Positions 1 through 64,000 of a DNA stretch of 64,000 nt are shown here, in pieces. Position numbers and translations under genes: made by a program. Location: IMG/VR virus record IMGVR_UViG_3300023181_000028, positions 16,012 through 80,011 of that record, one strand, 5' to 3'. The notes beneath the pieces were generated by a model. That model was given only the letters and a program-made list of their open reading frames with translations. It was not told the DNA's origin and did no database searches. How positions within the stretch are numbered: position 1 is the stretch's first letter; the number at the start of each line of letters is the position of its first letter. Source of the DNA: a virus.

Positions 1-2
1 AA

Positions 3-497
3 TATCCATTCAATAAATTCATTACAGAAGATCAGGTTAAAAACATTTGCCATAAATGGAACTTGGTTTGCGGAGAAGTTAACAGATTTAAAGGATTTGT
101 TCCTGAAAAGAACCTTAAAGAAATTGAGAATTTTGTTATAAAAAATAATGATTCGGACGTTTATTTATACGCCTTTGGATCGCAGTTTTATACTGAATCC
201 GAATGTATTGAATTAGGCTATTGGGAAAGAAATTTTGATGAATACACTTCTTATAAAAAAGACCCTCAAAACACAAAAAGTACCAGATTTCAAATAAAAT
301 CTTCTACTCTTCAAATTTGCGCTCCTGTAAAAGATATGGATATAAGAGGATTAGAACTTGTAGAAGGGTATAAACTTCAAAAGAAACATATACCTGATCC
401 GGTAGTACTTCAACCTGTGAAAGGCGGTTATCTTATCCTTACGGCTTGGGGTGACGAGGCAAGTGATGAAAATGTTGTTAACTCTATAAACAATTAA
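3..497 (+). CDS. Hypothetical early protein, 5' end cut by window edge
   Basis: The reading frame is open to the left edge of the window: no stop and no ATG occur before the TTG at 63, so this is the C-terminal 164 residues of a longer protein. It contains the stretches LQICAPVKDMD and PDPVVLQPVKGGYLI. I recall similar hypothetical proteins beside recombination and SSB genes in Bacteroidota phages, but no function can be assigned. The next gene starts 3 bp after its stop, so the two probably share a transcript. Confidence 0.75.
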   Translation, partial: YPFNKFITEDQVKNICHKWNLVCGEVNRFKGFVPEKNLKEIENFVIKNNDSDVYLYAFGSQFYTESECIELGYWERNFDEYTSYKKDPQNTKSTRFQIKSSTLQICAPVKDMDIRGLELVEGYKLQKKHIPDPVVLQPVKGGYLILTAWGDEASDENVVNSINN

Positions 498-499
498 TC

Positions 500-1507
500 A
501 TGAACCAAGAATTAATAACATCTAATCCAAAGTTGGCAAAAGACCTTGCTATTGTCACTGAATTAAAAACTCAATTAGACGAAGCCGCAAGCCAATTAAG
601 CCTCATTAAGGTGGTGGACACAGGTACACTATCAGTGGCACAACAAAACATCTCTAAAGCCACGCAATTAGTGAATTTTGTGGAAGAGAAACGTGTGATT
701 ATTAAGGAGCCTTACTTATCCGCCGGAAAACTTGTAGACAAAACTTGTAAAGACTTAGTGGAAGAACTTGTTAAGTCTATCGCAGGAGCCAAGAAACAGA
801 TATTAGAATGGGAAGCTGCCCGAAAAGCAGAAGAAGCCGCTAAACAAGCAGAGATTGATCGTGTTGCCGCCGAAGAGAAAGCTAAACTACAAGCAGAAGC
901 AGATCGTAAACAAGCCATTCAAGACTACATCACAGATGTAATGGTACCAAAGCTTATTAAAATGACTGAGCAATGCACAACTGTGGAACTCTGCGAAAAG
1001 GCTTTGAATAACATCAATGCTAATTTCAAACCAAAAGAATATTTTGAACACCTGGCGGATCATGCTTATGATATCAAAGACAGATATGTTGAGATTATTA
1101 AGTCCAAAAAAACTCAATTAGAGAGCGCTGACACACTTTCTGACTCAGAGAAGGAATTAGCCAAGCAGAAGCAGGAAATGGCCGAGGAGAAGGCTAGAAT
1201 GGCGGAGAGAGAAGCTAAAGTTAAAGCCGCTGAGGACAAGATCAAATTAGAGAACGAACAGAAGCAAAAAGATTTAGAAGCGGAAGAGGCTAAGAGATTA
1301 GCAGAACAAATGTCTTCCCTGAATAAGACTAAAGGCATTCGTTACAATTGGGGATTTGAATTAGCGGATATTAAGAAGGTTCCGGCGGAATGGTTAACTA
1401 TTGATGAAGCTAAAGTTAAATCCTATATCAAAGAGAATAAGGATAGCCTTAAAGAGGGAGTTGTCAACGGAGTTAAATTTATTAAAACACCATCAGTGAC
1501 AGCGTAA
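500..1507 (+). CDS. Coiled-coil protein of the early recombination module
   Basis: A 335-residue protein. Residues about 90-145 and 205-275 are long Ala/Glu/Lys-rich helices (runs such as KAEEAAKQAEI and EEAKRLAEQ) predicted to form coiled coils. The C-terminal part (about 285-335) is shorter and more globular, with IRYNWGFELADIKKVP. The overall layout resembles DUF1351-like phage proteins found next to single-strand annealing systems, but I see no diagnostic motif. It lies directly upstream of a small basic protein and the SSB gene, which suggests a DNA recombination or replication role. That role is inferred from context. Confidence 0.7.
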   Translation: MNQELITSNPKLAKDLAIVTELKTQLDEAASQLSLIKVVDTGTLSVAQQNISKATQLVNFVEEKRVIIKEPYLSAGKLVDKTCKDLVEELVKSIAGAKKQILEWEAARKAEEAAKQAEIDRVAAEEKAKLQAEADRKQAIQDYITDVMVPKLIKMTEQCTTVELCEKALNNINANFKPKEYFEHLADHAYDIKDRYVEIIKSKKTQLESADTLSDSEKELAKQKQEMAEEKARMAEREAKVKAAEDKIKLENEQKQKDLEAEEAKRLAEQMSSLNKTKGIRYNWGFELADIKKVPAEWLTIDEAKVKSYIKENKDSLKEGVVNGVKFIKTPSVTA

Positions 1508-1783
1508 ATGCCTAAACGCCTCTTTATACCCCCTGAGTTATTAGCCCTTAATCCTACGCTTGAATTAAAGGAAATAAGGGCTATTATACAGGTGATATTT
1601 AAGTCTAAAAATAATATCCTCAGGAACTCTACAATAGTGGATATAAAGATTCCGGGAATAGGCAGGATTAAATCTCATGGGAATAAGAAGAAGAACAATA
1701 GTAAAGCATTAACAAAAGACAAGCGGCGAAAACGACTTGAAAGAAGGAAAAAAGAACTAACAATTGAATATTTATTATTTTAA
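1508..1783 (+). CDS. Small basic protein, possibly DNA-binding
   Basis: A 91-residue, strongly basic protein starting immediately after the previous stop. The middle reads VDIKIPGIGRIKSHGNKKK, which recalls the beta-arm region of HU/IHF proteins (a GxG turn within basic residues), and the C-terminus is a Lys/Arg-rich helix (KDKRRKRLERRKKE). The HU-like idea is weak because the usual N-terminal helix-turn-helix dimer motif is not obvious. Binding to nucleic acid is likely from charge alone. Confidence 0.6.
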   Translation: MPKRLFIPPELLALNPTLELKEIRAIIQVIFKSKNNILRNSTIVDIKIPGIGRIKSHGNKKKNNSKALTKDKRRKRLERRKKELTIEYLLF

Positions 1784-1795
1784 AAAACAACAAAC

Positions 1796-1981
1796 ATGAC
1801 AAAACAAGAAGCTATTTCAGCAATTTACAATGGTAATTTAGTGGAATGTACAAAGGAACAGTATCCAGAAATAAGAACCGCTTTACAAGATAAAGCAGGA
1901 GAAATGGTTGATTCAGGAGACGGATTAAGGGCAATGATGATGTTAGAAGAAGTGAGAAGGTTAGATAAATTATATAACTAA
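1796..1981 (+). CDS. Hypothetical protein, 61 aa
   Basis: A short acidic helical protein (MTKQEAISAIYNGN at the N-terminus, EEVRRLDKLYN at the C-terminus). It sits between the basic protein and the SSB gene with ordinary spacing. No family is recognised. Confidence 0.6.
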   Translation: MTKQEAISAIYNGNLVECTKEQYPEIRTALQDKAGEMVDSGDGLRAMMMLEEVRRLDKLYN

Positions 1982-1982
1982 C

Positions 1983-2013
1983 TTGCAAAATAATACAATG
2001 TTGCATATATTTA
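1983..2013 (+). promoter_or_regulatory. Bacteroidota-type promoter for ssb
   Basis: TTG at 1983-1985 is followed by a TATATTTA box at 2006-2013, matching the Bacteroidota pattern of a TTTG-like -33 element and a TAnnTTTG -7 element. The ssb ATG lies 35 bp downstream in an AT-rich leader. Confidence 0.45.
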
Positions 2014-2048
2014 CAAACAAATACATAAACCAATAAAACAAAACAATT

Positions 2049-2831
2049 ATGCCAAGAGAAAATCCAAACGGAGATCGTTTACAAAATCCTGCAAAATTTT
2101 TCTACTCGTGGAGTTCCGATGACGGATGCTTCAAGTATTACGACAAGGAAACTAAGAAAAATGTCAGCGTAGAAGTGACAGCTAAGAAGCCTTTTGTCTT
2201 CCTGCCATTAGATGTTCTTTCAACAGTTAAAGGTTACTGCGAAGCGGATAAATCAGGTTATACAGCCAACGAAGTTCGCGATATCACTAAAGATATTCTA
2301 ACAGTTAATACGTGGAGTAACGGTAAGTCAAACCTAAAAGCCTCAGGAATCTGGTCTAACATAAAAGATAAAATCAAAGCTGGCGGAGGTAAATTCTCAG
2401 TTAGTATTTACGCGGCAATGAAAAGCTCAGATGGATTTGATATTGTAAACATCCAAATGTACGGAGCCGCGCTTAACGCATGGATTGACCATGCCAAAGA
2501 GAACAATATTTATGAAAGCGCCATTGCTATTCGTAAAAGTGAAGAGAAGAAGAAAGGAAAGATTGTATGGACTGTGCCAGTATTAGAGAAGCTAGATGTT
2601 ACGCAAAAGACTGATGATGCTGCCGGAGAGCTTCAAAAAGAATTAAAGGTGTATCACACAGCCTATTTTGCTAAGAATGCTTCTAGTGTCCCGCAAACGG
2701 CTCAGGAAGAGACTAAATCGGAACCTGCTAAGGAAACTAAGTCAGGTAGATCTTCAAAGAAAGAAGAGCCGGAAGAGGAACAGGCTATGGATATTGATTT
2801 GGGTGAAGATATAGACGAAGTTCCGTGGTAA
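2049..2831 (+). CDS. ssb: Single-stranded DNA-binding protein
   Basis: A 260-residue phage SSB-like protein that would coat single-stranded DNA in replication and recombination. Residues 1-185 form a globular domain (FKYYDKETKKN, PFVFLPLDVLSTVKGY). A Lys/Glu/Ser-rich linker of about 40 residues follows. The C-terminus is an acidic tail ending DIDLGEDIDEVPW, the kind of tip SSBs use to recruit partner proteins; bacterial SSB ends in an acidic tail with PF, here PW. The domain resembles SSB proteins of crAss-like phages, which is a recollection and not a search result. It is followed after 1 bp by the next gene. Confidence 0.8.
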   Translation: MPRENPNGDRLQNPAKFFYSWSSDDGCFKYYDKETKKNVSVEVTAKKPFVFLPLDVLSTVKGYCEADKSGYTANEVRDITKDILTVNTWSNGKSNLKASGIWSNIKDKIKAGGGKFSVSIYAAMKSSDGFDIVNIQMYGAALNAWIDHAKENNIYESAIAIRKSEEKKKGKIVWTVPVLEKLDVTQKTDDAAGELQKELKVYHTAYFAKNASSVPQTAQEETKSEPAKETKSGRSSKKEEPEEEQAMDIDLGEDIDEVPW

Positions 2832-2832
2832 T

Positions 2833-3279
2833 ATGAACCTAGACATTAAACATCATGGTAGGATAGTAGACGGCAAAAAGCAGTACTACAACCGTGAACT
2901 ATACATGGATCAGATAGCCGCGCTGAATGGTAAAGAATTTGTAGAGATCATTAAGGAGAAGCACGTTAAGCCCTCCACAGATCAACATGGATACTATCGC
3001 GCGGCTATCCTTATCACTTGCTATAAAACAGAAATGTTTAATTCTCTGGATAATAAAGATTGTGTACACGATGACTACTTCGCCCCTAAATTCTTAGGTT
3101 ATTACAAGCCCGTTACAGTGAGCGGAAGGACAACCGAGCATTTCAAAGTGCGGAGTCTGGCCGATCTGAATAAGGATGAAATGACTGAATTTATTAATAG
3201 AGTTTTGGCGGAGTGTGAAGAATTGGGAATAAGCTGCCCTCAGCCTGAGGAATATTACCAAAAATATTATCAACGATGA
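2833..3279 (+). CDS. NinB/Orf-like recombination protein (tentative)
   Basis: A 148-residue protein directly downstream of ssb. The C-terminal half (DEMTEFINRVLAECEELGIS and PQPEEYY) resembles Bacteroidota phage proteins placed near NinB/Orf recombination mediators, where a helical segment is followed by a Gly-Ile and Pro-rich end. The position beside SSB fits a mediator that acts on SSB-coated DNA. The similarity is by eye only. Its stop overlaps the next start by 4 bp (ATGA). Confidence 0.5.
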   Translation: MNLDIKHHGRIVDGKKQYYNRELYMDQIAALNGKEFVEIIKEKHVKPSTDQHGYYRAAILITCYKTEMFNSLDNKDCVHDDYFAPKFLGYYKPVTVSGRTTEHFKVRSLADLNKDEMTEFINRVLAECEELGISCPQPEEYYQKYYQR

Positions 3280-3581
3280 AAATAGAAAAGTACTCATTTA
3301 AGCGCCACTATGTAAAGTCTTATAATAAGTGGCAATATAAGGTTGCAAAATTAGCTAAGTTGACATTAAAGGAATCTTTTTATGTAGAATTAGATTTCTT
3401 TACTAATGGCGATATTAAATGTGGGGACGTTGTAAGATTTGACAACCATTTACAGGCTAGGATAGAAGAGAAGATTGGAGATAAATGTAAATGCTTCTTT
3501 TTTACAGAAATTCCCGTGAATGAATTTGATTACGTATTCAATTCAGTATATGTAATAGCACGAATGTTTAACGAATATTAA
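3276..3581 (+). CDS. Hypothetical protein, 101 aa
   Basis: This gene overlaps the previous one by 4 bp, so it is probably translationally coupled. The N-terminus is basic and aromatic (YSFKRHYVKSYNKWQYK). No known family is recognised. Confidence 0.6.
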   Translation: MKIEKYSFKRHYVKSYNKWQYKVAKLAKLTLKESFYVELDFFTNGDIKCGDVVRFDNHLQARIEEKIGDKCKCFFFTEIPVNEFDYVFNSVYVIARMFNEY

Positions 3582-3593
3582 ATCTCAAAAACT

Positions 3594-3833
3594 ATGGCAA
3601 TAGTAAAAGACAGTTACACTCACACTGTAACACACAACAAAAAGAAACTGGCAATAACAGTGAATGTTTATGATGAACCATGTCTACGCAATCAGGTGAA
3701 TGATTTTCACACCCATGTACATGTGAGTCATTTAGGCAAAACATGGGGAGAATGCTTCCTTCCTGAGCCAGTGGAAAATCCTGAGCAAACCGCGCGGGAA
3801 ACTATTAAAATACTAGACAAAATTAAACTGTGA
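3594..3833 (+). CDS. Hypothetical protein, 79 aa
   Basis: A small His-rich protein with beta-strand-like segments (HNKKKLAITVNVYDEP, DFHTHVHVSHLGKTWGE). The HTHVHVSH run could bind metal, but this is speculation. Its TGA stop overlaps the GTG start of the next gene (GTGA). Confidence 0.6.
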   Translation: MAIVKDSYTHTVTHNKKKLAITVNVYDEPCLRNQVNDFHTHVHVSHLGKTWGECFLPEPVENPEQTARETIKILDKIKL

Positions 3834-4168
3834 ACTTAACAAAGAACCCTAGATTAAGGGAGAAGATACTTGAGCGTCTTAAAGAACTGGATTACACCCA
3901 AAGCTTTCTTATTAAGGATGCCTCGGAGAGAAACATGGATATTAAGCCTGAGAGACTTTCCCGATATCTAAAGAACAAATCCGGCGGATTAACAGAAGAT
4001 CAATTGTTATGGGTGGCTACAAGACTAGGTATATTCCTTAACATTAACTTTGGAAACTTAGTTGTGGAAGAGGGAGTGGCTAAGTTTGTTATCCCGCCTT
4101 ACAATGAATTAGAGATAATTAAAAAATTGAAATTAATATTTCCACCTAAAATTAAAACAGATGATTAA
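3830..4168 (+). CDS. Helix-turn-helix DNA-binding protein
   Basis: A 112-residue protein starting with GTG inside the preceding stop. Residues about 8-72 fit an XRE/Cro-like helix-turn-helix: a first helix LREKILERLKELDYTQ, a variable helix, a recognition-like segment IKPERLSRYLKNKSG, then LTEDQLLWVATRLGI. The remaining 40 residues lack a known fold. It is one of two DNA-binding proteins in the window that could act at the paired TTACA/TGTAA palindromes (the other is at 63604-63960); nothing in the sequence proves this. It overlaps the downstream membrane gene by 8 bp. Confidence 0.65.
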   Translation: MNLTKNPRLREKILERLKELDYTQSFLIKDASERNMDIKPERLSRYLKNKSGGLTEDQLLWVATRLGIFLNINFGNLVVEEGVAKFVIPPYNELEIIKKLKLIFPPKIKTDD

Positions 4169-4529
4169 CATTTATGTAGTACTGGCAATTCTATTCATCC
4201 ATTGGATAGCGGATTTTATTTGTCAAAATGATTGGCAGGCTAAGAATAAGAGCAAGCGATTAGACGCTTTGTTATTACATACATTGACGTATAGCATGAT
4301 ATGGTTTATTCCTTGCGTGGCATACATTTGCGAAAACAAACATAATTTTAGTTATTTCTTTTTCATCCCAATTACATTTGTTTGCCACACAATTACCGAT
4401 TACTTCACAAGTAGATTAAATTCAAAGCTTTGGTCGGAAGGTAAGATTCATTGGTTCTTTGTAAGTGTTGGATTCGATCAAATCCTCCACTACGTTCAAT
4501 TATTATTAACCTATCAATTACTTAAATAA
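4161..4529 (+). CDS. DUF3307 family membrane protein
   Basis: A 122-residue polytopic membrane protein with about four hydrophobic segments (around 3-19, 40-56, 64-83, 101-120). It carries the DUF3307 signatures: HWIADFICQNDWQAKNKS near the N-terminus, HTITDYFTSRLNS in the middle and HWFFVSVGFDQILHY near the end. These conserved His/Asp pairs lie next to membrane segments. The family is common in phages and bacteria and its biochemical role is not known to me. It ends on the base where the next gene begins. Confidence 0.8.
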   Translation: MINIYVVLAILFIHWIADFICQNDWQAKNKSKRLDALLLHTLTYSMIWFIPCVAYICENKHNFSYFFFIPITFVCHTITDYFTSRLNSKLWSEGKIHWFFVSVGFDQILHYVQLLLTYQLLK

Positions 4530-4738
4530 TGGGATTTTTTAATTTTGATTCCGACGAGGATAGTGATTTCAGGAAATATTCTGAAAAATATAAAGAGATA
4601 ACAGGAATTGAATATAGCGGGGATAATATTCACGATCTTAAGCGTCGAATAGAATCTGAAATTGACGGAGGATGGACTTCAATGAGGGAAGAAGGTAATT
4701 TAAATGAACTTTTAAGTAAAATAAAAGACAATGAGTAA
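4529..4738 (+). CDS. Hypothetical acidic protein, 69 aa
   Basis: A small acidic, hydrophilic protein (NFDSDEDSDFRKYSEKY at the N-terminus) with one-base overlap upstream and 8-base overlap downstream. Its real status rests on this tight packing and on usual codon use. No family is recognised. Confidence 0.55.
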   Translation: MGFFNFDSDEDSDFRKYSEKYKEITGIEYSGDNIHDLKRRIESEIDGGWTSMREEGNLNELLSKIKDNE

Positions 4739-5060
4739 TTTTAGATGGCAGGCATTTAAGTCAACGGTTAAAGCGTGGTTCAATTTTAATTTTACGCACT
4801 GGATTAATCATTACTATTTAATCAAAGGGAATTTAGAAAGAGAAGATGCGAGGCTTAAAAAAGAAGAACTTGATAAAAAACTAACTGATGATAATTTTGC
4901 TGCCATTGTAAGGGATTTCTCATTTGAAGATAGCAAAGATCCGAAAATGACAGATTCATATAGGTGGGTTAGAAAAGAAGAAGAGGATGAAAATAACCAC
5001 TTCTTTAAATTGTACGGAAAAAGTTATTGGTTTCATGTATTTAAAAGCAAAAAAAGATAA
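4731..5060 (+). CDS. Hypothetical protein, 109 aa
   Basis: The N-terminus is rich in Trp/Phe (FRWQAFKSTVKAWFNFN), followed by a charged helical region with paired acidic and basic residues. No transmembrane segment is evident and no family is recognised. It overlaps genes on both sides. Confidence 0.55.
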   Translation: MSNFRWQAFKSTVKAWFNFNFTHWINHYYLIKGNLEREDARLKKEELDKKLTDDNFAAIVRDFSFEDSKDPKMTDSYRWVRKEEEDENNHFFKLYGKSYWFHVFKSKKR

Positions 5061-5647
5061 TGGCGAAGAAACCAAGTAATAATTTCACTGAGGAGTTTTT
5101 TATTCAAAAGGGATTTTTACCTGATGGAAAAGGTGGGTGGAGTAGAGGTCCAATTGCATCCGAATACATACGTGAAAAGAAAGGAGAGTTAATTGCTAAA
5201 GAAAAGGTTATTGAAACTCCCGATTTTACAATTAAACCTGTGACTGAGTGGTGGATCGGCACACAGGTTCCATCAAAAAAGAACTGCCAGCAATTATTCG
5301 TTACAAGAACCAAACTAGGCAAGTATATACCAGGAACAACTACATCACAACGCTATAAAGATTACATTACAGCCACTAAAAACTATTGGACTGCGTTCGG
5401 CAAGGAATTTAGAAAATCCGTCCTTTTATTAGGCTTAAAAGAGCCGCTTCACGTAGAGTTTACATTCGTAAGGTCAACTCAACAAGTTATGGATTACGTG
5501 GGGCCTTTAGAGTCCGTACAGGATATTATGCAGGATTATGATTGGATAGACGGGGACGACTACAAGAGATTAAAGCCTTTCTTAGGAGATATAGAGGTGG
5601 ATAATAACAATCCGGGAGTACGTATTAAACTTTTAACCAACAAATAA
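5060..5647 (+). CDS. rusA: RusA-like Holliday junction resolvase
   Basis: A 195-residue protein. After an N-terminal extension of about 60 residues comes a RusA-like core (about 63-193): the opening PVTEWWIGTQVPSKKN, a beta strand EPLHVEFTFVRS, an acidic cluster (D145, D155, D159, D161, D164, D166, D167) and the family-type close DNNNPGVRIKLL. RusA enzymes are metal-dependent and cleave four-way junctions symmetrically using conserved Asp residues. It is longer than E. coli RusA (120 residues) because of the N-terminal part. It sits with an HNH/NinG-like nuclease and SSB in a recombination module. Confidence 0.75.
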   Translation: MAKKPSNNFTEEFFIQKGFLPDGKGGWSRGPIASEYIREKKGELIAKEKVIETPDFTIKPVTEWWIGTQVPSKKNCQQLFVTRTKLGKYIPGTTTSQRYKDYITATKNYWTAFGKEFRKSVLLLGLKEPLHVEFTFVRSTQQVMDYVGPLESVQDIMQDYDWIDGDDYKRLKPFLGDIEVDNNNPGVRIKLLTNK

Positions 5648-5648
5648 T

Positions 5649-5825
5649 ATGAAAACAATCTATTTTAAAAACGGAACAAGTGTTAAGGTGCCGCAAGTAA
5701 TAGTTAATTCTATATTTACCAAAAAAAATCTCGGACAGGCTACAAATGTTTTCGAGTCGTTTAGCGAAGATTCTGTAAATATAGACCTTGTGATTAATGT
5801 AAATGAAATAAGTCACGTTGAGTAA
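5649..5825 (+). CDS. Small hypothetical protein, 58 aa
   Basis: This ORF fills the gap between the RusA-like gene and the HNH-like gene. It begins with ATG one base after the RusA stop, reads MKTIYFKNGTSVKVPQ at the N-terminus, and ends with a TAA whose last base is the first base of the next ATG (TAATG). The exact fit and normal codon use support it as real. Function unknown. Confidence 0.65.
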   Translation: MKTIYFKNGTSVKVPQVIVNSIFTKKNLGQATNVFESFSEDSVNIDLVINVNEISHVE

Positions 5826-6244
5826 TGGGAGAGTTCCGGCCATATCCAAAACAAGGCGCTAAACCAAAGAAAGAACCCAAGCCTCTTAAAAGAACTGCTA
5901 TTAAGAAGAAGGTTAAAAGCACCGGAGAAAAATCAGTTTTCGAAGAGGTCCTAGACGATATCCCTTATGACGGGCCGACAAGATGTTTTGTATGTAATAA
6001 GCAGATATCAGTGGTGACGCATCATAATTTTAGCCATATTTTGAGCAAAGGGAAGTATCCATTGTTCCGCCTTAAGCCTGAAAATATTAAAATTATGTGT
6101 TTTAATTTCGTGGCGGTTAACGGAGACCAGGGATGCCATTATAACTATGATTTTAAGCCTCGTAGCGAACTTAAAGAAGAGATGTGGCAAAAGGTGTTTG
6201 AATTAGAGGAACGGCTTAAGAATGAATATAAACAACTAAAATAA
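5825..6244 (+). CDS. HNH/NinG-like recombination endonuclease
   Basis: A 139-residue protein with a very basic N-terminus (about 1-32, Lys/Pro-rich). A Cys/His metal-binding region follows: CFVC (54-57), THHNFSHIL (65-73), and later MCFNF plus GCHYNYDF (about 91-110). The spacing recalls NinG/Rap-type and other HNH nucleases in which a Cys pair and a His-containing strand bind metal, including the pattern H-x-L/F-S-K-G-x-YP-L-F-R-L. It starts in TAATG overlap with the preceding gene. Alternative: a zinc-binding protein without nuclease activity. Confidence 0.65.
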   Translation: MGEFRPYPKQGAKPKKEPKPLKRTAIKKKVKSTGEKSVFEEVLDDIPYDGPTRCFVCNKQISVVTHHNFSHILSKGKYPLFRLKPENIKIMCFNFVAVNGDQGCHYNYDFKPRSELKEEMWQKVFELEERLKNEYKQLK

Positions 6245-6249
6245 CTAAC

Positions 6250-6498
6250 ATGAGAAACAGGACTCCAAGAAAAACAAAAAAGCAATTAGGTAAAATGTTA
6301 ATAATTTACGATAGAGCAGTGCTGCCGATTAACTTATCAATGTTAGACGTTCTAAATAGATTTAAAGACCACAAAGTTTTAGAGTGGGACTCAAGTGCGG
6401 CTGGTAACGTTAGTTGCATGAATATAATGAGTAGGCCAGTAATAATGAATTATAGGAAAGGATTTCAAATAAAAAACAATTCCTTACAAAATCTGTAA
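6250..6498 (+). CDS. Hypothetical protein ending inside a palindromic operator
   Basis: An 82-residue basic protein of no recognised family. Its last codons, TTA CAA AAT CTG TAA (LQNL-stop), are exactly the palindrome TTACA-N5-TGTAA at 6484-6498. The unrelated gene at 41977-42411 also ends in LQNL-stop for the same reason. The phrase DSSAAGN also appears in the portal protein, but with different codons. Confidence 0.55.
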   Translation: MRNRTPRKTKKQLGKMLIIYDRAVLPINLSMLDVLNRFKDHKVLEWDSSAAGNVSCMNIMSRPVIMNYRKGFQIKNNSLQNL

Positions 6499-6536
6499 TA
6501 AAACCCACAACCTTTAAATCCTTACAAAAAATGTAT
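6484..6536. promoter_or_regulatory. Paired palindrome, locus 1 (TTACA-N5-TGTAA, 38 bp apart)
   Basis: Site 1 is at 6484-6498 (TTACA-AAATC-TGTAA). Site 2 is at 6522-6536 (TTACA-AAAAA-TGTAT, one mismatch). The starts are 38 bp apart. Site 1 overlaps the stop of the upstream gene and site 2 overlaps the ATG of the downstream gene at 6531, so a bound protein would cover the start region of 6531-6722. Confidence 0.7.
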
Positions 6537-6722
6537 AAATCAGAGAAGTTAATAGAGGAGTTGATCTCCGCCGGAATAATAACAGATAAGCTCTGTGACA
6601 AGGTTAAGGCCAGATTAATAATAAGACAAACCCTGATTGAAATACATAATGAGGCAGTACTTGAAACTGTTATGGCTCACAATAAAGCAACGTTTGTAGC
6701 CCCTCAATATTTAGATAAGTAA
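6531..6722 (+). CDS. Hypothetical protein, 63 aa
   Basis: A small helical protein (MYKSEKLIEELISAGIITDKLCDKV). Its start codon lies inside the second palindrome of regulatory locus 1, which suggests repression by whatever binds there. No family recognised. Confidence 0.55.
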   Translation: MYKSEKLIEELISAGIITDKLCDKVKARLIIRQTLIEIHNEAVLETVMAHNKATFVAPQYLDK

Positions 6723-6740
6723 CCAATAAAAACAAATAAT

Positions 6741-6974
6741 ATGTCAAAGAAAAAATGTACAAAATGCGGAAAGGTTCGCCCCGAATACCAATACAGATGC
6801 GATTGTGGCGGGAGCAATTATTCTTTAACTAGCAAGGACAGTTCAAGTTATAGCACTTCATTTGACTATTCAAGTGATAGTAATGGATCATCTAATTCTA
6901 GCGATAGCAGCAGTAGCTCATTTGATTTCGGTGGCGGCGAAAGCGGCGGCGCTGGATCGGGAGGAGATTTTTAG
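6741..6974 (+). CDS. Zinc-ribbon protein with Ser/Gly-rich tail
   Basis: A 77-residue protein in two parts. Residues 1-25 hold a zinc-ribbon-like arrangement (CTKCGK, then CDCGG). Residues 26-77 are almost entirely Ser, Asp, Tyr, Phe and Gly, ending in a Gly-rich stretch (FGGGESGGAGSGGDF). The tail looks disordered, and similar Ser/Gly tails occur in bacterial membrane-associated proteins. No function is assigned. Confidence 0.55.
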   Translation: MSKKKCTKCGKVRPEYQYRCDCGGSNYSLTSKDSSSYSTSFDYSSDSNGSSNSSDSSSSSFDFGGGESGGAGSGGDF

Positions 6975-7000
6975 TAATTAATAAATAAAAACAACCATAT

Positions 7001-7456
7001 ATGAGTAAATTTGAATTACCAGCTAATTTCCCTAAAGCAAGAAGGGGTAGCGTTATCCTTAAACAGGTGATACAGGGGACTTCCATCACTGACGGAGGTA
7101 TTATCCTTGCAGATGCCGCCGAGAACGTCCAGCGCCCTAATGTAGGTATTATATACGCCACAGGAGAAGGCGTAGGAGAAGATCTAGCCCCTGGAATGAA
7201 AGTGTATTACAATCAATACGCCAACCTTGAGCTTCATATCAATGGCCGTCCTTATTTCATGATGCATGACGCGGATATCTATTGCATATTGGATGATGAG
7301 AATCGCGTGGCTAATATCATTAAGCCAAAAGATGAAGTTCGCAGAGGTAAAAAGATCACCCAGCAGGCAGGAATGGTTAAGAGATTAGCTGTTAAAAGCG
7401 CTAACGACAAAGACAAAAGAGAAGAAACCTACAAAAAAATAATCAAGAAGAAATGA
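7001..7456 (+). CDS. GroES-like co-chaperonin
   Basis: A 151-residue Cpn10-fold protein, probably a phage replacement for host GroES that works with host GroEL to fold virion proteins (compare T4 gp31). Residues 14-100 match the fold: RGSVILKQV, the mobile loop about 26-36 ending in GGIIL (the Ile-x-Leu GroEL-contact triplet of GroES), PNVGIIYATGEGV, PGMKVYYNQYANLEL and DADIYCILDD. Residues 101-151 are a basic tail absent from bacterial GroES (about 97 residues). The following gene overlaps by 4 bp. Confidence 0.8.
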   Translation: MSKFELPANFPKARRGSVILKQVIQGTSITDGGIILADAAENVQRPNVGIIYATGEGVGEDLAPGMKVYYNQYANLELHINGRPYFMMHDADIYCILDDENRVANIIKPKDEVRRGKKITQQAGMVKRLAVKSANDKDKREETYKKIIKKK

Positions 7457-7785
7457 AAACTATCCAAAATCAAAAGCTAGTGTACATCACTAAAGAACCC
7501 AACGCTACAATGACGGCTATTGAGGATAAGCACAATGACTCTGATTATTTTAAACTAATAGAAGAGTCTTGTAACAGACCTACTAACCCTCAAGTGGGAT
7601 TTACATACGATGACATTAAAAGTATTGACAGGGTTAAAAAGGCTATTAAAGCCGCTAAGAAAGAGGTGATGAGCGTGGAGGATAAAGACTTTGAATTTAT
7701 TAAATCCCGCGTGGAAACTAAATCATGGGTGTCATCATCTATTGAAATAGCAGACTTTGTAGACTACATCAAAGGAATTAAATAA
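7453..7785 (+). CDS. Hypothetical protein, last gene of left early block
   Basis: A 110-residue charged protein coupled by ATGA overlap to the GroES-like gene. The C-terminal part (ETKSWVSSSIEIADFVDYI) looks like a small helical domain. No family is recognised. A strong terminator follows 20 bp after its stop. Confidence 0.6.
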   Translation: MKTIQNQKLVYITKEPNATMTAIEDKHNDSDYFKLIEESCNRPTNPQVGFTYDDIKSIDRVKKAIKAAKKEVMSVEDKDFEFIKSRVETKSWVSSSIEIADFVDYIKGIK

Positions 7786-7804
7786 CAATACACGCACACA
7801 AAGT

Positions 7805-7838
7805 AAAAAGCCTCCCTATTAACTTAAGGAGGCTTTTT
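7805..7838. terminator. Bidirectional intrinsic terminator
   Basis: An 11-bp stem (AAAAAGCCTCC with GGAGGCTTTTT) around a 12-nt loop, followed by T-runs on both strands. It separates the converging early (plus) and late (minus) blocks. Confidence 0.9.
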
Positions 7839-7863
7839 TAATTAGATTATATAAATTTACATT

Positions 7864-9087
7864 TTAACGAGTTATTTCTTGACCGCCGATATACGTAACA
7901 GTGCCAGTGCCAGTGGTAGCATATCTTATTCTTACATTAGCACCTCCCGGTATTCCGCCGCCTATCATAGTAGTTTGACCATTAGTAATCTGAATAGCCA
8001 CCGCTAAAGCCACAGAGCTTAAATTACCCGCAGGCTGCAATACAGCAGTCCATGTAGAACCGCCATTAAGACTATATTCTAAATACACTGTAGCCGTGCT
8101 AGATCCTGCCAACAAAGGATTTGACACTGAACAAGTCACATAATAATAAACTGTAGAAAAATTTGGAGATATAGTGAATCCCGTACTAGAAGTACTTGTA
8201 GTTACACCTCTTACAGGATTATTATTTATTGTTGGCTCAGCTAATGAAATAGTAAAATTAGGATAAGTGCCAGATATAGATACACCCTTTATTCCCGTTA
8301 AATTTACAACTTGGTCAGGAGCAGTATTAGTGATAACAGTATTAGTTACATTAATTCCAGTACTCCCACTATAAGATGTAGTTCCGGTTGGGATAGTCCA
8401 TGCGCGATTAGCTGATAAATCCTGAGATACTCCATTGATAGTTAAAGACCTCGTTAAAGGCGCTTTAGAGGCAATAGAGGAATTAATAGAAGCTATTGAT
8501 GCTGCCGCCCTATCTTTAGACATTAGTCCATTAGCACTACCCGTATCGGCTTTAATAACCATATTAGGCGCAGTTCCAGTCATTATCTCCCCGTATCCCG
8601 CCGAATAATTCATAATGGCAGGTAAGCTAAATGTTCTACTTGCTTGCATATTTTGAGTTATAGCAGTAGTTCCATTCATAATAGTGATAGTATTCCTTGC
8701 ATTTGCATACAATGTATCTGATTCAAATTTATGCCAATACACAGGTATATTATTCAAATCAGGAGCGTAAGACAAATCATAATAACTTCCACTTAATGCT
8801 ACACTTGCAAGGTTAGGCAGCACATCTATATCAAAACGATAATCTGGTCTTGCGGCAGGGTAAAACACACCAGATCCATCAAATCCTATATTAAATCCAA
8901 ATGTTTGCATAGTCGGGACGTACCTTGCAGGCTTAAACAGTACCGTGTCGGCCAGTGTTAGATACTGAGCCTTCACCTCTTTAGTTATTTCACTTGCTAA
9001 AATACCACCTCCCACTATTTTTACGGAGTTTTTGGCGGTGAACGAGAGCATTAAAGCTACAATCGGAATGGAGATTATTTTTTTCAT
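7864..9087 (-). CDS. Tail fibre / adhesin protein
   Basis: A 407-residue protein rich in Ser, Thr, Gly and Asn. The centre contains a fibre-type segment (LTRSLTINGVSQDLSANRAW, about 212-232) seen in many phage fibre shafts, followed by short beta-rich repeats. The N-terminus (MKKIISIPIVALMLSF) is hydrophobic and looks like a weak signal peptide, which is unusual for a virion fibre and could instead be a docking segment. It is the last gene of the late block and ends at the bidirectional terminator. Confidence 0.65.
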   Translation of the reverse strand: MKKIISIPIVALMLSFTAKNSVKIVGGGILASEITKEVKAQYLTLADTVLFKPARYVPTMQTFGFNIGFDGSGVFYPAARPDYRFDIDVLPNLASVALSGSYYDLSYAPDLNNIPVYWHKFESDTLYANARNTITIMNGTTAITQNMQASRTFSLPAIMNYSAGYGEIMTGTAPNMVIKADTGSANGLMSKDRAAASIASINSSIASKAPLTRSLTINGVSQDLSANRAWTIPTGTTSYSGSTGINVTNTVITNTAPDQVVNLTGIKGVSISGTYPNFTISLAEPTINNNPVRGVTTSTSSTGFTISPNFSTVYYYVTCSVSNPLLAGSSTATVYLEYSLNGGSTWTAVLQPAGNLSSVALAVAIQITNGQTTMIGGGIPGGANVRIRYATTGTGTVTYIGGQEITR

Positions 9088-9099
9088 ATTTTTAGGTTT

Positions 9100-10797
9100 T
9101 TATTCTTCTGTAAATTCTATTGATATTGCCATTGTTCCTCCGGCCACAGTTACTCCGTTTAAATTAATAGCTATTGTCTGAGCCACGCCAGCTAAAATAA
9201 TTGGCTTCCCTCTTTCTGCTAGGTTAATCTCAAATGGAGGGTATCCAGCAGTTGCGCTTCCAATAGGTACATATACAGCCCTTACATTACCAACCGGAGT
9301 TCCAAGCGTAGGGTTAGCCGTATAAATAGTTCCAACGGCAGTAGCGGCAGCGTCAGTTGACTCATTAGGTACTAAGGTAGCTGTAGTAGACGTTCCGCCA
9401 GAATTAGCAGTACTACGCTTAGAGATCAAAACCAAAACTTGTCCAGCGGTTGTTTGAATACCGCTTATAATGATTTTAGTAACTTGTACGTTTGTAGAGG
9501 CAGAACCAATTAATTGAAATATATCTGTTGCGGAAGCCGCCAGTACTACTGTAAATGATACTGAATATGTCCTTTTGTGTTTTTGTTGATCTTTAACAAT
9601 AGTAGCTCCGTATCTATCCGCGATAGGTATCGTATAACTGCCAGAAGTTCCAAATAGCGTTAGAGTATCATTTCTGTTAAATCCGGCTGCTAAAATAGTA
9701 TCCGTGGCTCCTACTGCAGAGTTCCTTGCTTTGGCTAAGTTGGTCGCCCCTGTTCCCGGAACAATTGTACCAATATTACCGATAGTATTAGTTCCGGTAG
9801 GTAGTGCAATCATTCTTGAGATCTCAACTGGCAACAAAGAATTAAAAGATTGCGGCCTTATAGACGTAAGACTAACTTGCTGAGGTACGTAATTCTCAAC
9901 ATCTATAAATCCAATCGTCCAAGTTGTTGAAGTAGCAGGAGTAGTTGACCCATTTACTGAACGTATTTGAAGGTGCAGTACAACGTTTGAGTCAGGAATA
10001 TTCCTTACATTTTGAGACCTTAAAGTTAATTGAACACTTGTTGAAGATGCAGACAATTGATCTGCGTATACAGAAATACCATCTTCAACGTTTAATGCTC
10101 CAACGTGTCCGGGAGAAGCACTTGTATTAATTGTAGAAGATATGTCGGCTATCGGATATCCATTTCTCTGATTTCCGAATAAATTACTTGTTGCCGTCGT
10201 GCCGTTATATAAAATATGGTGGTAATTCCATCCAAACAAAGAACAGGTTCCCACCCCTACAGTAAATCCAGATACCGTGAAGGTTACATCGTTACCAACT
10301 ACCGAAGCAATTGGATAAGAGCCAGACAAAAAAGTGCCTGTTCCTGCAAAGGATCCTAAGTTTATGGACTGTCCAATGTTTTGGGAAGTGAATGGATTCG
10401 ACGGAATAGTAACAGTTATAGCAGTTGAGCTACCTATTGAATAGGCTAATCCGTCACCAATAACATCCACTAACTCTATAAAGAAGTTATTATTTGCAAT
10501 TCTCTGTGATAATATTGTTGCATATCTTAAAGTTATAGCATCTTTCCATGTTGCTGCGGTTCTTATGATCGTTTCCGATCTGGCAGTTGTTCCAGAAGTT
10601 ATCACTAATGATCCGGCACTTTGATTTACGGTTTGGCCGGTGCCGTTAATTAGCAAGGTCATATCTGAATGAACCCCATTCGCTATAGTCCTGTCGAATC
10701 CATATCTGGTTTTAAACTGTGGCAGTTGTCTAGTTGGCACATAGTCGTCATTTTCTAACGGAAATGTGTTTTTTTGAGGTATCGGATCGTATGCCAT
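9100..10797 (-). CDS. Large beta-rich tail/fibre protein
   Basis: A 565-residue protein with high Thr, Ser, Ile and Gly content and no hydrophobic segment, lying between two fibre genes. The N-terminus (PQKNTFPLENDDYVP) is charged and may attach to the tail, while the rest looks like extended beta structure. It is most likely a fibre or baseplate component, by composition and position. Confidence 0.6.
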   Translation of the reverse strand: MAYDPIPQKNTFPLENDDYVPTRQLPQFKTRYGFDRTIANGVHSDMTLLINGTGQTVNQSAGSLVITSGTTARSETIIRTAATWKDAITLRYATILSQRIANNNFFIELVDVIGDGLAYSIGSSTAITVTIPSNPFTSQNIGQSINLGSFAGTGTFLSGSYPIASVVGNDVTFTVSGFTVGVGTCSLFGWNYHHILYNGTTATSNLFGNQRNGYPIADISSTINTSASPGHVGALNVEDGISVYADQLSASSTSVQLTLRSQNVRNIPDSNVVLHLQIRSVNGSTTPATSTTWTIGFIDVENYVPQQVSLTSIRPQSFNSLLPVEISRMIALPTGTNTIGNIGTIVPGTGATNLAKARNSAVGATDTILAAGFNRNDTLTLFGTSGSYTIPIADRYGATIVKDQQKHKRTYSVSFTVVLAASATDIFQLIGSASTNVQVTKIIISGIQTTAGQVLVLISKRSTANSGGTSTTATLVPNESTDAAATAVGTIYTANPTLGTPVGNVRAVYVPIGSATAGYPPFEINLAERGKPIILAGVAQTIAINLNGVTVAGGTMAISIEFTEE

Positions 10798-10801
10798 AAT
10801 A

Positions 10802-12280
10802 TTATTTTATTAACCAATTAGAATTATTTGAATATACAGTGATTGAGGCGTATAAAGTGCTAACTACTGCGGTTAATCCGCCGTCAATAGTTTGTGATGA
10901 CGTTGTATTTACTGTAGGCGTACCGCCGTTGTTTTTAAAAGTGTATTCATTAGTATTACCTACCGCAGTTGGTAGCGTCACAGTTAAATTGGCAGTGCAT
11001 TCATAATAATAATCAGTATTAGCAGCAGAGCCAGCGGCAGTATTTGTGGATATTGTATTAATAGACCTTGAGAATACAGCCACAGGCTGCCACGACCCCA
11101 ATCCTACACCATTTGTAGTAAGAACATATCCATTTGATTGAGTTCCATCTACAATCTTGATCTTACCGTTAAGCGTCAACACTTGATTTAAAGGATTAGC
11201 GTCGAATATACCATATAGCAATGATCCCGTTTTATCTCCGGCTGTATTAACCCTATCCTGATTGTTTAAGTAAAATACATTACTATCAGTAGTGGAATAT
11301 AATCCAGAATAAGCTCCTAAGAATACATTTCCAGAGCCAGTAGTGTTATTTCCACCTGAAAATATTCCTAACGCAGAGGAAAAGCTTCCCGTAGAATTTT
11401 GAGATAAACTAGCATTGCCCATTGCTGTATTTGAACTTCCTACGTTTTGAGCGTAAAGAGAATAAGCTCCAATGGCAGTATTAAAACTAGAATTTCCTCC
11501 CATTTCCATAGACCTAAGCCCAATAGCCACGTTTTCCGATCCTGTTATGTTAGAAGAGGCTAAAGCAGCCTTCCCAATAGATACGTTACCTGTAGCACTA
11601 GTCATTGAGAATCCAGAGCCATCCCCAATAGCCACATTATTACCGCCAGAAGTTAAACTACCTAATGCGATATACCCTAAAGCCATATTAGAGCTTCCTG
11701 TAGCGAATTTTAAGGCTCCACTACCCAAAGCAACATTCGCTACCCCGGTGGAATTAGTGATAAGAGCATCAAGCCCTATTGCCACATTTAATGTACTATT
11801 CCCCCCGCCGTTAACAATTAATTGTTGGCTATTGAAATTAATAGTTTGATTTGCTCCTGTATATGGAATATAACCTGCTAATGCTGCGGATGTAATATAC
11901 CCCGCCCCATTAGTTAGTTGATTGTTATTGCTTATTATAGTGGCTAAAGAGCCGTTTCCTAATATATATTGACTTGATGTTCCTTGCCAAGCGAATGCTA
12001 AGGTTCCAGAGGTTGTTACAGGGCCACCGGTTACCGCTAATGCTCCACTTATAGTAGCATTAATACTTGTTACAGTTCCGGTTCCGCCACCACCGCCTCC
12101 AAAATAGGGTAATGAAGACCACGGATTAACACCGTCACCAAATTTAAGTCCCTTAAGGTCTAATTCATATCCAGGTTCGCCTTGCGCTAATATTGGATTC
12201 TGAAATAGCCATTGAGCAGAGGTTTTCCTTTTAATCTGAATGACAACATCCTTGAAATTACCATCGTGACCTTTTCCCAT
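10802..12280 (-). CDS. Tail fibre with trimeric-adhesin head repeats
   Basis: A 492-residue protein. The N-terminus (IQIKRKT, then QGEPGYELD, then LKFGDGVNPW) matches the attachment part of many phage fibres. Residues about 165-330 are repeats of the type NVAIGxxAL and GSGNVxLG, the pattern of YadA/Hia-like trimeric adhesin heads (left-handed beta roll). The C-terminal 80 residues are a separate beta domain, perhaps receptor-binding. The poly-Gly stretch at 61-66 may be a hinge. It overlaps the upstream gene by one base. Confidence 0.75.
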   Translation of the reverse strand: MGKGHDGNFKDVVIQIKRKTSAQWLFQNPILAQGEPGYELDLKGLKFGDGVNPWSSLPYFGGGGGGTGTVTSINATISGALAVTGGPVTTSGTLAFAWQGTSSQYILGNGSLATIISNNNQLTNGAGYITSAALAGYIPYTGANQTINFNSQQLIVNGGGNSTLNVAIGLDALITNSTGVANVALGSGALKFATGSSNMALGYIALGSLTSGGNNVAIGDGSGFSMTSATGNVSIGKAALASSNITGSENVAIGLRSMEMGGNSSFNTAIGAYSLYAQNVGSSNTAMGNASLSQNSTGSFSSALGIFSGGNNTTGSGNVFLGAYSGLYSTTDSNVFYLNNQDRVNTAGDKTGSLLYGIFDANPLNQVLTLNGKIKIVDGTQSNGYVLTTNGVGLGSWQPVAVFSRSINTISTNTAAGSAANTDYYYECTANLTVTLPTAVGNTNEYTFKNNGGTPTVNTTSSQTIDGGLTAVVSTLYASITVYSNNSNWLIK

Positions 12281-12591
12281 TATGGATTACCGTCTATTCC
12301 GTTAATAATTATTTCTTCTTCTGGTGGCATAAAGTTAGAATTTATATACCTCTTAATTAATGTAGGTGCAGGACATACATAAATAGGATCTATGTTGTTT
12401 CCCGATGAGTCAAAGTTGTTATTGTAAAACCTCTCTAAAGCATCAATTTGACCCGTTAAAATGATAAGTTTATTCTCTTTACATCCCAACATCTCTCCTC
12501 CCTTTTCGAGGGTTATAAACTTAGCAGCCAGCTTTAAAGCAAGTTCCTTTTTATCAGATATATCTTTTAATATTTTATTTGCACTTGTCAT
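12280..12591 (-). CDS. Hypothetical protein in the fibre cluster
   Basis: A 103-residue helical protein (SANKILKDISDKKELALKLA) lying between two Cys-tailed paralogues and the YadA-like fibre. It starts right after the stop of the upstream gene and could be a fibre assembly factor. That role is inferred from place only. Confidence 0.55.
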   Translation of the reverse strand: MTSANKILKDISDKKELALKLAAKFITLEKGGEMLGCKENKLIILTGQIDALERFYNNNFDSSGNNIDPIYVCPAPTLIKRYINSNFMPPEEEIIINGIDGNP

Positions 12592-13275
12592 TTAACATCC
12601 GCAACCACAGTCGCATAAAGATTTAGCCTTGTTTATAAATAAATTAGCTTTTACATAATCCTCATATTTCACTGCGGATTCAGCAATAGAAAGATAGGAT
12701 TGTGATAAGATAGCCTTATTAGCTTCTTTACTATCGCATTCGCAATCAATCTCAACCTTATTGAATATCTCATCCATACAGCATTGAGTTGCAAGTTTTT
12801 GCAATATCATATCCGTAGTACTTAAATCGAACGCGGTGGGAGTTCCACTCACTGAGGTGCTACCCGTAATGTTATAAATAACACCATAAGCTCCGTCAAC
12901 TAGCGAAGGAAGATTATAGACCTGAGAAGACCCATACGTATAGCTATTTAACAACATAAAGCCATTTAGAGGGAATGTTGTGGAGTTTAGCTGAGATAGT
13001 ATAGTTTGAGCGCCAAGCCCGTTAAAATTGATTGTAGCGGCTGTAATAGTGCCATTAAGAATAGTAAAGGTATATACCGCAGAAACTTGTAATTGAGTGT
13101 AATTAACAGTTAAAACAAGACCTGTAACATCGTTTATTGCCACCCCATTAGGTGATCCATAACCAAAAGGCGCTGAAACAACATTGTAAGTCGGAGTGAT
13201 ATCAGTAATGTATAAAGTATCGAAAGCATTATTAAGTGCTAAGTCAACTTCTAAGTCTAATTGTGTTACTGGCAT
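12592..13275 (-). CDS. Cys-tailed paralogue A (tail-associated)
   Basis: A 227-residue protein paralogous to the next gene upstream (13355-14059). Both have a beta-rich N-terminal domain with the shared phrase GYGxPNGVAxNDVT (about 38-52), a Cys-containing middle (VEIDCECDSKEAN here), a helical hairpin, and a Cys-rich C-terminus ending CDCGCGC. The CxCGCGC end could bind metal or form disulphides. Function unknown; the location within the fibre genes suggests a virion or fibre-assembly part. Confidence 0.65.
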   Translation of the reverse strand: MPVTQLDLEVDLALNNAFDTLYITDITPTYNVVSAPFGYGSPNGVAINDVTGLVLTVNYTQLQVSAVYTFTILNGTITAATINFNGLGAQTILSQLNSTTFPLNGFMLLNSYTYGSSQVYNLPSLVDGAYGVIYNITGSTSVSGTPTAFDLSTTDMILQKLATQCCMDEIFNKVEIDCECDSKEANKAILSQSYLSIAESAVKYEDYVKANLFINKAKSLCDCGCGC

Positions 13276-13291
13276 TATGCTGATTTTGGAA

Positions 13292-13299
13292 TAAATGTA
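13292..13299 (-). promoter_or_regulatory. Late promoter -7 box (TACATTTA)
   Basis: On the minus strand TACATTTA follows a T/A-rich run TTTTAAAAAATCG that is nearly identical to the sequence before the scaffold gene at 46791. It lies 17 bp before the ATG at 13275. Confidence 0.5.
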
Positions 13300-13325
13300 C
13301 GATTTTTTAAAATACAGACGATTTA

Positions 13326-13350
13326 ACGCAACCTTTATATTTTAATTACG
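13326..13350 (+). promoter_or_regulatory. CAACCTT-type promoter element facing antisense
   Basis: ACGCAACCTT, a 7-bp gap, then TAATTACG on the plus strand fits the element seen before the accessory islands. Here it points into the 3' end of 13355-14059 on the opposite strand, so it would give an antisense transcript, or it may act as an upstream element for the leftward late promoter. Confidence 0.35.
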
Positions 13351-13354
13351 TAGA

Positions 13355-14059
13355 TCAGCACCCACAATTACACGCGCATATAGATTTAGATTTTTGTAAT
13401 AATTGGTTGTATAATGTGTAATCCTCTTTCTCCTCTGCGTATTTAGCTATATCCAAATAAGCCTTAGACCTCATAGTTTCTTTTAATTTCTTGTCATTAC
13501 ACCCGCAATCAATATCCATGTCATAAAAAGACTTATCTATACATGAACTAGATTCACAGTCTCTTATACAGGTATCGTTGACAGTGTAATCAAATATAGT
13601 TGGAGTGCCATTATCAGAAGCAGAGCCTCTAATCCTATAAGCCACATTATATTGACCGTCAGTTAAAACCGGAAGTGTAATAGTTGTTACAGGAAAAGAT
13701 GAGATATAAGGCCCAACTGTAATAAATGGATTAGAAGATGTTGGCGGGAATGTCAAACTAGGAAGATAAGAAGCGAGGGTAGGCACATTTATAGCACCTT
13801 GCCCGGCAAAATCAACTGCCATAGCCCCTATAACCCCATTAGTTATTAAAAAAGAGAAAACGGCAGTTATCCCCAAATTAACATAAGTGATGGTTATAAA
13901 CATCATAGTTACATCGTTAACCGCAACTCCATTGGGAACCCCGTAACCTAAAGGATTAGACACAGAATTGTAAAGTCCGGTTTCATCAGTTACTATTAAA
14001 TGCTTACAATCGTCACTAACGACAATCTTAGTTTTGAGGTTTATTTGAGTTAAGGCCAT
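13355..14059 (-). CDS. Cys-tailed paralogue B (tail-associated)
   Basis: A 234-residue protein that aligns along its length with the product of 12592-13275, sharing GYGVPNGVAVNDVT, DCGCNDKKL, the helical hairpin and a CACNCGC terminus. It also carries an extra Cys cluster (DTCIRDCESSSC). The tandem arrangement shows an old duplication, and divergence is high outside the motifs. Function unknown. Confidence 0.65.
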   Translation of the reverse strand: MALTQINLKTKIVVSDDCKHLIVTDETGLYNSVSNPLGYGVPNGVAVNDVTMMFITITYVNLGITAVFSFLITNGVIGAMAVDFAGQGAINVPTLASYLPSLTFPPTSSNPFITVGPYISSFPVTTITLPVLTDGQYNVAYRIRGSASDNGTPTIFDYTVNDTCIRDCESSSCIDKSFYDMDIDCGCNDKKLKETMRSKAYLDIAKYAEEKEDYTLYNQLLQKSKSICACNCGC

Positions 14060-14066
14060 TTTTTTA

Positions 14067-14074
14067 TAAAGATA
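14067..14074 (-). promoter_or_regulatory. Promoter -7 box (TATCTTTA)
   Basis: A TAnnTTTA box on the minus strand 8 bp before the ATG of 13355-14059. Confidence 0.35.
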
Positions 14075-14082
14075 AGTGTTTT

Positions 14083-17000
14083 TTAATCTTCCTCGATAAA
14101 TTCTATTCCGGCTTTAATAGCTTTTGAGTTAGGCAACGCACTAATAATATCTTTACTTCCCTTTTCAACATCTAATTTCATTACATCTTCCATTACATTT
14201 ACGAACTTACTTACAGTGGCTTGCGCGGCAACCGGAGATTTAACAAAGAATTTAATATTATCAATGTCAAAGATGAAGAGTAAGTTAGAAAGGGCTTGGT
14301 CAATAGCATCACCCTTTTTTCTCTTATTTTTATCGTCGTCTCCACCAAGCCTCAAAGCCATAAACGCAGCAACCACCATTAAGCCCTTTAGATTAGACAT
14401 AGCGTCTTTATTCTTTGTGAATCCCTCTATTCCGTCCTTTTTAATAGCCTCTTTAAGATCAGTGAAGCCTTGCCCTAAGAACGCTCTATAAGTACCTCTA
14501 TGAGTCACACCATTAGCGTCTATGTATTCTTCGCCCATTCTCTGCTTAAATGCATCTGGAACCCATATTTTGAATTGCCCAACCAATTTACCGAACTCTC
14601 CGGCTTGGTAATTTCTTTTATCGGCCTCTCCATATTTACCTTGAATATCCGACACTGTTTTAATATTGGCAATCGCGCGGCTTTTAATCCCCTTCTCGTC
14701 AGCACCTTCTTTTAACTTAACCTGTCCAGTACTTTCGTTGTACTCAATACTATTAAAATCCTTATCACTCATTAATCCTAAGAATGCTGAACCTTGTATG
14801 TAATACTCACCACCCCTTGTTAATCCATGCGCTAACATTTCAAACAATTTACCTGCGTATAATTTAGGATTAGAATCAAAATCTAAACTAACTGCATTGT
14901 ATTTACGGATAATAGCAGCAGCCTTTTTAGGATTCTGTATTAACCGCTTGGTTCCTTTGTATTGCGCCTCAGCACTTTCTTTTCTTATAGTATTATAAAT
15001 ACCCATTGCTATATTAAACCCACCTGCGCGATATGCAAACGCCATCACATTCAATGAAGTTAACTTGCGGATTATTCTGAAAAACGTGTCTAATTCTGGC
15101 CCTAACGCTCCAACTTTTTCTTTCTTGAAAATATGAAGATCAGTCCATTGTTTTACCCATTCCGCAACATTCTCTTTCTTTTCATGCTCCTTAAATCCAA
15201 CTTGATTTAAATACTCTATAGATTGAATGTAAGGCAATAGTTTGCCGATATGTTCTGTATGTGTGTAGTCATCAATGAATGAATGCGCCGCCTTGTAGAA
15301 GTCCTTAGAATAACCCCTGGACTTATCTCTTGGTTTGTTGAATTTACTTTTTAATCTTCCATCTGTAGATAAATTGTACTCAGCTCCACCAGTTAAGGCC
15401 AAAGGATTTTCTTTCTCATCTACATTAGTTCCGGTTTTAAGTTGCCTTCTCGCGGCCAATTGATATTTAACCATCTGCAACAAAGCCTTCATCTTATCCA
15501 ATGCCCCCTTATTACCCTGTTTGATTAAATCTCTCTCAATCTCCCCATAAGACATTACTTTATTACCGTACTTAATCCTTACATTCTGGATGTTATGACC
15601 ATTACCCAAATAAGCACTGAACGCCTGTAAGATGCCTTCCTCTCTAAACGATTCCGCCACTCCCTTATCCACCTTTAACACTTCATTGTTAAGTTGATCT
15701 TCATCCATGCCCTCAAATTGCTTATTTCTAAGATCGTTGAGACCCAACATAAACTTTAAGAATTTAGTTTGCGCGGGAGTGAAGCTCTTAGCCTTAGCTT
15801 CCTCTAAAGTGTAATAACGCCCGTCAGGATGCTCTACAAATTCAAAGTATTTAACTGAACCTGACATTACAAATTCCTTAGCCTTGTCAGTGATGCCTAG
15901 AGATTTATTTTTCTCCTTTATAACTTCCTTGCCGATATTCTCTAATTCTCCTTTGAGTTTATCGCGCTCTTGTTGCATGTCGAAATAAGTCTCGTCAAAT
16001 TGTTTGCTGAAAGATTGTAATTCCGGCTGGTTTTGGGTCATATGACCTAAGTTCTTCATAAGAACATCTTTGGCGGATAAGTCAGTTTTATTGGCTTGCT
16101 CTTCTACATATCCCTTTAACCCTTCCAGTTCCGTTTTACGTTTAACGAACATCCGGTAGCCTATTTGCTGCTTTAATTGATTTAGTTTAGGTTCTTTCGC
16201 GGCATCTGCAAAATCCCCACTCACCATCAGATTATAAGCCTCTAATAACCGCTCATCCGTCATATCTTCTAACCTACCTTCACTTAATATAGAAGACAGC
16301 ATATCCACATCCTCTTTGTATGCAAACCACTTAGAAGCATCTCTTTTGGCCTCCTTGTCGATGTTAGCCTTAAACACCTTTAATTTCTCTTTTTGCTCCT
16401 CAGTATATTTTTCATCCGCCAAAGCGTCTTTAATAAACTGCAAGTCTTTACGAATCTGCTCTAAAGATCTTCCTAATACATTCTCCCTGTAAGATTCCAA
16501 TGACATAGTTAATTTCTTAGCTAGGTCTTTCGCGGACATTTCATCCAATGTTTTAAAAGGCTTTTTCTTAGATAATTGCTCTTGTTTACTTTCTCCAACC
16601 TTATTCCTTGTATTAACGCCTCCTATTATCTGTTTAGCTAAGCTCTTAGCAACGTTCTTGTCTATTCCGAGTAATTGCTTAAGTCGGTTAAATATGTAGC
16701 TTAAAACGGCTTCAAATTTATTCCTGACTGACTCTTTATCAAAGATCAATGAACCTTCCATTCCTATCGCTTCTGCCAACACTTCCTTACCCAACATCTC
16801 TTCATTCAGCTCAGGGTATCTTTCCTTAACGTCATCCCATAGCGGAGTATCTTTAAGTTGCTTAATCCCCACTTGAATAACTTTATTGTTATATCCAATA
16901 GCATCAATCATAATGTGACCAGCTTCGTGAATAGGCGTGTCAATACCAGCATAATCAGGATTGATTTCGATAGTGTTGCCTATTAATCTTCCGGCGAACT

Positions 17001-20000
17001 TAGCCCCTTCCTTATACACCACTTTAACCTTTGGAAATGATTTTCTAACCCTCTCCACAACTTTCTGTATCTGACCTTTACGATCACTTGACTTCTGGAA
17101 TTGTCCGGTTTCCGAAAACGCCTGTTCCCTTGCTTGTTCTTTCTCTAACTCAGCATTCTCTTCCTCTTCTGTAAGTCCGCGATCAGGATTGACATTTTCA
17201 AGTAAACTCTGATACAAAGGCATAGTATATCGCTCTGACGTTCCGCCAGTGCCGGATAAAAACTTAATATTGCCCGTTTCTTTTACATCCTCTACAAAGT
17301 CCAATAACTTCTGTAATGTTTTACTATCCTTACCCTTCTCAATTTGTTTTAAGGTTGCGGCGTATTCCCGCGCATCCAATCCTACATCCGGTCTAAATTC
17401 TTGATTGCCTTGAATGCCAATATTAAAGACACCTAACTTCCTAAGTTCTTTATACAAATCTTGGGCAGGCATCTTTAAAAGGTCATTAGAGCGTCTTATA
17501 GCCTTGTTTATTGAAGAGTTGTCATATCCCTCTCCGATTAAAGATTCTCTCTCTAATTCGTTTACAGTGACAGTAGCGGGGGCTTTTCTAACCTTCTCCT
17601 CCACTTTAGTTGTAGTTGGACGTTCTTTTACAGGTTCCGGTTTAACCACAGGAGCTTTTACAGGTTCAACTTTAACTTGTGGCTTTTCAGGCTGCTTAAC
17701 ACCCTCAATTGGTTTAAGTCCTTGTTGCTGCAAAGCCACCATTCTTTTAATCTCATCCGGCGTATAAGCGCTATTACCCTTCTCTTTCTCCTTTACCGAA
17801 ACGATGTATTTCCCCGTAGACTTATTATAAACGTTTAGAATACGTAAATTCTCTGTCTTTCTAGGCTTACCATTAGCGTCAACCTTATCAGCTTTAATAG
17901 TCTGTATCTTAACTGTAACAGGCTCTTTAAACTTAGAATACTCTCTACCATCACTATCAGTAGTTGTTTCTTCGCCGCTAGGAAAATTCTCCCTCTCCCC
18001 TGTATATTCATCTCTCTTAACAGATCTTCCAAACTGAACAAATTGTCCTGTTCCGCCAAGATTTAATTGCCATACCTCATTCTGACCACCTTCAATAAAA
18101 GCATCCATCTCTCCATTAAGATCAGGATTGGCGTCAAAATAATCATGCAATATCTCTTTTCTTTCTAAAGGCTTCTGTTTGTTAAATTCAAATGTTCCAT
18201 TATCATCCTTCTGACCAAACTTAGGAGCATTCTTTCTTCTTTCAGATTTCTCCACTACAGTTTCCGTCGGAGTTTCCACTTCCTCAGTAGTAGTTTTTGT
18301 TCCGCCGTATCTCTTTCCTAAATCCTCGATAGTTGATTCTTCTGCTTTCTTTTCTTCGTTCTTAACAACCTTACCGACAGTATCAGGAGCAACAGTAGTT
18401 TCTTTCTTGACATTCTCTTTTAATATAATAGCATCCAGTTCCTTTTGTAGTCCCTTCACTAATTCTTTCTTGCCAGCCACCTTAGCAGCCTCAATAGGAC
18501 TCATTTTTTTAATCTCACTCTCATCTGTAGGGATTTCAGATTTAATTCCCTCTATTGTAAAGGATAGGTCAAAAGACTTCTTTCTTTCTTCGTCTGTTAA
18601 ATCCAATCCTTTAGTTTGATCGTGATAAACATTGTAAGCGTCTAACTTAAATTTAGCCCTCTCAGCATCTTCGGGAGTCATTTCATCATTAGCCACAGAA
18701 TTATCAATATCAGCCTTTAAAGCTGTGATTGCCTCAGTTCCCTTCTTTACAGTCTCATACGCATTGTTAGATTGCTTCTCCGCGCGATCAGCTTTTCTTT
18801 TCTGACTCACACCAGCTAATGCGGGGCCACCAGCACCTAAAGCACCAGCCAAAGCACTATTAACATATTCCCCAAATGATTCTAAACTAAAAGGATCTGT
18901 TTTAAACTTCTCCTCTCCACTTATCTTATCATAAATATTCTTAGCAGCATTTAAAGCAAAAGATTGCGCGGCTTCCGTTCCTGCTTCGCCTGCGATATTA
19001 CCAGCCAATTGACCTGCAAACGTGCTGTTTAATTTAGTTGCGGCAGTCGTTGTGGCGTTGTACAGACCTTCTAATGACTCCTTTGTTATCTTACCCTCAC
19101 TATCTTTTAATAATCCAGCAGCGAGGCTATTAAACATCTCTTTCTTGCCGTTACGGGCTAGTTGGTTCTTAATGAATATCCCCTCAGTACCCCCAACCAT
19201 TTCTAATAGGGCAGTGGGAATAGTGGCAACCGAAGCAAAAGCATATTTATCCCTTCCTTCTAGTCCAGCTTGTTCAGCAGCAGTTAAGGCTTCATCGTAA
19301 TTAACCATGTATGAACCCGCAAATCCATTAGCTAATTTACCTGAGTTAGAAGCTCCCGATAAGAATGAAGCGGCCTTACCACCTTCTGAGATCAATCCGG
19401 CACCTTCTGCGCCCGCTCCTAATGTTCTTGTAGCACCCCCAATACCTTTAGCCCCTACAAGGAAAGAGGTGATAGATTCCATCCCCTGTAATACAGCACC
19501 CTGAATATTGTTTTTAGTAAAGTCATATCGAGAAGGGTCAAAGAAATCACTTATCCCTTTTAATTCTTTAGTGTCGAATATTTGTTCATTCTCATATTCG
19601 GGAGTTTTGAATTTAAGATAGTCAGCACTATTCTTCATAGTCTGGTACCACGGCAATTCTTCTCCTGTAATGGCTCCGTATGCGATTTGAGGCAAGTTAG
19701 CCACCCCTTCGGCGGCACCTATCACCCCATTCACTAAGTGTTTAGCAGCAGACTTAATAAATCCATCGTCATTAGCACTCTCTTGGCTTCCCCATATACT
19801 TGCAACGTCATAACCTTCTGGCGGACGTTCATTATTAGCAATAGGAACAGGCTTTTGAACACCATTTACATCTTTCATGTAGTATTTGGTTCCGCCGGAT
19901 TGTTTAGGATGTTGACCTTGTATAGTTAGTATTGCATCAGATATATCTTCAACAGAGGCTCTACCTTGCTTCTGAGCAATAGCAATATTCTTAATGATTT

Positions 20001-20208
20001 GTTTTTCATCGTCGTTTTTAGTGTCAAGTCTGTCTATGATTTCATCTGCTTCCGCCTCTGATCTAATGCCATTAAGGAATGAATAGTCAGTGCCGCTTGA
20101 TCTAGTGTCAGCAACAGCCTTAACAGGTTCATTAGGATTAAAAGCAGGTTTATTAGTGCCGGTGTTCACTGGCTTATTAGGATCAAAAGGCGGTTTGTTT
20201 TCAGGCAT
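14083..20208 (-). CDS. Giant internal virion protein with zincin motif
   Basis: A 2041-residue protein, the largest here. The N-terminus is Pro/Asn-rich with a repeated FxPNxPV phrase; hydrophobic Gly/Ala segments lie around 160-470; a long charged region follows. A metalloprotease motif IHEAGHI occurs near residue 1090, with a downstream EVLAEAIG that could give the third zinc ligand. The C-terminal quarter (GEYYIQGSAFLGLMSDKD, FKIWVPDAFKQRMGEEYID) is of the kind found in very large phage polyvalent proteins packaged and ejected with DNA. Start: ATG at 20208 is preferred over an upstream in-frame TTG at 20214 because that TTG belongs to a TATATTTG promoter box. Confidence 0.7.
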   Translation of the reverse strand: MPENKPPFDPNKPVNTGTNKPAFNPNEPVKAVADTRSSGTDYSFLNGIRSEAEADEIIDRLDTKNDDEKQIIKNIAIAQKQGRASVEDISDAILTIQGQHPKQSGGTKYYMKDVNGVQKPVPIANNERPPEGYDVASIWGSQESANDDGFIKSAAKHLVNGVIGAAEGVANLPQIAYGAITGEELPWYQTMKNSADYLKFKTPEYENEQIFDTKELKGISDFFDPSRYDFTKNNIQGAVLQGMESITSFLVGAKGIGGATRTLGAGAEGAGLISEGGKAASFLSGASNSGKLANGFAGSYMVNYDEALTAAEQAGLEGRDKYAFASVATIPTALLEMVGGTEGIFIKNQLARNGKKEMFNSLAAGLLKDSEGKITKESLEGLYNATTTAATKLNSTFAGQLAGNIAGEAGTEAAQSFALNAAKNIYDKISGEEKFKTDPFSLESFGEYVNSALAGALGAGGPALAGVSQKRKADRAEKQSNNAYETVKKGTEAITALKADIDNSVANDEMTPEDAERAKFKLDAYNVYHDQTKGLDLTDEERKKSFDLSFTIEGIKSEIPTDESEIKKMSPIEAAKVAGKKELVKGLQKELDAIILKENVKKETTVAPDTVGKVVKNEEKKAEESTIEDLGKRYGGTKTTTEEVETPTETVVEKSERRKNAPKFGQKDDNGTFEFNKQKPLERKEILHDYFDANPDLNGEMDAFIEGGQNEVWQLNLGGTGQFVQFGRSVKRDEYTGERENFPSGEETTTDSDGREYSKFKEPVTVKIQTIKADKVDANGKPRKTENLRILNVYNKSTGKYIVSVKEKEKGNSAYTPDEIKRMVALQQQGLKPIEGVKQPEKPQVKVEPVKAPVVKPEPVKERPTTTKVEEKVRKAPATVTVNELERESLIGEGYDNSSINKAIRRSNDLLKMPAQDLYKELRKLGVFNIGIQGNQEFRPDVGLDAREYAATLKQIEKGKDSKTLQKLLDFVEDVKETGNIKFLSGTGGTSERYTMPLYQSLLENVNPDRGLTEEEENAELEKEQAREQAFSETGQFQKSSDRKGQIQKVVERVRKSFPKVKVVYKEGAKFAGRLIGNTIEINPDYAGIDTPIHEAGHIMIDAIGYNNKVIQVGIKQLKDTPLWDDVKERYPELNEEMLGKEVLAEAIGMEGSLIFDKESVRNKFEAVLSYIFNRLKQLLGIDKNVAKSLAKQIIGGVNTRNKVGESKQEQLSKKKPFKTLDEMSAKDLAKKLTMSLESYRENVLGRSLEQIRKDLQFIKDALADEKYTEEQKEKLKVFKANIDKEAKRDASKWFAYKEDVDMLSSILSEGRLEDMTDERLLEAYNLMVSGDFADAAKEPKLNQLKQQIGYRMFVKRKTELEGLKGYVEEQANKTDLSAKDVLMKNLGHMTQNQPELQSFSKQFDETYFDMQQERDKLKGELENIGKEVIKEKNKSLGITDKAKEFVMSGSVKYFEFVEHPDGRYYTLEEAKAKSFTPAQTKFLKFMLGLNDLRNKQFEGMDEDQLNNEVLKVDKGVAESFREEGILQAFSAYLGNGHNIQNVRIKYGNKVMSYGEIERDLIKQGNKGALDKMKALLQMVKYQLAARRQLKTGTNVDEKENPLALTGGAEYNLSTDGRLKSKFNKPRDKSRGYSKDFYKAAHSFIDDYTHTEHIGKLLPYIQSIEYLNQVGFKEHEKKENVAEWVKQWTDLHIFKKEKVGALGPELDTFFRIIRKLTSLNVMAFAYRAGGFNIAMGIYNTIRKESAEAQYKGTKRLIQNPKKAAAIIRKYNAVSLDFDSNPKLYAGKLFEMLAHGLTRGGEYYIQGSAFLGLMSDKDFNSIEYNESTGQVKLKEGADEKGIKSRAIANIKTVSDIQGKYGEADKRNYQAGEFGKLVGQFKIWVPDAFKQRMGEEYIDANGVTHRGTYRAFLGQGFTDLKEAIKKDGIEGFTKNKDAMSNLKGLMVVAAFMALRLGGDDDKNKRKKGDAIDQALSNLLFIFDIDNIKFFVKSPVAAQATVSKFVNVMEDVMKLDVEKGSKDIISALPNSKAIKAGIEFIEED

Positions 20209-20211
20209 ACG

Positions 20212-20219
20212 CAAATATA
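20212..20219 (-). promoter_or_regulatory. Promoter -7 box (TATATTTG) abutting a start codon
   Basis: A perfect TAnnTTTG box on the minus strand ends 3 bp before the ATG at 20208, so a transcript would start about at the start codon (leaderless or nearly so). Confidence 0.4.
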
Positions 20220-20254
20220 GCTAATATTGATGTATTTAAATTATTTGCATTTAT

Positions 20255-20279
20255 TTGCAACCTTATTAGATTTGTATCG
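20255..20279 (+). promoter_or_regulatory. CAACCTT-type promoter for accessory island A
   Basis: TTGCAACCTT, 7-bp gap, TTGTATCG. It lies 14 bp before the ATG at 20293 and diverges from the giant virion protein gene. Confidence 0.55.
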
Positions 20280-20292
20280 TTAAAGAGGGTTA

Positions 20293-20472
20293 ATGACAAG
20301 AAAACAAAAATACTACGAATCACTAAACAAGGTTTCAGAAAGTGCGTGGATGAAAGGAGTTCAATACGCTCTTTCGGTGGCAGTAAATCATTATAACGTG
20401 CCGGAAAGTGTAAGAGAGGGAATTATGCAATTAATTGAAATAGAAAAAAATGAAAAGAGAAATAAAGTTTAG
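20293..20472 (+). CDS. Small hypothetical protein, 59 aa (island A)
   Basis: An ATG-started ORF (MTRKQKYYESLNKVSES) directly downstream of the CAACCTT promoter, ending in TAG at 20470-20472 and overlapping the YopX-like gene by 23 bp. It is short, but the promoter spacing and usual codon use support it. It may mainly couple translation into the next gene. Confidence 0.6.
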   Translation: MTRKQKYYESLNKVSESAWMKGVQYALSVAVNHYNVPESVREGIMQLIEIEKNEKRNKV

Positions 20473-20827
20473 AGGCTTAGCATTGCCATCAGGAAATTGG
20501 GTATTCGGAAGTTTAATTACAGGTAATTACCCCACATTTGAAGGTTCCACTCAAATATACAATGGCGGTGGATTTACGATAGTTGACCCTAAAACAGTTG
20601 GGCAATTTACTGGCAAAGTAGTGAATGGAAAGGATTTATACGAAGACGACATCATTACATGGGAAGAAGAGGACGATGACTATCCTTTAGCGTGGATTGA
20701 ATGGGAGCCGGAAGATGGTAAGTTTTGGGTTGAATCTGATGCCCAATGGGGAGGATATTTAAGTGAATTTGAAAACATTAAAGTAGTTGGAAATATTCAT
20801 CAACATAAAGGTATGTTAGCGCCATGA
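20450..20827 (+). CDS. YopX family protein (island A)
   Basis: A 125-residue member of the YopX family, small phage proteins of unknown role. Family features: REIKFRGLALPSGNWVFGS at the N-terminus, the central GQFTGKVVNGKDLYEDDI, and the closing VVGNIHQH. A second, divergent YopX protein is encoded at 42414-42845 in another accessory island. It overlaps the next gene by 4 bp. Confidence 0.85.
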   Translation: MKREIKFRGLALPSGNWVFGSLITGNYPTFEGSTQIYNGGGFTIVDPKTVGQFTGKVVNGKDLYEDDIITWEEEDDDYPLAWIEWEPEDGKFWVESDAQWGGYLSEFENIKVVGNIHQHKGMLAP

Positions 20828-21174
20828 AAGATATATTTATACCATTCGAACTAGCTTTATGGGCAAGAGATTTAGGATTTGACGAGCCTTGCGTTGGCAA
20901 ATACTCAGGAGGATCTAAAGAACTCAAAGTAGGCGTGATTAATCAGCAAATGGCTACATGGTTATTGGCCCCAACATATCAACAAATACTAGATTGGCTA
21001 AGAGAACAACATAGTATATTTATTAGTCATTCCCATGCTTCGTGGGGAGAAGATTGGTTTTATTCAGTTGGTAACGGAAACGTAAAATTACTTGTCACAG
21101 ACATTAAAGATTATTACGAAGCATTTGATTCATGTTTAATTAAAGTATTTAAAATAATAGACAAAAATGACTAA
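20824..21174 (+). CDS. Hypothetical phage protein (island A)
   Basis: A 116-residue protein with ALWARDLGFDEPC and APTYQQILDWLREQHSI. This combination is frequent in Bacteroidota prophages, where the second motif is thought to be a helical end of a small alpha/beta protein. Function unknown. Coupled by 4-bp overlap upstream and 8-bp overlap downstream. Confidence 0.7.
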   Translation: MKDIFIPFELALWARDLGFDEPCVGKYSGGSKELKVGVINQQMATWLLAPTYQQILDWLREQHSIFISHSHASWGEDWFYSVGNGNVKLLVTDIKDYYEAFDSCLIKVFKIIDKND

Positions 21175-21883
21175 AGAGAAAATAGAATCAGTTTGCCGCG
21201 CAGTTGAAATATATATTCAATCTAGCGCCTATTACAAAGAATGTATTATCGGAGGAAACTTTTCAGGCAGGTTTAATGAGTTTTTAACTCAAGAAATTTG
21301 TAATCAAATAGTTAGGCAACATGAAAAGTTATTAAGCCAACTAAAAGCATCAGAATACGAAAATGGACATTTGTCTGGCAAAGTTTCTGATTTAGTAAGG
21401 TACATATCTGACCTTGATGAAGACTTTAAAAAAGAAGACGCGCGGAATAACGAACTCACTGATAAGGTGGCGGAATTAGAGTTAGGTATAGGCATATTGG
21501 AAGATAATTTAGATGCAGCTCAGGAGAAGATTTCGGAATATGAAGAAGCGATAGGGTTAAAATCTAAGCATATTCAACAATATCACGATTCTTTGTTAAA
21601 TAAAGATATCGAAATTCGTAAATGGCGAGAATTAGTTGAAAATATGAAATCAAACCACGCTAAAGAAACTGATAGTATTAGAGGGGATCATTGCGATTAT
21701 TTAAAAAAGGTATTGGGAGAGATGCAAATCATTAAGGGTTACAATCAGAATTTAATAAATGAATTAAGGCGTTGCAGAACACATATGCTTGAAGCTGGAT
21801 TTCATTCTCAGTCAGCGCCTATAACCGCGTTAGATCAAACAATACGTCAAAACACAATTGAATTAGGAGAACTTAGAGATTAA
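21167..21883 (+). CDS. Coiled-coil protein (island A)
   Basis: A 238-residue protein that is largely coiled coil from about 55 to 190 (heptad-like segments such as NNELTDKVAELELGIGILE). Ends carry no known domain. It closes accessory island A, and its stop lies 15 bp from the convergent stop of 21899-23305 with no clear hairpin between. Confidence 0.65.
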   Translation: MTKEKIESVCRAVEIYIQSSAYYKECIIGGNFSGRFNEFLTQEICNQIVRQHEKLLSQLKASEYENGHLSGKVSDLVRYISDLDEDFKKEDARNNELTDKVAELELGIGILEDNLDAAQEKISEYEEAIGLKSKHIQQYHDSLLNKDIEIRKWRELVENMKSNHAKETDSIRGDHCDYLKKVLGEMQIIKGYNQNLINELRRCRTHMLEAGFHSQSAPITALDQTIRQNTIELGELRD

Positions 21884-21898
21884 TAAAATAAAGGCTAA

Positions 21899-23305
21899 CT
21901 ACTCGTACTTGCCAGTTTTCGGATTCCAAGTGTATTGATAACCATTCTGAGTTACAGTAGTGGGTCTATCTCCGCCACCCTCTTGAGGAGCATCAGCCAT
22001 TAATTTAGATTTAGCAATATGGGCTTGTTGATTAAAAGCACCCGCATAACTTGAGTTCAATTCCACAGGCATAAAGCTCTTAACCTTAACCATTTTTACA
22101 TCTTCTCCCTTGCCATTAGCCTGTGTAATCAATTCAGCATTCTTATTCCATTCCGGTACAATCTCTTCTCCCTGAAAAGGATTCCAATTGCCATCATCGT
22201 ATATCCCTTTCTCCTTAGCCACCTCTAAAGGAAGATAAGTGTAAGTTTCTACAAGTTTCTGTCTGCGTCCGCCAGCCTCTACATATTTATGTCCGCCAGT
22301 GTAATAAATCCTATTACCTGTTATATCCAAAGGATTTTGACCCTTATTATCATAAATAATAGCTTTAGGTTTAGAGCCATAAGTTTGTTCTAAGAACTCA
22401 GGGCTAACCACACCTTCCTGGCGGTTAACAAAAGCGTCCTGATAAGCATTACTTGGATTTGCAATACCACTTGATTCTAATTTATTCTTATACCCGGCAA
22501 CTGTTAACGCATCACTTAATCCATAATCCCCAAAATCTCTCTTCTTAGGCACGTGAGCATTAATACCCTGTTCAATGTATGTCAATGGGTCTAAACCTTG
22601 TTTACGGGCTTCTATATCAATTTGGCGCTTATTCTGAGAATACATTTGCGTGGCAACCGCGCGTAATGACGTTGGGTCTGCAAATTCTTCATAAGCATTC
22701 CTTCCTCCCTTAATAGGTTTAGTCTTTAAATCCTTAAAGCTATTTCCTGTTTCCTGAAAAGCCTTGTTTATATCAATGAAGTCTCTAGGTTTCTGATATA
22801 CAAACGCCTGTTTACCTTGTAACTTAGCAGCCTCTTCACCAGCTTGATTACCATATTTGAGATAATTTTGCCATTGGCCTTGCAAATCATTGTAGGCTTG
22901 TGTATCATGTTGCTGAGGGTTCTTTGCAACTTCCGCCAAATCCTGTAAATAAGATTTATATGCACTATCAGAAGCAAGTCCTCTCAATAATGTAGGATTG
23001 TCTTTAAGCGAACGTTTAAGTTCATTCAATTGCATTCTCTTGTCCACGTTAGTAGCCCAATCAGGATTCTCGCGGACAAATGAACCTATCTTTTTAATAG
23101 TCGATTGAGATTCTAATTTTACAAGAGGATTATCATGCCCATTTATAGCATTCTGATAGTTAAGATCATCAGAGAAAAGTCGTGCTTTCTGGGCGGCCAT
23201 AGCTTTTGCTCTAGCATCAGCTTGCTCATTATAACGAGCATCATTTATTTTCTGATCGAACTGTAAGTCAACTGCAAGTCCATTTATTGTACCAATCTCT
23301 GCCAT
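21899..23305 (-). CDS. Internal virion protein candidate
   Basis: A 468-residue hydrophilic protein rich in Gln, Asn and Lys, with helical N-terminal half (ARYNEQADARAKAMAAQK) and a C-terminal half of mixed composition (NGYQYTWNPKTGKYE end). It follows the glycine-zipper protein in one-base TAATG overlap. In crAss-like phages proteins placed after the muzzle gene are cargo ejected with DNA; I infer the same here. Confidence 0.6.
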   Translation of the reverse strand: MAEIGTINGLAVDLQFDQKINDARYNEQADARAKAMAAQKARLFSDDLNYQNAINGHDNPLVKLESQSTIKKIGSFVRENPDWATNVDKRMQLNELKRSLKDNPTLLRGLASDSAYKSYLQDLAEVAKNPQQHDTQAYNDLQGQWQNYLKYGNQAGEEAAKLQGKQAFVYQKPRDFIDINKAFQETGNSFKDLKTKPIKGGRNAYEEFADPTSLRAVATQMYSQNKRQIDIEARKQGLDPLTYIEQGINAHVPKKRDFGDYGLSDALTVAGYKNKLESSGIANPSNAYQDAFVNRQEGVVSPEFLEQTYGSKPKAIIYDNKGQNPLDITGNRIYYTGGHKYVEAGGRRQKLVETYTYLPLEVAKEKGIYDDGNWNPFQGEEIVPEWNKNAELITQANGKGEDVKMVKVKSFMPVELNSSYAGAFNQQAHIAKSKLMADAPQEGGGDRPTTVTQNGYQYTWNPKTGKYE

Positions 23306-25284
23306 TAAATACCGTTTAAATAAGAGTTATCAATGTTAGTTCTGTTTGCAATAGCCCTTTTCTCAGCTTCGTATCGGCCAGCTCCAACTAAGTTGCTTAA
23401 ACCTGTCCCGACCAAGTTAGCCCCTGCTTGCTGTGATTGTTGCCATCCTGTTAGTTTATCATTGAAGAGTCTACGAGACAGATCAACTTTCTGCAATCTT
23501 AGATTATCCGCGCTAGCAGCAATATTATCAGCCTCTCTTTGCTTCTGTAACTGTAATTGTCTGTTTGCCACAGAACTTGCTAAACCTCTTCCAAATGAAT
23601 CATTTAAAGCGCTACGTTCCATGCCATAAGCATTCGCCGCGCTACCTCCACTATAATTCCTTGCTCCAAACCTTTGCGAAGCTGTGACATTAGCATTGTT
23701 GTTATTAATCACCGCCTGTTCTTCCGGTGTAAATCCATAAGAAGCCCTTTGATAAGCATTTGCAGCACGATTATCTGCGTTGTTTAATGATATTTGATAG
23801 TTAGGGTCAATTGAATCAACAGGTCTATCTCCTGCCTTTCTAAGGTAGTTTAAGCCTATTCCTGTTTGTAATAATGGAACTCCGTAATTTAACGCTGTAG
23901 ATAATCCACTTCCAATAGCTGAATAGTTAGGTGTAGTTGAAGGGGTGGTTTCCGCCAATCTCGTGGCTAGTTCAGCTTCATAAGGGGCTAAATTAGCAGC
24001 GTCATCAATAGCACTATCTCCTTTTGTCACTGCCGCCGAAACCCCCTTAGCTAATCCGCTTGTAGGCGCTGTGATTGCATTGTCAATATCCTGATTAGCC
24101 ATTGTCTCTGCTAAGCTCTCAGAAGCATTACTTGATTTACTTATAGGCACCTTGCTACTTAATGAATTGCTTAATCCTTTTCCTGTTACAGATGTAGTGG
24201 AAGTTTTAGGGATCTCAATACCTAATTTTTTAGCTAAATCTTGTTGGTATTTCTCAGGGCTTGAGCGATCAATTGTTCCTGTCTTGTAAGTTGCATCCAG
24301 AGAATCAATCTTCCCTTTTGTATATTTTAATATTGCTTCATTCTTAGCTTTGTTAGCAGGATCTTTATCCGCCAAAGCCTTATTTCTTAAAGCATATAAA
24401 GATTCAACCTTTGATAGGTATTCCTCTGTTTTGCCGTCTTTAATATTTTTAGTGTCAGGCTTCTCTACTCCCCCGCCTTTAGCATATCCTTTAACCTTAC
24501 CTCCCTTGTTCATATAACCTCTAAGGTCATTCTGGGCATCCGGCGACAAGTCATCTAAATCTATTCCATTAGCTTCAATCTCCTCCACTTCCTCAGGAGT
24601 GAATAAATGTTCCCCATTTGAAAGTTTAACAGCAATGGCTTTGTCTTGGTTTAAATCAGCTTTACTATTCTCATCTTCACCTAACACTTCTTTACGAATA
24701 ACCTCTGCCACCTTAGCGTTTTTCTTAGGTACAATATGCGAACCCTCTTTAACCTTAGCCTTAATACTATCAGATGTACCCGTTCCTTTACCGACAACTT
24801 TACCTCCCTTGCTATATGAATTTCTACTTGCTAATTGATTAGCTAAATTACTATTGAATAATGTAGAGTTCTTAGCGTTTATTTCAGCCAGATTCTCTTC
24901 CTCATTTAATGTATTAATATCACTATTAGATTTATCAGCGTCCCTAAAGCCTTTAATAGCGCCTAGTGTTCCGCCAGCCAATAACCCTATTCCACCACCT
25001 ATCAATGTCCCAACTCCCGGCACCACTGAACCAATAGTTGCTCCTAATGAAGCGCCTTTGCCAGCAGCTTTTAATCCGCCGGATAGCGCAGCTTTGTTAG
25101 CGTCAATCATTCCGGCATCGTTAGGATTGTTTGTAGCGTCGATAAGAGAACCTGCGCCTGTAGCAAGTGCAGATCCGGCAGCAATAGAAGGGGAGTATGT
25201 ATTTAACTTAGGGTCAATATACCCTCCATTGGCATATCCTTTAACTTTCTTAACTAAACCTGATTTCTTTTTAGGATTCTTCAT
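23305..25284 (-). CDS. Gly-rich internal virion protein
   Basis: A 659-residue protein. Repeated GYANGGY, YSKGGKV and GYAKGGG phrases and a Gly/Ala zipper region (about 90-115, including IGGGIGLLAGGTLGAIKG) suggest a membrane-active section. The middle holds KLSNGEHLFTPEEVEEI, and the C-terminal 150 residues are Asn/Ala-rich helices. Proteins with these K/Y-GG repeats plus a glycine zipper are common as internal or ejected components of Bacteroidota podoviruses. It forms one transcript with 21899-23305, led by the TACTTTTG promoter at 25305-25312. Confidence 0.65.
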   Translation of the reverse strand: MKNPKKKSGLVKKVKGYANGGYIDPKLNTYSPSIAAGSALATGAGSLIDATNNPNDAGMIDANKAALSGGLKAAGKGASLGATIGSVVPGVGTLIGGGIGLLAGGTLGAIKGFRDADKSNSDINTLNEEENLAEINAKNSTLFNSNLANQLASRNSYSKGGKVVGKGTGTSDSIKAKVKEGSHIVPKKNAKVAEVIRKEVLGEDENSKADLNQDKAIAVKLSNGEHLFTPEEVEEIEANGIDLDDLSPDAQNDLRGYMNKGGKVKGYAKGGGVEKPDTKNIKDGKTEEYLSKVESLYALRNKALADKDPANKAKNEAILKYTKGKIDSLDATYKTGTIDRSSPEKYQQDLAKKLGIEIPKTSTTSVTGKGLSNSLSSKVPISKSSNASESLAETMANQDIDNAITAPTSGLAKGVSAAVTKGDSAIDDAANLAPYEAELATRLAETTPSTTPNYSAIGSGLSTALNYGVPLLQTGIGLNYLRKAGDRPVDSIDPNYQISLNNADNRAANAYQRASYGFTPEEQAVINNNNANVTASQRFGARNYSGGSAANAYGMERSALNDSFGRGLASSVANRQLQLQKQREADNIAASADNLRLQKVDLSRRLFNDKLTGWQQSQQAGANLVGTGLSNLVGAGRYEAEKRAIANRTNIDNSYLNGI

Positions 25285-25304
25285 TCGTAATGAATTGATA
25301 ATCT

Positions 25305-25312
25305 CAAAAGTA
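25305..25312 (-). promoter_or_regulatory. Promoter -7 box (TACTTTTG)
   Basis: A perfect TAnnTTTG box on the minus strand 20 bp before the ATG at 25284. Confidence 0.5.
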
Positions 25313-25346
25313 AGGATTTTTTCAATCTCTTGCTATTAAAGATTTA

Positions 25347-25399
25347 TTACAGATTTTGTAAGGAAATGCAATGGTTGTAAATTATTACAATAATTGTAA
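25347..25399. promoter_or_regulatory. Paired palindrome, locus 2
   Basis: Site 1 at 25347-25361 (TTACA-GATTT-TGTAA) and site 2 at 25385-25399 (TTACA-ATAAT-TGTAA), both perfect, starts 38 bp apart. Site 2 ends 7 bp before the CAACCTT promoter of island B. The pair sits in the divergent spacer between the Gly-rich virion gene and island B and could control either. Confidence 0.8.
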
Positions 25400-25406
25400 T
25401 AGAATA

Positions 25407-25431
25407 TTGCAACCTTTTATAATTAGCTTCG
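25407..25431 (+). promoter_or_regulatory. CAACCTT-type promoter for accessory island B
   Basis: TTGCAACCTT, 7-bp gap, TAGCTTCG. It lies 16 bp before the ATG at 25447 and immediately after the paired palindrome. Confidence 0.6.
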
Positions 25432-25446
25432 TTAAAGTACATAATT

Positions 25447-26190
25447 ATGATATTAATAGGTTCAAAAGCAATTAAACACCATTACCCTGAGTTTCCAAGA
25501 GAACCTAAGGATATAGATTACATAGTTAACACTAATAGTAATCTAAAAAGCGGCAACGGGATAGAGTATCTTCAAAATCCAATAATATATAACAGATACA
25601 AGCCTTTTACTAATACCATTGTGTCTAAAGACGATTTAGCCACTATAAAAGCATCTCACCTTTTTTGGGATATAAAATGGGAAAAGCACATGTTTGATCT
25701 ACAATTCTTACTTAAAAATGATTGCGAGATAAACGAAGAGTTGTTTTTTAAATTATACGAATACTGGAACGGTTTTCACAGCAAAAACAAAAGGAGTGAC
25801 CTTAAAATGTCTAAAGAAGACTTTTTTACCAACAAAATAAATTACAGCCAGAATCAACATGACGACCTCCACAAAATAATAAATCCTAATCCGGTTTATG
25901 AGATGTGTCTTTTGGACGGAAAGGAAGTTGAATTAGATGAAAATAAATTTAATTCTTTGTCACATGAAAATAAGTTGGAATTTGTAAGAGAAGAAGTTAT
26001 GGTAATGGCATACGAAAGATATTCTGAATTAGGATACAAAATAGCTTATTCTAAAATGCTTAAAAAATTCATTATTAGTCACGCACCGTTGTTTTCTTTA
26101 ATATTCATTTTAGAGAATTTCATTGAACTACATAAACCAAAATACAACTATATAAAACAAATAAACAATGGACTACAAAAAAATCAATGA
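25447..26190 (+). CDS. Nucleotidyltransferase-like protein (island B)
   Basis: A 247-residue protein. The first 30 residues (ILIGSKAIKHHYP, then EPKDIDYIV) match the start of the minimal nucleotidyltransferase fold: a GS motif, then two Asp on one strand (DxD). These residues bind metal and NTP in the superfamily. The remainder is helical and has no typical toxin-antitoxin domain. Similar proteins occur in phages as hypothetical families. Substrate unknown. It is the first gene of an island driven by its own promoter next to the paired palindromes. Confidence 0.65.
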   Translation: MILIGSKAIKHHYPEFPREPKDIDYIVNTNSNLKSGNGIEYLQNPIIYNRYKPFTNTIVSKDDLATIKASHLFWDIKWEKHMFDLQFLLKNDCEINEELFFKLYEYWNGFHSKNKRSDLKMSKEDFFTNKINYSQNQHDDLHKIINPNPVYEMCLLDGKEVELDENKFNSLSHENKLEFVREEVMVMAYERYSELGYKIAYSKMLKKFIISHAPLFSLIFILENFIELHKPKYNYIKQINNGLQKNQ

Positions 26191-26410
26191 GGCGTTGAGA
26201 GATATTTCCGCAATTAGAAACAAAAAAGCCGTTGAAACGGTTAAAACAGATGAAGATACGACCGACGAGGTTTATCCATCAGAAATTGAAGATGTTTTTA
26301 TCAAACTAACAGTGACAACAGATTCATATGGCGATAATGAAAAAATAACATCTATTCAATTTGTTTCGCCTGTTACAAAAAACATTACTAATTACGAACC
26401 AATAAAATAA
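26168..26410 (+). CDS. Hypothetical protein, 80 aa (island B)
   Basis: A small acidic protein overlapping the nucleotidyltransferase-like gene by 23 bp. The N-terminus is helical, and the C-terminal half is beta-like (VFIKLTVTTDSYGDNEKITS). No family is recognised. Confidence 0.55.
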   Translation: MDYKKINEALRDISAIRNKKAVETVKTDEDTTDEVYPSEIEDVFIKLTVTTDSYGDNEKITSIQFVSPVTKNITNYEPIK

Positions 26411-26415
26411 AAACA

Positions 26416-26715
26416 ATGGAAAAGCTTACGGGAGAACAAATTATTGAAATTTTAAAAAAATCAGACATTGAGTTAAAAGAATTTGCTTATGGAGATTTTG
26501 ATTCAAATGCTTTGGGATTAGGTGAATGGGAAGAGGTAGATCAAAAGGGGGGAGAGGGAGAAGGCGAAAGCTGGCACTCCGTTAAACATTTTAAAGATCA
26601 TGATGTATATCTACGAATAGATGGACATTACACCTCTTACGACGGAACAGATTTTTACGGTTCTGAAATCGAAGAAGTTAAGCCGAAGCAAAAAACAATC
26701 ACAGTATATGAATAA
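26416..26715 (+). CDS. Hypothetical protein, 99 aa (island B)
   Basis: A Glu/Gly/Asp-rich protein with a beta-rich second half (VYLRIDGHYTSYDGTDFYGS) that could be a small phage beta-sandwich. It is the last gene of island B and a terminator follows at once. Confidence 0.6.
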   Translation: MEKLTGEQIIEILKKSDIELKEFAYGDFDSNALGLGEWEEVDQKGGEGEGESWHSVKHFKDHDVYLRIDGHYTSYDGTDFYGSEIEEVKPKQKTITVYE

Positions 26716-26722
26716 GAATATA

Positions 26723-26745
26723 GGCGGCTAACAACCGCCTTTTTT
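26723..26745 (+). terminator. Intrinsic terminator of island B
   Basis: GGCGG-CTAACAA-CCGCC hairpin followed by six T residues on the plus strand, 8 bp after the last gene of island B and 3 bp before the convergent muzzle gene stop. Confidence 0.85.
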
Positions 26746-26747
26746 CA

Positions 26748-29700
26748 TTACCTCTTACTCTCAAAGAAGCTAGTCACTAATCTTAAAATCTTAACACCTC
26801 TACTCACAACGCGCGGATCAGTATTCCAGTTTTTCTTGCGGAATGTCATAAGTAGATAAGAATTAGTTATACGACCTGCTCTTGATAAAGGGAGGTTACT
26901 TGTTATCTTATCGTATATCTTGCGGTAAAACCTGCTTGTAGACCTTATATTAACATCCTGAGCGGTTTGATCTTCCGCCTCAATATACAAGTCAGTGATA
27001 TTCTCCATATTACCCTCCTGCTCTATATTTAATACAGAGAAAGGGTTTTGACTTCTTGGATTAACTACAAACTGCAATAGATTATTAATAACCTGACCAA
27101 ACACACTATTATACAAATAATCAGGTGCCACCGCTTGTCCTAACAATCTTGGCTGGTTATCCACCCACAATTCATTAGTTTGATTGATCTTAGCCCAATA
27201 AATAGAGCCTGGATAACCAGGAACTTCATCCCCAACTCCCGGATATGAAGCGATATCAACTTCCGCAATACAGATATACTCAGCATTCATATAAGGAACT
27301 ACATCTCCAACCTCAAACAGAGTGCCGTTCATTCCGGTTCCGTAGTACTTAACCTTATTCTTAGGATTGTTCGCATGAATTACAATTTGATTATGGTTCC
27401 AACTTATCGCCGGAGTTTTATCGTAAAACCCTATAAATTGCTTGTCAGTGTGACTGTATCCAATAGTGAAGTCTTTGTTGTATTTTACTGTAACGCCTCT
27501 CTGAATGAACTTAAAAGTTAAATAAGTCATTTTAAACTTAGGATCATACACTCCACAAACACCCACTCCAATTAATGGCCTATCACTATACTTAGTAAAC
27601 ATAGGATCATTCAATAGATTATTAGAGATAGCCGAAGTATTGCCTATAACCTCTAAAAAAGCCTCGTTAAAGAATCCTTCTAATCCTTCTACCTTGCTTA
27701 TCTCAGACACACCTTCGCCTAAACTAAGGGTAACTACAGCCTTTCTGCGCATATCAAACCACGCCCAGCCATATTCAGTGGCAGTTAATCCCCATTGGTG
27801 CTGATTACCATAATAAGATGTTACAGGATCAAATCTTTCCACTACTCCTCCGGTTCCTAATGAGGTTTCTGCCCCATCTAAACCACTTATCAATTGTCTT
27901 TCTAAAATAGGAATTAAGTCAATTGCAGAATTTTGCCATACAAACGTTCTACCATCCTTAGTCCTTAAATTATTAATCTCTCCACCATGCCCGTCAGTAT
28001 CTTTCCTATCGTTAATAAGAAACGTTCTGAATGAATTAATAAGTTCGCCCGGAAACTTCTCTCCGCCAAACCTAATTCTATATCTGAATGTGTTAGATGT
28101 TGAATAGTTTAAAGGAAGTGCCGGATAAGCCACGAAGTTACCATCACTTGAATATCCCTGATTATATTGAAAACCTTCTAATTGACTACTTGTTCCTAGC
28201 TTATAGTAAATCCCATTGCCCGGAGTCGGATTAGAATGCATGAAATCAGGAGCAATCTTTCTTTTTGGAACACCTGTCCTTAAAGCGTAGTTAGCATTTG
28301 ATTGACAAGGGAACTTAATACCCCATGAATAAGAACCCGTAGGGCTTCCATCAATAGGTTTTACAGCAGCATCATCATATAATGCGTATCCATAATCCAC
28401 TAACTGAGTGAAGCAATCTCCTCCAAATACCTCTACGTCATTAAATACATAGTTGCCACCAGACAATGTATCAGCTAATACAGCAGGTGTTATAGGTTGA
28501 AAATGTCCTGTTGAAATATAATTAGTGGTGGATAAAGCCGCCTCCGAATTACCTCCGTATTGGTTAGTTTTAGTATTAATAATGTTAACCATCATTTTTC
28601 TCACTCCTGAGTTAGGAATAGAAGCATAGGTAGTGGCAACGTTATAGTCTAATAAAGTATCATCTGTAAGCTCTAAAATAGCTCTTAATCCTCCGACTCC
28701 CACAGTATTTAAAGGAAGTGTATTAGTAGTATTAGGAACTCCGCTAAAGCATTCAGTATCTATATTTACAGCATTACCCGTATCAGTTACATTTTGATAA
28801 TAAATAGTTGTATTTGAGAATTGAGCAAGGTTAGCCTTCTCCGCTACATCAAACTTACTTTTAATAACTTCTGTTTGAGGCTCTGCCCCAGCATATCCTA
28901 ATGTATCAAAATACTTAGTTTCAAACTCATTACTAGCAGGAGTGACAGATTTTAAATACCCAGCATCACCTAATTGGTTTTGAGCTTGATCGCGCGGTCC
29001 AACCCAATAAGCCTCTTCAATAGACAACGAACCATCCGAAATACCATCTCCAAAATTAGTTATAGGGAAGTCAACTAAGTTGTCAGGGCAAATGAATGAA
29101 TAAAACTTAGCCCTACTCCCCGGCGAATTGTCTTTACTTAACTTATGAACAGAGGCAGGTTGAATAACTGTATATCCAGATACTGTAGCATAAGAATCAG
29201 TGGTTTGAAATAATAACCCTTGAGTTAATATCTTAGGATCTCTTTCCGCTCTCACAATACTAAACCCTGATATTTGCGCGGCAATCTCTGGTGAAATAGT
29301 GATACCGCTAAATCTAACTCCCGTCTGTAATGTATACAGAACATTTCCATCATTATCAGCTTCTATTAAAGTTGGCCCGCCATTACCTAAAAAAGGAACT
29401 GAATTACCATAAGCAGTTTCAATATCCGCTAAATGTCTTACGTAAAAAGGATTTCCCTTTAAATCATAAAACAATATTCCATATCTATATTTATCACCCT
29501 CCCATATACCCTTTACATGGTGAGCAACTGTAGGATCTTTATAATCCCAATATCCCGAACTTAACAATAAAGCATCAGGGCGTGGAGTACCACCTGTAGT
29601 AGTATATTTATTCCTACTTGCACATGGCCCTATGGTGCTTCCTAATGGAATGGTTACAGTGAAAACACCTGGAACCCCCACAAACACATCTCCCGCATTA

Positions 29701-31178
29701 TAATTATTTCCATTGTAGAATACAGGCCCATTTGAATCATTTGTAACTAACCAATGACTATATGGAGGAATTGCATTAGGCCCCGTAGGATTATTAAATG
29801 GATCATAGTCTAAAGGAACATATGTCATCACATTTGAACAACTTGGCCCTGCCGCCCAATTATTATCTCTGTGCGCGGGAATAGGGTAGTCAAACTGTTC
29901 AATAGTTACACTTGACTTATCAAAAGCAAACTCTCCTCTTTCTGTAATGTTTCCAATAAGAATATAGTTCTTATTAGTGGTCATTGTTTTACAGGTCAAA
30001 ATACTTGCAGGGAATAGCGTTAACTCATTTAAAGTTAAAGTACCTAAGTTTATATTACTTGAATGCTCAAATTGCATAGAAGCACTTGTAATGGCTTCAT
30101 CTAAAATAATAGCTAGGTTTCTTGGAACATCCACTAATTGATCGAACTCCGCAACTGCAATCTGTATTCTTTGAAAGTTTAAATCTATATTGTTAACAAC
30201 AAGCACAACACTCTTACCGCTGTTAACTAAGGATGTAGGTGTTCCGCCACCAACGTCATTAAAATAGTCGTTAGAATCACCTAACCTTACAGGAACCGGA
30301 AAACTACCATAAGACCATGATGTATAAATACCCTCAGTTGGATTACCCAGCCTGTAGAAGTACATTTTATTGCCGCAATACAAACTACCCGTTCCGTATT
30401 GACCAAAATAAATATTACCTAAACTCCTTGAGGGAGTAAAACTTAATAACTGATAAGCTACGTAGCGAATAACCTTTGGAGTGGGAGCTGTACCTGTAAC
30501 AGATGTGTAATTAGCATTTACAGCAGTGAATACATTGCCTACAATCGTTCCGGCGACACTTGGCCCATACTGAACCCCATTATGCGTTATAACACCCTCT
30601 AATACCATGTATTGAGTTCCGGTTATTAATCCACCACTAGCTATATAGGTAGTGTAAATAGGGTTGCCAATGTCAATAACACGCGGTTCATTCAAATCGT
30701 CAGTCCAATACACCCTTTGAATGTCATCGTTCTCCTGAAAAGCAAAGCCTTCTATTTGTTGGAGTTTAGTAAACTTGAGATCAGAACTGTGATATAAAGG
30801 AACATAACCGTCGTTGTTATTGCCTGCCACTATAACCGGAGCAACACCTTCTCCATAAGGTTGGTAATTAATTAATCCAATCTCCCCATATCCGCCAGCT
30901 TCACTTTCGCTATTCGTGGAAAACACTACTAATTTATCAGGGAATGAAATAAAGCCTATTGGCATAGGGGGCAAATCAAATGTAGTTGAAGTACCACCGT
31001 ATCGGATATTAATAACAAACGTCCTTACATTACCTAAACAGTCTTTAATCACATAGTTATTACCATCCTGAGATAATAAACTACAATTAACACAATGTCT
31101 GTATGTACCATCAGGCTGATAAAGGACATTGTAGTCCTTAGTCATACCCTTATTAAATGTGTTTACGTGTGATTGCAT
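26748..31178 (-). CDS. Muzzle-like / tail stabilisation protein
   Basis: A 1476-residue protein. The N-terminus (SHVNTFNKGMTKDYNVLYQ, then DGTYRHCVNC) is a signature of large tail-end proteins in crAss-like phages, known as muzzle or stabilisation proteins, which close the tail tube. The rest is beta-rich and without hydrophobic segments. Start: ATG at 31178 forms a TAATG overlap with the stop of the upstream ring-protein gene, which is preferred over an in-frame TTG at 31184. It lies between ring proteins and internal virion proteins, as in crAss-like genomes. Confidence 0.7.
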   Translation of the reverse strand: MQSHVNTFNKGMTKDYNVLYQPDGTYRHCVNCSLLSQDGNNYVIKDCLGNVRTFVINIRYGGTSTTFDLPPMPIGFISFPDKLVVFSTNSESEAGGYGEIGLINYQPYGEGVAPVIVAGNNNDGYVPLYHSSDLKFTKLQQIEGFAFQENDDIQRVYWTDDLNEPRVIDIGNPIYTTYIASGGLITGTQYMVLEGVITHNGVQYGPSVAGTIVGNVFTAVNANYTSVTGTAPTPKVIRYVAYQLLSFTPSRSLGNIYFGQYGTGSLYCGNKMYFYRLGNPTEGIYTSWSYGSFPVPVRLGDSNDYFNDVGGGTPTSLVNSGKSVVLVVNNIDLNFQRIQIAVAEFDQLVDVPRNLAIILDEAITSASMQFEHSSNINLGTLTLNELTLFPASILTCKTMTTNKNYILIGNITERGEFAFDKSSVTIEQFDYPIPAHRDNNWAAGPSCSNVMTYVPLDYDPFNNPTGPNAIPPYSHWLVTNDSNGPVFYNGNNYNAGDVFVGVPGVFTVTIPLGSTIGPCASRNKYTTTGGTPRPDALLLSSGYWDYKDPTVAHHVKGIWEGDKYRYGILFYDLKGNPFYVRHLADIETAYGNSVPFLGNGGPTLIEADNDGNVLYTLQTGVRFSGITISPEIAAQISGFSIVRAERDPKILTQGLLFQTTDSYATVSGYTVIQPASVHKLSKDNSPGSRAKFYSFICPDNLVDFPITNFGDGISDGSLSIEEAYWVGPRDQAQNQLGDAGYLKSVTPASNEFETKYFDTLGYAGAEPQTEVIKSKFDVAEKANLAQFSNTTIYYQNVTDTGNAVNIDTECFSGVPNTTNTLPLNTVGVGGLRAILELTDDTLLDYNVATTYASIPNSGVRKMMVNIINTKTNQYGGNSEAALSTTNYISTGHFQPITPAVLADTLSGGNYVFNDVEVFGGDCFTQLVDYGYALYDDAAVKPIDGSPTGSYSWGIKFPCQSNANYALRTGVPKRKIAPDFMHSNPTPGNGIYYKLGTSSQLEGFQYNQGYSSDGNFVAYPALPLNYSTSNTFRYRIRFGGEKFPGELINSFRTFLINDRKDTDGHGGEINNLRTKDGRTFVWQNSAIDLIPILERQLISGLDGAETSLGTGGVVERFDPVTSYYGNQHQWGLTATEYGWAWFDMRRKAVVTLSLGEGVSEISKVEGLEGFFNEAFLEVIGNTSAISNNLLNDPMFTKYSDRPLIGVGVCGVYDPKFKMTYLTFKFIQRGVTVKYNKDFTIGYSHTDKQFIGFYDKTPAISWNHNQIVIHANNPKNKVKYYGTGMNGTLFEVGDVVPYMNAEYICIAEVDIASYPGVGDEVPGYPGSIYWAKINQTNELWVDNQPRLLGQAVAPDYLYNSVFGQVINNLLQFVVNPRSQNPFSVLNIEQEGNMENITDLYIEAEDQTAQDVNIRSTSRFYRKIYDKITSNLPLSRAGRITNSYLLMTFRKKNWNTDPRVVSRGVKILRLVTSFFESKR

Positions 31179-31912
31179 TACCAAGTAGAATTATCTAGTG
31201 TAGTGTGCATTCCGGCACTTAATGAAATCCCTATGTAGGGATTGTGTAGTATGCCATAAACAATCTCTTGTCTATCAACATCACTTATCTGAGAGTCTAA
31301 AGCGCGGGCATGAGAACATTCCCTGTGCCATTCTTCTCTGGCCATATTCATCTTACCGTATTCCAAGCTATTCATTCCCTTCATACGGTAAAAATACCTC
31401 CAAATAATAAACTCCGTTATAGCCTGAACGTGATTCTCTCCCACAAGGTAAAACCCTTCGCAATCTGTTTCCTGTGCTAAATATTTGATTGTTATCGCGC
31501 GGCTTGTACAATTATGGTCGAACACTAATTTATTGTTCTGAATAGTGTAATTAAGGCTTCCATTAAAGTTACCATCTCCGCCAACATCCACAATCAAGAA
31601 TGTAGGAATCTCGAATGTAGACGTAGTATTTATCCACGAGCAAGCTCTATCCATCAAAGCATCACAATGACACCCATGATCGCCATTAACAGCCAACTGA
31701 ATATGAATAGCCTCACTAGGCAAACAAGCAATGCCGTGTTCGATATTTAGAACAGCAATCTTAGGCACATACTGAGCTTTGCTTCCAATCTCCTTTTCAG
31801 CCATTGTAGCCCATCTTGTAAATAAAGGGATTAACTTGTCATGATCTATACCAAGTCTGTCCATTGCGTCTACAATAGGGTTCTTTATGGATATAAGTTT
31901 GTTAATTGACAT
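31178..31912 (-). CDS. Ring / head-tail connector protein
   Basis: A 244-residue protein with LFTRWATMAEKEIGSK, KIAVLNIEHGIACLPSEAIH and a Cys/His segment GDHGCHCDALMDRAC. This resembles tail-ring structural proteins of crAss-like phages placed just before the muzzle gene. It probably forms a ring in the neck or tail. It overlaps the upstream gene by 11 bp. Confidence 0.6.
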   Translation of the reverse strand: MSINKLISIKNPIVDAMDRLGIDHDKLIPLFTRWATMAEKEIGSKAQYVPKIAVLNIEHGIACLPSEAIHIQLAVNGDHGCHCDALMDRACSWINTTSTFEIPTFLIVDVGGDGNFNGSLNYTIQNNKLVFDHNCTSRAITIKYLAQETDCEGFYLVGENHVQAITEFIIWRYFYRMKGMNSLEYGKMNMAREEWHRECSHARALDSQISDVDRQEIVYGILHNPYIGISLSAGMHTTLDNSTW

Positions 31913-32324
31913 TCTCTATTCTATAATATGTATAAGTATTCTTTAATTCTTCGTGTACCCTGTGAGACATTTTCCTATCCGGCTGAAACACTAATTTACC
32001 CTTGTAATTCTTATCCTCCAACACAATCTTGTACTTAACATCCGGTCTACCTTCAAACTTTACAGCCTTCTTAATCTTTCCGGCTTTAGTTATGTTTCTT
32101 CCCGCCACTAGCAATCCAAAAGTTTTAGCATCCTCCACAATCTTCGTCCCAACTATCTCAAGACTAAAATTACTATCTACCTGCACCTTCCCCATTTTTA
32201 ACAAGGGCTTAGTCAACCCATACTCCACATACTCCCTTAATATCTTATCAACGTCACTAAGCTTAATAGTCTTTTTAAACCTAGCCCTCATCATTTTCTT
32301 AGCCCTACGCCTCAATACAGGCAT
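31902..32324 (-). CDS. Small basic tail/connector protein
   Basis: A 140-residue strongly basic protein (VLRRRAKKMMRARFKKTIK at the start) encoded between two ring-protein genes. ATG at 32324 begins 1 bp after the upstream stop. An in-frame ATG at 32360 would overlap the upstream gene by 35 bp and is considered less likely. It may be a tail assembly or connector component; the family is not recognised. Confidence 0.6.
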   Translation of the reverse strand: MPVLRRRAKKMMRARFKKTIKLSDVDKILREYVEYGLTKPLLKMGKVQVDSNFSLEIVGTKIVEDAKTFGLLVAGRNITKAGKIKKAVKFEGRPDVKYKIVLEDKNYKGKLVFQPDRKMSHRVHEELKNTYTYYRIENVN

Positions 32325-32325
32325 A

Positions 32326-33156
32326 TTAAAGGGCTTTGCTTGCGTCATCTTTGCTGTCATTCCTAATGTCCGCTACTTGCTGCCTTTCAATATTAAATTC
32401 CTTCGTTAGTATTTCTAATTCAATCTGTCTCATCATCTCTCCACCAGCAGGATAAGGATCAGTGTCCTTATAAGCTACAAACTGAGAATATAAATAAACG
32501 CTTCCCGAACCCTGATAAGTAGTGTCGGTTACAGCAGTGAACGATGTACATGGTTCTAACACTACCCCTTCATAAACTATCTGATTTCCTAAAACATAAT
32601 ACTTGATTCCTGGAACTAAAGTTGTAACGGGAGCAGAATTAATTAAAAATCCTTCCGCCGGATCTAACAATATGCCTATAAACCTTAGTTTCTCTACAAC
32701 CCTATCCACATAGATAGTTGTATTAACCCTTGCGTACTTAGCAAATAGTTTATTAGTATGACCTTCGGGAGTATATCTCCACTGAGACATTCTACTTGGG
32801 TAATATGTTGTTTTACCACATAAAGATATAAGGCTATAAACACCTAAATCCAAGTTACCGTCTTTACTCTGTAATGTTATAGTTTGAGGGATAGTGGACT
32901 TGGATATATCCCAGCAGCATGATTGATCTACTGTATCTCCCGATGTAACCCTATGAAATGTTAAATGAGTTCCTTCTGATAGCCAAGCAAAGTCTATAAC
33001 GCCTGTACGTGCGTATTGAGCGATAATAAACTCTGCCCTAACCTGATTGTATTTGTATAACAGCCAGTCGTCATCAAGCCTCGAATCATCAGTTATGCCG
33101 AAACGGGCAAGGATGTTCTTTAAGCTATCAATTGCATTTTTGGCTGTTTGTGGCAT
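32326..33156 (-). CDS. Tail ring / structural protein
   Basis: A 276-residue protein with LKNILARFGITDDSRLDDDW at the N-terminus, a region that resembles ring proteins of crAss-like tails, and a beta-rich middle (TTLVPGIKYYVLGNQIVYEG). The C-terminal 30 residues are a charged helix. A TATATTTG box ends 4 bp before its ATG, so its transcript may be leaderless. It begins the block ring, basic protein, ring, muzzle. Confidence 0.6.
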   Translation of the reverse strand: MPQTAKNAIDSLKNILARFGITDDSRLDDDWLLYKYNQVRAEFIIAQYARTGVIDFAWLSEGTHLTFHRVTSGDTVDQSCCWDISKSTIPQTITLQSKDGNLDLGVYSLISLCGKTTYYPSRMSQWRYTPEGHTNKLFAKYARVNTTIYVDRVVEKLRFIGILLDPAEGFLINSAPVTTLVPGIKYYVLGNQIVYEGVVLEPCTSFTAVTDTTYQGSGSVYLYSQFVAYKDTDPYPAGGEMMRQIELEILTKEFNIERQQVADIRNDSKDDASKAL

Positions 33157-33160
33157 AAAG

Positions 33161-33168
33161 CAAATATA
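33161..33168 (-). promoter_or_regulatory. Promoter -7 box (TATATTTG) abutting a start codon
   Basis: TATATTTG on the minus strand followed by CTTT and the ATG at 33156. The arrangement matches the one at 20212-20219. Confidence 0.4.
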
Positions 33169-33172
33169 CTAC

Positions 33173-33583
33173 TTAATGTATTAGGATAATCAGGCCGGAT
33201 AATATTAATGTAGTGCAGCCAAATATTAACGTGGTAGACTTGAAGTTCTTTAACTTCTTTTCCTGCTTGTTGTATTTAATTACAAGTTCATCATTAGCCT
33301 CTTTACGCGCGGCAATCTCATCATTCTTAACCTTCAATATAGACTCGTGTTTATCGTAACTGTCCGCCATCTTCAATATAATGCGATTTAAGCCTTTTAT
33401 CTTATCAGCCTTTAATGTAGTATCAATTCTCAGGAATTGCGCGTCACGTTGCTCAAAAAGCAGGTAATCAATGCGCTCAACTGACATACATATAATGGAA
33501 TCATTTTCCTGTGCCTTTAAAGAGACTGTCGATGTAACGAATACGAGAAGCGGTAGTAAAATTCTTAAACTGTTTTTTAGCAT
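33173..33583 (-). CDS. Spanin-like secreted/membrane protein
   Basis: A 136-residue protein. Residues 1-24 look like a signal peptide ending in LKAQ, residues about 65-112 form a coiled coil, and residues 115-135 are a hydrophobic segment (TTLIFGCTTLILSGLIILI). It overlaps the preceding gene by 83 bp in another frame, as Rz1 overlaps Rz. With its partner it could disrupt the outer membrane at lysis. No lipobox is seen, so a classical Rz1 lipoprotein role is not supported. Confidence 0.5.
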   Translation of the reverse strand: MLKNSLRILLPLLVFVTSTVSLKAQENDSIICMSVERIDYLLFEQRDAQFLRIDTTLKADKIKGLNRIILKMADSYDKHESILKVKNDEIAARKEANDELVIKYNKQEKKLKNFKSTTLIFGCTTLILSGLIILIH

Positions 33584-33827
33584 CTGAGAGATTTTTAAAG
33601 TTAATTTTAGATAATGAGTCTGTATGACGAAGGTATTGTTTAAATACTAATATAGAGTCATTATTACCCTTTATAATCATATTAAGACTATCCTCCCTGC
33701 GTAGATAAGCACTATTGTCAAATGTTTTTTCAACGGGAGGTTTTACAGTGCATGATTTTAATCCCCATCCTATTCCGCCGAATAAGACCGCAATAGCGCA
33801 TATAATATAAAGATCTCTTTTACTCAT
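33501..33827 (-). CDS. Inner-membrane spanin-like protein
   Basis: A 108-residue protein starting MSKRDLYIICAIAVLFGGIG: one N-terminal membrane segment with a short cytoplasmic Arg/Lys head, then a periplasmic helical domain. This is the plan of an i-spanin (Rz). Start: ATG at 33827, just after a TACATTTA promoter box. The longer reading frame to 33932 would read through that box. Confidence 0.55.
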   Translation of the reverse strand: MSKRDLYIICAIAVLFGGIGWGLKSCTVKPPVEKTFDNSAYLRREDSLNMIIKGNNDSILVFKQYLRHTDSLSKINFKNLSDAKKQFKNFTTASRIRYIDSLFKGTGK

Positions 33828-33832
33828 AACGG

Positions 33833-33840
33833 TAAATGTA
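33833..33840 (-). promoter_or_regulatory. Late promoter -7 box (TACATTTA)
   Basis: TACATTTA on the minus strand, 5 bp before the ATG at 33827, downstream of AAGGTTTC. It belongs to the same class as the boxes before 13275 and 46791. Confidence 0.4.
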
Positions 33841-33847
33841 AAAATAA

Positions 33848-33872
33848 ATGAAACCTTTTGCAAATAATTGCG
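33848..33872 (+). promoter_or_regulatory. CAACCTT-type promoter for accessory island C
   Basis: ATGAAACCTT, 7-bp gap, TAATTGCG on the plus strand, 22 bp before the ATG at 33895. It diverges from the spanin promoter. Confidence 0.5.
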
Positions 33873-33894
33873 TAATAATACAAAACTTAAAAAC

Positions 33895-34302
33895 ATGGAA
33901 ACAAAAACATTAGAAGATTTCAGGGCAAACATTCAAGAGTTTGCGGACAAATTCAATTTACATTATAACGAAGAAGGTGAATGCGGATTCGGTCGAGAAT
34001 GTGTAGGATTGTCTAAAAACAATAATTACGTGGAATATAATCCGACAAGTAGTCAGAATTACGAAAACATCCCTGAATTTTACGACGAAAGACTTTTAGA
34101 TATAGTGCCAGAAGATGCGTATCATAAACATGATTGTTTAGCTGTTTTAGGACGTGGAGAAAACGCTATTCGTCAATTATCCGAATGGGTAGATAAACTA
34201 AAAGAATTAAATTGCACGGTTGAATCTTTTGACACTGGAAACACTGGCATTCAAGCTATTCTTTCTGGAACTATTAGATACGCAGTTAAGATTAACGATT
34301 AA
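33895..34302 (+). CDS. Hypothetical protein, single gene of island C
   Basis: A 135-residue protein. The N-terminal half contains Cys/Gly-rich CGFGRECVGLSKNNNYVEYN and the C-terminal part is a helix and strand. It is the only gene of a plus-strand island in the lysis region. Start: ATG at 33895, chosen because the CAACCTT promoter ends at 33872, past the earlier in-frame ATG. It overlaps the convergent holin-candidate stop by 4 bp. Possibly a moron gene. Function unknown. Confidence 0.65.
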   Translation: METKTLEDFRANIQEFADKFNLHYNEEGECGFGRECVGLSKNNNYVEYNPTSSQNYENIPEFYDERLLDIVPEDAYHKHDCLAVLGRGENAIRQLSEWVDKLKELNCTVESFDTGNTGIQAILSGTIRYAVKIND

Positions 34303-34583
34303 TCCTTCTTATCAGGCGAATTAAGGGTGGCACCGTCTACATTTTCAATGTTATCCACTTGAATGTTAGCCTTGTCATCCTTATTTCTTTTAGAGCTTAC
34401 AAAATAATATCCTAAAGCCAGCATAGCCATAGCATTACTATTCTGTAATATAATAGTGGTGTTAGTCTCAGTAGTGCGTACCTGACGCAATAAAACTAAT
34501 ATATTAACAGTGCCGTCTAATAGGATTATAAGCAGCCCTATAATGGCTGTAATAGTCATATTTTCCTTTAGCCACGCTTTCAT
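34299..34583 (-). CDS. Holin candidate
   Basis: A 94-residue protein with two hydrophobic segments (about 9-32 and 51-64) separated by a short polar linker, and a charged C-terminal tail. It directly follows the GH25 lysozyme gene, starting on the lysozyme's last base. The size, topology and neighbour fit a class II holin. Several other small membrane proteins lie nearby, so which one is the holin is not settled. Confidence 0.55.
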   Translation of the reverse strand: MKAWLKENMTITAIIGLLIILLDGTVNILVLLRQVRTTETNTTIILQNSNAMAMLALGYYFVSSKRNKDDKANIQVDNIENVDGATLNSPDKKD

Positions 34584-35167
34584 TACACCCTCTTGTTTAA
34601 ATCTACATTAGTAGTGATACCATTAACAAGTCCTTTCTGCGTGTATTGCCACAAAACAGGTTTAACCCATCCTTTAGGAATTTTATAACTATCTGAATAA
34701 GCCGCCACCCATAAAGGCACATTACCCAAATCGTGGTTCGCAGGTAAGTTCTCATTCAGAAACGGAGTGTAAGAATAAATCCAATAGTCGCTCACCCCAT
34801 TAGCCTCCATCTCTTTAAAAAATGACTTAATCCACAATAGCACCTTATCTTTTGGCAACTTAGAAGCATTAGTCTCTAAATCCAATACATAAGGCATCTC
34901 AGGATTAAAATTCTTAGTGATGCTCAGAAAGTACTTAGCTTCCGTTTTAGCGTCATTAACTACGTCAACGGCATTCAGACTAGCAAAATGATAGAACCCT
35001 ATCTTAAATCCAACCTTTTTGGCCTCCACTGCATTAAAAGTCATGTTAGCGTCCTTAAATCCAACACCCTCACTTGCTTTAATATAAACACCCTCTATTG
35101 CAGGTACATTACTTTTAACTGTCTTCCAGTCAATCTTCTTTTGCCATTTACTTACATCTATTATCAT
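34583..35167 (-). CDS. GH25 lysozyme endolysin
   Basis: A 194-residue glycoside hydrolase family 25 enzyme that cleaves the N-acetylmuramoyl-1,4-N-acetylglucosamine bond of peptidoglycan. Key features: IIDVSKWQ (Asp4), VYIKASEG (Glu33), FYHF (58-61), and PYVLDLETN with the catalytic Asp96/Glu98 pair. There is no signal peptide, so release needs a holin, and small membrane proteins are encoded on both sides. The C-terminus (WQYTQKG, then NVDLN) completes the usual domain; no cell-wall-binding domain is added. Confidence 0.9.
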   Translation of the reverse strand: MIIDVSKWQKKIDWKTVKSNVPAIEGVYIKASEGVGFKDANMTFNAVEAKKVGFKIGFYHFASLNAVDVVNDAKTEAKYFLSITKNFNPEMPYVLDLETNASKLPKDKVLLWIKSFFKEMEANGVSDYWIYSYTPFLNENLPANHDLGNVPLWVAAYSDSYKIPKGWVKPVLWQYTQKGLVNGITTNVDLNKRV

Positions 35168-35604
35168 TGTGGTGGGCTTTTAGTGATTTTAATTTTAGGC
35201 ACGTATTTTAATGTGTCCGGCCAGTTTCTCTTACTTACTGTATCAGTTTTGATATCTATGTGATCCTCCAACTTGGGAGAAGCAAGTATAACTATTCTTT
35301 TAATCTTTTTTTTATTCTCAGCCTTTTTAGGCATCTTTAAAGCGCTAAAATCCCTTTTTTGTAGTTCGATAAGCGCCGGATTTGAAGAGTCGTTTATGTG
35401 GTAGTTATTCAGGAATGTGGGGGCTAATTCCACAGAATATTCATTCATTATTTCCCCATATAAATTATTCTTCAGGTCTAAACTATGCACGGCAAACCAA
35501 GCCCCGAACATCTCAAATATTACAAATGATAATAATATTAAAGATTTTGCCGTCTTTAAAAAGTCTAATATACCATCTAAAATATTAATGGTTATGGCTT
35601 TCAT
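35164..35604 (-). CDS. Membrane-anchored protein of the lysis cassette
   Basis: A 146-residue protein with one hydrophobic segment (about 20-40), a periplasmic or cytoplasmic helical part and a basic C-terminus. It overlaps the lysozyme gene by 4 bp. A role in lysis control is suggested by position. Family not recognised. Confidence 0.55.
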   Translation of the reverse strand: MKAITINILDGILDFLKTAKSLILLSFVIFEMFGAWFAVHSLDLKNNLYGEIMNEYSVELAPTFLNNYHINDSSNPALIELQKRDFSALKMPKKAENKKKIKRIVILASPKLEDHIDIKTDTVSKRNWPDTLKYVPKIKITKSPPQ

Positions 35605-35797
35605 ATTGCTTCATTAATAAATTCACATTCACTTTAAGCTCCGCAATGGTTATTTTAATATCTGTCATAGCCTCCGCGTTTGTTGCCCAATCCTTATTAT
35701 AAGCAAAAAAGCAGCCAACGATAAGAGTTATAACACTGAGGTATTCTTTTATATAGTCCCAAAATGTTTTAGGCTCTGGCTTCTTTGCTGCTGTCAC
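35585..35797 (-). CDS. Small holin / XhlA-like protein candidate
   Basis: A 70-residue protein with one membrane segment (LSVITLIVGCFFAY, about 20-33) and a C-terminal amphipathic helix (MTDIKITIAELKVNVNLLM). This order is the reverse of the usual haemolysin XhlA plan (helix then membrane segment), so the match is loose. It overlaps both neighbours. Confidence 0.5.
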   Translation of the reverse strand: MTAAKKPEPKTFWDYIKEYLSVITLIVGCFFAYNKDWATNAEAMTDIKITIAELKVNVNLLMKQYESHNH

Positions 35798-36182
35798 TTA
35801 TATTTGGATAAAGTTTATAAATCAAAACAAATATTGTAAATACAAATATAACCTTATCTACAATACCAAAACTGTATACATTAGCATAAGTTCTTTCCCA
35901 CGCATCTGTCAAAATCAAATTACACGGAACCGTTAATATCGCTCCCACAAATCTATGTCCAAAGTAAGCACAAAGCAAACTACACACACTAACAAATGCT
36001 GCGGTAATTAAAGATAATATCCTTTTTTCCAACCTATAACCATCTTGCCAGCAATAAATATCATCACACATAGTAGGGTATTTCATTCTCACGTATGTGT
36101 CTTTATACATAAACCAATAAGTTGCAAGAATTACCAAGCAACTTATTAGCGTAATGTACATTATTTTAATCCTCTTACTCAC
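35769..36182 (-). CDS. Polytopic membrane protein of the lysis cassette
   Basis: A 137-residue protein with three to four hydrophobic segments (about 7-25, 55-75, 80-92, 108-126) and a Cys-containing loop (PTMCDDIYCWQDGY). It could be a holin-like or phage membrane protein and heads the run of small lysis genes. Function is inferred only from topology and place. Confidence 0.5.
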   Translation of the reverse strand: MSKRIKIMYITLISCLVILATYWFMYKDTYVRMKYPTMCDDIYCWQDGYRLEKRILSLITAAFVSVCSLLCAYFGHRFVGAILTVPCNLILTDAWERTYANVYSFGIVDKVIFVFTIFVLIYKLYPNISDSSKEARA

Positions 36183-36373
36183 TAGTGAGGTTTTGGTGGA
36201 CGTGGAGGTAAATCTTCATTCCATGTTTCCACAACAGCGTCAATTCGCCTTGCAATAGCCTCAGCAATAGACTCATTATACGGAAAGTCAAATGTTCCAG
36301 TACTGTCATATTCAGTTTTTATAGCCGCAATCTCGGCTTGAAGCGCTGAATCTAAATCATTAATTTTACTCAT
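36182..36373 (-). CDS. Hypothetical protein, 63 aa
   Basis: A small acidic helical protein ending in a Pro-rich tail (PPRPPKPH). It lies between the kelch-like adhesin and the lysis genes and overlaps the next gene by one base. Confidence 0.55.
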   Translation of the reverse strand: MSKINDLDSALQAEIAAIKTEYDSTGTFDFPYNESIAEAIARRIDAVVETWNEDLPPRPPKPH

Positions 36374-36400
36374 AGTTTATTTATTTTTTATTGTTTATAA

Positions 36401-37312
36401 TTAAAAGCTTGATTTTACATATTTATAAATATCCGCGTCTGGCTGTGCTGTATTTGCATCTAATCCGCCAATGGTCATAAATTCATCAAGCGTATTCACT
36501 ACCATGCCACTAGCATGCCTCCTACGTGGACTGTAAGGCGCTTTAAGCCAATTGCGACCAAAGTCACCTGAATAATAAAGTCCATCCGTGACGTTAGCCA
36601 CCTGATACCAAATTAATCCAGCCCATACAATTCCGGTAGAAAATAATCCTCCCATATTTGTTGGAAGCGTGGCAACCTCAGTCCAGCTTACACCAGAATT
36701 AATACTTTCAATTACCTTGTAATTTAAAACCTCGCCATCATTATAAAGCCCTCCGGCAATATAAATAAAGCGAGTAGAACTTATTGCATAAAATACCCCA
36801 GCAGAAGACGTAACTAATGGTAAATTACCCATATCCGTAACTACACCTGCCGCTGTTATTCTATAAAGTTTTAATAAAGCGGTAGCGCCAACCCCATTTG
36901 GTTGAGTTTGACCGCCTGCAATGTAAAAATTTGTACCGTCAAATCCCCTACCAGCTACATAAACACCTGGTATATCTAAAGCGGCAGTTATTAAAGTCCA
37001 TGTGTTAGCGATGTAATCGTACTCATACATATCCACAGCACTATCTCCACCTACCACGTACCCCTTGTTCCCTATAACTCCACTTGTAAACCAATGTCTT
37101 CCTGTGCCGGGAAATGACGCTACAGAAGTCCATGCGCCAACTCCATTGTTTGTATTTTTATAACAATTTGTAATATAAGTTGTGCCATTCCATCCCATCA
37201 CCTTAACTAAGGTTCCATCTGGGAATAGCCATACGGCATGACTGTCAGTCTTTATAAAACCAGCATCCGCAGTAACTAATGTTTGTTGAAATTTATAAGG
37301 TGTTCTTGCCAT
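36401..37312 (-). CDS. Kelch-like beta-propeller adhesin
   Basis: A 303-residue protein with kelch-type repeats: phrases such as NKGYVVGGDS, NFYIAGGQTQ, RFIYIAGGLYN and EFMTIGGLDAN recur every 45-60 residues, each with a GG pair after a hydrophobic strand. This predicts a beta-propeller of about six blades. It follows a Gly-rich fibre gene by 2 bp, so the two probably form a receptor-binding unit on the virion. Receptor unknown. Confidence 0.7.
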   Translation of the reverse strand: MARTPYKFQQTLVTADAGFIKTDSHAVWLFPDGTLVKVMGWNGTTYITNCYKNTNNGVGAWTSVASFPGTGRHWFTSGVIGNKGYVVGGDSAVDMYEYDYIANTWTLITAALDIPGVYVAGRGFDGTNFYIAGGQTQPNGVGATALLKLYRITAAGVVTDMGNLPLVTSSAGVFYAISSTRFIYIAGGLYNDGEVLNYKVIESINSGVSWTEVATLPTNMGGLFSTGIVWAGLIWYQVANVTDGLYYSGDFGRNWLKAPYSPRRRHASGMVVNTLDEFMTIGGLDANTAQPDADIYKYVKSSF

Positions 37313-37314
37313 AA

Positions 37315-38220
37315 TTACGCGGGTGAATAAAATCTAAGTCTAACAATTCCATCCGCTCCATCTCCTCCGTTGCCACCAGTTCCACTTCCAGGCGCGCCAC
37401 CACCGCCGCCACCACTTCCCGGAGAACTTCCGTTACCTCCGTTAGCAGCGCCAACAGCTCCATTTCCACCACCACCATCACCACCTAAACCTGGAATCCT
37501 ACCAACGTAACATCCACCGCCGCCACCAGCAGCATCTTTAGTTCCTGTGATTAATGACAGCGTTCCGTCACCACCTTTACCTGTTATAGCCCCATCACCA
37601 CCAACTTCAAATGTACTTCCGCCCCCGCCTCCGCGATAAGGTTCATTATTATTTATTGACTGACCTCCGTTATTATCTGCACCTATACCTCCCGGACTTG
37701 GAGCGCCAGCTTGACCACCACCTCCACCTCCGTTACCACCATTGCCTGCCGCTAAAGAGTCAATACCAACACCTCCATAGCCACCACCCTCTGATGTTAT
37801 TCCGTTAAAATAAGAATCACCACCCTTTGTACCTACAGTTGGAGCAGAAACACCTTGAATGCCAGCTATTCCACCTACACCCTTAGCCCCTACAAATATT
37901 GCATAAGGCATTGCTAGTGGCCTAAATGTACCAGACTTCCATTGTCCTGCACCACCGCCGCCAGAAGCAGCTCCATTTCCAGTTCCGCCGCCTCCACCTC
38001 CGCCTCCCGGAACAACTTCATAATAAACATCACCATCCGAACTATCAGGAACGAATGTAAAGTCTATTTGATAAGTTGTAGCAAGAGGAAATATTATTTC
38101 TTTATAATTACCATCCTGAGTAACAGTTCCGTCAGTCCCAAATTGCATGAATTGAGAACCTGAGCCACCTATTAAGTTTCTTCTAAAAAACGGGGATTTG
38201 GCTATACCTTTTCCGGGCAT
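37315..38220 (-). CDS. Polyglycine-rich fibre / adhesin
   Basis: A 301-residue protein. Residues 1-75 form a beta-rich attachment part; residues 75-290 are dominated by Gly (runs such as GGGGGGGG) broken by single Ser, Ala, Asn or Pro. Such a pattern fits a polyglycine type II sandwich like the gp38-type adhesin of T-even relatives, where variable loops between Gly runs contact the receptor. The comparison is by composition only. The C-terminus (DGIVRLRFYSPA) matches the usual end of Gly-rich fibre proteins. Confidence 0.7.
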   Translation of the reverse strand: MPGKGIAKSPFFRRNLIGGSGSQFMQFGTDGTVTQDGNYKEIIFPLATTYQIDFTFVPDSSDGDVYYEVVPGGGGGGGGTGNGAASGGGGAGQWKSGTFRPLAMPYAIFVGAKGVGGIAGIQGVSAPTVGTKGGDSYFNGITSEGGGYGGVGIDSLAAGNGGNGGGGGGQAGAPSPGGIGADNNGGQSINNNEPYRGGGGGSTFEVGGDGAITGKGGDGTLSLITGTKDAAGGGGGCYVGRIPGLGGDGGGGNGAVGAANGGNGSSPGSGGGGGGAPGSGTGGNGGDGADGIVRLRFYSPA

Positions 38221-38221
38221 A

Positions 38222-38545
38222 TTATGAGTACGCTAGAATTGAACCTGACGCTAAAGTAATAGCTGTTATAGTATAACCATTAGGAACTATTAAAAGATCC
38301 ACTGTGTTTAATGTAAGGCCGGAAATATTAAACTCAGTTAAAAAATTAACAGTCGTTCCGCTTGCATTAGTTCCCGACAGAAGAGATATCACGGTAGCCT
38401 CTCTTGGCTGTATAGACGACACGCTTAACCCCGTTCTTGCGTTAGTATCAGCGTAAACCTTAGTTCCGCCATTTGCGCCCATTTTGTTTAAATTCGGATT
38501 GTTAAGTATCGCGTGTAAAAGCGCACTAAAATATTTATATTCCAT
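38222..38545 (-). CDS. Small virion-associated protein
   Basis: A 107-residue protein, beta-rich with Thr/Ser/Gly, lying 1 bp upstream of the Gly-rich fibre gene. The N-terminus (YKYFSALLHAILNNPN) is helical. Probably a fibre base or chaperone. It starts a transcript of its own after the terminator at 38571. Confidence 0.55.
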   Translation of the reverse strand: MEYKYFSALLHAILNNPNLNKMGANGGTKVYADTNARTGLSVSSIQPREATVISLLSGTNASGTTVNFLTEFNISGLTLNTVDLLIVPNGYTITAITLASGSILAYS

Positions 38546-38560
38546 TGAATGTAATTTTGA

Positions 38561-38568
38561 TAAAAGTA
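38561..38568 (-). promoter_or_regulatory. Promoter -7 box (TACTTTTA)
   Basis: A TAnnTTTA box on the minus strand directly after a terminator T-run and 16 bp before the ATG at 38545, so the adhesin genes have their own promoter. Confidence 0.45.
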
Positions 38569-38570
38569 CA

Positions 38571-38597
38571 AAAAAAAAGGAGAACTTTCGCTCTCCC
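38571..38597 (-). terminator. Intrinsic terminator after head protein gene
   Basis: On the minus strand AAGGGAGA, an 8-nt loop, TCTCC and eight T residues, directly after the gene at 38604-39047. Confidence 0.8.
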
Positions 38598-38603
38598 TTA
38601 AAT

Positions 38604-39047
38604 TTAAGATTTAATCTCGAAGCCTATAGTTAAGACCCCGTTTAAAGCGTTCGTCGCATGAGTGTTGACAATCACAATGTCGAAAGTAGTAGCAGTTCTA
38701 TTCTTCACAATTACAGAAGGAACACCATTAGTTAAAATAGTTCCTGCGTAATCCGTAATATAAGCCTCCACATTTGCAGTAGCAGATGTAGAAGAGTTAG
38801 TTACAGTGAATGTAGAGGCCGCTAAACCTGCCGTAGTTGCATTGAAAGTAGTAATTAACCCTTTGGTGCCATTTAAGGTTACGCCCGTTGTAAGGGAGGT
38901 TAATTGAGTTGCTGTATTGGTTGCCACAATAAGCATAGTTTGACTTACAATAGTAACGTCATTAGGCAATATGCCCGGAGCAACGTTCCCTATTCTAGCA
39001 AGTCTTTGTAAAACGTATCTAACGTTATCTTTTAATGTTAATACCAT
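38604..39047 (-). CDS. Head decoration / fibre protein candidate
   Basis: A 147-residue Thr-rich protein. The first 40 residues (LKDNVRYVLQRLARIG) are helical and the remainder reads as a beta-sandwich (TTFNATTAGLAASTFTV). It lies between two terminators and next to the 535-residue structural gene. Its composition suits a capsid decoration or head fibre protein. The family is not recognised. Confidence 0.55.
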   Translation of the reverse strand: MVLTLKDNVRYVLQRLARIGNVAPGILPNDVTIVSQTMLIVATNTATQLTSLTTGVTLNGTKGLITTFNATTAGLAASTFTVTNSSTSATANVEAYITDYAGTILTNGVPSVIVKNRTATTFDIVIVNTHATNALNGVLTIGFEIKS

Positions 39048-39060
39048 AATATTTAGGTTT

Positions 39061-39084
39061 AAAAGGGGGCTTTTTACACCCCCT
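39061..39084 (-). terminator. Intrinsic terminator
   Basis: GGGGG-(9 nt)-CCCCC hairpin with a T-run on the minus strand, following the 535-residue structural gene. Confidence 0.8.
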
Positions 39085-39094
39085 AAATTAATAA

Positions 39095-40702
39095 TTAGTC
39101 AATTACTGTATCAGATCCAACAGACCAGAACTCAGTGATATTCGGAACCGCAGCAACACTATTTAAGTTAGTGTACTGGAAGAAAGGAATAAGCACAGTA
39201 CCAGCAGCAAACACTAAAGGCACAGTAGTTCCTACAGAGTAGATAGGGTAAGATACGTTGTTCACAAACGCTGTTACAGTACCATCAATGGCAACCTCTA
39301 CGCGGAAGTCATAAACAACCGTAGTGAGTAAGTTAACCGCAGAAGTAGTAGTTACAGAAGCGGCAGAAACCAATGAACCGTAAGTTGCAATCGCAGTTCC
39401 AGCAGCGCCAGTTCCAATAGTAGCAAGTTTACCGTATGTTCCAAAAGCTGCTTGGTGAGCCTCTTTACTTCTGAATCCAACCATGAACACAATGTTCGCA
39501 GGAGTTGTAAAAGATGCCTTAGCGTTAACCGTAGCAGGAGTTTTACCAACAATGAATTGCTGACTGTTATTCGTGCTTAAAGAAGGAGTATAAGCAGCAC
39601 CCTCAGTTGCAGTTGCATCTTGCTCAAACAAGAAACCTGTAGCGGAGTTAGCACCTGTAACGATAGTTTGAGTTCCAATGTTAAAGTGATTCAACATTCC
39701 ATAAGGAGTAAGGAACTTGTTAGCAACACCAGCAGTTGTAGCAGGAGCCGCGCCAAGTAAACCTTGCTCTACGAAATCTTGGTCAAACCATTGTTGAACT
39801 AAAGAAGCGTCCATGTAACAAGTTTGAACCATCAATTTACGAAGTTCACGCTCAGCAGTTAAGAAACCAGCTAAGTTAGTTGTAGATGATCCAGTACCAT
39901 TATCCACAGCGATTGCAGATTCACGAGGAACATATACATACTGACCTGATAGATTTGCACCAACGATCTCTTTTAAAGAGTTGATAACGAAAATATCATA
40001 ATTCTGACCAGCGGTAGCATAAGTCTTAGGATTAGTTGCAGTTCCAAAAGGAGCATCTAAATTACCTTGAATTAAGTTACCATACATATAGTCGATAACC
40101 GGAGCTTGTTGCGCCAATTTAGCACCTACACCACTTGAAGTCTGACCCGCAGTTGTTACAGTGAAATTACTTCTTGTGAAACCTGATTGATCTGGATTAG
40201 CCACAGTGATTACAGTACTAGCGAATTTCTCGTTAGTCATTGTCTGTGATTTCTCTGGATAGTAATCAGTGTTATCTGTTACTGTGAAACCATTACCACT
40301 TCCTAAAGAAACGGCAGTAACGCGATTCACACCACTCTCTAAGTTGATTTTAGCAACTAAACCAGCGTGGATAGCCTCACGTTGCTGAGCAACCGTACCG
40401 TAAATGTTTACGTTAGAATTGGTTTGAAATGTGTAACGTCTAAGGTTTTCCTGATAACCATCTCTAGTACGGTTAGGATCACCAATTGCTACTGTATAAT
40501 TTGTTAAACCGGTTGGCGTATAAGCCGTGTTACCTACTGTTACTACTTGAGCCACAGCGGCGCGATACTTGATTTGAACGATTCCGGTTACATTCTTTTT
40601 AAGAATTTCCTTCAAACCTGTGATGTTAATTTTTCCACCACTGCACTGCACATCCGCATTTGAGGATGTTTTCAACAGTACTGATTCTCTTACTGATTTC
40701 AT
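39095..40702 (-). CDS. Structural protein, probably abundant virion component
   Basis: A 535-residue protein rich in Ala, Thr, Val and Gly, with its own promoter and terminator, which suggests high expression. N-terminal part: MKSVRESVLLKTSSNADVQ, then helix and strand segments; C-terminal 180 residues look like a lectin-type or jelly-roll beta domain (FTTPANIVFMVGFRSKEAH, VVYDFRVEVAIDGTVTAFVN). It might be a head fibre, auxiliary capsid protein or tail protein. Position is between the connector-like gene and the decoration candidate. Confidence 0.6.
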   Translation of the reverse strand: MKSVRESVLLKTSSNADVQCSGGKINITGLKEILKKNVTGIVQIKYRAAVAQVVTVGNTAYTPTGLTNYTVAIGDPNRTRDGYQENLRRYTFQTNSNVNIYGTVAQQREAIHAGLVAKINLESGVNRVTAVSLGSGNGFTVTDNTDYYPEKSQTMTNEKFASTVITVANPDQSGFTRSNFTVTTAGQTSSGVGAKLAQQAPVIDYMYGNLIQGNLDAPFGTATNPKTYATAGQNYDIFVINSLKEIVGANLSGQYVYVPRESAIAVDNGTGSSTTNLAGFLTAERELRKLMVQTCYMDASLVQQWFDQDFVEQGLLGAAPATTAGVANKFLTPYGMLNHFNIGTQTIVTGANSATGFLFEQDATATEGAAYTPSLSTNNSQQFIVGKTPATVNAKASFTTPANIVFMVGFRSKEAHQAAFGTYGKLATIGTGAAGTAIATYGSLVSAASVTTTSAVNLLTTVVYDFRVEVAIDGTVTAFVNNVSYPIYSVGTTVPLVFAAGTVLIPFFQYTNLNSVAAVPNITEFWSVGSDTVID

Positions 40703-40733
40703 TTTTTAATTTAGTTTAAATTGTTTATATGCG

Positions 40734-40741
40734 TAAATGTC
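40734..40741 (-). promoter_or_regulatory. Late promoter -7 box (GACATTTA)
   Basis: GACATTTACGCA on the minus strand, matching the TACATTTACGCA before the scaffold gene at 46791. It lies 31 bp before the ATG at 40702. Confidence 0.45.
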
Positions 40742-40779
40742 GGATTAATTCAAATACAAAACACATTTTAACAATTAAA

Positions 40780-40804
40780 ATGAAACCTTTTTGGAATTAT
40801 AGAG
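40780..40804 (+). promoter_or_regulatory. CAACCTT-type element facing antisense
   Basis: ATGAAACCTT, 7-bp gap, TTATAGAG on the plus strand, pointing into the 3' end of 40809-41630. It lies just upstream of the leftward late promoter for 39095-40702. Confidence 0.3.
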
Positions 40805-40808
40805 CCAT

Positions 40809-41630
40809 TTAACTCCTCTCAACTTCTGAATCGACTGCCTGAGCCGCCGGATAATTACTTGTTACTAATAACATAATCCTAGAAGCTGCTTTACATATCT
40901 CATCGTGAACCTTCTCGGGTAAATCCACTGGCGATGTATTACTAGCCAAGATAACCTGACCAGAAGTTAAATCTGCCGTACCTGCCGTAAATTGATCCCC
41001 TATTTGATAAGTGTTAGTATTCTCTACACTTACTTCCACCGCAATATAATCATCCCCCGGAGTCAATACGCCCGTACCTTCGTCTATTAATTGATCTTCT
41101 GAGCCTACACTAAAGTCCACAGGAGTTCTTAGGTACGTTAGTTTGGCAGTTGTGAATGTTCCGCCAACACCCCTATGAATTGTAAGCCCTGTAGCATCTT
41201 CATTATAATACGTTTTAAGATTGGTTGGATGCTTAAAGCTATCTTTTAATAACGGCCCAAGTTCATTGAATGTAATGGGTCTACTGTAATCCCAGAACGC
41301 GTCTATAAGCGTGTCTAATTGAACAAAAGCATAATAATCAGGCGGAAAGTTAATATGGCTTGGAGTGGACGAATAATACCTATTAGCCCTAACTGTACCG
41401 TTAGTTATAGAGGGAGTTGCCACTGCTATCAAAGTGAATAGATCGTCGCGAATTTGTTGAATCCATTGGAAGTTCTCAGGATTACGCTGCTTCTCATCTC
41501 CGACCTTTTCATCTATATAATTATGTATAGCGTCATTCACAGCCTTATTGTAATCTGAGAAGAAGAAGCGGGCGTTACGTGACACATCTAAATAAAAATC
41601 TATTCTGGCAAGGGTCTGTAGTGCATTCAT
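40809..41630 (-). CDS. Head-tail connector / ring protein
   Basis: A 273-residue protein. The helical N-terminus (LARIDFYLDVSRNARFFFSDYN) and the C-terminal helix (PEKVHDEICKAASRIMLLV) match neck or ring proteins of crAss-like phages, where similar proteins bridge portal and tail. The middle is beta-rich. A TATATTTG promoter lies 16 bp upstream of the ATG, directly after a terminator. Confidence 0.6.
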   Translation of the reverse strand: MNALQTLARIDFYLDVSRNARFFFSDYNKAVNDAIHNYIDEKVGDEKQRNPENFQWIQQIRDDLFTLIAVATPSITNGTVRANRYYSSTPSHINFPPDYYAFVQLDTLIDAFWDYSRPITFNELGPLLKDSFKHPTNLKTYYNEDATGLTIHRGVGGTFTTAKLTYLRTPVDFSVGSEDQLIDEGTGVLTPGDDYIAVEVSVENTNTYQIGDQFTAGTADLTSGQVILASNTSPVDLPEKVHDEICKAASRIMLLVTSNYPAAQAVDSEVERS

Positions 41631-41646
41631 CTGTAAGTTGTTTCCA

Positions 41647-41654
41647 CAAATATA
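41647..41654 (-). promoter_or_regulatory. Promoter -7 box (TATATTTG)
   Basis: A perfect TAnnTTTG box directly downstream of the terminator T-run, 16 bp before the ATG at 41630. Confidence 0.5.
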
Positions 41655-41669
41655 CTAAATAAAAAAGCC
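41648..41669. repeat. 22-bp direct repeat, copy 1
   Basis: Identical to 41797-41818. It covers the start of the terminator stem, the T-run and most of the -7 box, so it is a terminator-promoter junction present twice, 149 bp apart. Confidence 0.85.
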
Positions 41670-41686
41670 GCCCATTAAAAGCGGCT
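41661..41686 (-). terminator. Intrinsic terminator
   Basis: AGCCGC-(9 nt)-GCGGCT followed by a T-run on the minus strand. Confidence 0.85.
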
Positions 41687-41796
41687 CCAAATGATCTTTT
41701 GCCATTTAAACATTCCTTACACGTCTGCAAGGCGATAATCGTAATCCCGATTCTCTCTGATGCGCTGGTCAAGTGGAAGCGTAGAGTTGCTGCGGT

Positions 41797-41818
41797 AAAT
41801 ATACTAAATAAAAAAGCC
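41797..41818. repeat. 22-bp direct repeat, copy 2
   Basis: Exact copy of 41648-41669. The -7 box at this copy reads TATATTTA. Confidence 0.85.
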
Positions 41819-41835
41819 TCCGGTTAAAGAGGCTT
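41810..41835 (-). terminator. Intrinsic terminator of island D
   Basis: AAGCCTC-(8 nt)-GAGGCTT followed by a T-run on the minus strand. It lies downstream of the two genes of island D. Confidence 0.85.
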
Positions 41836-41938
41836 AGTAAAGTGTTCAGTCTTCACTTCGTAAACGTTTTATAGGTTTTATTTTAATCTCGGCGAACGTT
41901 AACCACTTTTAACCGAAAAGGATTGAGTTTTAAATCTA

Positions 41939-41991
41939 TTACAAATATTGTAATGAAACAAATATAATTAAAATCCTTACAAATTCTGTAA
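41939..41991. promoter_or_regulatory. Paired palindrome, locus 3
   Basis: Sites at 41939-41953 (TTACA-AATAT-TGTAA) and 41977-41991 (TTACA-AATTC-TGTAA), both perfect, starts 38 bp apart. The second site provides the last codons and the stop of the gene at 41977-42411. The pair lies at the 3' end of island D. Confidence 0.8.
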
Positions 41992-42411
41992 TACTTTCTC
42001 GTCAGATAGTTTCTTAAACTTAGCATACAGCACCTCTATATCAGACTTATTCTTCTCTCCCCTCTTGTATGCTAGAACGTTTTTCACATCCGAGATAGAA
42101 AGGCACGGTTTGTTTTCTAATACATATTGTTCAGCTAAGGGACGGGCGGAATAGAACTTCGGAATAGGATAATAAGTATTCGCTGTGGCTTGCGTAATTC
42201 TCCAATCTAATCCTACACACCACACTTCACTACCAGACTTAACCTCAACCCCATCAATAGATATAAATACCACCTCTATTTTAGGAATCTCCACCCAATC
42301 TGTGGCACCTTCAATAATAAGCTTAGGAATAGGATTTCCATTCACTTCGTAATTATTCTCGTCTATCTCCGTGGCTAATAAACTTAACTTCTTGTTTTCG
42401 TATTGTTTCAT
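41977..42411 (-). CDS. Hypothetical protein ending inside a palindrome (island D)
   Basis: A 144-residue protein with IDGVEVKSGSEVWCVGLDW in the middle, a pattern seen in small phage proteins of unknown role, and a helical C-terminus. Its last codons (LQNL-stop) are the palindrome at 41977-41991. It follows the YopX gene by 2 bp. Confidence 0.6.
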   Translation of the reverse strand: MKQYENKKLSLLATEIDENNYEVNGNPIPKLIIEGATDWVEIPKIEVVFISIDGVEVKSGSEVWCVGLDWRITQATANTYYPIPKFYSARPLAEQYVLENKPCLSISDVKNVLAYKRGEKNKSDIEVLYAKFKKLSDEKVLQNL

Positions 42412-42413
42412 GG

Positions 42414-42845
42414 TTATTTTATAATTAATAATTCTGGATTTTGGTAAATATTACCAGCAACAAAATCAATAAGTCCGTAATCATAAAGATCGTATTTTTG
42501 TTCATCACCTATTTCAGTAACAACCCACTTGCCATCTTCATTGTCCCACGAAACAACACTTTTAATGGTATAATGAATAGCTTCCGGCCCGTAACCCTCT
42601 GAGTCACTGCCGCACAAAATATCCCCTTCATAAATTTGGACATCATCATTAATTTCCATTCCGGTGTATTGCATTAAAAACAATTCATCCCTATCTATTC
42701 CAATGTAACCAGTCTCTTTTGGCGGTATCATTTTACCATTAACATCTTCATAAATTATCACCCTTAACGGCGTTACGCCAACACCGTAATACATTTCTTT
42801 TTCGTCGGCATCCCACGCTCTGAATTTAATTTCTCTTGTTTTCAT
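42414..42845 (-). CDS. YopX family protein (island D)
   Basis: A 143-residue YopX protein: REIKFRAWDADEKEMYYG at the N-terminus, LMQYTGMEINDDVQIYEGDI in its two parts, and FVAGNIYQNPELL at the end. It is a diverged paralogue of the protein at 20450-20827. It starts 12 bp after a CAACCTT-type promoter. Confidence 0.85.
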   Translation of the reverse strand: MKTREIKFRAWDADEKEMYYGVGVTPLRVIIYEDVNGKMIPPKETGYIGIDRDELFLMQYTGMEINDDVQIYEGDILCGSDSEGYGPEAIHYTIKSVVSWDNEDGKWVVTEIGDEQKYDLYDYGLIDFVAGNIYQNPELLIIK

Positions 42846-42856
42846 ACCCTCTTAAA

Positions 42857-42881
42857 CGCAAACAATCTCACAAGGTTGCAT
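42857..42881 (-). promoter_or_regulatory. CAACCTT-type promoter for accessory island D
   Basis: On the minus strand ATGCAACCTT, 7-bp gap, TGTTTGCG, 11 bp before the YopX ATG. Confidence 0.55.
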
Positions 42882-42907
42882 AAAAAAAGGGAAACTTTCA
42901 CCTCCCT
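42881..42907 (-). terminator. Intrinsic terminator
   Basis: AGGGA-(10 nt)-TCCCT followed by a T-run on the minus strand, ending the transcript of 42930-44039. The T-run abuts the CAACCTT promoter of island D. Confidence 0.75.
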
Positions 42908-42929
42908 CTTAAATAATCAAATATAAGTA

Positions 42930-44039
42930 TTATCCCTCAAATTCAGGATTCACTTCTCGCACCTTTTCTTTTAAGCGTTCTAAGTCCTTAATCATGTGTA
43001 TGCCCTTAATATTTAAACGCTTGCCCTCAGTCACCCAGATTAACCTCTCTTCCGCATCCTCAACTATATTAACAGCAGCAGCTTTCTTTAAAGCCTCTTC
43101 CTTAGCCATTAATTCAGCTTCTAAACGCGCAATCCTAGCATCCTTATCATCACCAACAAACGCAGTGTGCTTAACCGGAGTTCTTGTCATAGACTTATCA
43201 GTGTCAGCGTCAACCTTCTTAGTCAACAAATCAATAGTCTGACAAACCTGTGGATACTCTTTTAAATAATCCACTGCCATAACCTCATTTGCTCCCAAAG
43301 GCTGTCCATTGTAATTCCATCCATTAACAACATCCATAGCGATAACACCCGCAGCAACACCTCTTTTAAAGATAGTTAATTCCTTACGTGTTGGACTATC
43401 ATAAATAGCCATAAACGCTTTAGAATCATTCTCTGCCCTTTTAATCACCTCTGCTTGTAATGTTACATCTGAGTTAGCTTCCGGCGGAATACCCAAATTC
43501 CTAGCCATATCATGTAAAGCCTCTCCAAATAACGCCTCAGCAATATCAATAGCCTTACGTTTCTGAACCCTTCCAGATAAAAATACCTGAGCTTCTCTCT
43601 CTTCATCTTTCACCTTATACAAAGGTTTACCCCTCAAATTAGGACTTCCTTCCACGAACAAACTGTTTTTAATCACAGCCCATTTTCTTGCCTGATCTGC
43701 ATCTGCTAAATCAAACACTTCATTCTCATCTAGAATAATCTTTTGGAATTTAATTTTTTTAGTTTCAGGGTCTATTCCGATTGGAATCCCCCAAACAACT
43801 CCCATTTTCCTGTCAATAACAATCTCAAAGAACATTTTAGTTCTATGTCTGTCACCACTTCTCATTGGAGTTAATATGATCTTACCCGTCCTAGAGCAAA
43901 GATCTGGATTGTCTAAGTTTGCAATCCTTGTCTCATTACCTGCGCCATCTTTATATAGCTTGTAATGTACACCTTCTTGATACAGGTCATCCCCTGCCGC
44001 TGTTTTGTTACCTGATGTGAAAAAATTATTTATTTGCAT
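42930..44039 (-). CDS. Virion-associated protein downstream of MCP
   Basis: A 369-residue protein of mixed composition with a clear coiled-coil segment near residues 300-320 (DARIARLEAELMAKEEALKKA). The N-terminal 150 residues look globular (GKIILTPMRSGDRHRTKMFFE). It is flanked by terminators and sits directly downstream of the major capsid gene, so a head-related role is likely. No family is recognised. Confidence 0.55.
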   Translation of the reverse strand: MQINNFFTSGNKTAAGDDLYQEGVHYKLYKDGAGNETRIANLDNPDLCSRTGKIILTPMRSGDRHRTKMFFEIVIDRKMGVVWGIPIGIDPETKKIKFQKIILDENEVFDLADADQARKWAVIKNSLFVEGSPNLRGKPLYKVKDEEREAQVFLSGRVQKRKAIDIAEALFGEALHDMARNLGIPPEANSDVTLQAEVIKRAENDSKAFMAIYDSPTRKELTIFKRGVAAGVIAMDVVNGWNYNGQPLGANEVMAVDYLKEYPQVCQTIDLLTKKVDADTDKSMTRTPVKHTAFVGDDKDARIARLEAELMAKEEALKKAAAVNIVEDAEERLIWVTEGKRLNIKGIHMIKDLERLKEKVREVNPEFEG

Positions 44040-44063
44040 CTCGCTAATTTTTTAATTATTAAT

Positions 44064-44092
44064 AAAAAAAGGGGGCAGGGTTAGCCACCCCC
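44064..44092 (-). terminator. Intrinsic terminator after the major capsid gene
   Basis: GGGGG-(12 nt)-CCCCC followed by seven T residues on the minus strand. Confidence 0.8.
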
Positions 44093-44102
44093 TATACTAT
44101 GA

Positions 44103-45596
44103 TTAAGATTTATAGATAATACCGCACTCTTGAGTGTTGTAAATAACCATTAAATCTTCTTTTAACATTGCGTATTTCATTACGTCTTCCTCTGAAATCA
44201 TTGTTTCATTGGCACCGGTCATACCGTTAAACTTAGCTGTTACACTTGCACGGTTTAATCCGTTTGCTTCTTTAGCAAGGATTTCCATGTTCATGTTAGA
44301 ACCAGAACCTAAATTCATAATGAATAAGGTAGAGCTTAACAATAGTTTTCCGTCAGCACCTCTCTCAGGGAACGCAGCTTCGTCATCAAACAACGGGTGT
44401 TTAACAAGGATCATTGTGTTACCATTGATGTTGAATTTACCGAAGTTGTATCCGGCATCCACGATTGCACCACCAGCTTGTCCATTTTGAGTTACATTAG
44501 TAACGATTTGGATGTTTTGATTACCAAGTAAGTTAATCAGTTTCTTTTGACCATTTGCATAGCCATCAGTACCGGTAATACCTACCCATGTGAATCCTGA
44601 CACCTTATCGCCTTTTTTCTCAAGTTGACCCATCATGTCAGCGATATCGTCTTCTGTCCACTCTCCGTTTAAGCCTGAACCGTATGCTACGTTACCGCCA
44701 GCAACTTGCTCTTCCCAGCCGTCACCTTGAACGATCTCAAGACCTGTTTCAGTATCAATTAAGTTTGAACTTGCACGGATAGTACCATCAGCATTTTTCA
44801 TACTTGATACACCAAACAACTTGTTACGCTCGTCTTCCATTACGAAAGTAGCTTGCGCTTGCGCTAATTCTTGATACATCCAACCTTTAGAGAAAGCTCC
44901 ACCTTCACCTTCGTAGTTATACCAAAGTACATTTGAAGCAGCTCCACCGGTGATACCAACAGTTTTACGTTGAATAGTCATGTGGTTAACAAACTTACTA
45001 GGCGCAGCCGAACGACCGTAACCACGAAGTGATTTCTCTCCATATGAAGTGTAAACTCCAAAGCAGGTTTTAGTTCCTTGTTGTGGCGCTACGTGAGTTG
45101 CATAGCTAAACAAATCACCAGATGGAGATTGGAAGCTATATAAGTAACCCGCAGAAGGGGAACCTGTAGGGAAAGCCATTACACGAGCGATAAAACGACC
45201 TGTGTAGAAAGCAACGTTCATTCCCGGTACTAAGTGCTTATCGCGCATTAACAACTGGAAAGAACCGTCAGGCTGAGTAGCACCAACTTGTTTAATGATC
45301 TCAGATGCTTTCTCAATACGACCCATAACGTCAAATTGATAAGCGTTTGCTCCGATACCTTTACCTTTAGTTGTTACTTGAGGAATTTTAGTACGCTCAG
45401 GGTTAACGATACCATAAGGTGTTACCGCGCCGGATACTAAGATTGTAGTTAAAGCTCTACGATTCGCATACTCTAACATGTTTCGGATTGCAGGCTTATT
45501 GGCCTGATTTTTCATAAGGTCATTGTTAGTAACACAAGTGTCTTCCGAAAATACACCTTGATTAATACTAATTCTACCTGCGTGTGATGATGGCAT
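44103..45596 (-). CDS. Major capsid protein
   Basis: A 497-residue protein in the position of the major capsid protein, directly downstream of an acidic scaffold-like gene and portal. The start HAGRISINQGVFSEDTCVTN resembles crAss-like capsid proteins, which have the HK97 fold. The high Gly/Ala/Asn content, even composition and terminator after the gene fit strong expression. Residues 201-245 (KFVNHMTIQRKT, SNVLWYNYEG) have a homologous copy in a small protein at 54003-54284. The two genes share 20 identical nucleotides there (44971-44990 and 54127-54146). Confidence 0.75.
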   Translation of the reverse strand: MPSSHAGRISINQGVFSEDTCVTNNDLMKNQANKPAIRNMLEYANRRALTTILVSGAVTPYGIVNPERTKIPQVTTKGKGIGANAYQFDVMGRIEKASEIIKQVGATQPDGSFQLLMRDKHLVPGMNVAFYTGRFIARVMAFPTGSPSAGYLYSFQSPSGDLFSYATHVAPQQGTKTCFGVYTSYGEKSLRGYGRSAAPSKFVNHMTIQRKTVGITGGAASNVLWYNYEGEGGAFSKGWMYQELAQAQATFVMEDERNKLFGVSSMKNADGTIRASSNLIDTETGLEIVQGDGWEEQVAGGNVAYGSGLNGEWTEDDIADMMGQLEKKGDKVSGFTWVGITGTDGYANGQKKLINLLGNQNIQIVTNVTQNGQAGGAIVDAGYNFGKFNINGNTMILVKHPLFDDEAAFPERGADGKLLLSSTLFIMNLGSGSNMNMEILAKEANGLNRASVTAKFNGMTGANETMISEEDVMKYAMLKEDLMVIYNTQECGIIYKS

Positions 45597-45621
45597 AATT
45601 TTTAGTTTTTAAGATTTTAGT

Positions 45622-46791
45622 TTAATTGCCAAATTCTTTGTCTAATGCTGTCCAATTATCAGTTTCTGTGTTTGTTGGTTGTTTTGATCCACCTCCTGCG
45701 GTTTTCACCGTAGGGATGTTTAAAAGTTTATTAGTGTGATCCGCTTTCGCTTTCTCAGAAACCTTGTTCTTGATATGCGCGACAGCTTTTGCCTCTAACT
45801 CCCTTTTCACTATATACTCCGCTCTACTGCTTGCACTCGACAATTCCTTATCATACACGCCATTGGTGTATTTAGTGATAAGTGCATCCATGACTTTTTT
45901 CGGTATCTTCACTCCCGCAATCTCTTGGATCTTACCAAGCTCATTGATAGTTTCGGTACGTTCTAATGCCTTTTTTTCATCGGCTGCCTTTTGTTTTTGT
46001 GCTGTGTATTTCTGGATTATATTAGTATGCTCTAAGGCCATAGCCTCTTTTTGATTATTTAGTTCAACGCGAATCTTAGCCGCGCTATGGTCAATCTTTC
46101 CGCTCTCAATAAGGTCTTCAATCTCCTTATCAATCATTTCATTAGTCCAATTAGGAATAGTGGCTAATTCAGCTCTCACTAACTCCACATCGTCTAATTT
46201 AAGATAACCTTCAATTTCTTTAGTGGGTTCTAATAGTAAATGATCTGGAACTCCAAGTTCTTTCATTTCTAAAGCAGCCGCCACTTTAGGATCAAGATTA
46301 GCGAAATAAGTTTCTTTGCTTACCTGCGCTTGCTTCTCAGCTTCTGCTTTAGTGATATAAACCTCTTTAAAGGCTTCCGCAGTGTCTTCCTTAATGTCCG
46401 CGCCTAATTTCTGAGCAATGGCTTTAAATGAGTTCTCTGGATATACAATGGGAGCATCTGACTCTTCATCTAATGTTAATTCATCAGCAGTAGCCGCCAA
46501 TTTAGCAGCCTCAATTTCTTCTTTTGTAGATGTTTCAGGTAAGTTTAAAGCCTTAGCTTCTTCTGCCAAAGCAGCTTTATTGGTTTCCTCTAATGCTAAA
46601 GCATCAGCAACGGCTTTTTCTGTTTCGGCTGTTTTCTCGGCAACCTGCTCAGGAGTTTCATCAACATCCTTAGTAATAACTTCTTCTTGTTTCTCTTCCT
46701 GTTTTGGTGTAGCATCCCCAAATTCTTGAGATGAGGTCAATGCGTCCCAATTAGCTTCAACCGTCTCGGTCGATTTATTTGTTTCTGACAT
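45622..46791 (-). CDS. Scaffold-like acidic protein
   Basis: A 389-residue protein with very high Glu, Ala and Lys content, predicted helical and partly coiled coil (KAETEKAVADALALEE type). Between portal and major capsid this is the usual place of the scaffold. The acid-rich N-terminal 130 residues may be disordered. No protease domain is seen. Confidence 0.65.
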   Translation of the reverse strand: MSETNKSTETVEANWDALTSSQEFGDATPKQEEKQEEVITKDVDETPEQVAEKTAETEKAVADALALEETNKAALAEEAKALNLPETSTKEEIEAAKLAATADELTLDEESDAPIVYPENSFKAIAQKLGADIKEDTAEAFKEVYITKAEAEKQAQVSKETYFANLDPKVAAALEMKELGVPDHLLLEPTKEIEGYLKLDDVELVRAELATIPNWTNEMIDKEIEDLIESGKIDHSAAKIRVELNNQKEAMALEHTNIIQKYTAQKQKAADEKKALERTETINELGKIQEIAGVKIPKKVMDALITKYTNGVYDKELSSASSRAEYIVKRELEAKAVAHIKNKVSEKAKADHTNKLLNIPTVKTAGGGSKQPTNTETDNWTALDKEFGN

Positions 46792-46817
46792 GGTTAATAA
46801 TTTTAATAGTTATTGCG

Positions 46818-46825
46818 TAAATGTA
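46818..46825 (-). promoter_or_regulatory. Late promoter -7 box (TACATTTA)
   Basis: On the minus strand TTAAAAAATTG then TACATTTACGCA, 26 bp before the ATG at 46791. It matches the promoter before 13275. Confidence 0.5.
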
Positions 46826-46844
46826 CAATTTTTTAACATTCAAA

Positions 46845-46869
46845 ATGCAACCTTATTAAAATTTCAACG
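46845..46869 (+). promoter_or_regulatory. CAACCTT-type element facing antisense
   Basis: ATGCAACCTT, 7-bp gap, TTTCAACG on the plus strand, pointing into the 3' end of the portal gene. On the minus strand it lies 20 bp upstream of the late promoter. Confidence 0.35.
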
Positions 46870-46872
46870 TAG

Positions 46873-49098
46873 CTAAACCAAATCAGTGTTATTTATAATG
46901 TCATTTTCAGTCTGTAAAGACGTTAAATGCATATCGTTATTTGCCTTGTTATTGTCCACTTGCATCTGAACCTGACCCTTTAATACAATCTCTTCTTTCG
47001 CAGAATTTTGAATATCCTCACGATTTTCATTGGCAATCTGAATCTGAGTTTGAAGGTTAGCTTCGTTCATTTGAGCCTGCGCTTGGTTATTAGCCTCGTT
47101 TTGTTGCTGAATAACTTTTTGCATCTCAACCCAGCTGTTCTCTAATTTATTCTTCATCTCCGCCACAGTGGTGGATAAAAGAACATTTAAAGCATCCATT
47201 GGTCTGATATCCTTAGCATTTAAAGAAAACTCCATCATTCTCTTAATGTCCTGCTTGATTTCCATATAATGTCCGCCATCTTCCACGTGAACACCATAAT
47301 CCCTATATCCAATATCTTTAGTTAATTGCAAGTATTTTAACTTACTAGCCCCTAAAATATGTTCTCCCTTCTCTAATTTGTAAAACGCCCAAGATATAGC
47401 AGAACTATCTACAATCCCCTTCATAACCCTTGTAACAAAGCCATTCATCCCATAAAACAGGGATTCGGTGATTATCCGCGAATTAGCAATGTCATTCTGA
47501 GCATTAGTAGCCGTTGAACTCGCGGCAGTATTACCCTCTCTACCCTCATTAATACCTGTGATCTGACTCAAAGTATTAATAATATCCTGCTTCATAGCAA
47601 GTAAAAACTGAAACGATTGACTTAAACCTAAATCAAGTTCCTTAAACATATTCTGAGGATCTAAGTTCCTTTGACTTGTATTTCCGGCAGCACTCGAATC
47701 ATATTCATAAAATTGATCGTTATGAATATTGTACATCACTTCCTTAACAGTTTTATTAATTGGCTGTCCCGCGCGATCATACGTAAACACCTTACCTTTT
47801 GCCCTTGCAAGCTCTTTTAATATTTGATACATACATATATCAAACATATTATCAAAGTTCTCTATAATCTCCTGTAATGACACTGTAATGCCATTAACCC
47901 TACCGTGTATATAACCATAATAAGAACTACTCATTATATGAGCGGGCTTGTCAACACTTCTCTTCTGGAAGTAAGTCCTACGCATATTTACATCCACACA
48001 TCCACCAATTCTCGTGGCTTCATACTCATCTTCCTTATACTTAGTTATAATCTCGTACTCTCCACTTTCAACCTTCTTATCGTGATACTCCCTATTAGAT
48101 TCATATTTTTCCGGAATCATAGGTAAATCAATGTAATCCACATCGTCCTCCGAATCAAACATGGCCTGATCCGCTGATTTCTTAACCCTCTTTGTATATT
48201 CCGGTGTAACAGATTTCCATTCAATGTGCAATACATCACACACTAACTCTCCGCCAACCATTCTCATATATCCCCTACCTATTCCATCCGGCCCCGCGTA
48301 AGAACCCCAATTATCTCTGGCGTTCTCCAACATTAACCTTTGGTCTTTAGTGAGGTTATATCTCAATAAAATCTGGTGTAAAGGCATCACCCTTCTACAT
48401 CCTAATATAGGACTCTCTTCTAAATAATCATCTCCGTCAACCGCCTCAAAAATAGCATTCCTTACATCTATATTATGCAACTTCACCTCTCCGGTTTCGT
48501 CGCGTTCCACTTGCATAAAACAATGGCTATGCAACTCTAAGTTCTTAAAAGCATCTCCAAACTTCTTTTTAGCATCTAAATCCAATACTTGGTTATTAGC
48601 AATGATTTGCATAATATCCTCACATTTATCTTTAGGAGCCATCTTATCCCATAAAGGATCTTCTAAACTATCAGGAATAGGAGCGCCTTCCATTACATCT
48701 ACACCACCCTTATTCTTTAAATCCATCAATTCGGGCTTGGCTATCATAGCCCCAATCATAAAGTCTAATTGCTGCATTTTTGCAGACATAGCTTCTGAAT
48801 TAATAGTGGTGACAGTGGAAGATAACGGACGTTTTAAAAACTCCCCATGCAATAGGTCAATCTTAGTTCTACCTAAGCGATATGCAATGTATTTAGAACG
48901 GTTTTGTTTACCATAAGTCTTCTCTAACCACGCAAGACTTCCCGGCTGTTTAACGCCGTTGTAAGAGTCTAATAAACGGGTCATTTTACCGCTATAGCTG
49001 TTATTGTTTATTAGAAGCTGCTCGGCAAAATCCAAATGGGATTTTAACCAGGCTTCATTCTTGTCTTTAAGCGGTAAAAGTTGACTAGGAAACTGCAT
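46873..49098 (-). CDS. Portal protein
   Basis: A 741-residue protein placed between TerL and scaffold/MCP. It has a helical N-terminus (FAEQLLINNNSYSGKM), a central beta/alpha region with paired acidic residues, the hallmark INEGREGNTAASSTATNAQ (a helical segment after a Gly-rich loop typical of portals) and a Gln/Asn/Glu-rich C-terminal helix. The length agrees with crAss-like portals. It would form the dodecameric DNA entry ring at one capsid vertex. Confidence 0.75.
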   Translation of the reverse strand: MQFPSQLLPLKDKNEAWLKSHLDFAEQLLINNNSYSGKMTRLLDSYNGVKQPGSLAWLEKTYGKQNRSKYIAYRLGRTKIDLLHGEFLKRPLSSTVTTINSEAMSAKMQQLDFMIGAMIAKPELMDLKNKGGVDVMEGAPIPDSLEDPLWDKMAPKDKCEDIMQIIANNQVLDLDAKKKFGDAFKNLELHSHCFMQVERDETGEVKLHNIDVRNAIFEAVDGDDYLEESPILGCRRVMPLHQILLRYNLTKDQRLMLENARDNWGSYAGPDGIGRGYMRMVGGELVCDVLHIEWKSVTPEYTKRVKKSADQAMFDSEDDVDYIDLPMIPEKYESNREYHDKKVESGEYEIITKYKEDEYEATRIGGCVDVNMRRTYFQKRSVDKPAHIMSSSYYGYIHGRVNGITVSLQEIIENFDNMFDICMYQILKELARAKGKVFTYDRAGQPINKTVKEVMYNIHNDQFYEYDSSAAGNTSQRNLDPQNMFKELDLGLSQSFQFLLAMKQDIINTLSQITGINEGREGNTAASSTATNAQNDIANSRIITESLFYGMNGFVTRVMKGIVDSSAISWAFYKLEKGEHILGASKLKYLQLTKDIGYRDYGVHVEDGGHYMEIKQDIKRMMEFSLNAKDIRPMDALNVLLSTTVAEMKNKLENSWVEMQKVIQQQNEANNQAQAQMNEANLQTQIQIANENREDIQNSAKEEIVLKGQVQMQVDNNKANNDMHLTSLQTENDIINNTDLV

Positions 49099-49141
49099 AT
49101 TAAATAATAGACCGTGCTATAGTTGTTTCCCAAAAGTAGCG

Positions 49142-49149
49142 AAAATATA
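49142..49149 (-). promoter_or_regulatory. Promoter -7 box (TATATTTT)
   Basis: A near-consensus box (one base off TAnnTTTG) between the TerL terminator and the portal ATG, which lies 43 bp downstream. Confidence 0.35.
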
Positions 49150-49164
49150 CAATGGTTGTATCTA

Positions 49165-49196
49165 AAATAAAAAAGACTGTTGCGCTAACAGTCTTT
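49165..49196 (-). terminator. Strong intrinsic terminator after terL
   Basis: A 10-bp perfect stem (AAAGACTGTT with AACAGTCTTT) and 5-nt loop, followed by a T-run on the minus strand. Confidence 0.9.
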
Positions 49197-49261
49197 ATAA
49201 GTATCCATGTTGTAAAAGTTTACACACTCTTATTTCGGTATTGCAAATATATGCAATTTAT

Positions 49262-51283
49262 TTAAAATCCAAACTTTCCGTGATCTTGCTCTTCATCTTC
49301 CAAATTAAAGTTCTCAGTACGCATCATCAACTCTCCGTTACTACCCATTACAAACTCCGGCAAATCAAATCTATTATCCTTATCCTCATTGTTCTGATCT
49401 CTCGGCCTTACATCACAGCTTATATCTTGCATTAAAGCCAATCCATAAGCATCCGCCAAGTCATTATCACTCCCTATCTCCACCTCATCAAAGTTACCTA
49501 ATTGATTAATTAATTCAGGGAACCAATTATTCTGAACATTATCCACGATATCCGCTTGCATTAAACCGGACATTCTTGGTCTACTAAAATTAGTTAACCT
49601 AACACCCTTCTCATGTGTCTGCTCACTTGTTTCGCTCTCGAACTTTCTAGGACGGTCTGCTAAGAACTTCCATCCGCCATGCTCCCTAAAATATTCCATT
49701 ATAACTCCGGCACCCACATCCACAAGAACATTTCCTATAAGATTGTAATATACAGAAGCCATTAGGCATAACTCATAAAACTTCTCTTTTCGTTTAGGTC
49801 TACATGAAATAACTGCAATAGGAGCCTGAGACATTGCATTGTTAATATGATTAGCCCTTATTCTAATACACATTGCCCCTAATGATTTAGAGGCTTTAGC
49901 GGTGTCCTGGTCATAAGAATCAAGGCCGCTCGTGTGCAAATTCTGATAGCCTTTACGCGGATGCTCACCATCTATAATCCAAATACATTCATCTTGGTTA
50001 TCAAATGGTTTTAAAGGGGTGCAAATAACAGCCAAAGGCATTTTAATCATACCCTTGTCATCTTTCACCCATTCCATCTTATACTTAGTCCATCTTGGAT
50101 GTTCTAAAGCGTCAATTATAGCCATTTGATTGTTTAACTTCTCTATATCAAAGTTGTTAACCACTGTCTTTCGGAAGATTTCAGTTTCATTTAAAGGGTT
50201 ATTCTGTAAGTCCTCGTTGTATTCCTTTAGGTTGCCAGCTTTTAAGAATGCTGCCCTTCTATCCACAATAGCCTTTTCCGCCAAAGCTAAATCTTCCACC
50301 CCTTGTAATTGGAATGGTTTATATTTTTTAAGTAAGTCAGATTGAGTAGGAAGCCTTCTATTTGCCTCAGTTGCATTGCCATAAAAATACATTCTAGGCG
50401 CGGGAATTAAGAATTTAATCATTCCATAACTAGGATCGCTTGCGTTAGACCACAGCTTCTTAAAATCCCTAGAACCCTTGTTGACGTTGCCCCCGGTGCC
50501 AAAAAATAGCCCCATTCCGACCTTTTGACTACCATTCATTAAACAGTCATTAGTGGCGGATTTAAACTCTAACAACTTCTCAAACTCTCCAATCTCCTCC
50601 GCGATAACATCATTCAAATAAAGACCCTTAAACATATTAGGGTTAATGTGCATTGTTCTGGCATATATAGTATTCTTAGTTCCCTGCTCTTCAAAAGCTC
50701 CTAATGAATTACGAATATTGTATCCAGCGATAATCTCATCATCGTTGTCCAACAACTTCTTAACAGAAAACTCAGGAGGCATACCGCTATCCGCAAATCT
50801 CCATTTAGAAAGAAAATCATCTACGTAAGTTTTATTACCCGCGGCAACCCCTCCCTTATAACCCGGAAAGAATCTCCATCCATAATCAATAACCATTGTA
50901 CTGGCAGCCTCAGAAATACCCTTTCTACGGCCTTTAGCGCATACTATATCCTTTCCGACACTCTTAGCATATTCAATCAAATAAGCAAGCTCTAAATGCA
51001 AATCTATCATGTCAGGGGTGATAACCCCCTTAATGGTAGACATTCTTTTATAATTAATATAGAAATAGAACCTTCCAGGTATAAATACTCCTCCTGTTTG
51101 ATATCCGTGTATACACCTTCTTAACTCCTCAGTCCAGTACTCTTCCCATGCAGGGGTTCCGATAACTCTTTTATCTCTTATAGAGTCAGCATATTTAGGA
51201 ATGCCATATTTAATTACAGGGGCAGGCTCAAATCCCTTTCCTTTAAAATACGGAGCGCGGAGAACTATAGGACTTGAACTCAT
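49262..51283 (-). CDS. terL: Terminase large subunit
   Basis: A 673-residue packaging motor: an N-terminal ATPase and a C-terminal RNase H-type nuclease. Residues 115-126 (CAKGRRKGISEA) are the atypical Walker A seen in crAss-like terminases; LYLNDVIAEEIGEF (221-234) is Walker B with the catalytic Glu pair. Nuclease acidic residues lie at SGLDSYDQD (452-460), VLVDVGAGV (519-527) and DNDLADAYG (606-614). It overlaps the upstream gene by 4 bp. All motifs appear intact. Confidence 0.85.
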   Translation of the reverse strand: MSSSPIVLRAPYFKGKGFEPAPVIKYGIPKYADSIRDKRVIGTPAWEEYWTEELRRCIHGYQTGGVFIPGRFYFYINYKRMSTIKGVITPDMIDLHLELAYLIEYAKSVGKDIVCAKGRRKGISEAASTMVIDYGWRFFPGYKGGVAAGNKTYVDDFLSKWRFADSGMPPEFSVKKLLDNDDEIIAGYNIRNSLGAFEEQGTKNTIYARTMHINPNMFKGLYLNDVIAEEIGEFEKLLEFKSATNDCLMNGSQKVGMGLFFGTGGNVNKGSRDFKKLWSNASDPSYGMIKFLIPAPRMYFYGNATEANRRLPTQSDLLKKYKPFQLQGVEDLALAEKAIVDRRAAFLKAGNLKEYNEDLQNNPLNETEIFRKTVVNNFDIEKLNNQMAIIDALEHPRWTKYKMEWVKDDKGMIKMPLAVICTPLKPFDNQDECIWIIDGEHPRKGYQNLHTSGLDSYDQDTAKASKSLGAMCIRIRANHINNAMSQAPIAVISCRPKRKEKFYELCLMASVYYNLIGNVLVDVGAGVIMEYFREHGGWKFLADRPRKFESETSEQTHEKGVRLTNFSRPRMSGLMQADIVDNVQNNWFPELINQLGNFDEVEIGSDNDLADAYGLALMQDISCDVRPRDQNNEDKDNRFDLPEFVMGSNGELMMRTENFNLEDEEQDHGKFGF

Positions 51284-51810
51284 TTATTCTTTAAAATATT
51301 ATCGTATTGTTTAGAGCTAGCCTGAATCTTCTCTAGCCACGAAAGAGTCATTTTACCCTTCACTACACCCTCATTTAACGTTTCCTCGTCGATTTCCTTC
51401 TCTAAAGCCGCAATACTCTGCCTCAATGAGGCAATAGCATCTGTGGTCTTTTTTACAGATGTAGGACTGTCGTCATTTTCAAGTAATTGTAAGAACTTGT
51501 CAATCTTTTGCTGATATTTCCGCGACACCTCAATCTTTGGATTGTATTGAAGCCTCATGTAATCATCAACGGCCTTAACTATCTTATTGCTTTCCCAAAA
51601 TTTAGGAATATTGTCATCAAAGGCATGATACATTGCCTTTCTCTTTCTCTCGTGATCGGGAAACTGTTTATAAATCGAATGATAATCGCAATGTAACACC
51701 ACCGCCAGCATCTCTTTCTCAGTTAAGGCTTCAAAGGAGATAACCATTTTCATCACCTCCGGTCTCAAGATCTGGTTATTGCGATGGTCAATTTCTATTA
51801 AGTAACTCAT
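51280..51810 (-). CDS. Possible small terminase subunit
   Basis: A 176-residue, highly charged helical protein encoded directly before terL with an ATGA overlap. The N-terminal part (SYLIEIDHRNNQIL, then FEALTEKEMLAVVLHCDYHS) is globular, and residues about 110-150 form a coiled coil. TerS proteins are usually encoded here and use a helical oligomerisation domain, but no helix-turn-helix is evident. The call rests on position and size. Confidence 0.5.
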   Translation of the reverse strand: MSYLIEIDHRNNQILRPEVMKMVISFEALTEKEMLAVVLHCDYHSIYKQFPDHERKRKAMYHAFDDNIPKFWESNKIVKAVDDYMRLQYNPKIEVSRKYQQKIDKFLQLLENDDSPTSVKKTTDAIASLRQSIAALEKEIDEETLNEGVVKGKMTLSWLEKIQASSKQYDNILKNK

Positions 51811-51986
51811 GTAGATTTTTTTATTATAGATTTCACTTCACGCCAAAACACCTTACCTAAAGTGTCTACCTGAGTCATTATAGTGTCAATAGCTATACAG
51901 CAACACCTCTGTACCTCCTCCGAATTTAAGTCATCAAACTCACTGTACTTATAATATAACTCATCTGCCTGTTCTTGTGGACTCAT
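51807..51986 (-). CDS. Small hypothetical protein, 59 aa
   Basis: An ATG-started ORF reading MSPQEQADELYYKYSEFDD and ending in a TGA that overlaps the next ATG (ATGA). Small proteins starting SPQEKADELxxKF are common in Bacteroidota phages, so it is very likely real. It contains a CCC run in the middle. Function unknown. It overlaps the upstream membrane gene by 26 bp. Confidence 0.7.
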   Translation of the reverse strand: MSPQEQADELYYKYSEFDDLNSEEVQRCCCIAIDTIMTQVDTLGKVFWREVKSIIKKST

Positions 51987-52143
51987 AGTTCAATTTTTTA
52001 ATTTCTGTTTTTAAGGAATCAATCTTAAATATTAGATACACCTCCCTGTCATGATTCTTCTTCATTTCCTTGTACGCCACGCCTAGATACACTAAACAAA
52101 GTAAGCATATTCCCGCGATTATAGTTTCTCTAGCCCTGTCCAT
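51961..52143 (-). CDS. Small single-pass membrane protein
   Basis: A 60-residue protein with one membrane segment (ETIIAGICLLCLVYLGVAY, about 6-24) and a charged coiled-coil-like tail. It overlaps both neighbours by a few bases. Confidence 0.6.
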   Translation of the reverse strand: MDRARETIIAGICLLCLVYLGVAYKEMKKNHDREVYLIFKIDSLKTEIKKLNYESTRTGR

Positions 52144-52931
52144 TAAAACGCCTCCAATTCCGGTAATTGCACCGGCTCTAATTCGTTAATAATCTTTTCT
52201 TTGAAGTAATCTAGTAAATCTTTAATATCCCTTTTTAAATAGGTCATAGGTATCACCTTGTTTGTATATTGTATTACCTTGCCCGTAACATCCTTTTTAG
52301 GGATAATCATATCTACAAACATCCTTTCACATTTTCTGCCGGTAAGCAACTCAAAATGATAAGCGTAATACGATAATTGTATATTGATTTTGGAATACTT
52401 CGTGTTTGGCAAATGGTCTAATGGATAATTAAGCCATGCCTGACCTTTAGACTCATAACTCATACCCTTATCAAAACATTTAAAGTCGCTGATATGAAAC
52501 TTACTATCCTTTCTATTGCTACATAACGCCAACTTATCTAAACTTCCAGCAGTTCTCGTAATAGTATTATACACTACCAATTGCTCATGACAGCTATGAT
52601 AGTCTTTATACTTACCTAAAACGTGTTCAACGATACCCTTTAAATCCCTATCAGATTCCAATATTTGACCCGTCTGAGCGTATAACTCAAGCGCGGCATC
52701 TATACGCGTACCTTCATCAGTTGCATTGCTCCATTGGCCTAAAACAGCCTCCTTTGATCTACCTTCTGACTTTGCCACCTGCCCGGCTATAAAATTAGCA
52801 TCGAATTTAGGTACGAGGAAGTTATAAAGTCGGCTGAACGACATATATTCCTTTCCTTCGTTATCGAAGTACTTGTGAACTTTCTCGTCCAGCCGAACTT
52901 TTTGGTCATATAAGTTATGAATCCTTGACAT
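52143..52931 (-). CDS. PD-(D/E)XK nuclease (RecB/Cas4-like)
   Basis: A 262-residue nuclease of the PD-(D/E)XK superfamily, acting on phage DNA in recombination or on host DNA. Motifs: HEQLVVYN (Glu116), GSLDKL (Asp132), HISDFK (Asp149-x-Lys151) and QLSYYAYHFEL (Gln185-x-x-x-Tyr189), the order seen in RecB-type exonuclease domains. crAss-like phages encode comparable nucleases. It overlaps the acidic-tailed protein upstream by one base. Substrate preference cannot be read from the sequence. Confidence 0.75.
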   Translation of the reverse strand: MSRIHNLYDQKVRLDEKVHKYFDNEGKEYMSFSRLYNFLVPKFDANFIAGQVAKSEGRSKEAVLGQWSNATDEGTRIDAALELYAQTGQILESDRDLKGIVEHVLGKYKDYHSCHEQLVVYNTITRTAGSLDKLALCSNRKDSKFHISDFKCFDKGMSYESKGQAWLNYPLDHLPNTKYSKINIQLSYYAYHFELLTGRKCERMFVDMIIPKKDVTGKVIQYTNKVIPMTYLKRDIKDLLDYFKEKIINELEPVQLPELEAF

Positions 52932-53671
52932 TAAAACGCTTCGTCTTCGTCTGTTATTACTGGAACTTCTGCTTTAACCTCTTTGGATTTCTTAGGCTTT
53001 TTAGTTTCAGATAGCGTTACTTCGCCACCATCCAACTCAAACTCCTCTTCAACTACAATAGAAAGATCTTCCGCCAATTCTGAATTGTGAATAATGATAC
53101 TACCGAACTTGTTTTCCAAAAGGCTTGTAGCGAAATCGCGTTGCTCATCAAGAGTTAATCCGTTAAATGTGTCCATTGTCATAGACTTCTCTTTTCCGGC
53201 CTCAATCCATCTTTGAGTTAATTCTTCGTCACTCACTTTTTTCTCACCCTCCAAATACAATTTGGTTTCAGTTAGGATATCCTTAGCGATAGCCACAACA
53301 TCTTCATAACCCTCATAATTGTCGATTTCCTCCACTTTAGGAGTGTTTAGCTTAATGTTCTTGTTCCCGAACACTTCTCTTTCTCCGTGCAATACAAAGC
53401 CCTCTGAATCAAATTCCAACCCTACAACCTGAGTCTCATAAAGCATGAATTTCATCTGATCTTCATCCTTTTGATTAGACATTTGACAAATATTCAATAA
53501 GTGAATACGAAGGTCTTTAAATAAATCTTCTAAGTCTTTATGGATTGGGTCTTTCGGCGACTTCACCATATCCGTGTTAGAAATTCTCTTTCCTTTTGTT
53601 TCAGGGAGGATGTAAACGACTTTTGCGCCATTAAACCCGTTGTTTTTTAGGGTGATCTTTTTTATATTCAT
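52931..53671 (-). CDS. Hypothetical protein with SSB-like acidic tail
   Basis: A 246-residue protein next to the nuclease. The N-terminal 140 residues look beta-rich (MNIKKITLKNNGFNGAKV). A Lys/Glu/Ser linker follows, and the C-terminus is acidic and ends VITDEDEAF, similar in plan to SSB tails, which recruit partners by an acidic end with a terminal Phe. It could be a recombination or single-strand-binding partner of the nuclease. This is inference from the tail and neighbour. Confidence 0.5.
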   Translation of the reverse strand: MNIKKITLKNNGFNGAKVVYILPETKGKRISNTDMVKSPKDPIHKDLEDLFKDLRIHLLNICQMSNQKDEDQMKFMLYETQVVGLEFDSEGFVLHGEREVFGNKNIKLNTPKVEEIDNYEGYEDVVAIAKDILTETKLYLEGEKKVSDEELTQRWIEAGKEKSMTMDTFNGLTLDEQRDFATSLLENKFGSIIIHNSELAEDLSIVVEEEFELDGGEVTLSETKKPKKSKEVKAEVPVITDEDEAF

Positions 53672-54006
53672 TTTTCGTTATTTACTTGTTTAATTCCAGT
53701 TGGTTGGTATAATCCGGTTTTAGTCATTCTAATAAATTCTTCCTCTATAACAGATTTGAATTTATCAATACCCTCTTCTCCCGTAATAATTATACATTTT
53801 TTCTCTTCCGCCTCAACTTGCCTAAACCAATCTCCCTCATCATCGTCTATTTCATCTGGATGATTAGCGTAATAATTTTTCATTCTTTCATTATCCATAC
53901 GCCATTTATCCAATTCTTCACCCTCCATGATAATACTATCATCAAATGGACTTGCCATGTAATTAAATGTCCGGCGTTGTTGATATTCATCGTTACTAGC
54001 ACTCAT
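53668..54006 (-). CDS. Hypothetical acidic protein, 112 aa
   Basis: An acidic protein (DEIDDDEGDWFRQVEAEEKK) of no recognised family. It is tightly coupled: 4-bp overlaps with both neighbours. Confidence 0.55.
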   Translation of the reverse strand: MSASNDEYQQRRTFNYMASPFDDSIIMEGEELDKWRMDNERMKNYYANHPDEIDDDEGDWFRQVEAEEKKCIIITGEEGIDKFKSVIEEEFIRMTKTGLYQPTGIKQVNNEK

Positions 54007-54284
54007 GCCTTATTATTTAATTTATTATAAAAATCTTCGTTTATGAAGCCTTCCGACTTACCATCCTCAAAATTATACCACAAAACTTGACTTTCCCCAG
54101 ACCCACTTATTGTAAATGTTTTTCTCTGAATAGTCATGTGGTTAACCCATTTGTTTTTCGGCGGAGAAGGTAAACAGGTTTTTAATTCATCTTCTTTTGA
54201 AATTAAAAACTCCGGCACATTAGATTTAATCGCCGCGCCAACAAATAATACTCCTAAAGTTTTTAAGAAGCCTCCCCTATTCAT
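54003..54284 (-). CDS. Protein with a copy of a capsid segment
   Basis: A 93-residue protein. Residues 1-20 (NRGGFLKTLGVLFVGAAIK) form a Tat-like or signal-like hydrophobic leader with only one of the two expected Arg. Residues 45-89 (KWVNHMTIQRKT, ESQVLWYNFED) are homologous to residues 201-245 of the major capsid protein, about half identical, including 20 identical nucleotides (54127-54146 with 44971-44990). It lies in the replication cluster, far from the head genes, with 4-bp overlaps on both sides. Possible roles: capsid binding, interference or superinfection exclusion. None is shown. Confidence 0.7.
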   Translation of the reverse strand: MNRGGFLKTLGVLFVGAAIKSNVPEFLISKEDELKTCLPSPPKNKWVNHMTIQRKTFTISGSGESQVLWYNFEDGKSEGFINEDFYNKLNNKA

Positions 54285-54547
54285 ACCTCAATATTTAATA
54301 TTTGATTATCTGTGACAAACTTAACCTTACTCCTGTAATCCTTAAATATCAATATGTAAGGCATTACTGTATCATTAGCAGTGATGAACATATAAACATG
54401 AAAAGGTCTATCCTCCGCCATATCATATCCCATACTCTCCGCGATTAAACAAGGATCTCTCTCCGTCATTGAATAAAGATCGTTAATAGCCATTTCAGTT
54501 GACCACCAGTCTATAATACCGTGTTTAGTGAACTCCTCTTTTAGCAT
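54281..54547 (-). CDS. Hypothetical protein, 88 aa
   Basis: Residues 1-50 are helical and acidic, and the C-terminal half is beta-like (HVYMFITANDTVMPYILIF). Start: ATG at 54547 overlaps the stop of the small membrane ORF upstream (ATGCTAA) and is preferred over an in-frame ATG at 54610 that would lie inside that ORF. No family is recognised. Confidence 0.6.
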   Translation of the reverse strand: MLKEEFTKHGIIDWWSTEMAINDLYSMTERDPCLIAESMGYDMAEDRPFHVYMFITANDTVMPYILIFKDYRSKVKFVTDNQILNIEV

Positions 54548-54639
54548 ATAGACTTTATTACCCAAATTAACACTCCAACTATTAATATCACCCAAGCGAA
54601 TGTATCCCAATCGGGATTCTCATTGTAACTGTAATCCAT
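54541..54639 (-). CDS. Tiny single-pass membrane protein, 32 aa
   Basis: The reading frame from ATG at 54639 encodes MDYSYNENPDWDTFAWVILI and then a hydrophobic stretch ending in WVIKSIC. It is a short acidic head with one membrane helix. The stop overlaps the next start by ATGCTAA, and it fills a gap left by neighbouring genes. Similar tiny membrane proteins occur in phage replication and lysis regions. Confidence 0.55.
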   Translation of the reverse strand: MDYSYNENPDWDTFAWVILIVGVLIWVIKSIC

Positions 54640-54652
54640 CAAATTTACTCCT

Positions 54653-55093
54653 TTATTTATTAATATTCAAATTAATTGTATTATTATGCAATTCCTTGTA
54701 GTCGTTAATATAACTCTCAACTGTCTCTTTATAACCCTTGCTATCCCGCATAGTCTGTTTTACCTTCTTACAATAGAATACCATAGATGAATGATCTCTT
54801 CCGCCGTAAAACTGCCCTATCTCTCCCAATGTGAATTGATACCCATAGATTGCCCGTGTCACATACACGCATATCTCCCTCACCCTTGCGTTATCCTGAT
54901 GCCTGGCCTTATCCCTTACATTCTCTAATCTAGCCCTCATCCGGTTACAAACATATTCTCCCACTGCCATAATGCATTCAGAAGCATCGGCTGTTAATTC
55001 CTGTTGAACCTTAGGTACTAAGTAATATTCTTCCTTGATCCGCGCCACTACATTCTCTGTAATAGCTTTTAATTGAACTTCTGTTAGTTTCAT
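54653..55093 (-). CDS. Stand-alone DnaA domain IV-like DNA-binding protein
   Basis: A 146-residue protein whose residues 70-112 match the C-terminal DNA-binding domain of DnaA: VREICVYVTRAIYG (helix with the basic loop), FTLGEIGQFYGGRDHSS (helix-turn-helix and the GGRDH signature) and MVFYCKKV. In DnaA the Arg and GRDHT residues contact the DnaA box. The AAA+ ATPase domain is absent. It could mark an origin for host or phage helicase loading or compete with host DnaA. It is encoded next to a J-domain protein and a PIF1-like helicase. Confidence 0.8.
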   Translation of the reverse strand: MKLTEVQLKAITENVVARIKEEYYLVPKVQQELTADASECIMAVGEYVCNRMRARLENVRDKARHQDNARVREICVYVTRAIYGYQFTLGEIGQFYGGRDHSSMVFYCKKVKQTMRDSKGYKETVESYINDYKELHNNTINLNINK

Positions 55094-55683
55094 GCTTGTC
55101 TAAAATTAAATCCGTGAAACTCATAACTCTGTTGCGGCGGAGCTTCATCAAACTTATAATGAACACTCATCAAACATTCCCCGCATTCCCTCAAGAATTT
55201 AATATTATCCTTAATCCCCTCTATCTCCCTCTCAATATTAACTACATTGTTCTTTACAACCTGCAACACAACTCCCGATTCCCCACTTAGCCTTTTAACG
55301 ACCTTATTAAGCTTATTTAATTGTTTCTGACACTCCAGTACCTTATTCTCATTATCGTCCACCATAAGGCCATTATATTCCCTAAACTCCTGTATTAAGT
55401 CCTTATAATCCACATCATTCTGCGCGATAATATTCATAAAGATCTGCTGAACATATTGACTAAACTTAAGATCAAAGCTTTCCATCTCCTCATCTCCCGT
55501 CCGGTCATATTTATCCCTTCTGACCTTATCCCGTAAAACCATATACGCGCGGTTAACCTCAATCATGTCCTCATGACTACCACCCTTATCTTCATGCTTT
55601 TCTTTAGCCATATCTTTATAAGCTTGTTTTATTTCCTGTTGCGTGGCGTTCTTATCCACACCTAGTATTTCGTATAATGTCAT
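55090..55683 (-). CDS. J-domain protein with HED in place of HPD
   Basis: A 197-residue protein. Residues 1-65 are a J domain (LYEILGVDKNATQQEIKQAY, then EVNRAYMVLRDKVRRDKYD). The HPD motif that stimulates DnaK ATPase reads His-Glu-Asp (residues 30-32). The remaining 130 residues are helical and lack Gly/Phe and zinc-finger parts, so it is not a full DnaJ. It overlaps the DnaA-like gene by 4 bp. It may recruit or block DnaK in replication-complex remodelling. Start: ATG at 55683, 2 bp after the previous stop. Confidence 0.75.
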   Translation of the reverse strand: MTLYEILGVDKNATQQEIKQAYKDMAKEKHEDKGGSHEDMIEVNRAYMVLRDKVRRDKYDRTGDEEMESFDLKFSQYVQQIFMNIIAQNDVDYKDLIQEFREYNGLMVDDNENKVLECQKQLNKLNKVVKRLSGESGVVLQVVKNNVVNIEREIEGIKDNIKFLRECGECLMSVHYKFDEAPPQQSYEFHGFNFRQA

Positions 55684-55685
55684 AA

Positions 55686-56612
55686 TTACAGCATCCAATA
55701 CTGTTCCCACAGCGCGCGGTTAACTTTAAGAGATGTTTCAGCGTCTTTAGTCTCGTGGAAATACAAATGATATTCATCCTTGTTTCTTTCGCAGAAAATT
55801 AATTCGTCCACCTGTCTGCGAACAACCCCAACATAATTTTTAGATAAAGGCTTTCCTTCATTTGCTTTAGCGCAAATATGACTCAACTGTGCAAATGCAA
55901 GGGCGGATAAAGCTTGTTTCTCGGTGCGGTATTGATTTTTAAACCACGGATGAGCTATAGTATTACAAGCTTTTTTAACGTTAAGTTTTGATAAAGCTCC
56001 GTTGGTAAGAAGCTCAATGTAATGCCCCGGCTCAAAACTCTCCTCCCATGTAAACCCTTCCTTACCATCTAATTCTTCTTTAGAGAAGTTATCGAGTAGG
56101 AATTTAAGAATTGACGTGTTAATCAGGCTGTTTGAAGTGACAAGAACGCCAACGCCCGCACTTTCAACTTTCGGCTGACAATTATTCCACATCTCCCGCG
56201 CTGTTTCAAGACTCATAGTGATCGGACGTGAATCTGATTTATTTGGTGAAGACGTAGCGTTAAAATAACCATGACCGTTACCGCATCTCTTTCTAAACCT
56301 ATCCACCCTCTCCGACTGACTCATCTCTTTATCCAAAACAGCATCCGCAATGTAATCACTTCCTAGTTTTTGAGCCACAAAGTCAACTCCCGAAAGCTCT
56401 ATAAACTTGTCGATGGTTAATGCTTTTCCGAATGAAAATTTTAAGCAAGCAAGATCTTTTTCGTTATCTATTCCATAATAACGACCAACATCAAACCCCT
56501 CATATTCTATATGACCCTCTTTATCATTCAAATACCTAATCACAGTATCTTTAAATCTCTGACTTCCGTCATTGCGAACCGACCAGCTCTCTGGTAATCT
56601 GTTTTCTTTCAT
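55686..56612 (-). CDS. Hypothetical replication-cluster protein, 308 aa
   Basis: A 308-residue protein (MKENRLPESWSVRNDGSQRF at the N-terminus). It contains short Cys/His segments (NGHGYFNATSSPN) and helical parts, and no classical nuclease, helicase or polymerase motif. The LPESW start is common in phage hypothetical proteins. Start: ATG at 56612 is preferred; the in-frame ATG at 56675 would overlap the upstream gene. It lies between the helicase and the J-domain gene. Confidence 0.6.
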   Translation of the reverse strand: MKENRLPESWSVRNDGSQRFKDTVIRYLNDKEGHIEYEGFDVGRYYGIDNEKDLACLKFSFGKALTIDKFIELSGVDFVAQKLGSDYIADAVLDKEMSQSERVDRFRKRCGNGHGYFNATSSPNKSDSRPITMSLETAREMWNNCQPKVESAGVGVLVTSNSLINTSILKFLLDNFSKEELDGKEGFTWEESFEPGHYIELLTNGALSKLNVKKACNTIAHPWFKNQYRTEKQALSALAFAQLSHICAKANEGKPLSKNYVGVVRRQVDELIFCERNKDEYHLYFHETKDAETSLKVNRALWEQYWML

Positions 56613-56622
56613 ATTATTTGTT

Positions 56623-56886
56623 TTAAATATAATTTTTAACTGAATAAGCCTCGTAATCATATAGATTTGGCCCATAATGACTCATACCCTCTTTCACTCC
56701 GTAATCTATTATTCCGCCGCTTGTCAAATTTTCACTTTTCCACGACCAATAACCATCTTCCGATCTTTCTGGTAGACTAACCACTTTGCACTTAATGCCT
56801 ATTCCGTATTCATATTCATAATGAACATCGCCAATCTTAATGTTACTCACATTAATACCACCTTTAGTTATCACATTCTTTTTCAT
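56623..56886 (-). CDS. Hypothetical protein, 87 aa
   Basis: A small beta-rich protein (VHYEYEYGIGIKCKVVSLPE, then DGYWSWKSENLTSGG). A CAACCTT-type promoter lies 13 bp upstream, so it starts a transcript of its own inside the replication cluster. The family is not recognised. Confidence 0.6.
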   Translation of the reverse strand: MKKNVITKGGINVSNIKIGDVHYEYEYGIGIKCKVVSLPERSEDGYWSWKSENLTSGGIIDYGVKEGMSHYGPNLYDYEAYSVKNYI

Positions 56887-56899
56887 ATCCCTAGTTAAA

Positions 56900-56925
56900 C
56901 GTTATACATTACATTAAGGTTTCAT
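56900..56925 (-). promoter_or_regulatory. CAACCTT-type promoter before 56623-56886
   Basis: On the minus strand ATGAAACCTT, 8-bp gap, GTATAACG, 13 bp before the ATG. It lies partly inside the 3' end of the helicase gene. Confidence 0.5.
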
Positions 56926-58115
56926 TTATATTCATAAATAATACTCAACCCCTCCGGTCCCGTCACCCTACTCAAAGCCACATACAACTGCTCCTTCTGA
57001 AAGCACGGCCTAGTCAAATCCACAGTCACCTCCTCAAATGTCATCCCCTGGCTCTTATGAATACTCAACGCATAAGCCAACCTTATCGGATACTGCTCAA
57101 TACTCCCCAATTCCTGCAACTCCAAACTACCATACTTATCCGCCAACACATACTCCTTCTTAGTGAAAGTCATCCTATCCAAACTATATTCCTCATTCTC
57201 CACCCTTATAAAGAACCTGTCCTCCCCATTCATCTCCCTCACCACAAAAGTCCCAATCGTCCCGTTAACCAACGGATTATTCTTACTATTCGCCAAATAC
57301 ATTATCCTAGCCCCGTCCTTAACCCTAACCTCACTCTCCAAATTAAAATCATCAGCCTTCACATTCCCATCCACCTTCGCCACAAACACCCATTCCTTCC
57401 CCTCAATCTTTGCCAACCCCTCCTCATTGTATTTCTTTACAGTGCTATTGTAAGGAGCCAAGATAATCCCCTTCTCTCCCTTTCCTATAAACCTCTTAAA
57501 ATAAGGACTCCTCTTCCCATCCCTCACCTTATTCAAAGCCTCTATAAACTCCTCATCACTCTGCCTCAATATCTCATCCAACTCCACATCCACTACCCCC
57601 AACTTCTCATAACACCCCGCATCATAAAACCTATACCCCTCATAACCCTTCAACAAAACACTCCTTAAATTATCATACATAACCGGCGGCAACTGCTTCA
57701 AATCCCCCACAAACACCACCTGCTTCTCCCACAAATCCCCACACCAATTCTTGACCATAGTCCAATTAATCGCATCCAACAAATCCGGCCTCAACATACT
57801 CACCTCATCTATAAAAAACACATCCACAGCCTTTATCATTCTCCTCTTCTCAGTCCTCAAAAAATTAACACTCTTATAATCACTAACCCCAAAAGGATTT
57901 ATAGCAAACATACTATGTATCGTCTGACCGCCTATATTATTAGCAGCTATCCCCGTAGGAGCTATCGCCACAACCTTCTTACCCCTCCTCTTCAACTCCT
58001 CCATCACATCCCTTACAATCCAACTCTTACCCGTACCAGCCTTCCCACTCAAATAACAACTACTGCCACCCAATACCAATTCTCTAAACTCTTCTTGTTT
58101 CTTACTATATCCCAT
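56922..58115 (-). CDS. PIF1-like superfamily 1 DNA helicase
   Basis: A 397-residue helicase that would unwind DNA 5' to 3' at the replication fork, by family knowledge. Motifs: LSGKAGTGKS (22-31, Walker A), APTGIAANN (52-60), FIDEVSML (101-108, Walker B), VGDLKQLPP (136-144), and near the end LSIHKSQGMTFEEV and QLYVALSRVTG. The coding strand is strikingly poor in C. Start: ATG at 58115, because the earlier in-frame ATG at 58133 lies in the -7 box of the upstream promoter. Confidence 0.85.
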   Translation of the reverse strand: MGYSKKQEEFRELVLGGSSCYLSGKAGTGKSWIVRDVMEELKRRGKKVVAIAPTGIAANNIGGQTIHSMFAINPFGVSDYKSVNFLRTEKRRMIKAVDVFFIDEVSMLRPDLLDAINWTMVKNWCGDLWEKQVVFVGDLKQLPPVMYDNLRSVLLKGYEGYRFYDAGCYEKLGVVDVELDEILRQSDEEFIEALNKVRDGKRSPYFKRFIGKGEKGIILAPYNSTVKKYNEEGLAKIEGKEWVFVAKVDGNVKADDFNLESEVRVKDGARIMYLANSKNNPLVNGTIGTFVVREMNGEDRFFIRVENEEYSLDRMTFTKKEYVLADKYGSLELQELGSIEQYPIRLAYALSIHKSQGMTFEEVTVDLTRPCFQKEQLYVALSRVTGPEGLSIIYEYK

Positions 58116-58127
58116 AAACACCTTATA

Positions 58128-58152
58128 CCCCATTATTCAAATAAGGTTGCAT
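58128..58152 (-). promoter_or_regulatory. CAACCTT-type promoter for the replication cluster
   Basis: On the minus strand ATGCAACCTT, 7-bp gap, TAATGGGG, 12 bp before the chosen helicase start at 58115. Confidence 0.5.
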
Positions 58153-58421
58153 AAAAATACAAACAAAATTATTTTTTATAAAAAATTTCCCAATGTGAAT
58201 TAATACCACATTCTGATATTATATGAAAGAACGGGGGCGGATACCTATGTAGCACTTTTTCCGTCTTAGAAAAAATAAACCGTGTGGGGGGCTTTGTTTC
58301 TGATGGCAGATCATTTGAGAATTTATTTATCTGTGAATTTATTAACTGAGGTTGCGCGGATAATCAACACACTTGTTAGATCTATTTGACATGTGTGTAT
58401 GCTAAATTATAATTGTGAGCA

Positions 58422-58474
58422 TTACAGAATTTGTAAGGAAATAGATATGCGCTGAATCATTACAGATATTGTAA
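58422..58474. promoter_or_regulatory. Paired palindrome, locus 4 (origin candidate)
   Basis: Sites at 58422-58436 (TTACA-GAATT-TGTAA) and 58460-58474 (TTACA-GATAT-TGTAA), both perfect, starts 38 bp apart. It lies in the middle of the divergent spacer, away from any start codon. Confidence 0.8.
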
Positions 58475-58881
58475 TGAAAGTTAGTATATATGTTATGGAG
58501 ATATGTATAGTAAGTAAGGGATTAGTATATATATTAGCATAATCCTGGTATTATCCGCCAATTATCCCCTCACTATTTATAAAACTGTTAAATATGTTAA
58601 ATATGAGTGGTATCGCGATACTCAACGGTGGACAAAACGCACTTTACCTCCAAATTAGCCTCTATTTTAAGCCTTATTTCTGCCTAATTTCATTCACTAA
58701 CACGTAAATTGATAGATTTTGTGACAAATATTCAAATTAGGACACATGAGGGGTGCATAATACACGCTGATATTTATGTTAGTGATAATAGGGTGTTATA
58801 TGGGTAATTGTGAGGTGTTGGGATGTGGTTGTGGAGTGATATTGGGTTATTGTAGAGTGTTATGGTAATAATAGGTAGCTA

Positions 58882-58906
58882 GTGCAACCTTTGTTGTGGT
58901 AGTGTG
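58882..58906 (+). promoter_or_regulatory. CAACCTT-type element in the C-poor stretch
   Basis: GTGCAACCTT, 7-bp gap, GTAGTGTG. It stands 13 bp before the ATG of the small membrane ORF at 58920 and is one of the few places with C in this stretch. Confidence 0.35.
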
Positions 58907-58919
58907 GTATAAGGGATAT

Positions 58920-59114
58920 ATGGAGAGATTTGTAGTTATAATGGTTTACGTTTATTATAGTGTTATTAGTGTTAGTGTGATGTTAAGGTTTATGTGTTGG
59001 TGTATTGGGTATAATGGTTTTAATAGTGTTATTGCTAGTATTCTTATTATTAGTAGTGTTATATACTTTAGTGTATTGATGTTATTGTATTTGTTTAGTA
59101 GGATAAGGGATTAA
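58920..59114 (+). CDS. Possible small membrane protein in a C-poor stretch
   Basis: A 64-residue frame starting MERFVVIMVYVYYSVISVSV, with two hydrophobic segments (about 4-28 and 34-60) and a charged end (SRIRD). The CAACCTT element just upstream supports transcription. Against it, T/G-rich DNA gives hydrophobic residues by chance, so it may not be coding. Confidence 0.35.
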   Translation: MERFVVIMVYVYYSVISVSVMLRFMCWCIGYNGFNSVIASILIISSVIYFSVLMLLYLFSRIRD

Positions 59115-59268
59115 CATCCGTCGGTATCCGCGCGAATGCAGGTAATAAACTATCAAAATTTAGGCCTATACACTCATTACAGTCTATTTGAGACGCTATT
59201 ATTAATTAGCGATACTGAGGTATTGATAGTAATATAATAGCTTAGAATGAATGTATTTAATTATTTCC

Positions 59269-59321
59269 TTTTGCCGCTCAAATAAGATCTTTGCCACTCA
59301 TCCTATTCCTTTTACCGTTCG
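59269..59321 (+). repeat. Three degenerate iterons, 20-21 bp apart
   Basis: TTTTGCCGCTCA at 59269-59280, CTTTGCCACTCA at 59289-59300 and TTTTACCGTTCG at 59310-59321. Starts are 20 and 21 bp apart. A related sequence appears inverted as TGAGCGGTAATA at 60870. They end 34 bp before the TACCTTTG box of the next promoter. Confidence 0.45.
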
Positions 59322-59354
59322 TGTAGTATTTCAATTATGCCCCTTTTTACGATG

Positions 59355-59362
59355 TACCTTTG
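59355..59362 (+). promoter_or_regulatory. Promoter -7 box (TACCTTTG)
   Basis: A perfect TAnnTTTG box 21 bp before the ATG at 59384. It excludes the in-frame TTG at 59360 as the start. Confidence 0.5.
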
Positions 59363-59383
59363 ATTCAAGAAAAACAAAATAAC

Positions 59384-59572
59384 ATGAAAACATACACAGT
59401 ATCAGGATTTAGAATGACAAAAGACACCGACACATGGAAGTTAAATAGAGTTGGTTTTTATACCTCTGTTACGGTCGAATCATCAACAAATAATGTGGAA
59501 GCCCTCGAAAACGCAGCCGCAATTAAAATAAAATCCGATTCTTTTGAAGCTATTAACATACAAGCACATTAA
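59384..59572 (+). CDS. Hypothetical protein, 62 aa
   Basis: A small protein beginning MKTYTVSGFRMTKDTDTW. The first residues MKTYT are shared with the next gene, and the layout of strand-helix-strand looks similar, so the two may be related. ATG at 59384 is chosen because the earlier in-frame TTG lies in the promoter box. Confidence 0.6.
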   Translation: MKTYTVSGFRMTKDTDTWKLNRVGFYTSVTVESSTNNVEALENAAAIKIKSDSFEAINIQAH

Positions 59573-59575
59573 ACC

Positions 59576-59731
59576 ATGAAAACATACACTTTTACAATTA
59601 GAGTGGCTTGCGGGCCAAAATCATTTAAAGAGGTTTATAAAACTGATAAAGGCTTACAACACGCCATTGATTCAGTAACCGCAAAATTTAACATATCAAC
59701 ACTATTTATCGATAACATTAACATCAAATAA
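59576..59731 (+). CDS. Hypothetical protein, 51 aa
   Basis: An ATG-started ORF (MKTYTFTIRVACGPKSFKEV) between two accepted genes, spaced by 3 bp and 2 bp. It shares the MKTYT start with the gene upstream. Too small for a family call. Confidence 0.55.
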   Translation: MKTYTFTIRVACGPKSFKEVYKTDKGLQHAIDSVTAKFNISTLFIDNINIK

Positions 59732-59733
59732 TT

Positions 59734-59922
59734 ATGGTAAGCTGTAATATATGTATTTACTGGACGACTGAGTTCGGATGCGATCACCACCAAACGCCGG
59801 AACAAAAAGAAAATAGAGAAGTCTCTAATATCGTTAAATACGCCAATGGTCGCGACGGTATAAAAGAAACGTCTGACTTTATCGCAGGAATTAAAATAAC
59901 CCTTAAATACCTTAAAAAATGA
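59734..59922 (+). CDS. Small Cys/His protein, 62 aa
   Basis: The N-terminus has a Cys/His cluster (CNICIYW, then CDHHQTP) that could bind zinc, followed by a helical tail. It overlaps the next gene by 4 bp (ATGA). Function unknown. Confidence 0.55.
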   Translation: MVSCNICIYWTTEFGCDHHQTPEQKENREVSNIVKYANGRDGIKETSDFIAGIKITLKYLKK

Positions 59923-60158
59923 ACGCAAAATATTTAACTATCGCAGGCCATAAAATACAAAAAGGCGGCAAGTATTACACGGTTCACATTGATACCGGAG
60001 AATTAGCAGAATGCACGGCCCACAATGAAAACAATGTAACATATAACTGCTATTTCAAACACGAACACGAAGCCGTTAGGTTTAGTCAATCGGTTAAACT
60101 AGCTAATGTTTTACACTTATTCATAAGAGAAATTGCAGAAAAACACAGAGGTAAATAG
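59919..60158 (+). CDS. Hypothetical protein, 79 aa
   Basis: A small protein with beta strands in the first half (KYLTIAGHKIQKGGKYYTVH) and a helix in the second. Coupled by ATGA overlap. No family is recognised. Confidence 0.55.
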   Translation: MNAKYLTIAGHKIQKGGKYYTVHIDTGELAECTAHNENNVTYNCYFKHEHEAVRFSQSVKLANVLHLFIREIAEKHRGK

Positions 60159-60179
60159 TACGAACGTCCCCACAAACTG

Positions 60180-60220
60180 ACAGACGGTAACAATAAACAG
60201 ACATTCGCATATTACCTTTG
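60180..60220 (+). promoter_or_regulatory. Promoter with ACAGACGGTAA box and TACCTTTG
   Basis: ACAGACGGTAA at 60180-60190, then 22 bp, then TACCTTTG at 60213-60220. The CGGTAA to -7 spacing of 22 bp is the same as in the promoter before 60946. The ATG at 60244 is 23 bp downstream. Confidence 0.45.
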
Positions 60221-60243
60221 ATTAATTAATTAAACTAAACAAC

Positions 60244-60459
60244 ATGAAAAAGTTACTTAAACAATACAACTTCAACTCAGATATGAAATACTTTGAGATG
60301 ATTATCGAAAGCTTTATAAATGGTCAAATAAGCCAAGCTAAAGCACAATTTGCCGCGATGCCTAAAGTTAATCGTCGCGAAATGGTTATAGCGATAACAG
60401 GCAATTGGAATAGCGGATTAAGTCAGGAATATATTAACACATTAATCAATTTAATCTAA
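60244..60459 (+). CDS. Hypothetical protein, 71 aa
   Basis: A helical, basic small protein (MKKLLKQYNFNSDMKYFEMI). It has its own promoter and a short AT-rich leader. No family is recognised. Confidence 0.55.
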   Translation: MKKLLKQYNFNSDMKYFEMIIESFINGQISQAKAQFAAMPKVNRREMVIAITGNWNSGLSQEYINTLINLI

Positions 60460-60464
60460 ACAAC

Positions 60465-60563
60465 ATGACAACAGTTAGAAGATACAAAAGCCTTGCTACT
60501 CCAAAGCCAGTGACAAGCCAAACAATTAAAGAAAAGATTATTAACCTGTTAAAACAATACTAA
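60465..60563 (+). CDS. Very small protein, 32 aa
   Basis: An ATG-started frame (MTTVRRYKSLATPKPVTSQT) filling the gap between two genes, with 5 bp before and 1 bp after. Basic and helical at the end. It could be a leader peptide or a small regulator. Confidence 0.4.
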   Translation: MTTVRRYKSLATPKPVTSQTIKEKIINLLKQY

Positions 60564-60564
60564 A

Positions 60565-60843
60565 ATGGAAACAAAACACACTCCCGGCCCGTGGAAAGCT
60601 GAAAAGGACAGTCCCAATAAATACTCCACTTGGAGCGTTTATAGTATGGACGGCAAAACGTTTAATGGTTTTATTTGTCAAACCTCCGGCAATTGTGAGC
60701 CGAACGCCAAACTAATAGCGGCAGCCCCTGAATTATTGGAGGCTTTACAAAGCGTTTTTAGTCACAGTAAGGATAATTTATTGCAACTGCCTGAATATCT
60801 TTTTATTGAGATTCAAAATGTGATTAATAAAGCCACTGAATAA
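60565..60843 (+). CDS. HTPGPW-type phage protein (Ead/Ea22-like)
   Basis: A 92-residue protein with the characteristic start HTPGPW and the family phrase NAKLIAAAPELLEAL (48-62). Proteins of this kind are widespread in phages (near lambda Ea22/Ead-type accessory genes) and their role is not defined. The C-terminal end is helical. Confidence 0.8.
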   Translation: METKHTPGPWKAEKDSPNKYSTWSVYSMDGKTFNGFICQTSGNCEPNAKLIAAAPELLEALQSVFSHSKDNLLQLPEYLFIEIQNVINKATE

Positions 60844-60848
60844 ATTAC

Positions 60849-60909
60849 ACAGACGGTCATATAAAATGATGAGCGGTAATAACAAATAAGATCTTACAAA
60901 CTAACTTTG
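60849..60909 (+). promoter_or_regulatory. Promoter with ACAGACGGT and GAGCGGTAA boxes
   Basis: ACAGACGGT at 60849-60857, GAGCGGTAA at 60871-60879, then 22 bp, then TAACTTTG at 60902-60909. Also shares CAAATAAGATCTT with 59279-59291. The ATG at 60946 is 36 bp downstream. Confidence 0.45.
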
Positions 60910-60945
60910 ATAAATAATAATTAACCATTTAAAAAACTAGAATTT

Positions 60946-61500
60946 ATGACACAAGTATCAGAATACACACAGCAAGCGAATGACTTTTTAACTAAAACAA
61001 ACACCACTTTCAAAGCAGAGTTTTTAAAGCACGGCAAGCACTTTGCAGATGACAAGGACACGCGCGACATTTACAAAATTACGCTTGTTCGCGGCTCGCG
61101 TGAATATTCCTTTAATTTCGGGCAAAGTATCAATAATAGTGGAGAGTATCAATTAGTTGAGCATTTAAGAAACAAAGTAATTGCAGAACCTTTAATTAAA
61201 CAGTTTGGCAGTAAATACGCATTCAATAAAAAGGACTTAAAAACTATTTTCTTTCTTACCACAATAAACGAAAAGGAAATTATTAAAAACCCTAATTTCT
61301 CACCCCCGGCCTCATGCGATGTTTTAGCCTGCCTGACAAAATACGATCCGGGAACATTTGAGGACTTTTGCGGTGAATTTGGATATGACACTTACAGCAA
61401 AAAGGCCGAAAAAACATACTTAGCAGTTAAGGATGAATGGTTAAACATGTCCAGACTGTTTAATGACGACGAATTGTCACAATTACAGGAAATACAATAA
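60946..61500 (+). CDS. Conserved phage/plasmid hypothetical protein
   Basis: A 184-residue protein with a well-known but uncharacterised phage pattern: TTFKAEFLKHGKHF, DIYKITLVRGSREYSFNFGQS, then ASCDVLACLTKYDPGTFEDF and a helix ending LFNDDELSQLQEI. Such proteins occur widely in phages and mobile elements of different phyla. Function unknown. It is the largest gene in the small-gene block and has its own leader and promoter. Confidence 0.75.
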   Translation: MTQVSEYTQQANDFLTKTNTTFKAEFLKHGKHFADDKDTRDIYKITLVRGSREYSFNFGQSINNSGEYQLVEHLRNKVIAEPLIKQFGSKYAFNKKDLKTIFFLTTINEKEIIKNPNFSPPASCDVLACLTKYDPGTFEDFCGEFGYDTYSKKAEKTYLAVKDEWLNMSRLFNDDELSQLQEIQ

Positions 61501-61521
61501 TGCGCCACCTCAACACAATAT

Positions 61522-61528
61522 ACAGACG
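61522..61528 (+). promoter_or_regulatory. ACAGACG box upstream of 61556-61765
   Basis: ACAGACG at 61522-61528 repeats the box present before 60244 and 60946. No clear TAnnTTTG box follows here. Confidence 0.3.
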
Positions 61529-61555
61529 AATTAAATACTATCTAAAATCAATATT

Positions 61556-61765
61556 ATGACACGTAAAGAAGGAATAACAACAAGCTACCAAGAGCGAACA
61601 AAAGACCCAGGACAGCCGCCGGAATCACTTTATTCGGCTGAATATAACAACTACACAGAGCAATGTATATGTTATTGTAACGAACAACCCAAGACATTTA
61701 AAGAATGGCTCAATGAAAACATAAAACCCCTTACAAGATCTGTAAGGAAATCAATAAATAATTAA
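61556..61765 (+). CDS. Hypothetical protein, 69 aa
   Basis: A small protein with two Cys in the middle (EQCICYCNEQPK). Its 3' end spans the first palindrome of locus 5 (61731-61745). No family is recognised. Confidence 0.55.
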   Translation: MTRKEGITTSYQERTKDPGQPPESLYSAEYNNYTEQCICYCNEQPKTFKEWLNENIKPLTRSVRKSINN

Positions 61766-61783
61766 TCATTACAAAAACTGTAA
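61731..61783. promoter_or_regulatory. Paired palindrome, locus 5
   Basis: Sites at 61731-61745 (TTACA-AGATC-TGTAA) and 61769-61783 (TTACA-AAAAC-TGTAA), both perfect, starts 38 bp apart. Site 1 lies in the coding end of 61556-61765, site 2 just before the ATG at 61788. Confidence 0.8.
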
Positions 61784-61787
61784 GACT

Positions 61788-61949
61788 ATGAGAAAAGCAA
61801 TAGGAGCAAGTTTAATATTAATCGCATTTATTTCATTAATATTAATGCAAGCCTACGAAATTGGAATGATAAATGCGCTAATTTGCTTGGGAGCGGCATT
61901 AATATTTTGCGGAATAATAGCCTTAGGGGCATATTTATTAACAAACTAA
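61788..61949 (+). CDS. Small two-pass membrane protein, 53 aa
   Basis: An ATG-started frame 4 bp after palindrome site 2. It encodes two hydrophobic helices (about 5-20 and 27-51) with a short polar turn (AYEIG). A bound regulator on locus 5 would control it. Possibly a phage exclusion or membrane-altering protein. This is inference from topology. Confidence 0.6.
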   Translation: MRKAIGASLILIAFISLILMQAYEIGMINALICLGAALIFCGIIALGAYLLTN

Positions 61950-61960
61950 AAACAAATAAC

Positions 61961-62131
61961 ATGGAAAAACTTAAAAGACTATCCCGCACAGAATTAAACG
62001 AACTCTATTTTAATGAGTTCGGCCTGCCAGCAGATCACCACAGTATTGATAAAGTGTTAGCTGCACTGTATTATGGCAAACGTATTAAGTACTTAACAGA
62101 AGAAGAAATATTTAATATCTCAGAGCTATGA
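61961..62131 (+). CDS. Hypothetical protein, 56 aa
   Basis: A small helical protein (MEKLKRLSRTELNELYFNEF) starting 11 bp after the membrane gene. ATG at 61961 is chosen, since earlier in-frame starts lie inside the membrane gene. It overlaps the next gene by 4 bp. Confidence 0.6.
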   Translation: MEKLKRLSRTELNELYFNEFGLPADHHSIDKVLAALYYGKRIKYLTEEEIFNISEL

Positions 62132-62298
62132 AAGAAAAATTAAAAGAACACCTAAAAACAGAGTTTCAGGCCGCATTAAAAGAAATGCCACGCCTAACAT
62201 GGTCAGAATTTTTACAAGGATGTATTGACCTTGCAAATTCCAAAGGGTTCAAAACGACTGCCGATATAATCGAAGAAATACTAAAAGAATCATTTTGA
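62128..62298 (+). CDS. Hypothetical protein, 56 aa
   Basis: An ATG-started frame coupled by ATGA overlap to the previous gene (MKEKLKEHLKTEFQAALKEM at the N-terminus). Its TGA stop is part of the repeated leader GAACTNAGGACAAYTAACG that begins the next transcript. Confidence 0.55.
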   Translation: MKEKLKEHLKTEFQAALKEMPRLTWSEFLQGCIDLANSKGFKTTADIIEEILKESF

Positions 62299-62315
62299 AC
62301 TAAGGACAACTAACG
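62297..62315 (+). promoter_or_regulatory. Repeated leader, copy 1
   Basis: GAACTAAGGACAACTAACG, overlapping the preceding stop and 30 bp before the ATG at 62346. It matches 63020-63038 except at two positions. Confidence 0.5.
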
Positions 62316-62345
62316 CAATTTTTAACCAATAAATAACCAGAAAAC

Positions 62346-62642
62346 ATGACAAATCCAAGAATTAAAGCCGTTTTAAGACAGGCACACGCAGAATCAATAC
62401 AAGACCAACTTAACTATAAAATATGCCTCTGTGAGGATATTATAAAGGCTAAAAAGGTATTGTGGTCATTCGGCCAGAAACAACACGACGAGTTCACAAA
62501 AGAAAGCACTGCCACCGCTCTATTCGATCAACTATATGACATGGATATTGAGCAATTAACCCTTATTAATAATGGTTATGGCAAACAAATCAATAAATTA
62601 TTAACCCTTAAATTGCAGGCTCAACACTGCGGACTAGATTAA
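62346..62642 (+). CDS. Hypothetical protein, 98 aa
   Basis: An all-helical protein (QAHAESIQDQLNYKICLCED) with its own repeated leader. No family is recognised. Confidence 0.55.
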   Translation: MTNPRIKAVLRQAHAESIQDQLNYKICLCEDIIKAKKVLWSFGQKQHDEFTKESTATALFDQLYDMDIEQLTLINNGYGKQINKLLTLKLQAQHCGLD

Positions 62643-62644
62643 TT

Positions 62645-62851
62645 ATGAGAACAATAGAAAATCCCCTTGTATTAAGGGAGGGAAATGTGTTAGTCTTAAA
62701 ATCCGCCGCCGGAGAATATGTTTCAAAACATCTAGCTGAAGAAATGTTAAAAGCCCTCTACGATTATTACAAAATATTAGATCATGTGGGGACGTTACCC
62801 GAAAACAAATTAAAAATATTTAATTTAATCTTAAAAGCTAAAGGACAATGA
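62645..62851 (+). CDS. Hypothetical protein, 68 aa
   Basis: A small protein with a beta-strand start (NPLVLREGNVLVLKSAAGE) and a helix. Its stop overlaps the next gene by 4 bp (ATGA). Confidence 0.55.
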   Translation: MRTIENPLVLREGNVLVLKSAAGEYVSKHLAEEMLKALYDYYKILDHVGTLPENKLKIFNLILKAKGQ

Positions 62852-63021
62852 TAGAACTAATCAAAGAAACAGCAACAGACGGCACAATCTGGTGGAAAGT
62901 CAGATATAATAATGAGGTGGTGTGCAGCCCGACAATATACGAAGCGCACGCGCGGAAATATTATGAAGACTTTAAACCTGTGGAGCCTCGATCCGAAATT
63001 GTGGAGAGTAGACACATTTGA
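62848..63021 (+). CDS. Hypothetical protein, 57 aa
   Basis: An ATG-started frame (MIELIKETATDGTIWWKVRY) coupled to the previous gene. It has a strand-turn-strand pattern and a helical end. Its stop lies in the second copy of the repeated leader. Confidence 0.55.
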   Translation: MIELIKETATDGTIWWKVRYNNEVVCSPTIYEAHARKYYEDFKPVEPRSEIVESRHI

Positions 63022-63038
63022 ACTCAGGACAATTAACG
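63020..63038 (+). promoter_or_regulatory. Repeated leader, copy 2
   Basis: GAACTCAGGACAATTAACG, overlapping the preceding stop, 30 bp before the ATG at 63069. Copy 1 has the same spacing of 30 bp to its ATG. Confidence 0.5.
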
Positions 63039-63068
63039 TAAATTATTAACTAATAAAATCTAAGAATT

Positions 63069-63323
63069 ATGAAACAATTAACAATTATTGCTGCACTAAT
63101 ATTAACGTCCTGCGGGCCAAGCAGAGAAGAAATGCTTCGAAATCCAGATGCTTACATTACAAAAGATGGGAAATTTAAAAATCCCGATAAATTAGAACCG
63201 GAATCTACACCGTCCGGAATAAATACCCATACCATTGATGGATGCGAATATATTACATATCACAGATTTGGGCCAGGCGTTTCTATTATTCACAAGGCTA
63301 ACTGTAAAAACCATAAACCATGA
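63069..63323 (+). CDS. Lipoprotein (DUF6440-like)
   Basis: An 84-residue protein with a short signal peptide (MKQLTIIAALILTSC) ending in a lipobox with Cys15. The C-terminal domain (about 52-82) reads HTIDGCEYITYHRF and IIHKANCKNH, the pattern of a small domain seen in bacterial and phage lipoproteins (DUF6440). Phage lipoproteins often act in superinfection exclusion. That role is inference. It overlaps the next gene by 4 bp. Confidence 0.7.
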   Translation: MKQLTIIAALILTSCGPSREEMLRNPDAYITKDGKFKNPDKLEPESTPSGINTHTIDGCEYITYHRFGPGVSIIHKANCKNHKP

Positions 63324-63643
63324 CTAAACAATCATTAGGAGCCTTTATTAAGATACTCCAACAATACCCCGAAAACACCTATTTTCAATGCCCTAAAGAC
63401 ATATTCTGCTTATCAAGCGAAGTAGTGACGCGCGCAGAAGCCAGAAGAAGATTAGCATTAATTGAATACCATTGGAAAACCATAGAAGGAATTGAAACTA
63501 AATTCCATATATGGGGAGAAGACGAATCCACCTTTTGGGATAAGGACAACTTACGCCATATTCCAGTTCATGTTATCAAGATATCTGCCGACAATGAGAA
63601 GATTCAGGAATTTGCTTCTTCAATGAATACGGTGGGAGATTGA
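63320..63643 (+). CDS. Hypothetical protein, 107 aa
   Basis: A 107-residue protein coupled to the lipoprotein by ATGA overlap. It has a helix-strand mix (GAFIKILQQYPENTYFQCP). A sequence like the repeated leader (AAGGACAACTTACG at 63542-63555) lies inside its coding region. Its 3' end overlaps the convergent gene by 40 bp. Confidence 0.55.
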   Translation: MTKQSLGAFIKILQQYPENTYFQCPKDIFCLSSEVVTRAEARRRLALIEYHWKTIEGIETKFHIWGEDESTFWDKDNLRHIPVHVIKISADNEKIQEFASSMNTVGD

Positions 63644-63960
63644 AAATTAATCACTAACTGATCTAACTTATCTAAGTTGTTAAATATCGGGTGGAGCGTA
63701 ATAGTTTTACCCGATTTTGCTATTGCCCTCTTTTTCTCCAATCTGAATATGCCGGTGTTAAAAGATGTGCCACTCATACCCCCTCTAATTTGCTCAGAAA
63801 GCTCTATTGTAAGCGCTATTGTGTTATTGATAGTGTATTCCATCAGTTTGCAGATCAAAGCCCGCTCAGAAGCTGTTAAATCAAACATGAAGTTTAATAC
63901 ATTCACTTTCTTCTCAATAGAAGATTCTTTTATGGATATTGATTTATTCATAGTTTGCAT
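63604..63960 (-). CDS. Winged-helix DNA-binding protein
   Basis: A 118-residue protein with a winged helix-turn-helix pattern in residues about 28-100: LTASERALICKLMEYTIN, then ELSEQIRGG, SGTSFNTGIFRLEKKRAI (recognition helix) and the wing AKSGKTITLHP. The arrangement resembles plasmid RepA-type or MarR/Lrp-type small regulators. It is convergent to the small-gene block and is the second candidate (with 3830-4168) to bind the paired TTACA/TGTAA palindromes. Confidence 0.6.
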   Translation of the reverse strand: MQTMNKSISIKESSIEKKVNVLNFMFDLTASERALICKLMEYTINNTIALTIELSEQIRGGMSGTSFNTGIFRLEKKRAIAKSGKTITLHPIFNNLDKLDQLVINFQSPTVFIEEANS

Positions 63961-64000
63961 TTTACTGACTACGGCTCTCCGTACTCGCTTTGATTTACTT
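63961..64000. other. Window end, no feature seen
   Basis: Forty bases upstream of the winged-helix gene with no clear promoter box, repeat or reading frame. Confidence 0.4.

Follow-up and report, generated by a model that had tools for sequence, protein, structure and literature searches.

A small protein of a crAss-like phage joins a Tat-like leader to a segment homologous to the phage's own major capsid protein

In a crAss-like phage, a gene for a 93-aa protein (54003..54284, minus strand) combines a Tat-like hydrophobic leader with a segment homologous to the major capsid protein (MCP) of the same genome. The gene lies in the window, i.e., the whole analysed stretch of 64,000 nucleotides (positions 16,012 to 80,011 of IMG/VR record IMGVR_UViG_3300023181_000028). 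Small proteins of the same composition were found in two related phages, and other small proteins of this phage group carry pieces of the portal or of another MCP region. We tentatively lean towards a reading, possible rather than probable, of the small gene as a dispensable, lineage-restricted mimic of the E-loop arm of its own MCP, which would compete for a partner, likeliest a host capsid sensor.

Homology to the capsid protein and genomic context

Blastp aligned residues 31–73 of the small protein with MCP residues 187–229 (53% over 43 aa, E 4e-13), tblastn within the genome aligned residues 40–89 with MCP residues 196–244 (50% identity), and hhalign against a profile of 16 MCPs gave E 8.7e-14 across residues 19–81. 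Within the 80-kb record the two proteins matched each other and nothing else. The MCP-derived segment, supported by these comparisons and by a codon comparison, comprises residues 45–89 (KWVNHMTIQRKTFTISGSGESQVLWYNFEDG...; 54018..54152, minus strand) and corresponds to MCP residues 201–245 (44862..44996, minus strand). The reading frame and its capsid-like part, first noticed in an initial annotation of the sequence, are therefore real, and derivation of the segment from the MCP was supported. Two related phages encode this chimera too, and their leaders are closer to the Tat type.

The genome is that of a crAss-like phage, because crAss-like MCP, portal, and terminase were all matched. The MCP (gene at 44103..45596, minus strand) passed PF23898 with 69.6 bits against a cut-off of 27 and was matched to the phicrAss001 MCP by Foldseek (E 6e-12); the portal (46873..49098, minus strand) matched gp20 (E 3e-12), and the relatives of TerL were mostly crAss phages. 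In phicrAss001, the I-domain (79–180) is inserted in the E-loop (PMC10172136). Since hhalign placed the copied segment directly after the I-domain of gp32 (E 1e-4, a weak alignment), while in the model of the window MCP (poor, pLDDT 59) a beta-hairpin at 222–241 was followed by a long spine-like helix at 242–261, we concluded that the copied piece is the returning E-loop arm, between the I-domain and the spine helix. Trp225, invariant among 16 MCPs, was retained in it. Overall, MCP-conserved columns were not clearly favoured over variable ones (8/12 vs. 8/18 kept). A structure model of the small protein itself was too poor for use (pLDDT 49).

The initial annotation had also pointed to 20 nucleotides shared by the two genes, and these are present (54127..54146, minus strand; counterpart 44971–44990). 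Amino acid identity explains them: 20 of 29 residues were identical between residues 45–73 and the MCP, while only 7 of 18 synonymous codons agreed, against 7.35 expected from the codon use of this genome, a single figure from 18 codons and hence a modest basis. As this agreement is at chance level, the shared run is a by-product of protein identity and is ruled out as proof of recent copying. The synonymous sites are saturated; the copy is therefore old and its likeness resides in the protein, the sequence of which was kept, whereas decay would have erased the likeness in codons and protein alike. The same pattern would result if the segment had come from a related phage with different codon choices.

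The small gene is coupled to both neighbours by ATGA overlaps, as had been proposed. The upstream neighbour (54281..54610, minus strand; 109 aa) was weakly related to positions 1053–1529 of contig L003. Further upstream are DnaJ- and DnaA-C-domain proteins, so that the earlier term "replication cluster" is fair; the two adjoin each other in a phage operon at 54653–55710 (minus strand). A weak Pfam match (E 0.045) made the downstream neighbour (53668..54006, minus strand; 112 aa) a candidate for a second MCP fragment, which was unsupported on further comparison; 47 aa of it also weakly resembled a 238-aa protein at 21167–21880 (plus strand; E 9e-5), which composition may explain. Below follow a conserved 246-aa protein (52931..53671, minus strand), which served as a syntenic anchor below this variable slot, a 262-aa gene, and then terminase and portal. 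Elsewhere in the window, adjacent paralogues at 12595–13275 and 13358–14059 (minus strand) shared 41% identity across 234 aa.

The leader (residues 1–19, MNRGGFLKTLGVLFVGAAI; 54228..54284, minus strand) is hydrophobic and resembles the RRGFxKxLG-type leader of the Tat signal sequence (TIGR01409/PF10518), as the initial annotation had it. It begins MNRGGFLK, however, with RG in place of the RR of the twin-arginine motif of Tat-exported proteins; it had no family match and no evident cleavage site. Both homologues described below have the canonical RR, and only that of contig L128 passed the NCBIfam Tat cut-off (17.7 vs. 16.7). The leaders of the window and L030 proteins were alike beyond shuffled sequence; the Tat consensus accounts for part of this likeness. 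Export, suggested earlier for the window protein, is thus doubtful, and the copy lacking the second arginine may remain in the cytosol.

Homologues and other small proteins with structural pieces

With the window protein as sole query, scanning of viral contigs gave no match; pattern scans and profile searching among short ORFs were required. The profile search yielded an 82-aa homologue in contig L030 (MERRGFLRSLGFLVGS...SPPKYMNHMTIQRRTISVTGRAKTNVIWYE, E 5.5e-10), and a scan for NHMTIQR yielded one of 91 aa in contig L128 (MNRRGFIKRLGVLGVA...EKFINHMTIQRRTYPITG), which aligned to MCPs by hhalign (E 4e-8) and to the L030 protein by blastp (E 7e-13). Both contigs have, in addition, an MCP gene of their own that includes the segment. 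The group of leader-plus-E-loop proteins thus has three members, under a definition derived from these same three: a short ORF with an RxGF[LI][KR]xLG leader and an NHMTIQR[KR]T segment. For none of the three was a homologue detected among isolated-phage records. When the segments were ranked by similarity to 29 MCPs, the phage's own MCP came first for L030 and, for the window, second by score and first by identity. Grouping of the window and L030 segments as a single clade was neither supported nor rejected (p-AU 0.49 on 30 columns). In the L030 copy, a raw count gave 8 of 15 synonymous codons identical to the MCP gene.

In contigs L003, L012, and L019, whose MCPs have 62–64% identity to that of the window, the small gene was not beside the gene for the 246-aa protein (about 1 to 1.8 kb visible in each); this count excludes the closest relative, L011, which is too short to show the slot. 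Near the same conserved gene, contig L082 encodes a small protein (10976–11284, minus strand) whose leader is Tat-like but whose C-terminus is unrelated; it was rejected as a related case, having no similarity to phage structural proteins. Homing-endonuclease-like genes adjoin the small gene in L030 (10621–11514, minus strand; GIY-YIG) and in L128 (3356–4228, plus strand; a weak NUMOD3 match).

Comparison of the genome with itself revealed a second small protein of this kind. An 82-aa protein (6250..6498, plus strand; YDRAVLPIN...WDSSAAGN) matched residues 437–498 of the portal of the same genome (E 1e-7; hhalign E 6.7e-7), YDRA..PIN and DSSAAGN being common to both; the homologous stretch, about residues 434–480, lies at 47659..47799 (minus strand). 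A 73-aa protein of L030 (8326–8547, minus strand) matched the corresponding part of that phage's own portal (49%), and weaker portal-segment proteins occurred in L080 (6086–6316, minus strand), L003 (3546–3770, plus strand), and L086 (119–529, plus strand). Among 42 portals, the own portal ranked 1 and 2 in similarity for L030 and the window, and 26, 7, and 17 for L003, L080, and L086, so that portal pieces track the own portal closely only in the first two. In the portal copies, 4/18 and 9/22 synonymous codons were identical, in line with the figure for the window's MCP segment. A membrane-type protein of L110 (7956–8348, minus strand) matched the MCP C-terminus with its first 30 residues (hhalign E 6.7e-7).

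When 6118 short ORFs were compared with profiles of eight families, MCP obtained four matches and portal five at E <= 0.05; TerL, scaffold, four other control families, and all reversed ORFs obtained none at that threshold. The sample was biased, its loci having been fetched around MCP; the eight families were picked after the first fragment pairs had been seen; and two of the portal matches and the L110 match were weak (E 0.004–0.013). Related small proteins of L083 (1295–1588, plus strand) and L091 (9727–10056, plus strand) gave borderline matches to MCP 287–332, and their TGKxGA stretch resembles MCP 336–355 in swapped order; both were missed at E 0.05 in the controlled search and were not accepted as MCP-fragment proteins. 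In phicrAss001 (about 2.7 kb of which lay outside coverage) and FpV4, no fragment pairs were found.

Possible function of the small proteins

The patchy presence, the variable slot, and the different pieces carried by different phages point to a role that is accessory and not a core part of assembly. The mimic would compete with the MCP for a partner that reads the surface of the E-loop arm. The likeliest such partner would be a host immune sensor of newly made capsid or portal protein, which the mimic would divert as a decoy in the course of infection. At the membrane, the leader might then anchor the bound partner or dispose of it, which is the weakest step. We lean to a decoy because MCP and portal share partners, namely each other in assembly and host sensors, and because capsid sensing has precedents. 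It is supported by the MCP homology and E-loop placement of the segment, by selection acting on the protein, by recurrence in L030 and L128, by absence from close relatives, by the fact that only MCP and portal were sampled among the eight profiles, with no reversed matches, and by the retention of the invariant E-loop tryptophan. Avs4 senses the portal. CapRel is an established capsid sensor, as is Lit, which acts via the Gol peptide of the T4 MCP (PMC9712102), and in Thoeris mutation of an E-loop tryptophan prevents binding and abolishes sensing (PMC11312562).

Several points count against a decoy. As Gol shows by activating Lit, a capsid peptide on its own can switch a sensor on instead of blocking it. 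With a Tat or N-in leader, the mimic would end up across the membrane from a cytosolic sensor. The columns conserved in MCPs are kept not clearly better than the variable ones, and the fold model is poor. None of the phages has been cultured, and we know of no sensor or binding partner in their hosts. It is more doubtful whether there is a whole class of small proteins made from own capsid or portal segments, swapped among related crAss-like phages, and acting as decoys against structural-protein sensors; to our knowledge, no class of small phage proteins made from such pieces has been recognised.

A somewhat less likely partner than a host sensor is the MCP itself. The E-loop mimic would then fill the E-loop acceptor site of the MCP, and the portal mimics the portal contacts, thereby delaying or shaping assembly of the phage's own capsid, perhaps near the membrane. 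The E-loop/P-loop contact holds hexamers together (PMC11312562), and the closeness of the segments to the own MCPs in the ranking above is consistent with such a role. However, close relatives have the same MCP without the small gene, which sits in a variable slot adjacent to genes of DNA metabolism, and the mimicked pieces differ between phages.

It is unlikely that the gene simply arose by an old recombination between a leader ORF and a piece of the MCP, giving a product whose purpose is unrelated to the capsid or absent. The variable slot, the patchy distribution, and the Tat-leader protein with an unrelated C-terminus in the same region of L082 agree with such a birth, but the protein was preserved while synonymous sites became saturated, the NHMTIQR core is common to three phages, and MCP and portal alone were reused repeatedly.

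Interference with other phages, put forward as an idea by the initial annotation, appears improbable. Poisoning of the assembly of co-infecting relatives with similar MCPs would fit the accessory distribution and the confinement of the motif to close MCP relatives; yet self-poisoning would be expected, since the copy resembles its own MCP roughly as much as any other. Blocking of incoming phage is unlikely for the same reason and because the capsids of tailed phages remain outside the cell. Occurrence in three small proteins could also indicate an independent small domain common to MCPs and other proteins, but this is highly improbable: the small protein had no match in Pfam, PHROGs, NCBIfam, or PDB, genome-collection scans found no free-standing copies of the segment, and the remaining homologous in-frame matches from degenerate scans of the viral collection proved to be MCPs, either complete or truncated by the contig or stored stretch. 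A DNA-level artefact, such as a copied target site linked to homing endonucleases like those adjoining the gene in L030 and L128, is equally hard to credit, since similarity was retained in protein and not in codons and the window gene has no adjacent endonuclease.

Significance and comparison with known systems

Some bacterial immune systems are known to sense capsid proteins, and phages escape through mutating them. If phages instead make spare copies of the sensed pieces, this would be an unrecognised form of counter-defence, and the copied segments would reveal the capsid and portal surfaces watched by hosts. If the partner is instead the own MCP, the small proteins would be natural peptides that regulate how capsids assemble. 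In both cases, a directly testable question arises in an abundant phage order.

Fv1-like restriction factors likewise turn captured capsid sequence against capsid functions; they are host genes with large Gag portions, whereas here a phage gene carries a short segment. T4 gp24 and other MCP paralogues are also MCP-derived second genes but encode full-length virion subunits. With the crAss-like MCP (PF23898, phicrAss001 gp32) the small protein has in common only a stretch of about 45 residues, the E-loop arm that follows the I-domain, and it gave no Pfam match; it is a single segment behind an N-terminal leader, without the HK97 fold. The Gol peptide of T4 gp23, which activates Lit, is similar in being a short MCP stretch recognised on its own (PMC9712102), but Gol lies within the MCP itself, has no separate gene, and activates defence.

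Follow-up and report, generated by a model that had tools for sequence, protein, structure and literature searches.

Sequence profiles and a predicted structure confirmed that the putative product of a gene at positions 54653–55093 (minus strand) of the DNA analysed here, a window of 64,000 nucleotides spanning bases 16012–80011 of a virus record 80,011 bases long, consists of a single DnaA domain IV behind one N-terminal helix, with no ATPase part. Its most likely role, to which we assign a probability of about 0.45, would be that of an accessory protein occupying DnaA boxes as a competitor or regulator of DnaA, more likely on host DNA.

Domain composition and putative base contacts

The open reading frame (ORF) begins with ATG, is intact, and in its own frame only shows a codon usage resembling that of the large genes of the phage. 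A Pfam search with the 146-amino-acid protein matched Bac_DnaA_C (PF08299) at residues 44–111 with 45.1 bits (E = 1.1e-11), above the gathering score of 31.5 bits, and no competing helix-turn-helix family scored, the sole other match (E = 0.13) being noise. The search against this profile, which a preliminary description of the sequence had named as a check, thus gave no better match to an unrelated helix-turn-helix family and bore out the proposal that a phage encodes the DNA-binding domain of DnaA on its own. The TIGR00362 model of DnaA was matched at its C-terminal positions 346–432 only (E = 3.7e-12, 46 bits), and the protein fell below the full-length cut-off of 343.9 and lacked the AAA+ ATPase that this model calls for. 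No AAA+ domain is present in the 146 residues, as the preliminary description had stated, and no AAA+ remnant flanks the gene.

The best sequence match in the PDB was domain IV of E. coli DnaA (1j1v, E = 2.7e-7). An AlphaFold2 model, built with 26 other phage proteins carrying the domain as input, reached a pLDDT of 89.5, and the predicted fold superposed on the DNA-binding domain of Mycobacterium tuberculosis DnaA with box DNA (3pvp; Z 16.6, 96 residues, 1.5 Å) and on 1j1v, likewise with box DNA (Z 16.3, 94 residues, 1.5 Å). The six top structure matches were all DnaA, followed by RptR, an unrelated fold, at Z 4.8. The domain IV fold covers residues 37–134 (54692–54985, minus strand; VIA-align, 39–137 with 3pvp and 39–134 with 1j1v) and includes the helix-turn-helix and the GGRDHSS signature at residues 97–103 (54785–54805, minus strand; E. 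coli 430–436), both of which had been recognized in the preliminary description. The range aligned with DnaA starts at residue 34–39, so that the additional N-terminal helix predicted at residues 5–24 (55022–55081, minus strand) lies outside domain IV. The protein therefore shares with DnaA the fold, the GGRDH signature and the equivalent of R399, but has no domains I–III, carries the extra helix, has a two-residue insertion preceding the helix-turn-helix as well as the changes P423G, T435S and H439F, and is only 19–24% identical to the DnaA structures across superposed residues.

Base-specific contacts in E. coli DnaA are made by residues 399, 423, 432–435 and 438–439 (PMC5043019; also PMC7561715), and box binding is impaired in the mutants R399A and T435M (PMC5742627). 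When aligned to 1j1v, the phage protein is identical at R399 (Arg64, 54902–54904, minus strand), which makes the minor-groove contact (PMC5043019; PMC5742627), and at R432, D433 and H434. T435 is replaced by Ser and L438 by Val, both conservative changes, P423 by Gly and H439 by Phe; Ser is the most frequent state at position 435 in epsilon- and delta-proteobacteria (PMC5043019). As most contact residues are kept and some are changed, the alignment suggests that binding to a DnaA-box-like site is likely but does not assure the same specificity; Gly at 423 and Phe at 439 are unlike E. coli, and hence the sequence preference may have shifted away from the boxes of the host. A possible precedent, by analogy, is offered by the Bac_DnaA_C domains of TnpA-REP proteins, for which another target or none at all has been suggested (PMC6006769).

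Carrier phage, neighbouring genes and relatives

A Crass-type capsid and terminase identify the phage that carries the gene as a distant crAss-like phage. The major capsid protein matched Crass_capsid (PF23898, E = 2.3e-19) and also Flavobacterium Fpv-type phages (24.8%), the portal and terminase matched the PHROG portal and terminase families, and the large terminase (TerL) was ∼24–26% identical to classified Crassvirales among its best hits. One arm of the genome encodes a DnaB helicase, an SF2 helicase and homologues of NinB and RusA, and no DNA polymerase was recognized in the genes that were scanned; a gene for a GroES-like co-chaperonin (7001–7456, phrog_3188) also lies within this replication arm. 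A nucleotide search of positions 40001–64000 against INPHARED gave no close DNA match, a search for the host by TerL in bacterial genomes gave no match, and a peptide scan revealed no close homologues of the DnaA-like protein in IMG/VR or GTDB genomes. PADLOC reported for the phage a weak Cas4 match alone, probably spurious.

The replication module, which includes dnaB, does not contain the gene for the domain IV protein; this gene lies in a leftward, packaging-side run whose first gene encodes a Dda/PIF1-like helicase (56922–58133, minus strand; phrog_325, E = 2.4e-77; Pfam PIF1, E = 6.3e-24). The ATG of the domain IV gene and the stop codon of the ORF upstream overlap (GCATGAAA); this upstream ORF (55090–55710, minus strand; likely start ATG at 55683) encodes a J-domain-like protein (Pfam DnaJ, E = 3.7e-15). 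Both neighbours had been pointed out in the preliminary description, and both exist, although the J-domain has HED (codons CAT GAA GAT) in place of the HPD motif. As HPD is required for the stimulation of DnaK, any recruitment of DnaK by this J-domain may not follow the usual route. In one relative (L101) the J-domain protein (255–866) is 38% identical and keeps HPD, and no DnaA domain IV gene lies between it and the gene p246; a J-domain was found in none of 41 other records with DnaA domain IV genes, some of which are fragments, and the pairing is thus not a general functional unit. PIF1 was found in the relative G025. A joint replication machine of the three proteins is unsupported, since the J-domain and PIF1 genes vary independently among relatives. 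A 329-amino-acid protein encoded at 55686–56675 gave no Pfam or credible PHROG match and has a homologue at the corresponding place (68998–69861) in the relative G005.

Relatives were collected through TerL and fifteen of them compared gene by gene. TerL and the gene preceding it were common to all 15, the exonuclease and p246 to nearly all, whereas the segment of the run from p246 to the divergent region differs among them. Relatives of 56–76 kb have several replication-arm genes in common with the window phage; the gene-by-gene search revealed DnaB in G005, G015 and G031 and did not reveal it in G027, which we nevertheless regard as keeping most of the replication arm because the SF2 helicase and other arm genes were found. 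PF08299 was absent from the near-full relatives G005, G015 and G027 (72–76 kb), all of which keep most of the replication module, and from twelve classified crAss-like or related phages. Among 32 TerL relatives it was matched in one only, and weakly (G010/L098, 19.6–21.8 bits). The L098 protein is encoded in the same zone as the window protein, a few kb upstream of TerL, and shares with it a weak Bac_DnaA_C match, but its RDH motif has become KTH and the equivalent of Arg399 is lost; phmmer detected no direct similarity between the two. The RDH-less protein lies near a zinc-finger-like ORF of the CxxCxGxG type which runs past the contig edge (513–941 and 3–296 of L098 for the pair). Based on this distribution, the domain IV gene is accessory, and the zone that holds it, bounded by the divergent region and the packaging genes, is variable.

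DnaA boxes and the divergent region

The box TTATCCACA has two copies in the window, at 39900 and at 55652, each within a listed ORF. Across the 80 kb record the consensus TTWTNCACA was observed 11 times versus 12.0 for permuted motifs, and never twice within 400 bp. Boxes with one mismatch numbered 42 versus 30.1 ± 9.1, a count reached by 10 of 100 permuted motifs; an excess over dinucleotide shuffles (36 versus 21.9) was likewise not significant against permuted motifs. Pooling the window record with 33 other DnaA domain IV loci gave 50 boxes versus 40.8 ± 13.8 and thus no general enrichment.

Between the leftward run and the genes on its other side lies a divergent, largely non-coding region (58134–59380, the end being placed at about 59359–59380), a possible origin or bidirectional promoter and a candidate target of the protein, with three TTATCC cores and four copies of GCGGATA. 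The TTATCC cores described earlier exist, at 58356–58567 (212 bp), but are at chance level genome-wide: the probability of such a triplet somewhere in the 64-kb window was ∼0.70, and two further triplets were found, so that the triplet was rejected as a signal. Within the divergent region TTATCC ranked nominally 1 of 60 among isomeric 6-mers. Two of the cores are spaced 11 bp apart (58551 and 58562), and the region also contains an imperfect inverted repeat of 25 nt (58338–58362/59125–59149). GCGGATA/TATCCGC was present four times at 58134–59380 versus 0.077 expected under a first-order model, and 20 times in the window; as it was picked as the best of ∼8,000 7-mers, and as G015, without the domain IV gene, likewise has a four-copy cluster, we consider it suggestive only.

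Weighing the possible roles

Folded like DnaA domain IV, the protein would be a sequence-specific DNA binder of one domain; on DnaA-box-like DNA, Arg64 would probably contact the minor groove while the RDHSS helix occupies the major groove. By itself, domain IV can mark or block a site by occupancy, but without the AAA+ motor and domain I it cannot support ATP-dependent oligomerization, origin melting or the docking and loading of DnaB in the manner of DnaA. Box occupancy or competition ranks first in our assessment because domain IV stands alone, no box clusters are found in the phage's own genome, and the gene is accessory. Most likely, then, it would be an early accessory protein that competes with DnaA at DnaA-box sites or regulates through them, with host oriC and DnaA-controlled promoters as the favoured sites over the initiation of the phage's own replication. 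Interference with host initiation, which had been one of the two earlier suggestions, is compatible with everything seen.

The other suggestion, recognition of DnaA-type boxes in a phage origin, fared less well, as boxes are neither enriched nor clustered and the near-full relatives do without the gene while keeping most of their replication module; as a whole, the earlier interpretation is partly supported. In its fuller form, a protein that marks the phage origin (perhaps 58134–59359) through variant boxes and helps to place the phage DnaB, we hold this explanation to be unlikely. It can draw on the DnaB encoded by the phage itself, on the replication-related neighbourhoods and names of similar genes in other phages (see below) and on the GCGGATA count in the divergent region, but the gene is far from the replication module, no oriC-like box cluster was found, AAA+ and domain I are absent, and the GCGGATA motif is subject to the selection and to the G015 cluster mentioned above. 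Somewhat more doubtful still is a transcription regulator of diverged specificity acting on early or late promoters of the phage. A single DNA-binding domain, an early operon position and the changes at 423 and 439 would suit such a regulator, and DnaA itself also acts as a transcription factor (PMC8203912); no clearly enriched motif was seen upstream of several operons, however, the close examination being that of the divergent region. That the gene is a decaying, functionless remnant of a captured dnaA appears very improbable: the L098 gene of the same zone, with its RDH motif and R399 equivalent lost, could represent such decay, but the window gene is intact, with fitting codon usage, mostly kept contact residues and no flanking AAA+ remnant.

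Should the short domain IV proteins of phages act on host boxes, they would offer a general route by which phages control replication of the host chromosome; action at phage origins would instead show phage initiation without an AAA+ initiator. A broader proposal is that the DNA-binding end of DnaA was acquired repeatedly, in many phage lineages, as a separate protein for host takeover; sitting on oriC boxes of the host, it would silence chromosome replication or redirect it. We consider this proposal, of which the crAss-like phage studied here would be one case, rather unlikely.

Comparison with known systems

Stand-alone DnaA domain IV proteins of phages are already known and common, and the window gene is a divergent example. 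A domain IV alignment was used to scan IMG/VR and confirmed 126 loci; the 80 of these that were kept and read are mostly ORFs of 107–210 amino acids with domain IV as the sole DnaA part. In L050, L071 and L084 the viral domain IV follows an N-terminal segment that by eye is Myb/SANT- or GcrA-like and gave no Pfam match. BFVD holds dozens of proteins named 'DnaA C-terminal' from uncultured Caudovirales and Cellulophaga phages phi19:1 and phi19:3, and annotated examples are Polaribacter Freya_1 gp53 and P12002L_0046, Pelagibacter HTVC035P gp24 and a protein of Rhizobium RHph_N28_2. Of the tblastn hits in INPHARED, those in six records were checked, and all six records hold full-length, bacterial-type dnaA; for this reason OR844989 and five MT83xxxx 'Bacteriophage sp.' entries of that database (L002–L007) probably contain host chromosome.

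PHROG 30669 and 27829, both named replication initiation, match several stand-alone domain IV proteins. The window protein matched neither, its best PHROG being phrog_26145 (E = 0.058), and is therefore divergent. The genes of Polaribacter phages Freya and P12002L and of the Rhizobium phage have a DnaC-like loader or other replication and recombination genes nearby, which favours a replication role in those phages. In the open-licence literature we found no functional study of a stand-alone phage DnaA domain IV protein and no test supporting the replication-initiation name of these widespread proteins, and the window example argues that at least one of them is not part of a core replication module.

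A prophage protein acting on DnaA has a precedent in YfdR of an E. coli cryptic prophage, which binds DnaA with Phe46 of domain I being important (PMC4776307). Like the window protein, YfdR is phage-derived, and it affects DnaA-dependent initiation; unlike the window protein, it acts by binding DnaA and carries no DnaA DNA-binding domain. With the known stand-alone DnaA-like proteins of phages the window protein shares its short length and domain IV as the only DnaA part, and it differs from them in its distant crAss-like carrier and in its location in a packaging-side run rather than among replication and recombination genes.
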